A stretch of 37,893 nt of DNA, taken from positions 1 through 37,893 of IMG/VR virus record IMGVR_UViG_3300037847_001801, one strand, 5' to 3'. Below, piece after piece: positions 1 through 37,893 of this stretch. The stretch is from a virus. A model generated the notes under the pieces. That model ran no database searches. It was not told the DNA's origin and saw only the letters and a list, made by a program, of their open reading frames with translations. Each line of letters opens with the position of its first letter. Positions within the stretch are counted from its first letter, which is position 1. The translations under genes were made by a program, and so were the position numbers.

Positions 1-48
1 TATACACAACATAAACCACCAATACTCTATATATACTCTATATACGCT

Positions 49-186
49 ATGCAATTTGAATTACACGATACACGTATCATGAAATGTAAGGTATGTGACG
101 TAGAAGTTCCGGTAAATGTGAACTACCCGATTGTTGAGGTCACATGTCAGCAGTGTTGGGCTAAGCAGAAAGCCGATAAAAAATGA
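49..186 (+). CDS. Small zinc-ribbon protein (45 aa)
   Basis: Small ORF of 45 codons with two CxxC pairs (CKVC near residue 13 and CQQC near residue 33), the usual pattern of a four-cysteine zinc ribbon. A second in-frame ATG at codon 11 would give a 35-residue protein that still holds both pairs. It stands first in the early region, after an AT-rich leader with repeated ACTCTATAT units. Tiny four-cysteine proteins of this kind are common in phage early regions; the role is unknown. Confidence rests on the motif and the open frame, not on a named family. Confidence 0.6.
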   Translation: MQFELHDTRIMKCKVCDVEVPVNVNYPIVEVTCQQCWAKQKADKK

Positions 187-212
187 CAAAAATTTGTTAA
201 GTCATTTATACG
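183..212 (+). promoter_or_regulatory. Candidate host sigma70-type promoter
   Basis: ATGACA at 183-188 (5 of 6 matches to the -35 consensus) and TATACG at 207-212 (4 of 6 to the -10) are 18 bases apart. Transcription would start near 219, at the front of the structured non-coding segment. It would fit an early promoter read by host RNA polymerase. Assigned by eye only. Confidence 0.3.
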
Positions 213-221
213 CGCGGCCAA

Positions 222-508
222 GGACGCCACACCCCCAGTACCCCTGTACTACTTTGCGTCCAGATGGGGGGGGTGGGGGTGTTTGGACGTGGTTGGACTA
301 GCCCAAACCCCTTGCAACGACTAGGGTTTGTGGTGTCTGCGTACCTGCTGTAGATGCAGATACGCAAGGCTGGACGGTATCAACCGATACCAATGCAGTG
401 CCTATGCATGTAACGCGCGCGCGGTTCTATCTCTTGTGATCTGTGCGGCCACAACCAGTTGGATAAGTGGCACAATTAGCCCTGCTCCTTGCCAGGTGAA
501 GCGGCAAG
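222..508 (+). other. Structured non-coding segment with a G-run (early leader)
   Basis: I see no convincing gene between 187 and 557. The stretch is full of inverted repeats. GGACGC (222-227) pairs with GCGTCC (256-261) and encloses AGTAC/GTACT (237-250). CAAACCC (304-310) pairs with GGGTTTG (324-330). TGCGTA/TACGCA encloses CTGC/GCAG (338-366). GGTATC-AACC-GATACC lies at 376-391 and CTTGCC/GGCAAG at 488-508. An 8-G run followed by a 5-G run (266-279) could pair with ACACCCCC (229-236) or form a G-quadruplex. It could be a structured 5' leader, a small RNA or an RNA-processing region. Confidence 0.5.
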
Positions 509-557
509 AATGTGTCCATCGGCGGAACACACCAACTCACCGACCGATCCCGACACC

Positions 558-782
558 ATGTCCAACACGACTTACACCTTTCAACAGCTCAACAACGCCC
601 TGACCAACTGCACGTCTTTCTTCCTTCGTAAAGGCAGAGACGAAGAAGGCGAGACCACCTACCATCTGCTCGACGGCTGCGGTGATCAAGACGGCGACCC
701 CTTCACTGACCTTTACGACGTCCAGACTTACATCACCAACGATCAGGACGTTTTCAACTATCTAGCGAGGTACAACAAGTGA
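558..782 (+). CDS. Hypothetical early protein (74 aa)
   Basis: Open frame from an ATG at 558. The frame extends upstream to 489, but that extension is low-complexity and overlaps a hairpin, so the inner ATG is preferred. The product is acidic and soluble, rich in Asn, Thr and Asp, with no membrane segment or catalytic motif that I recognise. It ends in an overlap with the GTG-started membrane peptide that follows, which suggests translational coupling. Function unknown. Confidence 0.6.
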   Translation: MSNTTYTFQQLNNALTNCTSFFLRKGRDEEGETTYHLLDGCGDQDGDPFTDLYDVQTYITNDQDVFNYLARYNK

Positions 783-910
783 AAGCCTTGACCGTCTACC
801 TCACAATCATCTTTTTTGTCACGCTGGGCTTAGGTGCCTGGGTGAATGACTTCACAGCCCGCCAATGTGTGGCTAGAACAGGCCAAAGCTATCAGGAGTG
901 CAACCGATGA
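779..910 (+). CDS. Small single-pass membrane protein (43 aa, GTG start)
   Basis: GTG start overlaps the stop of the previous gene (GTGA junction). The first half is one hydrophobic stretch (YLTIIFFVTLGLGAW, residues about 7-21), a likely transmembrane helix; the polar tail carries two cysteines (RQC and QEC). It ends in an ATGA overlap with the next ORF, which supports it as a coding unit in the chain. It could act on the host membrane early in infection, but nothing shows that directly. Confidence 0.55.
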   Translation: MKALTVYLTIIFFVTLGLGAWVNDFTARQCVARTGQSYQECNR

Positions 911-1044
911 CCATCCGCCCAGAGGTTCAGGACATGATGGCAGCCACTGGCCTGTCTTTCTTTGAAGCCTCACAGCTTCAGGATGAGCAGGAATATCTGG
1001 CAGAGATTGCCTGTCAACTACTCGAAGAAGACACTGAATCATGA
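907..1044 (+). CDS. Hypothetical acidic protein (45 aa)
   Basis: 45-codon ORF linked by ATGA overlaps to genes on both sides. The product is acidic, with a Glu-rich C-terminal half (EYLAEIACQLLEEDTE) that is probably helical. No domain recognised. The double overlap is the main evidence for translation. Confidence 0.5.
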   Translation: MTIRPEVQDMMAATGLSFFEASQLQDEQEYLAEIACQLLEEDTES

Positions 1045-1199
1045 CCATCACAGAACGAAACCAGCAGATTTACGAGCTGAACAAACAAGTGCACGCCGCT
1101 GAAGTGCGTCTCCAATACCTACGGCGGCGCATCCAGCGAGTGAAGGAAGACTACGAACGACAGCAACGCCCTAACCTTTTCACGGAAATGTTCTCATGA
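1041..1199 (+). CDS. Small coiled-coil protein (52 aa)
   Basis: ORF of 52 codons in ATGA overlap with its upstream and downstream neighbours. Residues about 5-42 form a charged heptad-like helix (Glu, Gln, Arg and Lys with spaced Leu, Val and Ile), so a short coiled coil is likely. No enzymatic motif. Function unknown. Confidence 0.5.
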   Translation: MTITERNQQIYELNKQVHAAEVRLQYLRRRIQRVKEDYERQQRPNLFTEMFS

Positions 1200-1660
1200 T
1201 CTCCGAAGAACGCATCAACGCACAGAACAGGATCAACGCCCTGGCGAACGAGACTGAGGGCCACCTCATCCGCATCCTGTCACGATGGGTCGGCTCGAAG
1301 GGTCGCACCGTGTCCGGTTATGGCGGCTTCGTTAAGAAGCTGCGGTTAGAGCTGGAAGAATACGAGCAAAGCCATGGCTACAACATGGCAGCGGATGACC
1401 GGGAATGGTCTCTGATCTGCCACGCTCAGCACACTTCCATCATGGCAACGCTGCGTAACCTGAAGACCCGTGAAAAGGTCGAAATGTACATAGCGAAGTT
1501 TGATGAAGACACTGGCGTTATTTTGTGCGCCTATGATTGTCACAAACGCCGGACAGATTACACGCTCGAAGGTGTACAGAACAACATCAAAAAAGCACGA
1601 GAACTAGAAGAACAAGCTAGACAGCTTCGCTCTGATGTTCGTGATTTCTCCATCCGCTGA
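1196..1660 (+). CDS. Hypothetical early protein (154 aa)
   Basis: 154-residue soluble protein starting in an ATGA overlap. It is predicted mostly helical: an N-terminal helix rich in Asn and Arg, a middle part with CHAQH and CAYDCHKRR, where cysteines and histidines might bind a metal, and a charged C-terminal helix (about 125-150) with coiled-coil character. I do not recognise a family. It is the largest gene of the first early cluster. Confidence 0.65.
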   Translation: MISEERINAQNRINALANETEGHLIRILSRWVGSKGRTVSGYGGFVKKLRLELEEYEQSHGYNMAADDREWSLICHAQHTSIMATLRNLKTREKVEMYIAKFDEDTGVILCAYDCHKRRTDYTLEGVQNNIKKARELEEQARQLRSDVRDFSIR

Positions 1661-1662
1661 TT

Positions 1663-1902
1663 ATGTACTCTTCTGAACGCATCAATGACACTTCAAAGTG
1701 TTACCATGAACGCATCTATTTTGATGACAAAGTAGTTGCAATCATTCAGGATTATTACAAGCCGACTAACATCGGATTGATGAGAATGTATCACTATGTG
1801 ATCACATCAGATCACAAATGTGCACAAGGTTTCTATACAGTATCAGATGCAAAAGCTGAGCTGTTTCCATTACTCGACGCCCAACTTCTCACCACAAAAT
1901 GA
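1663..1902 (+). CDS. Hypothetical early protein (79 aa)
   Basis: 79-residue ORF two bases after the previous stop. The product mixes aromatic and polar residues (ERIYFDDKVVAIIQDYY) and looks like a small alpha/beta domain. From about 1663 to 2090 the DNA is visibly more AT-rich than the genes before it, with AT-ending codons, which may mark a different origin. No family recognised. Confidence 0.55.
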   Translation: MYSSERINDTSKCYHERIYFDDKVVAIIQDYYKPTNIGLMRMYHYVITSDHKCAQGFYTVSDAKAELFPLLDAQLLTTK

Positions 1903-2090
1903 CAACAACTGAACACAAAGTTGCCGTTAAGTTTGAAGTCTACCACGACGAGATGAACGACATTGTGAAACTATTTAACCACGCGCTAAATAGTGACAAC
2001 GTGACCAAACATTTCAGCAATGAAGAATTAGGCACGATTATTTCATTCGTCGATGACTTCAAAACCCTTGCATTAAATCACGCTAAGTAA
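1899..2090 (+). CDS. Hypothetical early protein (63 aa)
   Basis: 63-residue ORF starting in an ATGA overlap with the 79-aa gene. Acidic, probably helical product (EVYHDEMNDIVKLFNHAL). It closes the first early cluster and is followed by a hairpin at 2098-2116. Function unknown. Confidence 0.5.
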   Translation: MTTTEHKVAVKFEVYHDEMNDIVKLFNHALNSDNVTKHFSNEELGTIISFVDDFKTLALNHAK

Positions 2091-2097
2091 CACAAAC

Positions 2098-2125
2098 CCC
2101 CGACAAATCGTCGGGGAATTCTTTA
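2098..2125 (+). terminator. Hairpin after early cluster, weak terminator or attenuator
   Basis: CCCCGAC (2098-2104) pairs perfectly with GTCGGGG (2110-2116) around a 5-nt loop. The following bases (AATTCTTTAT) are only moderately T-rich, so termination may be partial, or the hairpin may protect or process RNA. Confidence 0.5.
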
Positions 2126-2130
2126 TACAA

Positions 2131-2162
2131 ATCACAATCACAACTGCTGTTACAAGGACGCA
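2131..2162 (+). repeat. Upstream repeat, copy 1 (leader with ribosome-binding site)
   Basis: The blocks ATCACAATCACAAC (2131-2144) and ACAAGGACGCA (2152-2162) recur in the same order at 2669-2694 before another gene. The second block contains AGGA 7 nt before the ATG at 2166, so the repeat includes the ribosome-binding site. It looks like a reused expression leader or the trace of a module duplication. Confidence 0.5.
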
Positions 2163-2165
2163 CCC

Positions 2166-2669
2166 ATGATTTCACTCAAAGGCATGAAACAACGCTGGTC
2201 TGTTGAGGTCGGCCACGGCAAAACATACGGCAAAACAAAGGCTGAAGTACTAGAACTCTGCGCTGGTTGCATTGCTGAAGCAGAAGCGAAAGGCCAACCG
2301 TGGACACTCAACCACGAATGGATCAAGGCAAGGACATCATGGCCCAAAGTTGTCATTGTCTCACGGACACACGATCAACATGTTGAGAGTTTTACATTCG
2401 GCAAACATAAGCTGCATTGGACTGACTCATGCGGTTCCCGTAGTGTGTTCTGGTATGGGGAAATCAATGAAAATGATTATGACAAAGCCAAGGACATTCC
2501 GTCGTCTGTGTATCAACGGTTGGTCGATCATGTAATCACTCAAAGTAAATCACAGCCCGAACTGATGATGCGACGTGACGATCCTGGTCTGGGTATTTAC
2601 ATTCCAGAGATCGATGACAAGATTGCAGAGGCTGGTGGTGTGCCTGACGGGTGCATCCCGGCCAAGTAA
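2166..2669 (+). CDS. Hypothetical early protein (167 aa)
   Basis: 167-residue soluble protein with a good AGGA ribosome-binding site 7 nt upstream. Trp- and His-rich (WTLNHEWIKARTSWP, HDQHVESFTFGKHKLHW), with a Pro/Gly-rich C-terminal tail containing GLGIYIPE. I recognise no domain. It opens a second early cluster after the hairpin at 2098 and would be transcribed from upstream or from an unseen promoter at 2117-2150. Confidence 0.6.
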   Translation: MISLKGMKQRWSVEVGHGKTYGKTKAEVLELCAGCIAEAEAKGQPWTLNHEWIKARTSWPKVVIVSRTHDQHVESFTFGKHKLHWTDSCGSRSVFWYGEINENDYDKAKDIPSSVYQRLVDHVITQSKSQPELMMRRDDPGLGIYIPEIDDKIAEAGGVPDGCIPAK

Positions 2670-2694
2670 TCACAATCACCAACACAAGGACGCA
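2669..2694 (+). repeat. Upstream repeat, copy 2
   Basis: ATCACAATCACCAAC (2669-2683) followed directly by ACAAGGACGCA (2684-2694) repeats the leader before the gene at 2166, with the spacer between the two blocks lost. Here the AGGA lies 15 nt before the ATG at 2706, a long spacing, so the downstream start may be less efficient. Confidence 0.5.
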
Positions 2695-2705
2695 ACCACC
2701 TAATC

Positions 2706-2975
2706 ATGGACCTAGCAACAATCAAGCACCTGTACACGGAAGAGGCCATCAAGCACGCCAAGAAAGTATCTGACGGTACAAGAATGGCAACGTATGTAAT
2801 CAAGGACGTGTGCGGCACATCCCGTGCATACCCTGTGAATGACATGGCTGATGTACTCCAGGACTTGTCAGGTCACAAAACACTACGGACCCAGGACATC
2901 AAACACATGGAGAAACTAGGCTTCCAAGTAGTCACCATCCATGGTGAACGTATCACACCCGCAATGATCAACTGA
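2706..2975 (+). CDS. Hypothetical early protein (89 aa)
   Basis: 89-residue basic protein preceded by the second copy of the ACAAGGACGCA leader. The N-terminal half is helical and Lys-rich (YTEEAIKHAKKVSDGTR); the C-terminal half ends in short strands (FQVVTIHGERITPAM). No domain recognised. The next gene follows two bases after its stop. Confidence 0.55.
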   Translation: MDLATIKHLYTEEAIKHAKKVSDGTRMATYVIKDVCGTSRAYPVNDMADVLQDLSGHKTLRTQDIKHMEKLGFQVVTIHGERITPAMIN

Positions 2976-2977
2976 CC

Positions 2978-3328
2978 ATGGCAATCGTATTCAAGCAACG
3001 TGTCCAAGATCCTACGATCAAGGACCTACGGTCATTCGTACGCAAGACTGTGACACGAGACCGCAGCATGTATCAGACTGATTCTCAGTTTGATAACGAG
3101 ACCACGTTCATCAATCGTCAACGTGACCAACTCAAGGACCAATTCGGTTGGTTGTGGGACATGGAGGATGAAGCCTTAGTACAGGGTGAGTTTGGTCACC
3201 TCAAGATCACAGACACAGAGATCAGCTTCAAGCCCAAACGCTATGCACCCACAGAAATCTGGGTTGTAGCGAAGTGGTATTGCATGACCACTGAACACAA
3301 GTACGCACACCTTGCGAGGCTTTCATGA
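2978..3328 (+). CDS. Hypothetical early protein (116 aa)
   Basis: 116-residue soluble protein, charged in its first half (RSFVRKTVTRDRSMY) and aromatic in its second (WLWDMEDEALV, EIWVVAKWYCM). It begins two bases after the previous stop and ends in an ATGA overlap with the next ORF. No family recognised. Confidence 0.55.
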   Translation: MAIVFKQRVQDPTIKDLRSFVRKTVTRDRSMYQTDSQFDNETTFINRQRDQLKDQFGWLWDMEDEALVQGEFGHLKITDTEISFKPKRYAPTEIWVVAKWYCMTTEHKYAHLARLS

Positions 3329-3504
3329 ACTACACCAAATGGTTCGTCAAGTACGCAGGCAAAGCCCGTACAACTGGACGTTCATCAACTGGACATGTCA
3401 CGGTTCAGGCTATGTCAGCAAACCACGCCATAACACAGGCAATGGTAGAAATACCTAGATCTCTATCTAGAGTACAGATAACTACTGTACAACAGCTTGA
3501 GTAA
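3325..3504 (+). CDS. Hypothetical small basic protein (59 aa)
   Basis: 59-codon ORF starting in an ATGA overlap with the 116-aa gene. Basic, with a Gly/Ser/Thr-rich middle (GKARTTGRSSTGHVTVQAM). The pattern of aromatic N-terminus, VTVQA strand and HAITQAM helix looks like a small alpha/beta fold. Function unknown. Confidence 0.5.
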   Translation: MNYTKWFVKYAGKARTTGRSSTGHVTVQAMSANHAITQAMVEIPRSLSRVQITTVQQLE

Positions 3505-3679
3505 CGATCGCGTCAACCAGTGGTACAACAACCCAAAGGACTACATCGGCAAGGCTAAAGCACGCGCACGTCTTGCACTCACGGACCCATCCATCAAACT
3601 AACCACCCTAGAACGGAGCTTCTACAATGTCTTCAAAGAACAAGCATCCAGCACATCAACACGATCACCTGAACCCTGA
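3497..3679 (+). CDS. Hypothetical protein (60 aa, TTG start)
   Basis: Open frame starting with TTG at 3497, inside the last codons of the previous gene, and running 53 nt into the next one. The first 48 residues (NQWYNNPKDYIGKAKARARLAL) look like a real small helical protein; the Ser/Thr/Pro-rich tail comes from the overlap. A TTG start and a long overlap lower confidence. Confidence 0.4.
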   Translation: MSNDRVNQWYNNPKDYIGKAKARARLALTDPSIKLTTLERSFYNVFKEQASSTSTRSPEP

Positions 3680-3968
3680 ATGGGATCCCCTTGAGGATGA
3701 AGCGTGTGAAGCATTCACTGAGCTTGTAACTGTTGATGATGCTGAAATCATCGGCAGCGTAGCTGTTGACAGCGGTCAGATTCAGATTGGTGACTGCGGC
3801 AAGGTACAAGTGTACGCCAACACTGCTTACGGTGACGGTTACTACCCTGTGTGGCGTGGTAAAAAGTATCTTGTGATACCGATCGACTTCATCGCTAACA
3901 TGCGTCACGAAGATGCCATCAGAGATTGGTGCGAAAACAACAAAGAGGAGCTGATGAGTGAAGCCTGA
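3627..3968 (+). CDS. Hypothetical acidic protein (113 aa)
   Basis: 113-residue acidic protein. After a polar His-rich N-terminus it has a predicted beta-rich core (EIIGSVAVDSGQIQIGD, VQVYANTAYGDGYYPVW) and a helical acidic C-terminus. The beta core with YYPVWRGKKYLVIPI resembles small OB- or SH3-like phage proteins, but I cannot assign a family. It overlaps the following GTG-started gene by 11 nt. Confidence 0.55.
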   Translation: MSSKNKHPAHQHDHLNPEWDPLEDEACEAFTELVTVDDAEIIGSVAVDSGQIQIGDCGKVQVYANTAYGDGYYPVWRGKKYLVIPIDFIANMRHEDAIRDWCENNKEELMSEA

Positions 3969-4224
3969 TTACTTCACCGCTGGAGGTTTGTGGATTGAGC
4001 GCAGGCGTAACAAGGAAGGACCACCGGTCACGTACACGATCTGGAAGCCCAACACGTCACGCATATTCACGGACGTAAAGAAGGCTATCAAGTTCGCCGC
4101 GTACCCTGCATCCACACCTACTGGTCAGGAGTTGCGTGAGTGGTTTAAGTCATTTGAACCCAAGAACGTACCGGATCCCGTACCGAAGGAAGAGCCCAAC
4201 GATCAAACAAAAATGATCACCTGA
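3958..4224 (+). CDS. Hypothetical basic protein (88 aa, GTG start)
   Basis: 88-residue ORF from a GTG inside the end of the previous gene. GGLWIERRRNKEGPPVTYTIW suggests a beta-hairpin, followed by a Lys-rich helix and a Pro/Glu-rich tail. It is the last gene before the strong terminator at 4232-4255. Function unknown. Confidence 0.55.
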   Translation: MKPDYFTAGGLWIERRRNKEGPPVTYTIWKPNTSRIFTDVKKAIKFAAYPASTPTGQELREWFKSFEPKNVPDPVPKEEPNDQTKMIT

Positions 4225-4231
4225 CTACATA

Positions 4232-4255
4232 CCCCTGCTTCGGCGGGGGTTTTTT
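4232..4255 (+). terminator. Rho-independent terminator
   Basis: CCCCTGC (4232-4238) pairs with GCGGGGG (4243-4249, one T-G pair) around a TTCG tetraloop and is followed by six Ts. A textbook intrinsic terminator that ends the early transcript. Confidence 0.9.
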
Positions 4256-4454
4256 AGTGTCAAGGGGCACATTCTGTAGACAAAACGAAGAAGCACAAAA
4301 ACGCACAATTAAGTTATGTGATGTGCCACTTAGTCAACTGATTGGGTGGCGTCACAGTTCAGGGTCACTATCTTGTAAGTGCGGCAGGGCATAGCCCGTA
4401 AGTCCCAGAACCTGGACAACTGAAAACTGTTTTTTCACAATCACGTGTAGCTAC
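4256..4454 (+). promoter_or_regulatory. Intergenic regulatory region with candidate promoters
   Basis: No gene seen in these 199 bases, which follow a strong terminator and so should hold a promoter. TTGGGT (4342-4347) and CACTAT (4366-4371) sit 18 bases apart as a possible sigma70 pair. The same CACTAT lies in GGGTCACTATC, which shares TCACTAT with the T7 promoter core. GGGC-ATA-GCCC-GTAA (4387-4400) is a short hairpin followed by GTAA and loosely recalls the Syn5 phage promoter, which as I remember it is GGGCACCCGTAA. GCCAC/GTGGC (4326-4350) forms another inverted repeat. None is proven. Confidence 0.35.
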
Positions 4455-4688
4455 ATGTCCAATTCCGATGGAGGTCATTTGACTAAAGATGGGAAAGCGA
4501 AAGCGTTGGATGAAGACTTTTTCATCCGTAATGCAATCCATTGCTGGTTGTATTACTTCAAAGAAGACCACAAATGGCACTCCATTTATAAGGACTTGGC
4601 CGAACGGGAGACATACACTGTCCTTCCCGATAAGCCAAAGCCAAGAAGGGCTAGACGGGCTACTCGTAGGCCAACTCAAGAGTTATGA
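4455..4688 (+). CDS. Hypothetical basic protein (77 aa)
   Basis: First gene after the intergenic region. 77 residues: an aromatic central part (CWLYYFKEDHKWHSIYKDL) and a very basic C-terminus (KPKPRRARRATRRPTQ) that could bind nucleic acid. No strong ribosome-binding site. No family recognised. Confidence 0.5.
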   Translation: MSNSDGGHLTKDGKAKALDEDFFIRNAIHCWLYYFKEDHKWHSIYKDLAERETYTVLPDKPKPRRARRATRRPTQEL

Positions 4689-4689
4689 A

Positions 4690-4815
4690 GTGTGTCTAAG
4701 CGACGAGGTGATCTACATACTCGCCGCCAATTCTGAGGAAGCCGCATGGATGGCCTTGGAATTGTCCGATGACATGAATTCTTATCTCTTGGACGTACGC
4801 TTACTCGATGGCTAA
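4690..4815 (+). CDS. Small conserved-looking protein (41 aa, GTG start uncertain)
   Basis: The recognisable part is VIYILAANSEEAAWMALELS followed by a short strand, a pattern of small cyanophage proteins in which a strand leads into an 'EEAAWMALEL' helix. I placed the start at the GTG one base after the previous stop. The frame is open back to an ATG at 4489, but that part is a shadow of the 77-aa gene. The true start could lie a few codons upstream at a non-standard codon, because KSYEV just before the GTG also looks native. Confidence 0.45.
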   Translation: MCLSDEVIYILAANSEEAAWMALELSDDMNSYLLDVRLLDG

Positions 4816-5128
4816 AGACTTCCCAAATAAATGGCGTAAGATCAAGGACATCCCAGCCGACAAATTTGAACCACTCTTTTACGAAGATGTAATGGATTGG
4901 AAGATTGCCGGTTGGGAATTACCTGCTGATGTCGCTTGTGTTATTCGCGCACGCAATCTCGAAGACAGCAAAATTAAAGAGCACGTGTACAAACGTATGT
5001 CTGCAGCTGAGTCAAAGATTCGGCAGTACATGACATACAAATCACATGAACTTGTGATCTGCGCTGAAGAAGCATTGTATTACGTGCATCCTGAACAATT
5101 AGGAGAACATACAGATGATGATGACTGA
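4808..5128 (+). CDS. Hypothetical protein (106 aa)
   Basis: 106-residue soluble protein in a short overlap with the previous gene. Helical and charged, with several Trp in the first 40 residues, ending in a run of Asp. No domain recognised. It overlaps the next small ORF by 14 nt. Confidence 0.55.
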   Translation: MAKDFPNKWRKIKDIPADKFEPLFYEDVMDWKIAGWELPADVACVIRARNLEDSKIKEHVYKRMSAAESKIRQYMTYKSHELVICAEEALYYVHPEQLGEHTDDDD

Positions 5129-5261
5129 ATTGCAATACGCAAGATTCATCATTGAGTTGGATAAACATCCACACAAAGAAGAAGTTATTGAGTTGTGGCA
5201 TCAACAAATTGATGACGAGAACTCAGTTAAGTATTCCGAGGAGGATGCCAACAGAATCTGA
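5115..5261 (+). CDS. Small acidic protein (48 aa) overlapping RNA polymerase start
   Basis: 48-codon ORF beginning with three consecutive ATGs. AGGAG (5101-5105) lies 9 to 15 nt before them, a plausible ribosome-binding site. The product is acidic and helical (YARFIIELDKHPHKEEVIELW). Its 3' end covers the RNA polymerase start at 5245, so the two may be translationally coupled. Function unknown. Confidence 0.5.
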   Translation: MMMTELQYARFIIELDKHPHKEEVIELWHQQIDDENSVKYSEEDANRI

Positions 5262-7584
5262 AATCGATGCACAAATTGAACTCGAACGTGAACAAATCCG
5301 ACACGGACTTAATCAGCTTCGAGCAAACACCCAACATCTTGAGGAGAAGGACTATGCAAGTGCTTCAGTGTACGGCGTGGCTTCTGTTGAGCAGCTTCTG
5401 CCTAATGTGGTCCGTCGTATTGAGTCAACTACCCGCAGGATAACTGAAGGGCACAACGGCGTAGCGTTCAGAGAGATCTACAAGTATCTCAAAGACCTGG
5501 AGCCTGAGGCAGCCGCAGCTATAGCCTGCAAGGTCACGTTCGACAAGGTATTCAGTGTCAAGCCGAAGTCCCGCATCGTAGCAAACGTCTGCGATGCCAT
5601 TGGGACATCGATTGAAAACGAGTGCATGATTCGTTACTACGAACGCAACGTGCCTGGTCTGCTTCACACCATTAAAAAAAATTATTGGCACAAGTCCATG
5701 GGCACCCAACAAAGAGTGGTTGTCATCCGGACGTTGATCAATAGGTGTGAGGTAGATCACTGGGTCGCCTGGGGAAGGCAAGCACGCATACGACTAGGTG
5801 GCTGGTTACTCGACTGCGTTTCGCTGACGAGTGGCTGGTTCATGGTTGAGATGCGGCGAGAGGGCTCTAAACGAGTCAACTACATGGCACCTTCACCAGA
5901 GTTCCTAAGCATCAAAGATCAGGTTATGGAACAGGCTGAGCTGTTCAGTCCTGTTGCCTGGCCGATGTTAATTGAACCTAAAGACTGGTCCAACGAAACC
6001 CCTGGTGGTTACCTGTTGAACGAGGTCATGAAGGGTCATGAAATGGTGCGCAGGGGCGACCCCACATGTATACAGGGAGAGACGCCAATCCAGTTTCTGA
6101 ACAAGATTCAGAAGGTGGCGTACGAACTCAATCCTTTCATCGTAGGCGTAGCTGAGAGGCTACAAGAACGACAGATTGAGGTCGGCAAGTTCATCCCTGT
6201 CATCTCGCTTGACCTGCCGCCAAAGCCCGTAGACATTGCCGAGAACAAAGAGTCTCGCAAAGACTACTGTCGGCGTGCGGCTGAGGTCATGAACGTCAAC
6301 GCACAAGCATTCGGAAGATCATGCCGTACACGCATGACCATGAACGCTGTGAAGATCTTCAAGAAACACAAGAAGTTCTACTGTCCGTACAGCGCCGATT
6401 ATCGGGGCCGGGTGTATCCAATCCCTGCGTTCTTGACACCCCAAGACACAGACTTTGGTAAGTCGCTGATTCGTTTTCACGATGAGGCGTTTGTGACACC
6501 CGAGGCAGAACAATGGTTGGCGTTCCAAGTTGCCACCACATACGGTCTTGACAAAGCAACTATGCAAGAGAGACTGGAGTGGACGGCGGCAAACCACCCG
6601 CTCATCACAGCCATCGCCACTAACCCAGACGACAACCTTGGAGACTGGGAAGGTGCTGATGAACCGTGGCAGTTCCTTGCAGCCTGTGAGGAATATCATG
6701 CATGTGTCATTACATGCACCCGTCAGTTCACAAAATTGATGGTCGCCACAGACGCAACCTGCTCAGGACTACAGATCCTGGCTGGTTTGGCCCGTGATGA
6801 ATCGACTGCAAAGTTGGTCAACGTTATCCCTGGTGACAAGCCACAGGATGCGTACAAAGTTATAGCTGAACACGCGAAACCTAACGTCCCTGATTGTGTC
6901 AAACCACACATGGATCGTAAGGTGACCAAGAGAACAGTTATGACGATTCCTTATAATGCAAAGCCATTTTCTAACAGAGGTTACATACGTGATGCACTGA
7001 GAGAAAAAGGATTTGAGATTGAAAAGGATGACCTGACTGCAACAGTCAAGGCTGTCAGAGATGCGATGGAAGTCGTTGTCCCTGGGCCTATGAAAGTGAT
7101 GAAATGGATTGAATCTGAAGTAGCTGCTGCCATTGATCGTGGTGAGCAACAGATCAGATGGGTCACACCATCAGGCTTTGTTGTTACACAACGTCTTATG
7201 AAAAGAAAACTGAAGCACATTGAACTTCAGTTACTTGGTCGGTGCAAGGTCTCCGTCTCAACTGAAGAGGTAGAGAAGGTTGACAAAGCACACCATAAAA
7301 ATGCAACTGCTCCAAATTTAATCCATTCGCTTGATGCCTCGCTGCTGGCACTTTCTACAATACGTTTCAACGCTCCGGTGGCCCTCATACACGACTCGGT
7401 TTTATGTCGTGCTACTGACATGGGTGTTCTTTCATCCATCGTTCGTGAGACATACATGCATCTCTTTGCAGAGCATGACTACCTCAAGACGTTTGCCATG
7501 CAGATCGGCGCTGAAACAGAACCACCAATCATTGGTGACCTTGAACCGTCACGAGTGATTGATTCCACCTACTTTTTTTGCTGA
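5245..7584 (+). CDS. T7-like single-subunit RNA polymerase
   Basis: DNA-directed RNA polymerase that transcribes the middle and late phage genes. 779 residues from the chosen start, against 883 in T7. Catalytic residues align with T7: D503 in ATDATCSG (T7 D537), K562 and Y570 in KRTVMTIPYN (T7 K631 and Y639, the same 8-residue spacing) and D717 in LIHDS (T7 D812). The C-terminus ends in STYFFC, resembling the aromatic 'foot' of T7 (FAFA). The frame is open to a TTG at 5152 with another ATG at 5212. I chose 5245 because similarity begins just after it, though its GAGGAGG lies directly against the ATG. No integrase gene follows it, unlike some Prochlorococcus podoviruses. Confidence 0.96.
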   Translation: MPTESEIDAQIELEREQIRHGLNQLRANTQHLEEKDYASASVYGVASVEQLLPNVVRRIESTTRRITEGHNGVAFREIYKYLKDLEPEAAAAIACKVTFDKVFSVKPKSRIVANVCDAIGTSIENECMIRYYERNVPGLLHTIKKNYWHKSMGTQQRVVVIRTLINRCEVDHWVAWGRQARIRLGGWLLDCVSLTSGWFMVEMRREGSKRVNYMAPSPEFLSIKDQVMEQAELFSPVAWPMLIEPKDWSNETPGGYLLNEVMKGHEMVRRGDPTCIQGETPIQFLNKIQKVAYELNPFIVGVAERLQERQIEVGKFIPVISLDLPPKPVDIAENKESRKDYCRRAAEVMNVNAQAFGRSCRTRMTMNAVKIFKKHKKFYCPYSADYRGRVYPIPAFLTPQDTDFGKSLIRFHDEAFVTPEAEQWLAFQVATTYGLDKATMQERLEWTAANHPLITAIATNPDDNLGDWEGADEPWQFLAACEEYHACVITCTRQFTKLMVATDATCSGLQILAGLARDESTAKLVNVIPGDKPQDAYKVIAEHAKPNVPDCVKPHMDRKVTKRTVMTIPYNAKPFSNRGYIRDALREKGFEIEKDDLTATVKAVRDAMEVVVPGPMKVMKWIESEVAAAIDRGEQQIRWVTPSGFVVTQRLMKRKLKHIELQLLGRCKVSVSTEEVEKVDKAHHKNATAPNLIHSLDASLLALSTIRFNAPVALIHDSVLCRATDMGVLSSIVRETYMHLFAEHDYLKTFAMQIGAETEPPIIGDLEPSRVIDSTYFFC

Positions 7585-8153
7585 TGAAAAAGATCATCAA
7601 GACCCCTGAGCCTGTCGTTCTTGACGGCTTTCAGGCCATCTTGCAGGTCAGCCAGTTCGGTAAGTTCCAACTGGAGGCAATCCTTGACGACACCATCATT
7701 GATGTCCTTGAGGCAGATCGCCCCGCTGCTCTTGACTGGGCCGCTTCTAAACAAAAGAAGCGTGACTACAAAACCAACGACGAACCCTGGAAGCCTGTCT
7801 CTGAGGGTAAGTACAAGACTCGGTTTACCTGGAGTGATGATGCTAAGCCTGTCATTGTTGACACTGAAGGCACCGTCATCGAAGACGACACCCTGCCTCT
7901 CTACAACGGGAGCAAGGTCAAGTTGGCTTTCTACCAGAAGCCGTACTCCCTGCCCACTGGCACGATTGGCACACGCCTTGTAATGGAGGCGATTCAGGTT
8001 GTCGCATTAGCAGGGTCTGCTGGTGTTGACATCGGTGATGCTGATGACACAGATCCTGCCGCAATGTTCGGCAAGACTGAAGGCTTCAAGCTTGGTGATC
8101 CAAATGTCGTGAGTGACGTCAGCAATGACGCTGCTCTTGAAGATGACTTCTGA
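7584..8153 (+). CDS. Single-stranded DNA-binding protein (T7 gp2.5-like)
   Basis: Binds single-stranded DNA and coordinates polymerase and primase-helicase at the fork. 189 residues, with an OB-fold-like beta-rich body (LPLYNGSKVKLAFYQKPY, residues about 107-124). The acidic C-terminal tail ends in ALEDDF; an acidic tail with terminal Phe is the hallmark of T7 gp2.5 and docks on other replication proteins. The start overlaps the RNA polymerase stop (TGATG), and a TGATG junction also links it to endonuclease I. Position between polymerase and gp3 matches T7-like cyanophages. Confidence 0.88.
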   Translation: MKKIIKTPEPVVLDGFQAILQVSQFGKFQLEAILDDTIIDVLEADRPAALDWAASKQKKRDYKTNDEPWKPVSEGKYKTRFTWSDDAKPVIVDTEGTVIEDDTLPLYNGSKVKLAFYQKPYSLPTGTIGTRLVMEAIQVVALAGSAGVDIGDADDTDPAAMFGKTEGFKLGDPNVVSDVSNDAALEDDF

Positions 8154-8506
8154 TGGCATTTAGGTCCAAGCTCGAAGAGAAAGTAGCGGACCTGTTGGTT
8201 GACCTTGACGTCAAGTACGAATACGAAAGCGTCAAGGTTGACTACACTATCTCTCACCTGTACTGCCCTGACTTTGTGCTGCCTAACGGTGTGCACTTGG
8301 AATGCAAAGGGTATTGGGATAGTGCTGACCGTCGCAAGATCAAAGCTGTCAGGCAACAAAACCCTGATCTCGATCTGCGGATGGTCTTTCAGTCTCCGTT
8401 CAACACCATCTCTAAAAAATCCAAAACCACCTACGCCCAATACTGCGAGAAGCTGGGCATCCCCTGGTGTTCATACGCCAACATTCCAATCAAATGGCTC
8501 ACTTAG
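8153..8506 (+). CDS. Endonuclease I, Holliday-junction resolvase (T7 gp3-like)
   Basis: Resolves branched DNA and degrades host DNA. 117 residues (T7: 149). AFRSKLEEK aligns with T7 AFRSGLEDK, including the active-site Glu (T7 E20). PDFVLPNGVHLECKG aligns with T7 PDFLLPNGIFVETKG, which supplies D55, E65 and K67; all four catalytic residues are present. The N-terminal extension and basic C-terminal tail of T7 gp3 are absent. TGATG overlap with SSB; the end overlaps the primase-helicase start. Confidence 0.93.
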   Translation: MAFRSKLEEKVADLLVDLDVKYEYESVKVDYTISHLYCPDFVLPNGVHLECKGYWDSADRRKIKAVRQQNPDLDLRMVFQSPFNTISKKSKTTYAQYCEKLGIPWCSYANIPIKWLT

Positions 8507-10098
8507 AGAGCGAGTTTGTTAGGCACATGGCCTGTCCTAACTGCGGTTCTTCAGATGCCAACGCTCTGTACACCGATGGTCACACGTTTTGTCACAAGTG
8601 TCACTACCGCACAGGCAGTGATGGCTCAACATCCAATCACACTCACACCATGTCCGATGTTCAACTTAAAGGGTCTGCTACCCGACTGGTTACACGGAAG
8701 ATTAGTGAAAAGACCGCAGAGCTGTTCAAAACCTACAAGGATGGACAAGTTCTACGCCACTATTACTACGATGTGGATGGAAAGCTTACTGGGGCTAAGG
8801 TAAGGACCAAAGGTAAAGACTTTCGCTGTGAAGGTGAGGTCAGCACCCTGTATGGAATGCAACTGTTCCGTCACAAAACGACAAGCAAGTCAAAAAAACT
8901 TGTCATCGTCGAAGGGGAAATGGATGCCATGAGCGTTTGGGAGGCCCAACCAAATTGGGATGTGGTCTCCATCCCCAACGGTGCACCCGCTGCAAAGAAA
9001 GCAATACAAAAACATTACGAATGGGTTAATTACTACGACAAAATAGTCATTTTCCCCGACAACGATGAGACAGGCCAGAAGGCCGCTGTTGAAATGGCGA
9101 GTGTCTTACCACCTGGCAAGGCTTACATCGGCTTTCTAGCGGACTACAAGGATGCCTCAGAGGCTTTACAAGCCGGAGATGCAGAAGCTATCCGAGCTGT
9201 ATGTAATTACGATCATCAACAATACACACCCGATGGCATTGTCGATGCCAAAGACCTGCTAGAAATTGTAACGACACCCTCACCTCCTGCTGATCATGAC
9301 TACCCCTTTCAAGGATTACAAACAAAGCTTCACGGGATCAGGTTTGGGGAACTTACAACAATTACTGCGGGGTCTGGCATCGGAAAAAGCTCCTTCTGTC
9401 GTCAACTCGCAGTTGACCTTCTTAATACAGGAGAACGGGTCGGTTACCTGGCACTTGAAGAATCTAACCGCCGTACTGCTCTCGGACTCATGTCATCAGC
9501 AGTCGGAAAGTCCCTCCACATTGGAGAGCACAGTAAGCGAGAGCTGACTGAATACTTCGACAAAACCGTAGCTAACTGGAACCTCCACCTCTTTGACGGT
9601 TTTGGCAGCTATGACCCTGACCATATCTATAACCGGATTGAGTACATGGCATCGGGTTTAGAAACCCGTGTTGTGTTTCTCGATCACCTCAGCATTCTTT
9701 TGTCTGGCTTGGACGGAGACGAACGACGAATGCTGGACATCACCATGACCCGTCTCCGCAGTCTTGTGGAACGGACTGGTATTGCCATGTTCTTGGTGTC
9801 TCATTTACGCCGTACAACTAATGACAAATCACATGAGGAAGGAGGCCGGGTCACCCTCGGACAGTTGCGGGGATCCGCTGCTATTGCTCAGCTCAGCGAC
9901 TCTTGCGTTGCGCTCGAACGCGATCAGCAGAGCGGATCTAAATCAGCTTTTACAACAGTGCGAGTCCTTAAGAATAGATATTCTGGCGAGACTGGCATCG
10001 CGTGCACTTTAGATTACGACTTATCTACCTGTAAATTTAATGAAATTGAGACTCCCCAAGAGTTCGATCCAACAAATAAAACTACTTGGACCACCTAA
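8494..10098 (+). CDS. DNA primase-helicase (T7 gp4-like)
   Basis: Makes RNA primers and unwinds DNA ahead of the polymerase. 534 residues from ATG 8494; the frame extends to 8467, but MAHLESEF fits the zinc domain start. Zinc-binding domain: CPNC (C14, C17) and CHKC (C33, C36), close to T7 CDNCGSSDGNSLFSDGHTFC. TOPRIM motif LVIVEGEMDAMSVWEA near residues 138-153. RecA-like helicase domain with Walker A GSGIGKSS (293-300), and SHLRR in the C-terminal core. An internal ATG at 8650 (codon 53) lies where T7 starts its short gp4B form, but no ribosome-binding site is visible. Overlaps endonuclease I by 13 nt. Confidence 0.96.
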   Translation: MAHLESEFVRHMACPNCGSSDANALYTDGHTFCHKCHYRTGSDGSTSNHTHTMSDVQLKGSATRLVTRKISEKTAELFKTYKDGQVLRHYYYDVDGKLTGAKVRTKGKDFRCEGEVSTLYGMQLFRHKTTSKSKKLVIVEGEMDAMSVWEAQPNWDVVSIPNGAPAAKKAIQKHYEWVNYYDKIVIFPDNDETGQKAAVEMASVLPPGKAYIGFLADYKDASEALQAGDAEAIRAVCNYDHQQYTPDGIVDAKDLLEIVTTPSPPADHDYPFQGLQTKLHGIRFGELTTITAGSGIGKSSFCRQLAVDLLNTGERVGYLALEESNRRTALGLMSSAVGKSLHIGEHSKRELTEYFDKTVANWNLHLFDGFGSYDPDHIYNRIEYMASGLETRVVFLDHLSILLSGLDGDERRMLDITMTRLRSLVERTGIAMFLVSHLRRTTNDKSHEEGGRVTLGQLRGSAAIAQLSDSCVALERDQQSGSKSAFTTVRVLKNRYSGETGIACTLDYDLSTCKFNEIETPQEFDPTNKTTWTT

Positions 10099-10148
10099 CC
10101 CACCTACACCAGAAATGGTTGAACGTGCTCAATTCGTAGACAAAACCT

Positions 10149-10673
10149 ATGTCTGGAACCCTGGTATTCGATCTCGAAAGCAACGGACTTCTGAATGATG
10201 TTACCCGCATCCACTGCCTTGTTATCTATGAGCAGGAAACTGATCAGACGTGTGTTTACAACGATGAGGGTGACGCTGAGCCAATTACGCGCGGTGTCCA
10301 GAGGCTCGAAGATTGTGAGATCTTGGTCGGCCATAACATCATTGGATACGACCTCCCCTGTCTTCAGAAAATTTACCCGTGGTTCTCACCAACCGCCTTG
10401 GTTGTAGACACTCTGCTCCTGTCTCGTCTGTATCACACAGACATGCTGGACATTGACCACCGACACAAGTGGAATCAAATGCCACTGCAACTCTATGGCC
10501 GCCACTCATTAGAGAGTTACGGCTATAGGCTCGAAGAGTACAAGGGTTGCTTCGGTAAACACACCGACTGGCAAAACTGGTCTCAAGAGATGCAGGACTA
10601 CTGCGTACAAGACGTCAACGTAACTAAAAAGTTATGCGACCATTTCCACCCCTACCTGACTGGTGCTCGCTAG
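10149..10673 (+). CDS. DNA polymerase, 3'-5' exonuclease part (T7 gp5 N-terminal half)
   Basis: Proofreading half of a T7-type family A polymerase, as a separate 174-residue ORF. All three Exo motifs are there: VFDLESNGLL (D8, E10; T7 D5 and E7), VGHNIIGYDLPCL (T7 D65) and YCVQDVNVTKKL (T7 D174), plus LVVDTLLLSRL. It ends where T7 gp5 would continue into the polymerase domain. The polymerase ORF is in the -1 frame and overlaps by 40 nt. It could be a true separate subunit, a product joined by -1 frameshifting near AAAAAG (10626-10631), or the result of a sequencing error. I vaguely recall similar splits in other cyanopodoviruses but cannot verify this. Confidence 0.9.
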   Translation: MSGTLVFDLESNGLLNDVTRIHCLVIYEQETDQTCVYNDEGDAEPITRGVQRLEDCEILVGHNIIGYDLPCLQKIYPWFSPTALVVDTLLLSRLYHTDMLDIDHRHKWNQMPLQLYGRHSLESYGYRLEEYKGCFGKHTDWQNWSQEMQDYCVQDVNVTKKLCDHFHPYLTGAR

Positions 10674-11905
10674 AACATCAGGTAGCACAAATCCTCACCC
10701 AACAGGAACTCCATGGATGGTATTTTGATGAACGCGCTGCATGGCAACTGTCATCTGCTCTGCGAAAAGAGCTTGAAGACACTTGTCGATTACTACAAAA
10801 CCGGCATCCTTTCTACCCACGATCGGAATTTACTCCTAAAGCAAATAACCGACGCTACGGGTATATTGCCGGAGCAACATTCACCCGCACCACCGAACTC
10901 AATCCTGTATCACGTGACCACATAGCGTGGTGCTTACAAGAGCATTACAAATGGGAGCCGACACAACATACACCGACGGGCAAGGTCCTGATCGACGAAA
11001 CTGTGCTGAAGGAGGTTGCTGCAAGTGGGATTACGATTGCAGAGGACTTCTTGAAGTGTCTAACTATTACAAAGAAATTGGGGATGATCTCGGAAGGCGT
11101 GAACGCATGGCTGAAGCTATGTACGAGTGCTAGCCGCATACATCACCACTGTTCAGTTGCAACTAATACCCATAGATGTGCCCACCGTAAACCTAATTTA
11201 AGTCAAGTACCTTCTGATCATGATTGTAGACAACTGTTCAAAGCAACGCCTGGTCAAGTTATGGTGGGTGCCGATCTTAGCGGCATCGAGCTTAGGATGC
11301 TCGCACATTACCTATCTAAATGGTCTAAAGAATTTGCCGACACCCTCCTTACCGGAGACATCCATCAAGTCAATGCCGATCGAGTCGGTGTCTCCAGATC
11401 TGAAATCAAGCGGATCACGTATTGTTTCACCTATGGCGGGGGAAATCTTAAATTAGGCAAGACTTTTAATGACCAACTATCTGACGAACAAGCAAAAGCA
11501 AAGGGGGCAGAACTCAGAGAAGCGTTTGTTTCTTCTATTGATGGCCTTGCAGAATTGCTTGCGTCTATAAAAAAGGCAAGTCAAAAAGGCTACGTAAAAT
11601 CTATCGACGGCAGACCTATCAAGGTTGAGAGTCAACATAAAGCACTCAACTACCTGCTCCAGTCAGGGGCCGGGTGTGTCGCGAAGCGTTGGCTGGTATT
11701 GACACACGAGTCTCTTAAAGACATTGACTGTCACCAACTTGCGTTTATCCACGACGAATTGCAGTACGAAACCCACCCTAAAAATGCAGAGTATCTTTCA
11801 TCGTGTCTTCTCGAATCAGCACGACGAGCCGGAGAATACTACAATCTCCGCGTACCAATCGCTGCCGAAGCCAAGTGCGGAGACAGTTGGGCTGACGTTC
11901 ACTGA
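10634..11905 (+). CDS. DNA polymerase, polymerase domain (T7 gp5 C-terminal part)
   Basis: Replicative polymerase domain, 423 residues. Motif A GADLSGIELRMLAH (D214; T7 AGIDASGLELRCLAH), motif B RSEIKRITYCFTYGGG, with Tyr at the position of T7 Y526, and motif C FIHDELQ (D374). HRCAHRKPNLSQVP matches the T7 GRATHAFPNLAQIP segment. Between the thumb and SRDHI there are about 47 residues where T7 has about 83, so the thioredoxin-binding insertion is mostly missing. The start is ATG 10634, inside the exonuclease ORF and without a clear ribosome-binding site. The 3' end overlaps the homing endonuclease frame. Confidence 0.94.
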   Translation: MRPFPPLPDWCSLEHQVAQILTQQELHGWYFDERAAWQLSSALRKELEDTCRLLQNRHPFYPRSEFTPKANNRRYGYIAGATFTRTTELNPVSRDHIAWCLQEHYKWEPTQHTPTGKVLIDETVLKEVAASGITIAEDFLKCLTITKKLGMISEGVNAWLKLCTSASRIHHHCSVATNTHRCAHRKPNLSQVPSDHDCRQLFKATPGQVMVGADLSGIELRMLAHYLSKWSKEFADTLLTGDIHQVNADRVGVSRSEIKRITYCFTYGGGNLKLGKTFNDQLSDEQAKAKGAELREAFVSSIDGLAELLASIKKASQKGYVKSIDGRPIKVESQHKALNYLLQSGAGCVAKRWLVLTHESLKDIDCHQLAFIHDELQYETHPKNAEYLSSCLLESARRAGEYYNLRVPIAAEAKCGDSWADVH

Positions 11906-12224
11906 TCCGTTTGCCTGGGCCATTGGCATCTTTGAAGGCGAAGGTTGTCTGACTTACGACAGCACGAATGACGGATGGGCTATGAAGGTCAAAATGACTG
12001 ACATGGATGTCCTGTGGTCTTTCTACGAGGCTATTGGCTGTGTCGGTAACCTCAGTGCCCTTCGTAAAAGTCCATCACAAAAAGAGCACCACAAACCTTA
12101 CGGTGTTTGGAGAACATCCAAACGTGAGGTTATTAGGGAACTTGTAATCAGATTCTACCCTTACATGCACGAACGTCGCCGTGCGAAATGTGACGAGTTC
12201 TTTGCCTGGTACCACTCAAAATGA
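11784..12224 (+). CDS. LAGLIDADG-type homing endonuclease (start uncertain)
   Basis: The frame after the polymerase stop encodes FAWAIGIFEGEGCL, a LAGLIDADG-family helix with the acidic catalytic residue. The rest of a single-motif domain follows (alternating strands, PYGVWRTSKREVIREL, then a Tyr/Arg-rich helix FYPYMHERRRAKC). The domain begins almost exactly at the polymerase stop (11903-11905). No ATG, GTG or TTG lies between 11846 and the motif, so translation must start inside the polymerase gene (ATG 11784 or TTG 11724) or come from a shift out of the polymerase frame. It ends in an ATGA overlap with the exonuclease. Such enzymes are selfish elements that cut related genomes; target unknown. 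Confidence 0.75.
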   Translation: MQSIFHRVFSNQHDEPENTTISAYQSLPKPSAETVGLTFTDPFAWAIGIFEGEGCLTYDSTNDGWAMKVKMTDMDVLWSFYEAIGCVGNLSALRKSPSQKEHHKPYGVWRTSKREVIRELVIRFYPYMHERRRAKCDEFFAWYHSK

Positions 12225-12985
12225 AACTGCTCATCGACGCTGACTTCATTGTCTACAAGTGCTGTGCAGCAGCAGAGTCAGAGATTGACTTTGGTGACGA
12301 CGTGATTGTTGTTACCAGCAAGTTCAGCGAGGCATACGCTGCAGTTGAACGTGAGATCGTCAAGATTCGCTCAGAGTTCATGCTTGCAGAACCTGTGCTG
12401 TTCTTCAGTGACTCTAAAAATTTTAGGAAAAAAATTTACCCAGATTACAAGGGTCATCGAAATCGTAAGAAGCCTTGTGGCTATCGCCGCGTAATTTCTG
12501 AACTTTCGATGTTCTACAAGGTCATTCGCATCGCTGAGCTGGAGGCTGACGATGCTATGGGTATCTATGCAACCCACGAGCCTGGCAACATCATCGTCAG
12601 TCCTGACAAAGACATGCGCCAGATTCCTGGCAGGTTGTATGACCTGAAAGAAACTGTGGACATCACGCCAGAAGAGGGTATGAAATGGCATTTGATTCAG
12701 ACACTTGCTGGTGACCAGACCGATGGTTACAGCGGTGTGCCTGGTGTCGGTGTCAAACGTGCTATCGACTTGCTTGAAAAAGATGGTTACACATGGGACA
12801 CAGTTGTCAAAGCATTTAAGTCCAAAGAATTGGATGAAGACACTGCATTGATGAACGCACGTCTCGCAAAAATCCTACAGCATACTGATTATGATGCAGT
12901 CGAAAGAAGAGTCATACCATGGCTTCCCACCTCCACCAGTAGTCGAACTGACGATGGAGCAGCAGTTCAAACTGAGACAGCTTGA
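12221..12985 (+). CDS. 5'-3' exonuclease (T7 gp6-like, FEN family)
   Basis: Removes RNA primers and degrades host DNA to feed dNTP pools. 254 residues. FEN/PIN-type acidic motifs: LLIDADF (D6, D8) at the N-terminus, ELEADDAMG and SPDKDMRQIPG in the middle, GDQTDGYSGVPGVGVKRA as the helix-hairpin-helix with its metal-binding Asp residues. Length and order fit T7 gp6 (300 aa). Its 3' end is overlapped for 95 nt by the NblA-like ORF, so its last 30 or so residues (Ser/Thr-rich) may be under dual constraint. Confidence 0.93.
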   Translation: MKLLIDADFIVYKCCAAAESEIDFGDDVIVVTSKFSEAYAAVEREIVKIRSEFMLAEPVLFFSDSKNFRKKIYPDYKGHRNRKKPCGYRRVISELSMFYKVIRIAELEADDAMGIYATHEPGNIIVSPDKDMRQIPGRLYDLKETVDITPEEGMKWHLIQTLAGDQTDGYSGVPGVGVKRAIDLLEKDGYTWDTVVKAFKSKELDEDTALMNARLAKILQHTDYDAVERRVIPWLPTSTSSRTDDGAAVQTETA

Positions 12986-13133
12986 GGATCTCTTAGAAAC
13001 TGCAGACCGCAAAGACATCATCACTGTCTACCTTGCATTACAACGGCAGAACTTCTGCCTGTCCAACACTGTTACAAACCTGGTTAAGAAATGGCCCAAC
13101 AATCCCCTGCTCACTACACCCGAGGAGCAATAG
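12891..13133 (+). CDS. nblA: NblA-like phycobilisome degradation adaptor
   Basis: 80-residue ORF whose core ELTMEQQFKLRQLEDLLE is close to the NblA signature (LSLEQQFxLRxxE). The second helix, with LALQRQN...NLVKKW, matches the NblA pattern of Q-x-N and a final Lys-x-x-Trp. NblA is a small helical protein that hands phycobilisomes to Clp protease. Phage copies are known from Microcystis phage Ma-LMM01 and Planktothrix phage PaV-LD, and I recall one reported from an uncultured marine cyanophage. About 20 residues precede the core; starts at 12891, 12894 or 12954 are possible. It overlaps the exonuclease by 95 nt and DUF3310 by 43 nt. It implies a host with phycobilisomes. Confidence 0.72.
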   Translation: MMQSKEESYHGFPPPPVVELTMEQQFKLRQLEDLLETADRKDIITVYLALQRQNFCLSNTVTNLVKKWPNNPLLTTPEEQ

Positions 13134-13381
13134 AGGTATGGGATTTTATCCGTGACCAAGAACTCAACTATCACCTCGGCAACGCAATTAAGTATATTTG
13201 CAGAGCCGGTTTCAAGGGTGATAATACCAAGACTCAAGACCTTAAAAAAGCTATCCACTATCTTGAAAATGAACTCCTACATTCATCGCAGCCTGATGAC
13301 GATGGCCGAACAGTTCCGCTCAGCGTATATGTTGATGACTGGGGTAGCGGAAAGAGGCATTCAGAAAGCTTTGATCGATGA
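13091..13381 (+). CDS. DUF3310 (SaV-like) protein
   Basis: 96 residues. The first 62 match the DUF3310 pattern: HYTRGAIEVWDFI, LNYHLGNAIKYICRAG, KTQDLKKAIHYLENEL. This small helical domain is widespread in phages and is often beside nucleotide-metabolism genes. Its biochemical role is not established. The last 30 or so residues are Asp/Ser/Gly-rich and lie over the MazG-like gene. The neighbourhood with MazG and ribonucleotide reductase supports a nucleotide-related role by inference only. Confidence 0.85.
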   Translation: MAQQSPAHYTRGAIEVWDFIRDQELNYHLGNAIKYICRAGFKGDNTKTQDLKKAIHYLENELLHSSQPDDDGRTVPLSVYVDDWGSGKRHSESFDR

Positions 13382-13640
13382 GGAATGGTCTGAGTTCCAT
13401 GAGGCCTACCACATGAAAGATGATTGTGATCAGCTCAAAGAACTAGCAGACCTTGTATATGTTTGCTATCAATTTGCTGCATCACAGGAGTGGGACCTGG
13501 ACGAAGCCATGCAACGGGTCCACGAATCCAACATGTCTAAGTTGGATGCAAATGGCAGACCTATCTATCGACCTGACGGAAAGGTCCTGAAAGGTCCAAA
13601 CTATAAAGAACCGTATCTTCTTGATCTGATTATCGAATGA
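13302..13640 (+). CDS. MazG-like nucleotide pyrophosphohydrolase
   Basis: All-alpha NTP-pyrophosphatase-type protein. The metal-binding pattern is clear: EEWSEFHEAY (ExxE-type), then about 20 residues later KELADLVYVCYQFA (ExxD). C-terminal KLDANGRPIYRPDGKVLKGPNY is a typical phage MazG/PRA-PH-like tail. The family hydrolyses NTPs or (p)ppGpp-like substrates; the phage substrate is unknown. Start uncertain: ATGs at 13269, 13302 and 13329 are in frame and all lie inside DUF3310. I chose 13302 so that the first helix (AEQFRSAYMLM) is kept. It ends in an ATGA overlap with the reductase. Confidence 0.85.
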   Translation: MAEQFRSAYMLMTGVAERGIQKALIDEEWSEFHEAYHMKDDCDQLKELADLVYVCYQFAASQEWDLDEAMQRVHESNMSKLDANGRPIYRPDGKVLKGPNYKEPYLLDLIIE

Positions 13641-15004
13641 CCACCTCAGTAATTTCTCGCACCGGACGTGTCCAACAATGGATGGATGATCCAACGTCCC
13701 GCCTGCCGGTTTCGTGCACGGTATTTGTTGTCCAGGATTCTATGGAGGGACCTGATGGACTGGAAAAATCGTGGCGCTACGTATCCTTTGCGCTACGCCA
13801 TGCAGCAGGTGTTGCAGTCCACTTGTCGGAACTGCGACCCAAAGGAACAGAAAATGGTAAAGGCTTGGTTGCATCTGGACCAGTCTCTTTCGCAAAAATC
13901 TACTCAACACTAAATGAGACTCTCCGTCGCGGCGGCGTGTATAAAAACGGTGCTGTTGTGTGCCACCTTGATCTTTGTCACAGTGATGCCCTTGACTTTA
14001 TTCAAACACCTCGTCATGAGCTGCCATGGATCAAACGATGCATCAACATCACTGAAGGTTGGTGGCGGTCGTGCACGTTTAAGGAACAACTCCTACAATC
14101 CATCAAGGCAGGAGACATTTGGCTCAACAAAGTAAAGTATGACAATGAAGGAAATCGAGTCCGGGGTAACGTCTGCCTGGAGGTATACCTGCCCTCACGC
14201 GGGACTTGCTTGCTCCAACATATCAATCTCGGTGCCTGTGAGTTCGATGAGATTCCAGGAGCTTTCGTTCAGGGTATGTCGGAGCTGTGTACCCTCCACG
14301 CTAAAACTGGCGTTGGCGATTCTGGAGAATACCTCCCACCTGAGACCGACCGACAAGTCGGACTCGGAATGCTCGGACTGGCAAATCTCCTACGGCGGTA
14401 CGGAGTAACTTATGAACAGTTCGGTATCGCTTTGGACCAGCACAATGCAGGCGAAGTGGTACGCACAGCAGCCTATGAATTGGTGCATCAATTCCACGTT
14501 GGTATTGAGTCTGCCGCAGCAATGGCTAGGTCTCATAATATGGTTCGAGCCTTTGCGATTGCGCCGACTGCAAGTTGCTCCTACCGTTCAAAAGATTTGG
14601 ATGGTTATACTTGCACACCAGAAATCGCTCCGCCTGTCGGGCGTACAGTAGACAGAGATAGTGGCACCTTTGGTGTCGAGACATACGAATATGGCGATGT
14701 AGAAATCGCATCAGAAGTTGGTTGGGCAAACTACAAACGTGTTGCCGATGGCATCATGACCATGCTCGACCGCACGGGACTTCTTCACGGGTACAGCTTC
14801 AACAGTTGGAGTGATGTCGTTACATATGACGAAGCCTTTATCGAAGAGTGGTTGGAATCTCCGCAAACCTCCCTTTACTACAGTTTGCAAGTGATGCCAG
14901 ACACCCAGGATAAGTCAGATGTTTATGCTGCGCTTCAGTCGGACGTTGATGAGTACCTTGCAGACATTCTTAATGAAGAACAAACCTGCGACTGTCAAGA
15001 ATGA
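13637..15004 (+). CDS. Ribonucleotide reductase alpha subunit, compact class I-like
   Basis: Reduces ribonucleotides to deoxyribonucleotides. 455 residues against about 760 in E. coli NrdA; the N-terminal ATP cone is missing. Active-site residues: C27 in VSCTVF, N178-C180-E182 in NVCLEV, C201 in NLGAC. The Tyr-Tyr pair used for radical transfer in class I enzymes is present as LYYS (414-415). The last residues are TCDCQE, so the C-terminal redox pair is CxC (451 and 453). With a diiron-type beta subunit downstream, class I is more likely than the class II label often given to cyanopodovirus enzymes; as I recall, published work re-annotated the P-SSP7 enzyme the same way. ATGA overlaps at both ends. 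Confidence 0.9.
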   Translation: MTTSVISRTGRVQQWMDDPTSRLPVSCTVFVVQDSMEGPDGLEKSWRYVSFALRHAAGVAVHLSELRPKGTENGKGLVASGPVSFAKIYSTLNETLRRGGVYKNGAVVCHLDLCHSDALDFIQTPRHELPWIKRCINITEGWWRSCTFKEQLLQSIKAGDIWLNKVKYDNEGNRVRGNVCLEVYLPSRGTCLLQHINLGACEFDEIPGAFVQGMSELCTLHAKTGVGDSGEYLPPETDRQVGLGMLGLANLLRRYGVTYEQFGIALDQHNAGEVVRTAAYELVHQFHVGIESAAAMARSHNMVRAFAIAPTASCSYRSKDLDGYTCTPEIAPPVGRTVDRDSGTFGVETYEYGDVEIASEVGWANYKRVADGIMTMLDRTGLLHGYSFNSWSDVVTYDEAFIEEWLESPQTSLYYSLQVMPDTQDKSDVYAALQSDVDEYLADILNEEQTCDCQE

Positions 15005-15717
15005 ACCCGTATCAAAAACTTATCGAACGAAAAAGAACATGGACACCAGTACAAACAACTGCTGGTACGATCAAGGAAGGGGCACACGATGTATTGAAAC
15101 GTGCCCTTGCCTTGCGTCACATGGAACTGCCTGTGGGAGATTTTATCAATGAAGCTCTTGCCACTGAAGTACCAGAGTTGGCGCGTGAACTACTCGTGTC
15201 CAACGTCAAGGACGAAGAAAAACATGACCTCGCACTTGGTTTCATTGCCCTGGCTCACGGGGTTGATGAGAAAGCTGAGGCTGAAGCCCTTCGGCTTCGT
15301 GAAGCTTGGACTTCGCATCCAGATCACACGATCACAAAGGCCATGGTTGCCGAGCGTGCGATTTTCTTCGTTCTTTTACCACTCTTTCGCGCTCTTGGTG
15401 ACGCTGGCATGAGAACTGTCAGCGCAGATATTTCCAGAGATGAACAAATTCATGTGGCTACCAATAGTCTGGTTCATACTGAGCTGGGGTATAACATCAG
15501 TCCTTCTCTTGATCGTCTCAGGAAGGCAACTATGAGTTGGGTCTTGCAGCCTCTGTCTGCAGACAACCCGACCAAACATTTGAACAAAAAATTTTGGATG
15601 GATTCCAGTGATCGTCTGATGTATGAGGGCAAGGCTCCTGAGCTGTCCTTTACAAAGGCATCCCGTGTTCCAGCTTTCTTTGAACACAGTAACAACGATC
15701 TACCCCAATATGCTTAA
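15001..15717 (+). CDS. Ribonucleotide reductase beta subunit-like diiron protein
   Basis: 238 residues, shorter than E. coli NrdB (376). Ferritin-like metal ligands: E72 and H75 in DEEKHD, E118 in AERAIFF, E148 and H151 in SRDEQIHV (E. coli NrdB has ARDEALH). The first ligand is probably an acidic residue 25-30 positions before E72. Position H75+4, where NrdB carries the radical Tyr122, is Leu79, so the usual tyrosyl radical cannot form there. The radical might instead sit on the metal centre or an altered side chain, as in tyrosine-free beta subclasses. The C-terminal tail ends in LPQYA, with a Tyr for the radical path. ATGA overlap with alpha supports a complex. Confidence 0.82.
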   Translation: MNPYQKLIERKRTWTPVQTTAGTIKEGAHDVLKRALALRHMELPVGDFINEALATEVPELARELLVSNVKDEEKHDLALGFIALAHGVDEKAEAEALRLREAWTSHPDHTITKAMVAERAIFFVLLPLFRALGDAGMRTVSADISRDEQIHVATNSLVHTELGYNISPSLDRLRKATMSWVLQPLSADNPTKHLNKKFWMDSSDRLMYEGKAPELSFTKASRVPAFFEHSNNDLPQYA

Positions 15718-15871
15718 CATTGGTTTGACTGTGGAGAGGTTGGTGGAGGAGCTGGAGGATAAGTTTCCTCCGGTCCAGCCCAACCCAGATACACCTATTA
15801 ACCAAATCATGTATCGTTCTGGTCAATGCTCAATCGTTGACTGGATACGTGAACGTATTAAGGAACCCTAA
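15710..15871 (+). CDS. Conserved small phage protein (53 aa)
   Basis: 53 residues from ATG 15710, which overlaps the beta-subunit stop by 8 nt; an upstream extension to 15623 is a shadow. Acidic helix (VERLVEELEDKFPP), Pro-rich linker, then NQIMYRSGQCSIVDWIRERI. The 'MYRSGQ..VVDWI' ending is, to my memory, common in podophage small proteins before the portal gene. Role unknown. Confidence 0.7.
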   Translation: MLNIGLTVERLVEELEDKFPPVQPNPDTPINQIMYRSGQCSIVDWIRERIKEP

Positions 15872-15873
15872 CT

Positions 15874-16200
15874 ATGTGTCGTAGACGCCGACCCGATTAT
15901 GCAAAGATGCAGCGCGAAGCTAATGCTGCTGCACAAGCTCAAGCTCAAAAAATGATTGAGGCCAATCAAAAACAGATGGAAAAGATGATGGCAAAAATTC
16001 CTGATCCACCGAAACCTGGTCAGGATGTTATGTACGAACCGACGCAGGTTAAATCATCTTATGACGATACCAACCAAGGTATCAAAACTGCGAAGTCAAT
16101 TAGAGGACGTAGGAAATCTAACATGAGCAAGCTTCGCATCAAACTGAATCCAAACGTCAACATGCCTGGTGCCTCAGGTGGTTCAACTAACCTTGGTTAA
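15874..16200 (+). CDS. Putative virion/tail assembly protein (T7 gp7.3-like position)
   Basis: 108 residues. Arg-rich start (MCRRRRP), a long Ala/Gln/Lys helix (about 12-45) that may be a coiled coil, a Pro-rich linker, then RGRRKSNMSKLRIKLN and a Gly/Ser-rich end with STNLG. T7 gp7.3, encoded just before the portal, also combines a charged N-terminus with a basic 'RAGGKKSLSVARSSGGG' end, so I infer an equivalent. The similarity is weak and mainly positional. Confidence 0.5.
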   Translation: MCRRRRPDYAKMQREANAAAQAQAQKMIEANQKQMEKMMAKIPDPPKPGQDVMYEPTQVKSSYDDTNQGIKTAKSIRGRRKSNMSKLRIKLNPNVNMPGASGGSTNLG

Positions 16201-16204
16201 ATAA

Positions 16205-17785
16205 ATGACCGCACAAACTAGGTACAATTATCTAACAAGTGGCCGCCAAACGTTTCTTGACGTAGCTGTTCAATGCTCTGAACTTACACTGCCCTACCTC
16301 ATCCAACGTGATGAGATGAGGCCGACCCACAAAACTCTTATACAACCTTGGCAAAGCGTGGGAGCCAAAGCAGTTGTGACGCTTGCATCTAAATTGATGC
16401 TTGCTCTTCTGCCTCCACAGACCACGTTTTTCAAACTACAAATTAGAGATGACAAACTTGGCACTGAGCTGCCTGCAGAGATCAGGTCTGAACTTGACCT
16501 CAGCTTCTCTAAAATTGAACGCATGGTGATGGACTCCATCGCAGCGTCAACAGATCGTGTCAGTGTCCACCAAGCTATTAAGCATTTGGTGGTCGGTGGC
16601 AATGCTCTGATGTATATGAGTAAGGATGGTGTCAAGCATTATCCATTGAGCCGCTACGTTGTAGACCGTGATGGCAACGGCAACGTAATTGAGATTGTTA
16701 CCAAAGAACTAATCAACAAAAAATTGCTGCCACCTGAACTCGTCGAGACACAAGGCAAAGCCCTGAACGACGTAGAGAAGAAAGGCAGCTCACTAATGGG
16801 AGACGACTGTGAGGTATTTACTCACGTCCGTCTGGACAACAATCGATGGGTATGGCATCAGGAAGTCTTTGGTAAGAAGATTCCTGGCAGTGATGGTAAG
16901 TCACCGAAGGATGCATCACCTTGGCTGGTCCTTAGATTCAATGCCGTTGACGGTGAGAACTATGGGCGAGGTAGAGTAGAAGAATTCCTTGGTGATTTGA
17001 AGTCACTGAATGCACTATCGCAGGCCATCGTAGAAGGCTCTGCAGCAGCAGCAAAAGTTGTTTTCCTTGTCTCACCCTCTAGCACCACAAAAGCACAGAC
17101 CCTAGCCGCTGCTGGGAACGGTGCAATCATTCAGGGACGACCTGACGATGTTGGTGTTGTGCAGGTAGGTAAGACTGCTGACTTCGCTACGGCGGCGCAG
17201 CAGATGCAAACACTTGAGCGCAGGATTGCAGAGGCATTTCTTGTTCTGACGGTACGCCAATCAGAACGCACAACTGCAGAAGAGGTACGCCTCACACAAC
17301 TTGAATTGGAACAAAGTCTCGGTGGATTATTCTCTCTGCTGACTGTTGAGTTCCTTGTCCCTTACCTGAACCGAAAGCTATTGGTTCTGCAACGGTCTGG
17401 ACAACTGCCCAAGATTCCTAAAGATCTGGTCAGCCCTACCATCGTGGCAGGTATCAACGCTTTAGGCCGCGGCCAAGATCGTGAGTCTTTGACCGCATTT
17501 ATCACAACCATTGCACAGACGTTGGGTCCTGAGGCAATGATGAAGTATCTCAATCCCGACGAAGCTATCAAGCGGCTGGCTGCTGCACAAGGCATTGATG
17601 TTCTCAACCTTGTGAAGAGTATGCAAGATCAGCAAGCTGAGAAGGAAGCTGAGATGCAACAACAGCAGGACATGATGATGATGCAACAGGCACCACAACT
17701 GCTGAAAACGCCTATGGCAGACCCAACTAAGAATCCCAATGCTGAGGAGATGATCTCTGAAGCCCTTGCACCACCTGAATCTTAA
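16205..17785 (+). CDS. Portal / head-tail connector protein (T7 gp8-like)
   Basis: 526 residues, close to T7 gp8 (536). Forms the 12-subunit ring through which DNA is packaged and ejected. N-terminal RYNYLTSGRQTFLDVAVQC and PWQSVGAKAVVTLASKLM are typical of podovirus connectors, and FAWAV-like replacements, GRGRVEEFLGDLKSLNALS and RTTAEEVRLTQLELEQSLGG belong to the conserved core. The C-terminus is Gln/Met-rich, ending in a Pro/Glu tail. TAATG junction with scaffold. Confidence 0.94.
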   Translation: MTAQTRYNYLTSGRQTFLDVAVQCSELTLPYLIQRDEMRPTHKTLIQPWQSVGAKAVVTLASKLMLALLPPQTTFFKLQIRDDKLGTELPAEIRSELDLSFSKIERMVMDSIAASTDRVSVHQAIKHLVVGGNALMYMSKDGVKHYPLSRYVVDRDGNGNVIEIVTKELINKKLLPPELVETQGKALNDVEKKGSSLMGDDCEVFTHVRLDNNRWVWHQEVFGKKIPGSDGKSPKDASPWLVLRFNAVDGENYGRGRVEEFLGDLKSLNALSQAIVEGSAAAAKVVFLVSPSSTTKAQTLAAAGNGAIIQGRPDDVGVVQVGKTADFATAAQQMQTLERRIAEAFLVLTVRQSERTTAEEVRLTQLELEQSLGGLFSLLTVEFLVPYLNRKLLVLQRSGQLPKIPKDLVSPTIVAGINALGRGQDRESLTAFITTIAQTLGPEAMMKYLNPDEAIKRLAAAQGIDVLNLVKSMQDQQAEKEAEMQQQQDMMMMQQAPQLLKTPMADPTKNPNAEEMISEALAPPES

Positions 17786-18561
17786 TGGCTGAAATTCTTA
17801 CATACGATCCGAGCAACGATCCACAAGCAATCCAGCAAGCTGAAGAACGTGACGCTGAAACTCTCGCCATCGGTGAGCAGATGGAGGCAGACCAGGAACA
17901 GATGCTCGCTGGTAAATACCGCAACGCACAGGAACTAGAGAAGGCATACCTGGAACTGCAAAAGAAACTTGGCGACGGTGAAGACACCGAAGGCGAGGAT
18001 GTTGAGTATCCAGATGTTGACGAAGAACCATCTGAAGATCCTGTAGCAGACTTTATTACTGCAGCAGAGCAAGAGTTTGCAGAGACTGGTGAGCTGACTC
18101 CTGAGACTTACGAACAGTTTAAGGAGATGTCAAGTGAGGAACTTGTCGATGCATACATGCGACTGCAAGATCAAGAACCGGCAGCTTCTCAGTCTGTCGA
18201 GTTGTCTGATGGTGAAGTAAGTTCTATCTATAATTCTGTCGGCGGTGAAGAGAGCTATGAACAACTGACGTCGTGGGCAGCGACAAACCTATCACCTGAA
18301 GAGGTGGCTGCCTACGACGGACTGGTTGAGTCTGGCAACTTGGCTGCTATCAATCTCGCACTACAAGCTATCAACGCTAGGTACACTGACGCTATGGGAT
18401 ACGAAGGAGACATGTTGCAAGGCCGTGCGGCTGCACCTCGTGAAGCATTCCGCAGCCAGGCTGAAGTTGTCCGTGCCATGCAGGACCCTCGCTATGACCG
18501 CGACCCTGCATATCGTATGGAAGTTATGGAAAAACTTGAATACTCTGACCTAGATTTCTAA
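17785..18561 (+). CDS. Capsid assembly scaffold protein (T7 gp9-like)
   Basis: 258 residues, very acidic, with Glu/Gln-rich helices (AEERDAETLAIGEQMEADQEQ, shown in part) and an EDTEGEDVEYPDVDEE stretch. The C-terminal third is more ordered (FRSQAEVVRAMQDPRYDRDPAYR), which matches T7-like scaffolds that bind the shell through the C-terminus. It sits between portal and capsid genes as in T7, though here seven small ORFs separate it from the capsid gene. Confidence 0.9.
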   Translation: MAEILTYDPSNDPQAIQQAEERDAETLAIGEQMEADQEQMLAGKYRNAQELEKAYLELQKKLGDGEDTEGEDVEYPDVDEEPSEDPVADFITAAEQEFAETGELTPETYEQFKEMSSEELVDAYMRLQDQEPAASQSVELSDGEVSSIYNSVGGEESYEQLTSWAATNLSPEEVAAYDGLVESGNLAAINLALQAINARYTDAMGYEGDMLQGRAAAPREAFRSQAEVVRAMQDPRYDRDPAYRMEVMEKLEYSDLDF

Positions 18562-18562
18562 C

Positions 18563-18742
18563 ATGCCTTACGGACCTGGAACATACGGCAACAAAGTTGG
18601 CCGTCCTAAAAAGAAAACCACCGCTGCAAAACCTGCTAAGCGGCTGACCGCCGGACAAAAAAAGATTGCACGTCAAGCTGGCAATCCAAATAAGATTGAT
18701 GCTGCTGACTTCAAACGTCTGCGTAGCCGCAGGATGAAGTGA
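18563..18742 (+). CDS. Small basic protein, MPYGPGTYG type (59 aa)
   Basis: 59 residues starting MPYGPGTYGNKVGRPKKK, then Lys/Ala-rich, and ending in NKIDAADFKRLRSRRMK. I recall this start and end as a recurring family of tiny cyanophage proteins near the capsid genes. Very basic, so it may bind DNA or the inside of the capsid; role not known. Its end overlaps the next start (TGATG). Confidence 0.65.
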   Translation: MPYGPGTYGNKVGRPKKKTTAAKPAKRLTAGQKKIARQAGNPNKIDAADFKRLRSRRMK

Positions 18743-18804
18743 TGGCACACAAAGGTAAAGGCTCTTGCGGAGGCAAGAAAGGTGGCAAAGGCTACAAAAA
18801 GTAG
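18742..18804 (+). CDS. Micro-ORF, 20-residue Gly/Lys-rich peptide
   Basis: 20 codons, MAHKGKGSCGGKKGGKGYKK. Evidence for translation: the TGATG overlap with the 59-aa gene, an AGGA (18731-18734) 7 nt upstream, and a composition like its basic neighbours. Its own sequence carries the GGAGG that serves the next gene, so it may also act as a leader peptide. No domain. Confidence 0.45.
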   Translation: MAHKGKGSCGGKKGGKGYKK

Positions 18805-19042
18805 TACCCGTTCTGTAAGTCTTAAGATCGGTACACACAAATCACGGTCCGGTGGCTTGACTGCTGCCGGTCGTCGTAAATACAACAGAGCTACAGGGTC
18901 TAACCTGAAGGCACCCCAACCTGAAGGCGGGCCACGCAAGCGTTCTTTCTGTGCCCGTATGTCTGGTGTGAAAGGACCAATGAAAGACAGCAAGGGTCGT
19001 CCTACACGGAAGGCTCTTGCACTACGCAAATGGAAATGCTAA
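18782..19042 (+). CDS. Small basic conserved phage protein (86 aa, GTG start)
   Basis: GTG start with GGAGG (18769-18773) 8 nt upstream, the clearest ribosome-binding site in this cluster. Basic and Gly/Pro-rich: GGLTAAGRRKYNRATGSNL, GPRKRSFCARMSGVKGPM, KGRPTRKALALRKWKC. The 'SGGLTAAGR.KYN.ATG..L' pattern belongs to a small protein family found in many phages and phage-like islands (I think DUF6321; the number is from memory). Function unknown. It overlaps the 20-residue peptide by 23 nt. Confidence 0.75.
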   Translation: MAKATKSSTRSVSLKIGTHKSRSGGLTAAGRRKYNRATGSNLKAPQPEGGPRKRSFCARMSGVKGPMKDSKGRPTRKALALRKWKC

Positions 19043-19257
19043 TGAAACGCAAACGAGTTGATCAAAAAGCCTTCAACAGCAGTTTTGTTTCGCAGTCCTT
19101 TGACATCGGCCCAGGCCACAAAGGTGCACAAAGGAAACAAAAGATCTACAACAAAGGTAAAAGCACAAACAACCCGCACGAGAAAGAAACTTTTCTTAAG
19201 CGGACTGGACCACAGCTACCTCTAGCTAAAAGAAAATCCAAAAAGACTTATGGCTAA
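19042..19257 (+). CDS. Small basic protein (71 aa)
   Basis: 71 residues from ATG 19042 (TAATG junction); the frame opens 12 nt earlier. Lys/Gln/Asn-rich: MKRKRVDQKAFNSSF, HKGAQRKQKIYNKGKSTNN, LPLAKRKSKKTYG. No domain. Ends in an 8-nt overlap with the next gene. Part of the basic cluster between scaffold and capsid. Confidence 0.55.
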   Translation: MKRKRVDQKAFNSSFVSQSFDIGPGHKGAQRKQKIYNKGKSTNNPHEKETFLKRTGPQLPLAKRKSKKTYG

Positions 19258-19399
19258 ACCTGGACTTTACGCTAACATCCACGCTAAACGGCGTCGTATT
19301 GCCGCAGGCAGTGGTGAGAAGATGCGCAAACCGGGCACTAAAGGTGCACCAACCAAAGCAAACTTTAAGCGTGCTGCCAAGACTGCAAAAAAGAAATAG
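19250..19399 (+). CDS. Small basic protein, KPGLYANIHAKR type (49 aa)
   Basis: 49 residues: MAKPGLYANIHAKRRRI, AAGSGEKMRKPGTKGAP, then Lys/Ala-rich to the end. The pattern 'KPGLYANIHAKR.RI.AGSGEKMRKPG.KGAPT' is, from memory, a widely shared small phage protein in marine and other podoviruses and myoviruses. Function unknown; strongly basic. It ends one base before the riboswitch-like RNA. Confidence 0.8.
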   Translation: MAKPGLYANIHAKRRRIAAGSGEKMRKPGTKGAPTKANFKRAAKTAKKK

Positions 19400-19400
19400 A

Positions 19401-19462
19401 CTCCAGCCGTACGTTCATCCTTCGGGACGCAGGCATCTTACTCATGGAACGGGGGGTAAGGT
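19401..19462 (+). ncRNA. Probable glutamine riboswitch (Downstream-peptide / glnA RNA type)
   Basis: Contains CGTTCATCCTTCGGGACG (19412-19429), the core hairpin of the glnA/Downstream-peptide RNA family (CGUUCA...UCC-loop-GGA-CG...). Outer pairing CCGT (19407-19410) with ACGG (19449-19452) closes a three-part junction, helped by CTCC (19401-19404) with GGGG (19453-19456). Family knowledge: these RNAs bind L-glutamine and occur in Synechococcus, Prochlorococcus and cyanophage DNA; the Downstream-peptide type precedes short ORFs. Here a 28-residue peptide with the YRGVAY motif follows, as expected. The last pairing strand merges with the ribosome-binding region, so control of translation is plausible. 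Direction of control unknown. Confidence 0.65.
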
Positions 19463-19476
19463 ATATGGAGTTTCTC

Positions 19477-19563
19477 ATGTCTCAAACTGCACAGAAAAAA
19501 GAAATCGTCCTGACCTATCGGGGCGTTGCCTACGTTGTCAAGCGCAATGTCGCATCAAAGTAA
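19477..19563 (+). CDS. DUF4278-like short peptide (28 aa) downstream of riboswitch
   Basis: 28 residues ending in EIVLTYRGVAYVVKRNVASK. LTYRGVAY matches DUF4278, a cyanobacterial short-protein motif. Start chosen at 19477 because GGAG (19467-19470) lies 6 nt upstream; ATGs at 19465 and 19444 are also in frame. It is the probable regulated ORF of the RNA at 19401-19462. Function unknown. Confidence 0.6.
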   Translation: MSQTAQKKEIVLTYRGVAYVVKRNVASK

Positions 19564-19648
19564 CAAAGCACAAGCGTCCGTAACTTATTACGGACCTGTC
19601 AATACAAAAAAACAGGGAGAAAAAAAGGCCAAGACTAAGAAGTCCTGA
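19547..19648 (+). CDS. Small basic protein (33 aa)
   Basis: 33 codons in another frame, overlapping the end of the DUF4278-like peptide by 17 nt. SVTYYGPVNTKKQGEKKAK and a Lys-rich end resemble other tiny basic proteins of this cluster. Weak ribosome-binding site. Coding is supported by composition and tight packing only. Confidence 0.4.
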   Translation: MSHQSNKAQASVTYYGPVNTKKQGEKKAKTKKS

Positions 19649-19715
19649 CCTTCTGCACCCTCACATAACATAACGAGCTTTCCACAACTGTAAAGCCCGA
19701 AGGACGGTTTAAGGA

Positions 19716-19830
19716 GTGGCTGACCGGAAAGCAGCCACGCCTGTGGGGTAGGCACCTCGGTGTAGGACCTGCCCTGCTTTGGCTTTTGGCCCGTACGCGG
19801 ATACCCATTAGCCGTCTAGACGGTGGGATA
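19716..19830 (+). ncRNA. Structured RNA element in the capsid gene leader
   Basis: No supported gene lies in 19649-19901. Positions 19728-19780 fold as a three-way junction with no unpaired base at the junction: AAAGCAG/CTGCTTT encloses CCAC-GCCT-GTGG and GGTAGG/CCTGCC, the latter carrying CAC-CTCG-GTG. A competing hairpin GTGGCT (19716-19721) with AGCCAC (19733-19738) would disrupt it. CCGTCTAGACGG (19812-19823) is a perfect 12-base palindrome, extended by CCCA/TGGG. It could be an RNase III-type processing site, a regulatory leader or a small RNA. An open + frame without ATG also crosses this stretch but has no supportable start. Confidence 0.55.
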
Positions 19831-19861
19831 GACCACAAAAAATTTGCTACAAAAATTTTCT

Positions 19862-19901
19862 CAAACGTTTGGGAGTTGGTTAATACTATTTACTCCTTAC
19901 A
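19862..19901 (+). promoter_or_regulatory. Palindrome and TAATAC-like element before capsid gene
   Basis: CAAACGTTTG (19862-19871) is a 10-base palindrome. It is followed by TTAATACTATTTACTCC (19880-19896), which shares TAATAC with the T7 promoter but not its TCACTATAGGG part. No purine-rich ribosome-binding site lies close to the capsid ATG at 19902; the nearest is GGGAG at 19871-19875. A phage promoter here would fit the strong expression of a capsid gene; unproven. Confidence 0.25.
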
Positions 19902-21083
19902 ATGGCACATCAAAGTTCTGACCTGACTACTAGCCTTTCACGGCCTGGTAGTCTTAATGGCGCTGCAGATAGCCGCGCTCTTTATCTGAAGCTCTTCTCT
20001 GGTGAGATGTTCAAGGGCTTCGAGTACAACGCAATCGCCCGTGACATGGTGATGAAGCGTACTCTTTCCAACGGAAAGTCTATGCAGTTCATCTACACCG
20101 GTCGCACGACTGCTGAATATCACACCCCCGGAAATGCGATCCTCGGTAACAGCGACGGTGCACCTCCGGTGGCTGAGAAGACCATCACCGTTGACGATCT
20201 GCTGATCTCCAGTGCATTCGTTTACGACCTTGATGAGACTCTTTCTCACTACGATCTGCGTTCCGAAATCTCTAAGAAGATCGGATATGCACTCGCACAA
20301 AAATATGACCGTCTGATCTTCCGTGCAATTACTCGCGGTGCTCGGGCTAAGTCTCCTGTGCAAAAGTCCTCTTTCATCGAGCCCGGCGGAACCCAAATTC
20401 GTGTTGGTTCCTCTGGTACTGCTGCTTCTGATGCATACGATTCTGCAAAATTAGTGTCGGCATTCTATGACGCCGCAGCTGCACTTGACGAAAAGGGTGT
20501 TAGTTCCGAAGGCCGCGTGGGTGTACTTAACCCTCGCCAATACTATGAACTTATCCAAGCTGTTGGCAGCAACGGATTGGTGAATAGGGACGAGCAAGGC
20601 ACTGCGCTGCAAGGCGGCCAGGGCATCATCGAGATTGCAGGCATCAAGATCTACAAGTCGATGAACATCCCATTCTTCTCTCAGTACGGTACTAAGTATG
20701 GTACTGCTTCTGCCACCAACCCTGGTGTCGCTGATCCTGGCGAGACCGGTTCGTTCGTGGGCGAAGGTATGGAAGACGGACGCAACAGCGTGACCGGTAT
20801 CAACAACGATTACGGTCAAGCTTCCAACTTCGCTAACTCCTGTGGCCTCATCTTCCAACGCGAAGCTGCTGGTTGCGTGGAAGCGATTGGTCCTCAGGTG
20901 CAAGTCACCAGCGGTGACGTTTCTGTCATCTACCAGGGCGACGTGATCTTGGGTCGTCTCGCCATGGGCGCTGACTATCTGAACCCCGCCGCTGCTGTTG
21001 AGCTGTACGCTGGCACCGCTACTGCCCCCGCGCAGTTCGGTACTGTCCAGTCCGCTACCAACAACGCTGGTTACGGCGGCTGA
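19902..21083 (+). CDS. Major capsid protein (T7 gp10-like)
   Basis: 393 residues, HK97-fold shell protein (T7 gp10A is 345). Conserved segments: ALYLKLFSGEMFKGFEYN, SGKSMQFIYTGR-like KSMQFIYTGRTTAEYHTPG, DLLISSAFVYDLDETLSHYD, RVGVLNPRQYYELI. The end is Ala/Gly-rich. Position after scaffold and before tail tube A, with a strong terminator 22 nt after the stop, matches T7. Codons are dominated by C- and T-ending forms, consistent with high expression. No frameshifted gp10B form is evident. Confidence 0.96.
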   Translation: MAHQSSDLTTSLSRPGSLNGAADSRALYLKLFSGEMFKGFEYNAIARDMVMKRTLSNGKSMQFIYTGRTTAEYHTPGNAILGNSDGAPPVAEKTITVDDLLISSAFVYDLDETLSHYDLRSEISKKIGYALAQKYDRLIFRAITRGARAKSPVQKSSFIEPGGTQIRVGSSGTAASDAYDSAKLVSAFYDAAAALDEKGVSSEGRVGVLNPRQYYELIQAVGSNGLVNRDEQGTALQGGQGIIEIAGIKIYKSMNIPFFSQYGTKYGTASATNPGVADPGETGSFVGEGMEDGRNSVTGINNDYGQASNFANSCGLIFQREAAGCVEAIGPQVQVTSGDVSVIYQGDVILGRLAMGADYLNPAAAVELYAGTATAPAQFGTVQSATNNAGYGG

Positions 21084-21105
21084 TACTTTTCAGTTGTTCT
21101 ATACA

Positions 21106-21131
21106 GGGATCCTTCGGGGTCCCTTTTTTTT
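21106..21131 (+). terminator. Rho-independent terminator after the capsid gene (Tphi-like)
   Basis: GGGATCC (21106-21112) pairs with GGGTCCC (21117-21123, one T-G pair) around a TTCG loop, followed by eight Ts. T7 places its main phage-polymerase terminator Tphi at the same spot, after gene 10. Confidence 0.92.
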
Positions 21132-21140
21132 ATTTACGAT

Positions 21141-21758
21141 ATGGCCTTTCCTACTTATGCTGTGTCCACCGAACTGGATGCTGTAAATCAAATACTTAGC
21201 TCGGTGGGACAGGCTCCTGTCACCACTCTGGATCTCCAGAACCCCGAAGTTGCTATCGTGGTCAACACCCTCCGTGAGGTCAGCAAGCAATGCCAGTCAG
21301 AAGGTTGGATGTTTAACGTCGAACGCAACATTGAACTGACTCCTGACAACATCACCAAAGAAATCAAGTACCCGCAGAATGCACTGCAGATCGACATCAA
21401 CCAACACCACCACCATGGGGAGTTTGATGTCGTCAAGCGTGGTGTAAAACTGTATGATCGACTACATCACAAATACACGTTCGACAAAAATATCCACGTA
21501 GACATCACATACTTCTTTGACTTCCCTGACGTTCCTGCTGCTATCCAGAACTACATCACCGCACGTGCTGCACGTATGTGTGCTGTGAAGATGGTTGGTG
21601 ACCAGGAGATCAACACCCTTCTGCAAGAGCAGGAAGTCAATACCCGTGCTGCTGCACTGGAGTATGACCTCAATCAAGGTGACATCTCCTTCTTTGGTTT
21701 CAGAGATGGGGATAGTTTCTATCAAAGCTATCAGCCTTTTAACGCACTGAAACGATGA
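21141..21758 (+). CDS. Tail tubular protein A (T7 gp11-like)
   Basis: 205 residues (T7 gp11: 196). Forms the adaptor ring under the portal. ELDAVNQILSSVGQAPVTTL is the conserved start of the family (T7 has a similar 'AVNDILAAIGEPPVSTL' type). EVSKQCQSEGWMFN and the ITARAARMCAVKMVGD segment also fit. ATGA overlap with gp12. Confidence 0.94.
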   Translation: MAFPTYAVSTELDAVNQILSSVGQAPVTTLDLQNPEVAIVVNTLREVSKQCQSEGWMFNVERNIELTPDNITKEIKYPQNALQIDINQHHHHGEFDVVKRGVKLYDRLHHKYTFDKNIHVDITYFFDFPDVPAAIQNYITARAARMCAVKMVGDQEINTLLQEQEVNTRAAALEYDLNQGDISFFGFRDGDSFYQSYQPFNALKR

Positions 21759-24661
21759 GTTCTGTAACCCAAAGAATCCCTAACCTCCTGCGAGGTATAT
21801 CACAACAACCTGACAATCGGAAGTTTCCAGGTCAAGTCAAAGACGCGGTGAATACCTTCCCGGACTACGCTTTGGGTATGCTGAAACGTCCAGGCGGTAA
21901 ATATGAAGCCAAGCTGCAAGGTGCATCTACTGGCGGTAGGTGGTTCTCTATCCTGCGTGACGCACAGGAGAAGTATGTTGCACAGTATGACAACAACGTG
22001 TTCCGTGTCTGGAGCCTGCTAGATGGTAGCCCACGTAAAGTTGACATGGGCACAAACACAGGTGTCCAGTCTGGCTGTAACTACACAAACCTGCAGACAG
22101 ACTTACTGGCATACAACACTGCTGTGGCTGACACGGCTGCAAAACTCAAGCTGCTCAAAACTGCAGAGGATGAGTTTGCCGTCGTCGATGCTGGTCAGAA
22201 GGCTACGACCTCACGTCTATTCAAAGTAAACTATAAATACCCTGTCGGTGATCTCAAAGAATATCTTACGTCTGGAATTCTGCAGGACAGTGTAGGTAAT
22301 TATGTTGTCAAGGACGACGATCAGATCATTAGTCAAGGGTCTTCTACACTTCCTACAAACTACGCACTGGGTACAGAGGTTACCGACGAGCACCCAAACC
22401 TTGCTAGTCAAGGGTTCCGTGTGTACGAGGCTATCAAAACGACAGCAGCAACACACTCCTCTAGTGACCTGACAGCAAAGACTACTGCACTTACAACGGC
22501 CAAGACAAACTACGACAACGCTGTCACTGCAGAAGCCACAGCCTACACAGCCTACAACAGTGAGGTAACAAGCTGTGCTATCACAGACGGGCAGGTGCCG
22601 TCTAACGCATACCTTAAAGACGCTACTGCAGACGACATCGAGTTCTTGACACTGAACGATTATACGTTCGTGTTAAACAAGAACAAGGAAGTAGCGATGA
22701 AGTCTACGACAACTCCTGCACTTCCCAACCAGGCATTTGTTGTCATCAATGTGGTTGCTTACAACGTTGACTACAAGGTGCTGCTGACTATTGGCAACAC
22801 AACCACAACATTCACCCACAGCACGCCTGCTGCTGCAGTGATCAACAACAGTGCACAAGCAAAGACTGACGCTAATAGCATCGCCAGTGCACTTGCCACA
22901 GCAATTAACAACAACTCTAACTTCACGGCTGTACAGGTTGGACCTGGCATTTCTATCACCAGCAGCAGCTCATTCAAGATTGAGGTCCGGGGTGGTTCAC
23001 AGCAGGACGGCATTTACGCTTTCCAAAACAGTGTACCCAACGTGTCACGCCTGCCTATCCAGGCCAAGAATGATTATGTTCTAAAGATTATCAACACCAC
23101 TGACATCGACATCGATGACATGTGGGTCAAGTTCGAGACCTCAAATGGACAGACTTATGGTGCAGGTGCCTGGGTAGAAACCAATGGACCTGGTATTAAG
23201 TTTGAACTGGACGAGCTTACGTTGCCACACCAGCTTGTCAGACAGGCTGACGGGTCCTTCAAATACGAACCAGTCAACTGGGCTGACAGGCTTGTAGGGG
23301 ATAACAACACCAATCCACTGCCTAGCTTCATTGGTGAGAAGATCAAATCAATGTTCTTCTTCCGTAACAGGTTCGGAGTCTTGGCTAACGATGCAGTTAT
23401 CTTAAGCAAAGCAGGTGACTTCTTTAACTTCTTTGTCACCTCAGCTAAGACGGCTACAGACGATGATCCTATTGACATCTCTGCGTCCAGCACTAGACCT
23501 GTGTTCCTGAACTACGTGCAACCAACTGCCGTTGGTTTGGTCCTGTTTGGTGAGAATGACCAGTTTTACCTGACCACTGACTCTGACACCCTTAGCCCGC
23601 TGACAGCGAAGATTAACAAGCTCAGCAGCTTTGAGGCTGATCCTGGTGTTGAGGCTGTGTCTCTTGGCACATCAATGGTGTTTATTGCTAAGACACCGCT
23701 GTACACCCACATGTACGAGCTGATGAATATCAGCACAGACCAGCCACCTACGTCTAGGGATACAACTCAGAACGTACCAGAACTAATTCCTGATTCTATT
23801 GATAATCTTATTTGTTCGCCAGGGCTATCTATGGTCTCCATGGCAACTAAAAATAAAGAAACTATCTATCAATACAGGTTCTTTAACTCTGGTGACAGCC
23901 GTGTTGTAGAAACCTGGTACAAGTGGGAGATGACTGGCAAAGTTTTGGATCAGTTCTTCGACAACAGCACTTATTACGCAGTCGTTCACGACGACACACG
24001 TGTGTATGCACTGTCGTTCGACATGAACCAGTCTAGTGAGCAAGGCTTCCTAACGCTGCCTACGGGTGAGAAGACGGACGTATGCCTTGACCTATGGACA
24101 ACCAATCCACCTGTAGCCTATAACAGCACGACTAAGAAGTCCACATACACTCTGCCGTTCAACGCCATCACAGGTAAAAAGCTATCTCTTGTCAATACAA
24201 CTGACGGTAGCTTGCTTAACCCAACGTTCAGCGGTAACACCTTTGACGTAGACGGTGACTTCAGAGGTCAGGATGTTGTTGTGGGATTGAACTATGACAT
24301 GAAATTGGAGCTACCGAAGCTTTATGTGTTTAGTCAATCTGGTGATAATGTCAGTAATGATGATGTATCAAACCTTATCATTCATCGCATTAAGGTTTCC
24401 ACCGGACTTAGTGGCCCCGTTGATTACAAGATCGATATTACTGGTTTATCTGATTGGGAGAATGTTGTTAGCGTAACACTGCCCTATCTTTACAATCTTA
24501 ATAACGTCAACATGTTGGCGTCTTCTACACACAACGTTCCTATCTTCCAACGTAACGACAACCTAGGCATACTGATCGAAGGTACAACACCGTACCCTGT
24601 GTCTTTGCTTGGCTTCAGTTGGGAGGGTAGATACACCACCAAATTCTACAAACGTGTCTAA
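21755..24661 (+). CDS. Tail tubular protein B / nozzle (T7 gp12-like)
   Basis: 968 residues (T7 gp12: 794). Family-typical start: RIPNLLRGISQQPDNRKFPGQ (given in part) and NTFPDYALGMLKRPGG. Later KPLPTFIGR-type segment here reads PLPSFIGEKIKSMFFFRNR, followed by FFNFFVTSAKTATDDDPIDI, both diagnostic of gp12. An Ala/Thr-rich insertion (about residues 230-270) adds length. It forms the hexameric nozzle through which DNA passes. Short overlap with the GTG-started gene that follows. Confidence 0.95.
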   Translation: MSSVTQRIPNLLRGISQQPDNRKFPGQVKDAVNTFPDYALGMLKRPGGKYEAKLQGASTGGRWFSILRDAQEKYVAQYDNNVFRVWSLLDGSPRKVDMGTNTGVQSGCNYTNLQTDLLAYNTAVADTAAKLKLLKTAEDEFAVVDAGQKATTSRLFKVNYKYPVGDLKEYLTSGILQDSVGNYVVKDDDQIISQGSSTLPTNYALGTEVTDEHPNLASQGFRVYEAIKTTAATHSSSDLTAKTTALTTAKTNYDNAVTAEATAYTAYNSEVTSCAITDGQVPSNAYLKDATADDIEFLTLNDYTFVLNKNKEVAMKSTTTPALPNQAFVVINVVAYNVDYKVLLTIGNTTTTFTHSTPAAAVINNSAQAKTDANSIASALATAINNNSNFTAVQVGPGISITSSSSFKIEVRGGSQQDGIYAFQNSVPNVSRLPIQAKNDYVLKIINTTDIDIDDMWVKFETSNGQTYGAGAWVETNGPGIKFELDELTLPHQLVRQADGSFKYEPVNWADRLVGDNNTNPLPSFIGEKIKSMFFFRNRFGVLANDAVILSKAGDFFNFFVTSAKTATDDDPIDISASSTRPVFLNYVQPTAVGLVLFGENDQFYLTTDSDTLSPLTAKINKLSSFEADPGVEAVSLGTSMVFIAKTPLYTHMYELMNISTDQPPTSRDTTQNVPELIPDSIDNLICSPGLSMVSMATKNKETIYQYRFFNSGDSRVVETWYKWEMTGKVLDQFFDNSTYYAVVHDDTRVYALSFDMNQSSEQGFLTLPTGEKTDVCLDLWTTNPPVAYNSTTKKSTYTLPFNAITGKKLSLVNTTDGSLLNPTFSGNTFDVDGDFRGQDVVVGLNYDMKLELPKLYVFSQSGDNVSNDDVSNLIIHRIKVSTGLSGPVDYKIDITGLSDWENVVSVTLPYLYNLNNVNMLASSTHNVPIFQRNDNLGILIEGTTPYPVSLLGFSWEGRYTTKFYKRV

Positions 24662-25091
24662 GTACATCCATCCGCCCACGTACAAAGAAGTTGCCTACAT
24701 TGCTGAGAATCTACGTCAGGACGACTGGCGTGAGCTACAAGAGGGCTGGGGAATCAACCCAGCTCTCGCTCTTTTTTTAGATACCTTACAGGGCCATACC
24801 GTCGTGTTTCACGTTCCAAACGGTAAGACTGCCGGAATTGCTGGCGTGTCTGATGACGGCTGTGTATGGATGTTATGCACACCTGCTATAGAAGACTATC
24901 CTATTACATTTATTAGAGAAGCAAAACGTTGGTTAGAATCGTTACCGCACAAAGTTCTTTACAACTGTGCAGATGTCAGGAATACAACGCACCTCAAACT
25001 TCTAAAACACTTAGGGTTCAAGTTTTTAGATGTAAAAATACAAGGACCTAAAAACCTGTACTTTGTAGACTTTATTAGATTATGGCAATAG
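24654..25091 (+). CDS. Internal virion/assembly protein, GNAT-like (T7 gp13-like, GTG start)
   Basis: 145 residues from the GTG inside the gp12 stop region; an upstream extension to 24609 is a shadow. LYNCADVRNTTHLKLLKHLGF parallels T7 gp13 LWNYVWVGNTSHIRFLKTIG, and the order of elements resembles an acetyltransferase-like (GNAT) fold. Whether it keeps acyltransferase activity is unknown; T7 gp13 is needed for virion morphogenesis. Overlaps gp14 by 10 nt. Confidence 0.82.
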   Translation: MSKYIHPPTYKEVAYIAENLRQDDWRELQEGWGINPALALFLDTLQGHTVVFHVPNGKTAGIAGVSDDGCVWMLCTPAIEDYPITFIREAKRWLESLPHKVLYNCADVRNTTHLKLLKHLGFKFLDVKIQGPKNLYFVDFIRLWQ

Positions 25092-25780
25092 CAGCAGTAA
25101 TGGGTGGCCTGCAGTTTGGCATGGGCATCCTAGGCGGCTTTTCCAAGCATAACGAAGCCGTTCGCCAAGCTGAACAACAGCACAAAGCAAACGTATATCA
25201 GAATACGTTTCAAAACTTGATGATTAAACGTCAGAACGAACTGACTGAACAGCGTTTTGACAAACAACTACAGATTGCAGATCGTCAGTTCAGCTTTAAT
25301 GCTGAGGCTGCACGTCGTTCTATGGAGTCTGAACAAGTCCGGTTGAACGAAGTGTTCCGTGGTGCTGCATTCCAAAACTCAGCAGCCCGTACACAACTGA
25401 TGCGTGCCATGGGCGCTAACGTCGCTGCAGGTGGTAACAGAGGTCGCAGCTTCGAGCGGGCATCTCTTGTATCCACACTAGGTGAGTTCGGACGACAGCA
25501 AGCTATTCAGGCAGAAAGCCTATCTAGTGCACGTGCTCAATCTGAACGTAACCTGCAAGGTATTGACCGTCAGTTGCGATCTGCAAATAACCAGACGTAT
25601 TCTACCATTGCTATCCCACCACAACTACAGACGGGTGTTGCTGCACCTACACCACCGGCTGCACCTAGGATGAATACGGCGTTGATGATTGGTCAAGCTG
25701 CCATGTCTGGTCTTCAGACTGGTTACCAATTCACTGCACCTGGAGAGAAGTTCTTTGGATTCAAGAAACCGGGCGGTTAA
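25082..25780 (+). CDS. Internal virion protein (T7 gp14-like)
   Basis: 232 residues (T7 gp14: 196). A Gly/Met-rich hydrophobic N-terminus (AAVMGGLQFGMGILGG) is followed by a long Gln/Arg-rich helical region (about 20-160) and a Pro/Ala-rich linker. In T7, gp14 is ejected first and makes the outer-membrane channel. Position and composition support the assignment. Confidence 0.85.
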   Translation: MAIAAVMGGLQFGMGILGGFSKHNEAVRQAEQQHKANVYQNTFQNLMIKRQNELTEQRFDKQLQIADRQFSFNAEAARRSMESEQVRLNEVFRGAAFQNSAARTQLMRAMGANVAAGGNRGRSFERASLVSTLGEFGRQQAIQAESLSSARAQSERNLQGIDRQLRSANNQTYSTIAIPPQLQTGVAAPTPPAAPRMNTALMIGQAAMSGLQTGYQFTAPGEKFFGFKKPGG

Positions 25781-25782
25781 TT

Positions 25783-28704
25783 ATGAAAGAGTTTGAACTA
25801 AGGAAACAATTTGAAGGTGCAGCTAACACAGAGCGGTTTGCACCTATCCAAGCGGTTGATCCCACGCAACAAATGCGTGAGAATCAGCAAGTCGAACAAC
25901 AGAATATGCAGCGTTCGCTGGACGCAGCCGTACGTGATATGCAGCAGCAGGAAGATGCTATGCGTATTGCAAAGGATATGGAGCTACAACAACTTCAGGG
26001 TTTCTCTAAAACTCTTATGGAAACCTTGAGCACTGCAGCTAAAGGGTACCAGCAAAATCAAGCTGATAAATTCTTCGCTGAGGGTATGGCCGATGTCACT
26101 AAGATGCGGGCCATGCATCCAGACTTTGATGAACAGGAAGCAGCTCTAAAAGCAGATGACGCAGCATTCCAAAGCGGTGTTGACAAACTGGCAGAACAAG
26201 GTCTTGCACCTGACGTCGTTGCACGTATGCGTAGCTTGTCGGGTTATGCAGCCTACGGTTACAAACGTGGTGTGGCTACCGGTTACGGTGATTCTTACAG
26301 TGCTTTTGTTGACAAGGCTTTTGCTGAAGACAATGTAACTGAAATTACATTGGATGGTGTTACATTCACACCAGCCACGGCAGTAGGTGCTGATCAAAAG
26401 ATGGCAGCTCTGGCTGTCATTCAGACACAGTTCCGTCGCCAAAACGCACTGGAAGAAATCTCCCCTGGCATGTTGAACAAATATGTCATGCCACAGATGC
26501 GGGAGAAAGAAAAAAACTTTGAGCTTTCTGTAAGATCTGCTGAGCTGAAAGAGCAGCAACAAAGTCAACGATCTACTGCCCTTACTAATTTAGGGACTGA
26601 GATTCGTCTACTTGACACTGCAAACCCGGAGTCTCTTAATAACAGCTACTTCCAAGACACGATGGATGCCTTGAGAAGGGCAGGTATGACAGCTACTGAC
26701 GCTAGAAAAGCTATCTTTACACACGTCATTTCACTGCAAAGTTACGACAGAGAGTTCCGCATCACCGCAGAACAAGCTGATTTAGTCTTTGCAAGTAGCA
26801 ACAACTACATGGGTAAACCGTGGAAGCAGGTGTTTGCGTCTGAGCTAGGTACAGCACGTCGAGAGGCGTTGAAGGAGCGGTTGCAACTCGATGAACTTGC
26901 AGATGCTGAAAACCTGCAAAACAGAGAGGATTGGACTGACCGTGTTCTTGAAGATCTACGAAGATTCGGTGCTGCACCTGAAGTCAAAGTCAAAGAACTT
27001 ATCGATTATAGTCAAGAACAATATGGTGGTGTAGATGAACGCCTTACTAATTACCTTGATAACTCAACACGAGAAGCTGCTGATCTACAAGACCAGAAAG
27101 ACCGTGCTGACATTTTAATCAAATCAGGTGACTTTACCGTTACTGAGTTTAACAAAGCAGAATACTCTTTGCTGCATGGCAATAAAGATTATGCAGATGC
27201 TGCAAAGCGTATTACAGAGATGTACGGCATGGGTGGCCGTGAAAACGCCGGACTCCGAAAATACGAAGATGGCATTAAAGGGGCTATCAAAACAGCATTG
27301 ATTGATGATGGTCAAGTACCACGTGACCTATCTGGTCAATCTATTGTTGTCGCTGACTACGCGATTGCAGATTTACATGCACGTGCACAAGTGATCTTGA
27401 TGGATCCGAAAGCACCAGAAAACATGACTCTACAACAGGCTTACCAACAAGCTATGTTGCAGATCTCAGAAGAAATTGCCAACGGCAAAACTGGTGTTTA
27501 TCAAAGGGAGGGGAAAGGAAGTGCAACTAAATTTCAGAACCCTCTATTCAATCCTAGATCCGATCTTAGCAGAGAGTCGCAGTCAGACGTAGCGAGAAAC
27601 ATCCGTAACGTCGCTTTTGACAGGGGCAGAGCGGGCCTCATCAAAAACACCGGAGGTATCTTTACAGACGCTGATAAAGAAGAGCTGAGTGATCCTTCCC
27701 AGCCCCGTGGTGCAGGTCACATGAAACTGCGTAGATATGTAGAAGAGCACAACCTTAGACATAAAGATGATCCACTCACATTTGATGAAGCTAAGTCTTT
27801 GCTTCTTGACCCTAATGGCGAACTGCCCAAAAAAGACGCTTATGAAGGTACTGCCGCTCTGAACGGTCACATGAATCTTCTGACTAGCCCCACACCAAAC
27901 AGAGTAAATCGTATCGGTGTGTATGGCGGTCACCTTCCTGCTCACATTAGGACTTCACCATCTGGTTTCCACGATGTTTCTAGAGCATCCGTAGATTACG
28001 GTTTGCCCGAAGCTGTCGCACCTCTGGCTGGTATCATATACCAAGGCATTGGTATGTCCGACGACTACGAAACTCCTCACCAAGAAATCAAAGCACTCGC
28101 AGAAACTCTGTCCGGCATTCCAGAAGTTGCTAATGCAGCTACACCTGGAGAAGCTATTCGCGCGTACAGAGAGCACGGTGACTTCGAGTCACAACAGGAT
28201 GCAGATGAGTTTGTAGCTGATGCGATGCAACGCCTCCAGGAGCACAGCATTCCTCCTGAGGTTCCATATATCAACAAACCCCTTATTGAAGGTAGACCCT
28301 TCTCTAATCCTGCAGTGATGGGAGCTGCTGCCAAAGAGTTTCTTACGGGAGACACTGGCGTAGGTACAGGAGAACACGTCCACGTATCTTTATTTAATGC
28401 TAAAGGCCAAAACCTTGACCCATCGTCCGTGCTCGGTCGTTTGTTAGTCAATGGTGAACCATTAGCAGATCTTTTTCAAATGACTTCTGGCTACGGCCCA
28501 CGTATTCATCCTGTTTATGGAGTTCGTAAGTTCCATAATGGGATCGACTTTGCTACACCCAAAAACACACGCATCTCTGTCAGTGGTGCAGAATATATCA
28601 CAACACGAGTTGATTCTGGTGGTGGCGGAGTGATTTCCATTTATGCCTTGCCAGACGGCAGTGAGATAGTTCTGATGCACGGATCGAGAGCAAATCTCAA
28701 ATAA
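25783..28704 (+). CDS. Internal virion protein (T7 gp15-like) with M23-peptidase-like C-terminus
   Basis: 973 residues (T7 gp15: 747). The N-terminal 700 are helical, Gln/Ala/Glu-rich, as expected for the inner core and periplasmic ejection tube. The last 250 contain metallopeptidase M23 motifs: GFHDVSRASVDYG (728-740), then GTGEHVHVSLF (HxH at H865 and H867), then SGYGPRIHP, FHNGIDFATP (H918, D922) and VLMHG (H966). In ordinary M23 enzymes the H-x3-D site precedes the HxH. Here an HxH precedes the best H-x3-D site, so the domain may be tandem with a truncated second copy, or circularly permuted. A peptidoglycan-cutting role during DNA entry is inferred. Confidence 0.82.
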   Translation: MKEFELRKQFEGAANTERFAPIQAVDPTQQMRENQQVEQQNMQRSLDAAVRDMQQQEDAMRIAKDMELQQLQGFSKTLMETLSTAAKGYQQNQADKFFAEGMADVTKMRAMHPDFDEQEAALKADDAAFQSGVDKLAEQGLAPDVVARMRSLSGYAAYGYKRGVATGYGDSYSAFVDKAFAEDNVTEITLDGVTFTPATAVGADQKMAALAVIQTQFRRQNALEEISPGMLNKYVMPQMREKEKNFELSVRSAELKEQQQSQRSTALTNLGTEIRLLDTANPESLNNSYFQDTMDALRRAGMTATDARKAIFTHVISLQSYDREFRITAEQADLVFASSNNYMGKPWKQVFASELGTARREALKERLQLDELADAENLQNREDWTDRVLEDLRRFGAAPEVKVKELIDYSQEQYGGVDERLTNYLDNSTREAADLQDQKDRADILIKSGDFTVTEFNKAEYSLLHGNKDYADAAKRITEMYGMGGRENAGLRKYEDGIKGAIKTALIDDGQVPRDLSGQSIVVADYAIADLHARAQVILMDPKAPENMTLQQAYQQAMLQISEEIANGKTGVYQREGKGSATKFQNPLFNPRSDLSRESQSDVARNIRNVAFDRGRAGLIKNTGGIFTDADKEELSDPSQPRGAGHMKLRRYVEEHNLRHKDDPLTFDEAKSLLLDPNGELPKKDAYEGTAALNGHMNLLTSPTPNRVNRIGVYGGHLPAHIRTSPSGFHDVSRASVDYGLPEAVAPLAGIIYQGIGMSDDYETPHQEIKALAETLSGIPEVANAATPGEAIRAYREHGDFESQQDADEFVADAMQRLQEHSIPPEVPYINKPLIEGRPFSNPAVMGAAAKEFLTGDTGVGTGEHVHVSLFNAKGQNLDPSSVLGRLLVNGEPLADLFQMTSGYGPRIHPVYGVRKFHNGIDFATPKNTRISVSGAEYITTRVDSGGGGVISIYALPDGSEIVLMHGSRANLK

Positions 28705-28709
28705 GAACT

Positions 28710-31700
28710 ATGACTTCTACTCCTACGGGACCTGTCAACGACGATAAACAGTATCAAGATGACATAGATAGGGATTCTGTACTCGATGAGATTGCAGACA
28801 GATTAGAAAACGAATATCCAGAGGGCATCCCTTCATTTGATAATCTGGTTAAAGAACGCCCGAAAGAAGAACCAAAAACTGAAGCACAACCTGAAACTAA
28901 GCCTGAAGCTAAACCTGAAGAGCCAAAAGAGGAAGAAACCAACAATCCACTTCAAGAGGTGGGCACCGCTGTCGTAGGTGCAGGTATCGACCTTGTAGAA
29001 GGCGTAGGCGGTACGGCTGAGGGTATTCTTACAGGTCAGTTACTTGACCCTAAATTCAAGCCTTCCTGGCTGCAGGTTGACGATGAAGTTGAACCTATGA
29101 ACAAAACGGTGTGGGGTAACTTTCTCCGCAACGTCTTGGAGTTCGGTGCTGGTTTTGTAGGCACTGGAGGTATCGCTCATGTTTCCAAGCTGAATAAGGT
29201 CAAGCATATTATCAATGGTAGTAAATATGTACCAGGCGCACTGAAGGTGTCAGGTGCTGGCCGCAGTGCTACCGCAGTGTTTGTCAGTGAGCGTTCGATG
29301 GAATCAACCATCAACGACTCGCTGCAACCTCTGATGCCCTGGTGGACGTTGACTGCTACCAATGAAGAGTCTTCACCTCTGGAAAAGAAAGCCAAGCATG
29401 TCTTGGAAGATCTTGGCATGGGCTGGGCTGTTGGTAAAATCTTTAGTTTCCGTGCAGGCAAAGCAGCCGCTGAGGCTGTCGATGCAGGTACAAAAGAAGG
29501 TGCACAAAAAAACCTCACTGCACTTACACAAGAAATCGATGCTGTAACCGCTACTGCAAAGAAATTAGAGGATGGCAGTAAAGAACAAACACGCCAGCTT
29601 AAGAAGCTTGCTAGGCTGCAAGAACAACTTAAGAAAGCTCAGGACGCACATCCCGACATTGTGGAGAAACGTACTGCTGCTGAGATTGCTGAGGCACAAG
29701 ATAGTGCTGTTAAGGAAAACATTCAGTTAGAGCTGTTTGATAAAAACCTGACGGAACCAACACCTAACATTCACCCAGACTACTTCGACTTGCCTGACAA
29801 AGGTTTGCGTGGGGTGCGTCCAGGCAACCTGTACCAGCACATGAAAGACATGCTGGCTATGGCTAACCGTGGGGATCTTTCCGCTGGTCAGCGTGCACGC
29901 CTTGTCACAGACGCAGCTCTTACCCGCATGGCACGGAGCAGTGCTGAGGTCCGCAAACAGATCGCTGCATTCGCAGAAGAGGTGCAACGTGGTCTAGAGA
30001 TTCCTGCCGGTCAGAATGTGGCAGGACTCGGCACCAACATGATGGGTGTCAAACAGCTTGCTATTGCTAAATACACCGACATCATGGGTCTGTTTCCCGA
30101 TTTGTCTAAGGGTGATTTTGCAGACATTCAAAAGATGCTGATGGAAGACAGTGTGAATGTTATTTCGGTTGATGGCAGCACTGTTGCAGTTCCAAACGCA
30201 GCTAACGCTATGGCACTGGAGATGTTGATGTATGACCTCAACACTGCAGTATCCACTAAGGCTATGGCCTTGCATTCTGTGGCAGACAAGATTCCTGTAG
30301 AAAAAGGTCTTACAAACCTGTTGGATAAGGTCGAAGCTGCTTTCCGCCTTAATCAGGAAGCAAGCGAGTTTGCTGGATCACTGTTGCGGTCCCGACGTGG
30401 TGACGTCAAAATGGGCACCGGTTTGGGTAAGGCAGCAAGAGAGAAAAACCTTAGCAAGTTTATGTCTAACTTGCGTAGGATTGTTAAGAATGATCCTGAA
30501 ATGACAGAGACGTTCTTGCGTGCTTTTGCAGAATCTAACGGCGAAGTACATACGCTCGAAGCTATGCGCCGCTACGCTGCGGACACTGTATTTAACATCC
30601 AATCAGTCTTTGGGGTGAAAGGTGCACGTAGTAAGTTTGTTGACGGTTTGTTTAGCACTCTTTACAACTCTATTCTCTCAGCACCTAAAACCCTTTCACG
30701 GGCTGCGTCTGGTACAAATCTACTGGTAGGCCTGCGTCCGTTGCAGTTGATGGTAGGTGGTATTTTGACACCAGGTGATGTCAAATCATTTGCCAAAGGT
30801 TATCACATGGCATTTGATGGGTTTTTTGGAGGCATTGGTGAAGCGTGGGCTTTGGCTAAAAACACTCACTATTCACTTGTGCACAACCAAGCTGGTCCTT
30901 ATGTAAACCAGATGATTTCTCCTGCGGAACGTACGCATTGGAAAAACCTTGGCCGTGTTATCGAATCTCAAGGTAGCACTGCTGAAAAAGCCATGTACCG
31001 CCTGACCAGCGTCATTCAAGATTTCAACAATCAGAGCTGGGTTAGGTACCCGTCAAACTTTATGACGACGATTGACGCCTTTAGCAAAACGCTAGTTGGA
31101 CGTCAAGAGCTAAAAGCTAGGGCTTTTGAGGCTGCATGGAATGCAGGCGACGGACAGGTCACAAAGGAACTTATTGAAAGATACGAACGTGAGTTCCGCA
31201 GCAAAATCTTCGGACAGAATGGTGAGGTCATTGACATAGCTGCAGAACATGCAGGTAAAGAAGTGGCTTTGCAGCTCCCGTTGACAGGCAAGCTAGGTGA
31301 CTTTGAGCGGTTCGTGAACTCTACTCCACTGCTAAGGCCGTTCTTCCTGTTTATGAAAACAGGTGCTAACGCTATCTCTGTTGTTCAAAAGCACACACCT
31401 TTGCTTGCACGATTCAACAGTGAGGTCAGAGCAATCCTGAGCGCAACACCTGACAACCTTGACAATGTACTGAAATATGGCATTACAGATGTTGGTCAGC
31501 TAGAGGCTGCAAAAGCCATGGTTCGGGGTCGAGTTGCTACTGGCTACCTGACTGTTGGTGCAGCGACTGGTCTTTATGCCACAGGCAGATTGACTGGTAA
31601 CGGTCCTGCAGACCGTGAAGAACGCAGAGCATGGGAACAGACTGGCTGGCGGCCTAGGTCAATTAGGCTGGGTGATAAGTACATCAACTACGATGGTCTG

Positions 31701-32615
31701 GAACCGTTTGCATCTATGTTGGCACTGATTGCTGACATTGGTGACAACTTTGTAAAAGGCAAGCTTAGCGAAACTGGTGCTGAAAATGCATGGCGTAAGG
31801 TCGGATACCTTGTCGCAATGAACCTGACCAATAAATCATTTTTGGCTGGTCTACAACCTTTGACTGAAGTTCTCGCATTTGACGGTGCGCGGTCTGAGGT
31901 GTGGGCTGCCAACCTTACAAATAATTTTATCCCTTTTAGCGGTATTCGTAACGAGATTGCAAACGTTCTGAACCCAGGTCTGCGAGAACTGGAGAATGAC
32001 TTTATGCAAACAATTATGAACCGCAACCCGATTGCACGTGGATTCTTGGCACGTAAACGTGACCCGATGAACGGCCAGGTCATCCGTGATTGGGACTTCC
32101 CAACACGACTGTGGAATAGCATTTCTCCTATCCAGCTTTCTGATGCTGACACGCCGACACGTAGACTTCTGCGTGACAGCGGTTTTGACCTTGTTTCTAC
32201 GTTTACCAAAGACGATAAAGGTAACAAGCTAACCCCGCGTCAACGTGAGAATCTTGCTGATTTGATGGGAGGGTATAGAAATAAGTACGGACAAACCATC
32301 GAAGAAGAGCTTACTGAATTGTTCAAAGATCCAGGAATCCGTAAGGAAATGGAAGATTATAGAAGGGCACGTCAAAATAACATTCCTGGTAAAACACCTG
32401 ACGACCCTTTGAATCTCAGTCTCGATAAATCTAATTTTATGGGCGAGATTGAACGTATTTTCAGCACAGCTAAAAAAGACGCCTTGGCTGGTTTGGAAGA
32501 TATGTTCCCTGAACTCGTTGAATCCTCTAACGCACGACGCGGTGCAGAAGCGGCACAACGAAATAGCAATGTTGATGAGGCCATACAAATCCTCAGAGAC
32601 CAAAAAAACCGATAA
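28710..32615 (+). CDS. Internal virion protein (T7 gp16-like)
   Basis: 1301 residues, close to T7 gp16 (1318), which spans the inner membrane during DNA ejection. The first 75 residues are an acidic Pro/Glu/Lys-rich linker rather than the lytic transglycosylase domain found in T7 gp16. Several hydrophobic Gly/Ala stretches follow (for example AVVGAGIDLVEGVGGTAEGI and FLRNVLEFGAGFVGTGGIA). The central and C-terminal parts are helical, with PFFLFMKTGANAISVVQKHTP and GYLTVGAATGLYATGRL. It begins six bases after the gp15 stop. Missing transglycosylase fits the M23-like motifs at the end of the gp15-like protein. Confidence 0.88.
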   Translation: MTSTPTGPVNDDKQYQDDIDRDSVLDEIADRLENEYPEGIPSFDNLVKERPKEEPKTEAQPETKPEAKPEEPKEEETNNPLQEVGTAVVGAGIDLVEGVGGTAEGILTGQLLDPKFKPSWLQVDDEVEPMNKTVWGNFLRNVLEFGAGFVGTGGIAHVSKLNKVKHIINGSKYVPGALKVSGAGRSATAVFVSERSMESTINDSLQPLMPWWTLTATNEESSPLEKKAKHVLEDLGMGWAVGKIFSFRAGKAAAEAVDAGTKEGAQKNLTALTQEIDAVTATAKKLEDGSKEQTRQLKKLARLQEQLKKAQDAHPDIVEKRTAAEIAEAQDSAVKENIQLELFDKNLTEPTPNIHPDYFDLPDKGLRGVRPGNLYQHMKDMLAMANRGDLSAGQRARLVTDAALTRMARSSAEVRKQIAAFAEEVQRGLEIPAGQNVAGLGTNMMGVKQLAIAKYTDIMGLFPDLSKGDFADIQKMLMEDSVNVISVDGSTVAVPNAANAMALEMLMYDLNTAVSTKAMALHSVADKIPVEKGLTNLLDKVEAAFRLNQEASEFAGSLLRSRRGDVKMGTGLGKAAREKNLSKFMSNLRRIVKNDPEMTETFLRAFAESNGEVHTLEAMRRYAADTVFNIQSVFGVKGARSKFVDGLFSTLYNSILSAPKTLSRAASGTNLLVGLRPLQLMVGGILTPGDVKSFAKGYHMAFDGFFGGIGEAWALAKNTHYSLVHNQAGPYVNQMISPAERTHWKNLGRVIESQGSTAEKAMYRLTSVIQDFNNQSWVRYPSNFMTTIDAFSKTLVGRQELKARAFEAAWNAGDGQVTKELIERYEREFRSKIFGQNGEVIDIAAEHAGKEVALQLPLTGKLGDFERFVNSTPLLRPFFLFMKTGANAISVVQKHTPLLARFNSEVRAILSATPDNLDNVLKYGITDVGQLEAAKAMVRGRVATGYLTVGAATGLYATGRLTGNGPADREERRAWEQTGWRPRSIRLGDKYINYDGLEPFASMLALIADIGDNFVKGKLSETGAENAWRKVGYLVAMNLTNKSFLAGLQPLTEVLAFDGARSEVWAANLTNNFIPFSGIRNEIANVLNPGLRELENDFMQTIMNRNPIARGFLARKRDPMNGQVIRDWDFPTRLWNSISPIQLSDADTPTRRLLRDSGFDLVSTFTKDDKGNKLTPRQRENLADLMGGYRNKYGQTIEEELTELFKDPGIRKEMEDYRRARQNNIPGKTPDDPLNLSLDKSNFMGEIERIFSTAKKDALAGLEDMFPELVESSNARRGAEAAQRNSNVDEAIQILRDQKNR

Positions 32616-32629
32616 CCTAAAGGTACCTA

Positions 32630-35600
32630 ATGGCGACATTTGATACGTTCACAGGAAACGGCACTAAAGTTTTCTTTGACTTTACATTTGAATACCTGGA
32701 ACAGTCTGACGTCAAAGTCAGCCTGAATGGCACCACCCAGCCTACAACTGCATATTTCTTCTCGACTGATACGAGAATCCAATTTAATACTATCTCTGCC
32801 GCCACCACCCTGCAAGAAACAACGGGGGCTCCTAAGAATGGAGTCACCGTTCGGGTGTTTCGTGAGACAGACATTACTGAACTGAAGTCTACGTTCTTTG
32901 CCGGATCTGCTATCAGGTCCCAGGATCTTAACGATAACTTCAACCAAAACAACTTTGCTGTCGAAGAGGTTCGCGATCAGTACGTCACCAGGACGAATGG
33001 TCAGTTCGACACGGACGTTGACATGAACAGCAACCGTATTACGGAACTTGCTGATCCCACTGCAGCTACTGATGCTGTCAACAGGCAGTACCTGGAGCAG
33101 GAAACCTGGGACAACGAAACTCAGACTCTGCACAGCGATGAGACCTGGACTGACGTAGATACCCAGATTGCAACTACCAAAGCAATCGAGAATCGTATCT
33201 CTGCAAAGATCGACACAGCCCTTGAGACTGACGTGCTGGTTGACAGCACTGGTCTTAATAAGACTGGCAATGGTGGTCAGGTTACTCTGGGCATCACTGC
33301 CAACTCTGTTGATCTTGATCGCATCAAAAACAGCGACATCATTAACAACGCTGAGCAAGATGCACAAAATCCATCACCTACCGACAACAACATCTTTACC
33401 GCTCTTGCGGCTAAGACTCGTCACGATGCACTGGTACAGACTGGTACTCCTGCAGGATCTACATTCCAAACCGGTAAACTCTGGTACCAGAACGACAGCG
33501 ACCAAACCCTGCACATGTGGGATGGTAGCAAGTGGGATGGCGTTACCTCTGGTGGTACTTTTACCAAGCTAGAAAAAGTTATCTATGTTGACTCTGTAAA
33601 CGGTAACGACAACAACGAAGGTCACCGCATCTCAAGTCCTAAGGCAACTATTAAGGCTGCTGTAGAAGCTATCAATAGTGACTCTACATTCGGTGACGGC
33701 AGTGTTGTGTTGGTCGCTCCTGGTGTCTATCAGGAAGCTGCACCTATTGACATTCAAAAGCGTGACGTCGCTATCATTGGTGCGTCGGTTCGTAACGTCA
33801 TCGTGCACCCGACCGCTGCTACAGAAACCAACAGCCTGTTCCGTGTAAACAGCGGTACATACCTGCACAACATGACGTTTACGGGTATGAAGGCCAGCGG
33901 TACTCGTGGTGCTACTGGATCTCTGTGGGAAGATGCTACCCACGGCCTGCCTCCAACACAAGGTTGGAACGTGTCGTTCTTCCCGGACGCCATGATCTAC
34001 AAGTCTCCGTACATTCAGAATTGTACAAACTTTTCTGACTCGGAGATTGACAACAACAACCTGCAGTTTTACGCGGGTACCGAAGACAAAGGTCGTGCAG
34101 GTGACCTTGACCACGCTCCTACTGGCGGCGGCCTTCTCGTCGATGGTTCAACACCTCACGACGATTCTCCGCTTCGTTCTATGGTTGCGGACAGCTACAC
34201 CCACACTGCACTAGATGGTCCTGGCATTTTCGTGACCAACAACGGTTACACCCAGGTCACTTCTAGCTACGCTTTCTTCAACCACTTCCACATCGCATGT
34301 ATCAACGGTGGACAGGCTAACCTTGCAGCATCAACAACCGACTTTGGTCGATTCTCGTTGGTTGCAGAAGGTAAGTCAACAACCGAGATCTTTACTGGTC
34401 AGGTAAAAGGCACACCTAGTTCTGGCGATATTACATTTACTGTTGACGGTGTTGCAGCAAATGCAACATGGCACGGTTCATCCCTACGCCCCGCCAGTAA
34501 TATGTTGGTAGAGGTTGGTGGCAATCTTTATCCGATCCTTTCTTCTACTGTAGTTTCTTCTACTGAGTTTACAGTTACTATCAGCCGACCAAACACAGGT
34601 GATCGTACCATCAACGATGGTCTTTCTAATAACCCTGCCGATAACTCGTCCGTTAAGTTCTACCTGCGTTCTATGATTGCGTCCTCTGGACACACCATGG
34701 AATATGTCGGTGCTGGTGTTGACTACCGCGCACTGCCTGAATATGCTGCAGGTACTTATGCTGTCGGATCTGGTACGAGCCCTAACGGTGTTCACCAAGA
34801 ATCACACCAGAAAAAAGAGCTAAACAACGGTAAAGTTTGGGCTGCTATTACTGACCACAACGGTAAGTTCCGTGTTGGTGATACCTTCAGTGTTGACCAG
34901 CAATCTGGCTTTGTTGACATTCCTGCAGGTGCGTTGTCGGTTTCTAAACTGTTGGCTGACATGGATGTCAACGGTAAGAAAATTGTTAGCGACTCTGGTA
35001 ACGAAAACATTGTTATCAGCCCGCACGGCACAGGTACTGTAGATGTTGAATCTAGCCGCATTACAAGTGTTACTGACCCAACTGGTGCACAGGATGCTGC
35101 TACTAAAAATTATGTTGACACCTTTGTTAATCAGACTGCCAACATTGGTGACGATCAAGTAACTAGCGCAAAAATTGCAGACGGCACGATTGTAGAAGGT
35201 AACCTTGCAGATGATGCTGTTACTTCAGCTAAAATTGCAGACGGTACTATTGTAGAAGGTAACCTTGCAGACGATGCGGTCACATCTGCTAAGATTGCTG
35301 ATGGCACTATTGTCAACGGAAACATTAGCGATGACACAATTACAAGTGCAAAACTGACTGCAGCTACTGTTGTTACTGATAGTGATCAAAGCGCAAACGG
35401 TTTTAGTGTAAACGAAACTTCGTTCTTTACTACTGCAGCAGCTGACGCACGTTATTTTAACATCAGTTCTGGCGATACCATCAAAGATGGTCAAACGTTC
35501 CCAGATAACGACACTACCATTGCTACTACTGCTGCTATCAACGATAGAATCATCGACCTTGTTGAAGAGGTTGGTGGTTTTGTACCACTAGCATCTGAAG

Positions 35601-37693
35601 CAAATTTTCCTAACGCTAACCCTGATGTAAACGATGGTGCTGGCACTATTGTTTCTATTGGTGTTTTAGGGACAAGTTATAGTCCCACTAATGGAACGGT
35701 TACTATTCCAGACAGTACCTTAACTAATATAACTGGGTCTAACGTTACTATTACTGACTGTGGTACAACTGTATTGGCAGCAGGTTTTGGTTGTTTAGTT
35801 GAAACAACTACGACTTTGCATCAATATAAATTCCACCGTCTGACTCCTAAGGCTACTGAAGTCACAACTGTTGCATCTAACGCAAGTGACATCCAAACTG
35901 TAGCTAATAATATTGGTGATATTCAGACGGTTGAAGACAACATCAGTGACATCAACACTGTTGAAGATAACATTTCAAACGTAAATACTGTTGCTGGTAT
36001 TTCTAGTAATGTTACGACTGTTGCAGGTATCAACGCTAATGTAACCACTGTTGCGGGCATTAGCTCAAACGTAACTACGGTTGCAGGTATTAGCTCTAAC
36101 GTCACTACTGTTGCTAATAACGATTCAAACGTTACTGCAGTTGCAGGTAAGGCTACTGAGATTGGTCGCCTTGGTACCGCTGATGCTGTAGCGGACATGA
36201 ATACGCTCGGCACAGCAGATATTGTGTCTGATATGAACACGCTGGCTACGTCCAGTAATGTCACCGCTATGAGCAACTGCTCTGATGACATCAGCAACAT
36301 CAACACTGTTGCAGGTTCTATCAGCAACGTAAACACTACTGCTGGTTCTATCAGTAATGTCAACACTGTTGCTTCTAACATTAGCAGCGTCAACGATTTT
36401 GCTGATCGTTATCGAGTTAGTGCAACTGCACCTACCACGTCTCTGCACGATGGTGACCTTTGGTTTGACACTACAGCAGATACCCTCAAGGTTTACAACG
36501 CTACCGCAAGTGCATGGCAAGCTGGTGTGACTAGCACCAGTGGTTTTGTTACCACGTCTGGTGCAACCATGACGGGTCAGCTCAACACCATTACGCCAAC
36601 ATCCGGTACTAACGCAACCAACAAAACCTACGTTGACGGTACGATTGACTCTAAGATCGACACTGCATTGACGTCTGATGTGGTTGGTGGTACTGGTATT
36701 ACGGTTAACGATAACACGCCTGGTAGCGGACAAATTACTGTTAGTGTGACTGCAGGATCTATCGGTGCTACGCAACTGGCTAGCACTGCTGTTACTGCTG
36801 GTAACTATGGTTCAGCTACTGAAATTCCTAGCTTTACTGTTGACGCTGACGGTCGTTTGACTGCAGCTTCTACTAACACTGTTAATACTACTACTAACCT
36901 TAGCACTTCTACTGCAACTGGTTCAGTTACTGTCAACAGCAGTACTGGTACTAATGCTACTATCAACGAAGCTAGTAGTTCAGCGGCAGGCGTCATGTCT
37001 ACCGCACACCACGATAAGCTTGACGGAATTGCTGCAGGTGCTCAGGTAAACGTTGGTACAAACTTAAGTCTTTCTCGGAATACCACTTCTGTAACTGTTG
37101 CCAGTTCGACAGGAACTAATACAACAATCAATGAAGCTACCAGCTCTAAAGCTGGTGTCATGACTTCAGCAATGCATGACAAGTTGGACGGTATTGCCTC
37201 AGGTGCTCAGGTAAACGTTGGCACAAATTTGGGTGTCAGCTTTTTCTCAGACAGCGCAACAGTTACAAGCTCGACTGGCACTAATGTCAGCCTAACGACA
37301 GCTACATCGAGTCAAGCTGGTTTGATGTCTAATGGGCTTTTTAACAAGCTTAGTAACATTGAGTCCGGTGCAGACGTAACTGACGCAACTAACGTCAACG
37401 CGGCTGGAGCTGTAATGAACAGCGACACCAGCACTTCGTCTATGAGCTTTGTTGTTGATGAAGACAACATGAGCAGCAATAGCTCTACTAAAGTTCCGAC
37501 TCAACAATCGGTCAAAGCATACGTTGATGCAAATGCAGGAGCCACGTCTGGTTTCTTCTGGGAGAATGGTACAACCTTGTCTTCTTCTTATACCGTCCCT
37601 GCTAACACAAATGCAATGTCTGCTGGACCAATTACCGTTGGGACTGGAGTTTCTATAGCTATCAATAGCGGCAGATCCTGGACCGTAGTTTAA
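32630..37693 (+). CDS. Tail fibre protein with T7 gp17-type N-terminus (1687 aa)
   Basis: N-terminal 150 or so residues match the T7 gp17 virion-attachment domain (TFDTFTGNGTKVFFDFTFEYL, in part; FFAGSAIRSQDLNDNF). KVIYVDSVNGNDNNEG (about 318-333) followed by SPKATIKAAVEAI and VVLVAPGVYQEA begins a pectate-lyase-like beta-helix. Three repeat blocks come next: 20-residue TSAKIADGTIVEGNLADDAV units, 10-residue TVAGISSNVT units, and 55-residue units containing HDKLDGIAAGAQVNVG. T7 gp17 is 553 residues, so this fibre is about three times longer. It binds the host surface, probably LPS. The C-terminal part carries no intramolecular chaperone that I can see. Confidence 0.9.
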   Translation: MATFDTFTGNGTKVFFDFTFEYLEQSDVKVSLNGTTQPTTAYFFSTDTRIQFNTISAATTLQETTGAPKNGVTVRVFRETDITELKSTFFAGSAIRSQDLNDNFNQNNFAVEEVRDQYVTRTNGQFDTDVDMNSNRITELADPTAATDAVNRQYLEQETWDNETQTLHSDETWTDVDTQIATTKAIENRISAKIDTALETDVLVDSTGLNKTGNGGQVTLGITANSVDLDRIKNSDIINNAEQDAQNPSPTDNNIFTALAAKTRHDALVQTGTPAGSTFQTGKLWYQNDSDQTLHMWDGSKWDGVTSGGTFTKLEKVIYVDSVNGNDNNEGHRISSPKATIKAAVEAINSDSTFGDGSVVLVAPGVYQEAAPIDIQKRDVAIIGASVRNVIVHPTAATETNSLFRVNSGTYLHNMTFTGMKASGTRGATGSLWEDATHGLPPTQGWNVSFFPDAMIYKSPYIQNCTNFSDSEIDNNNLQFYAGTEDKGRAGDLDHAPTGGGLLVDGSTPHDDSPLRSMVADSYTHTALDGPGIFVTNNGYTQVTSSYAFFNHFHIACINGGQANLAASTTDFGRFSLVAEGKSTTEIFTGQVKGTPSSGDITFTVDGVAANATWHGSSLRPASNMLVEVGGNLYPILSSTVVSSTEFTVTISRPNTGDRTINDGLSNNPADNSSVKFYLRSMIASSGHTMEYVGAGVDYRALPEYAAGTYAVGSGTSPNGVHQESHQKKELNNGKVWAAITDHNGKFRVGDTFSVDQQSGFVDIPAGALSVSKLLADMDVNGKKIVSDSGNENIVISPHGTGTVDVESSRITSVTDPTGAQDAATKNYVDTFVNQTANIGDDQVTSAKIADGTIVEGNLADDAVTSAKIADGTIVEGNLADDAVTSAKIADGTIVNGNISDDTITSAKLTAATVVTDSDQSANGFSVNETSFFTTAAADARYFNISSGDTIKDGQTFPDNDTTIATTAAINDRIIDLVEEVGGFVPLASEANFPNANPDVNDGAGTIVSIGVLGTSYSPTNGTVTIPDSTLTNITGSNVTITDCGTTVLAAGFGCLVETTTTLHQYKFHRLTPKATEVTTVASNASDIQTVANNIGDIQTVEDNISDINTVEDNISNVNTVAGISSNVTTVAGINANVTTVAGISSNVTTVAGISSNVTTVANNDSNVTAVAGKATEIGRLGTADAVADMNTLGTADIVSDMNTLATSSNVTAMSNCSDDISNINTVAGSISNVNTTAGSISNVNTVASNISSVNDFADRYRVSATAPTTSLHDGDLWFDTTADTLKVYNATASAWQAGVTSTSGFVTTSGATMTGQLNTITPTSGTNATNKTYVDGTIDSKIDTALTSDVVGGTGITVNDNTPGSGQITVSVTAGSIGATQLASTAVTAGNYGSATEIPSFTVDADGRLTAASTNTVNTTTNLSTSTATGSVTVNSSTGTNATINEASSSAAGVMSTAHHDKLDGIAAGAQVNVGTNLSLSRNTTSVTVASSTGTNTTINEATSSKAGVMTSAMHDKLDGIASGAQVNVGTNLGVSFFSDSATVTSSTGTNVSLTTATSSQAGLMSNGLFNKLSNIESGADVTDATNVNAAGAVMNSDTSTSSMSFVVDEDNMSSNSSTKVPTQQSVKAYVDANAGATSGFFWENGTTLSSSYTVPANTNAMSAGPITVGTGVSIAINSGRSWTVV
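35159..35338 (+). repeat. Three tandem 60-nt repeats in the tail fibre gene
   Basis: Three near-identical units starting at 35159, 35219 and 35279 encode VTSAKIADGTIVEGNLADDA, with the third diverging at its end (VNGNISDDT). A fourth partial unit continues (ITSAKL). Typical fibre-shaft repeat; DNA identity is high enough for slippage or recombination. Confidence 0.85.
35867..36166 (+). repeat. About ten 30-nt (decapeptide) repeats in the tail fibre gene
   Basis: Ten consecutive 10-codon units of the form TVAxxxSNVT, from TVASNASDIQ to AVAGKATEIG. Related units (TVAGSISNVN) return at about 36300-36390 after a short break. Such decapeptides are common in phage fibre shafts. The period is exactly 30 nt. 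Confidence 0.85.
36938..37400 (+). repeat. Three 165-nt repeats in the tail fibre gene
   Basis: Units begin at 36938, 37103 and 37268, each starting SSTGTN and containing AGVM or AGLM, then H/N-x-KLDGIA or KLSNIE, and GAQVNVGTN or GADVTDATN. The spacing is exactly 55 codons. Copies 1 and 2 are closest; copy 3 is diverged. Confidence 0.85.
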
Positions 37694-37704
37694 CATTTTT
37701 AATT

Positions 37705-37893
37705 ATGACACAAGTAAATCACAACAGTATTACAGGAATCGGTACTGGTAACTACGATCCTAAGGTTTTTACAGCCGATAACTTTGCAAACAATGCTGTC
37801 AACGTAAACAAGTTTGCAAGCAACACTAAAGGTTGCATTGAAAAAATTACCCATTTTAATGACGCAACTAATAACATTAGTGACGCAGCTAAC
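37705..37893 (+). CDS. Tail fibre-like protein, truncated by the window edge
   Basis: Open frame of 63 codons running past the last base. SITGIGTGNYDPKVFTADNF and NNAVNVNKFASNT resemble fibre-associated proteins that follow gp17-like fibres in cyanophages. It begins 11 nt after the fibre stop. Too short to assign further. Confidence 0.6.
   Translation, partial: MTQVNHNSITGIGTGNYDPKVFTADNFANNAVNVNKFASNTKGCIEKITHFNDATNNISDAAN

Follow-up and report, generated by a model that had tools for sequence, protein, structure and literature searches.

A probable glutamine-II riboswitch and YRG micropeptide cassette in a marine T7-like cyanophage and related viruses

A site that is probably a glutamine-II riboswitch controlling the translation of a 28-residue YRG micropeptide was identified, on sequence evidence, ahead of the capsid gene of a marine T7-like cyanophage. 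The window (the whole stretch of DNA that was analysed) is a virus record of 37,893 bases, and its closest annotated relative is the uncultured MedDCM-OCT-S28-C3. As the same combination of switch and peptide is found in many viruses of this kind, some phages are probably able to sense nitrogen status in an infected cell.

The riboswitch and the micropeptide gene of the window

The features of this locus and its gene setting are as follows.

12945-13091, plus strand: NblA gene (phycobilisome degradation adaptor), PF04485, 29.3 bits
19409-19461, plus strand: glutamine-II (type 2, Downstream-peptide) riboswitch aptamer, RF01704, with homologues in isolates
19412-19416, plus strand: 5' strand of the ligand-binding pseudoknot, CGUUC (C1-C5 of 6QN3), paired with 19447-19451; sequence mapped on PMC6698751
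19418-19427, plus strand: P1 hairpin UCC-UUCG-GGA (19418-19420/19425-19427, UUCG cap), with compensatory changes in all three counted pairs
19428-19431, plus strand: CGCA linker strand with G18 and C19; C19 pairs with G41 (19430:19452)
19437-19443, plus strand: P2 5' strand CUUACUC, with compensatory changes in seven of seven P2 pairs
19447-19453, plus strand: 3' strand of the pseudoknot, GAACG (G36-G40 = 19447-19451), plus G41 and G42; mapped on 6QN3
19454-19460, plus strand: P2 3' strand GGGUAAG, identified by the P2 covariation
19467-19470, plus strand: Shine-Dalgarno sequence GGAG of the micropeptide, from the sequence; the ATG lies 6 nt downstream
19477-19563, plus strand: 28-residue micropeptide MSQTAQKKEIVLTYRGVAYVVKRNVASK, a single DUF4278-like YRGxxY unit (ATG 19477, stop 19561-19563, core YRGVAY)
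19547-19648, plus strand: 33-residue ORF, PHROG 23119 (unknown function), E 1.9e-8, overlapping the end of the micropeptide gene
19902-21083, plus strand: major capsid protein gene, PHROG 267 (major head)

The RNA was matched over the full glutamine-II model (RF01704, positions 1-60) at 19409-19461 on the plus strand with 47 bits against a gathering threshold of 33 (E 1.7e-8; cmscan, Rfam 15), and this was the sole match above gathering in the whole window. A sequence-only reading of this DNA had placed the RNA in a combined glnA/Downstream-peptide family and had named covariance models for both; the Downstream-peptide part of that assignment was upheld, and the glnA model (RF01739, class I) was rejected at 14.5 bits against 35 (E 3.1). 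The aptamer is therefore of class II and not of class I. Mapping onto the crystal structure 6QN3 showed that all of its ligand-contacting and pseudoknot bases are present in the window RNA. Glutamine contacts have been reported for C1, G18, C39 and G40 (PMC6698751), which correspond to 19412 C, 19429 G, 19450 C and 19451 G, respectively. The P1-PK-P2 architecture is likewise present, with the pseudoknot CGUUC/GAACG and the pair C19:G41, so the closing CCGT/ACGG pairing proposed earlier was not quite right and is replaced by CGUUC 19412-19416/GAACG 19447-19451 plus C19430-G19452.

Six bases separate the end of P2 from the Shine-Dalgarno sequence, and the small ORF that follows gives the window RNA the 5'-UTR setting of RF01704. 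The ORF was found where the sequence-only reading had placed a 28-residue YRGVAY frame, and YRGVAY is an instance of the YRGxxY core common to host glutamine-II peptides. The peptide had also been called a DUF4278 peptide; the YRG core of that claim stands, and full family membership does not, as the match to Pfam DUF4278 (PF14105) is sub-threshold (E 0.01, 16.6 bits against 25.3) and limited to the last 14 profile positions (44-57 of 57). A match to PHROG 5049 (unknown function) was also obtained (E 2.9e-4). The frame encodes one YRG unit and then a short basic tail, where it ends, and contains no inactivating part of the IF17 type. The peptide may act as a DUF4278 unit without being filed as a full member of the family.

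The location of riboswitch and ORF inside the late structural operon, ahead of the capsid gene, was confirmed by the PHROG 267 assignment and by the same location in cultured phages, and the NblA gene that had been noticed elsewhere in the window was recovered with PF04485. The NblA gene suggests a phycobilisome-bearing Synechococcus host. The 33-residue ORF is probably a gene separate from the micropeptide. No promoter was detected by a sigma-70 scan directly upstream of the window aptamer. ARAGORN, applied to the window locus and its relatives, found no tRNA or tmRNA at the window locus or in most relatives and only a tRNA-Gly in NATL1A-7; a tRNA/tmRNA link as in the methylophage Melnitz was rejected on this basis.

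Conservation and occurrence of the cassette

In an alignment of 71 aptamer sequences, 97.9% of the cells were paired, compared with at most 63% in slid-structure controls, and changes on both sides of a pair were found in 132 cells against 31 in shuffles. Compensatory changes occurred in all ten pairs of P1 and P2 (three and seven, respectively). The invariance of CGUUCA, CGCA and UGGAACGGG was not used as evidence, because it is partly imposed by the search pattern. SS120-1, which Rfam detected independently of the pattern, has a compensated pair in its pseudoknot (CGUUU/AAACG).

At 124 of the 125 sites that are followed by 120 nt or more of sequence, a small YRGxxY ORF begins within 75 nt of the aptamer. 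The lone exception is S-RIP2, which also encodes YRG, in a longer frame. No such ORF arose in 5000 dinucleotide shuffles or in the upstream control stretches. The start codons lie mostly 21-28 nt past G42, alternative in-frame starts being set aside. Among 85 unique cores the residues Y, R, G and Y are invariant and their codons vary (pN/pS 0.49), a mark of constraint on the micropeptide at the amino-acid level; since these cores were chosen by the motif, the unbiased count is 124 of 125. The pairing of riboswitch and YRG ORF read from the window was thus borne out by covariation, by the count of micropeptides and by the shared location in cultured phages.

A blastn search from the window found the element just 5' of the capsid gene in P-GSP1, P-SSP7 and S-RIP1, in agreement with Rfam, and MedDCM-S28-C3 also has the RNA just ahead of its capsid gene. 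The riboswitch, paired with the peptide, scored above cut-off in 14 of the 22 T7-like cyanophage records examined, including P-SSP7, P-GSP1 and S-TIP37. Among the same 22 records, S-B28, DSL-LC07, S-CBP2, Syn5, P60, S-CBP42 and S-SRP01 have no riboswitch. S-SBP1 (L246, 2660-2718) is a natural switch-less variant, in which the aptamer has decayed with loss of the 5' pseudoknot strand and the YRG ORF is intact; as the peptide is kept beside a decayed aptamer, the switch is dispensable in this phage.

A pattern scan of IMG/VR detected the RNA in at least 120 contigs, and well over 100 IMG/VR contigs have the switch-peptide pair; such scans favour the bases of their own pattern. Among the matches listed, the RNA lies nearly always downstream of psbA or scaffold genes and upstream of a T7-like capsid gene, and a capsid gene was detected in 96 of 124 loci (four isolate loci included), most of the others being incomplete contigs. 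Most contigs encode a phage peptide of 13-39 residues that comprises just one YRG unit. A second pattern, which excluded the phage-typical U34, returned more T7-like members and other phage types among the matches listed. These include a siphovirus-like group (L343 and relatives, with portal PF06381 and RNR), a T4-like contig (L267) that carries genes for heme oxygenase and PhoH, and a phage with PolA (L269). Marker genes alone are the basis for the labels siphovirus-like and T4-like. In one T7-like contig (L016, 2455-2947), the cassette lies on the opposite strand among replication genes, beside a cyanophage outer-membrane-like gene (PF24653).

Loci of Prochlorococcus and Synechococcaceae were reached by scanning bacterial genomes and by a covariance model from the phage set. 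The peptides encoded behind these host aptamers contain two or three YRG/YRR repeats, of which some are degenerate. Three host aptamers (L129, L184 and L127; Prochlorococcus and Synechococcaceae) precede an unrelated 56-residue protein, MNxLxQIREKIxRAxRLYEAQ.... Some longer phage peptides have an N-terminal part (MNPLALIKQQLEKAARLREAQMASLVYRGVAY) that looks like this 56-residue host-type protein fused to a YRG unit.

Proposed mechanism and alternative explanations

The aptamer is predicted to bind L-glutamine, and binding would let P2 and the pseudoknot form and so favour initiation at ATG 19477. By analogy with a Prochlorococcus type 2 member in which glutamine activates expression (PMC6316151), the element would be an ON switch, with the micropeptide made when glutamine is high. 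Control is presumably translational, because no intrinsic terminator lies between the aptamer and the ORF; terminator-based transcriptional control was rejected, the plus strand having no terminator-like site there. In ViennaRNA ensembles computed for both states of the aptamer, its folding alters the accessibility of the ribosome site little (median shift +0.007; 23 up and 12 down of 117), and in the window itself accessibility is the same in both states. The ribosome site is mostly paired with the downstream coding sequence in these simulations. As a test of simple sequestering of the Shine-Dalgarno sequence, the ensembles show no more than this small shift and are neutral on the switch.

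With less assurance, the peptide may copy a single unit of the small multi-YRG (DUF4278) proteins that glutamine induces in the host, and under plentiful glutamine the phage might thereby add a host-like nitrogen-status peptide and bias nitrogen regulation in the host while virions are made. Of the whole proposed mechanism, what the peptide does to the host is the weakest part. In IF17 the N-terminal part is covered by DUF4278 and has been described as dispensable for the inactivation of glutamine synthetase (GS) (PMC6316151); direct inhibition of GS by the peptide is therefore doubtful and is disfavoured as its default function.

A second structured RNA, distinct from the riboswitch, was identified in the capsid leader.

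About 19746-19836, plus strand: conserved capsid-leader RNA, a CACC-GGAC hairpin and a UUUGGC...GAUACC...GGGAUAGACCAC module, from the alignment

This RNA lies directly 5' of the capsid gene in 100 IMG/VR loci and was found in at least 17 phage records, three of which (S-B28, DSL-LC07 and S-SRP01) lack the riboswitch (alignment A2; L001-L004, L246-L256, L263 and L264). In 83 sequences, 97.4% of cells were paired and nine of 14 pairs showed compensatory changes. It matched no Rfam family at gathering, nor any on the plus strand at E 0.1. The upstream hairpin is of the CACCUCAGAGUCGGAC type or of a T-loop (UUCGANU-like) type, and in NATL1A-7 (L252, 2719-2789) a genuine tRNA-Gly(UCC) takes the place of the T-loop or CACC-GGAC hairpin seen elsewhere. 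As a guess from this replacement, the capsid mRNA might undergo tRNA-like processing. A sub-threshold match to PhotoRC-I (29.2 bits against 45, E 6e-6) was obtained at 19693-19742 of the window on the minus strand, antisense to the late transcript. The region contains the sense string ACGGUUUAAGGA, which Syn5 (L258) also has, no more than 300 bases 5' of the capsid gene, and the strand assignment of PhotoRC-I may deserve a second look.

Both structured elements lie no more than 0.5 kb from the capsid start in most T7-like contigs, and in P-SSP7, P-SSP2, S-TIP37 and S-RIP1 the last codons of the peptide overlap the stem below the T-loop hairpin. These observations would suit a switch that mainly controls the capsid and late genes: acting as a leader, translation of the micropeptide would open or close the structured RNA and so couple capsid output to glutamine. 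This is nevertheless an unlikely explanation. In NATL2A-133, 9515-10a, P-SSP10 and NATL1A-7, intervening genes and a distance of more than 1.1 kb separate the aptamer from the capsid gene downstream, and no close capsid gene follows the cassette in L016, L343, L267 and L269. The leader RNA is moreover present in the three phages named above that lack the riboswitch, and the peptide stop and the leader hairpin of the window are about 180 nt apart, with another ORF in between. That the cassette is also found far from capsid genes points to regulation of peptide output and not of capsid output, and the selected unit looks like the switch-peptide cassette rather than capsid control.

Little credence is given to the view that the cassette is a piece of host DNA that was acquired and is carried along with psbA while serving no function itself in the phage. 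The cassette is usually found directly behind psbA, the copy in S-SBP1 is decayed, and Syn5, P60, S-CBP2 and S-CBP42 have none; against this stand the covariation of P1 and P2, the invariant YRGxxY and the recurrence of the cassette in unrelated phages, and without an adjoining psbA in the window, MedDCM-S28-C3 and SS120-1. A riboswitch of the same fold with another ligand, or an OFF switch, is similarly improbable. The sequence alone gives no direction and the fold simulation is neutral, but every base that contacts glutamine or its metal in 6QN3 is kept (an agreement that is partly pattern-imposed and is shared by the isolates found by Rfam and BLAST), and the Prochlorococcus member was reported to be ON (PMC6316151).

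Beyond the preferred reading, in which a glutamine-II riboswitch governs synthesis of the micropeptide at the level of translation, a wider one is tentatively put forward as possible and somewhat doubtful: a glutamine-gated micropeptide cassette may have spread among unrelated cyanophages (T7-like, T4-like and siphovirus-like) as a regulated host-mimic, so that at high host glutamine the phage would produce a one-unit form of the glutamine-induced YRG proteins of its host and redirect nitrogen control in the infected cell. As the cassette is conserved in cultured T7-like cyanophages (P-SSP7, S-TIP37), sensing of a host metabolite, followed by a response with a peptide of fewer than 40 residues, may occur in abundant marine phages. 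The role of host nitrogen status in infection becomes testable in existing phage-host pairs, T7-like cyanophages having reportedly been engineered (PMC8776855), and the phage peptide represents a minimal form of a host protein family of unknown function.

Comparison with known glutamine riboswitches

In earlier accounts glutamine riboswitches were regarded as confined to cyanobacteria, and type 2 apparently to marine picocyanobacteria (PMC6316151); the occurrence of glutamine-II in phages contrasts with this view. A search confined to open-access papers found no report of a glutamine-II switch in T7-like cyanophages.

The window element resembles the glutamine-II (type 2) riboswitches of marine picocyanobacteria (RF01704, 6QN3) in its complete aptamer with the same pseudoknot and ligand-contact bases, in the small YRG ORF directly downstream and in a similar spacing from aptamer to ATG. 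Unlike them, it is phage-encoded and lies inside a late structural operon, and the peptides of T7-like phages have one YRGxxY unit, whereas those of the hosts have two or three. The OM43 methylophage Melnitz (PMC9004378) is another marine phage with a glutamine aptamer; its aptamer, however, is glnA-like (class I) and occurs with a tmRNA gene and without a YRG micropeptide. Type 2 glutamine switches have been tied to DUF4278 proteins (PMC6316151). IF17 of Synechocystis (gifB, type 1 riboswitch) and PMM1846 of Prochlorococcus MED4 share with the phage locus a glutamine switch ahead of a DUF4278-containing small protein, and differ from the single YRG unit of the phage, IF17 through an additional inactivating part and PMM1846 through its size of about 7 kDa.
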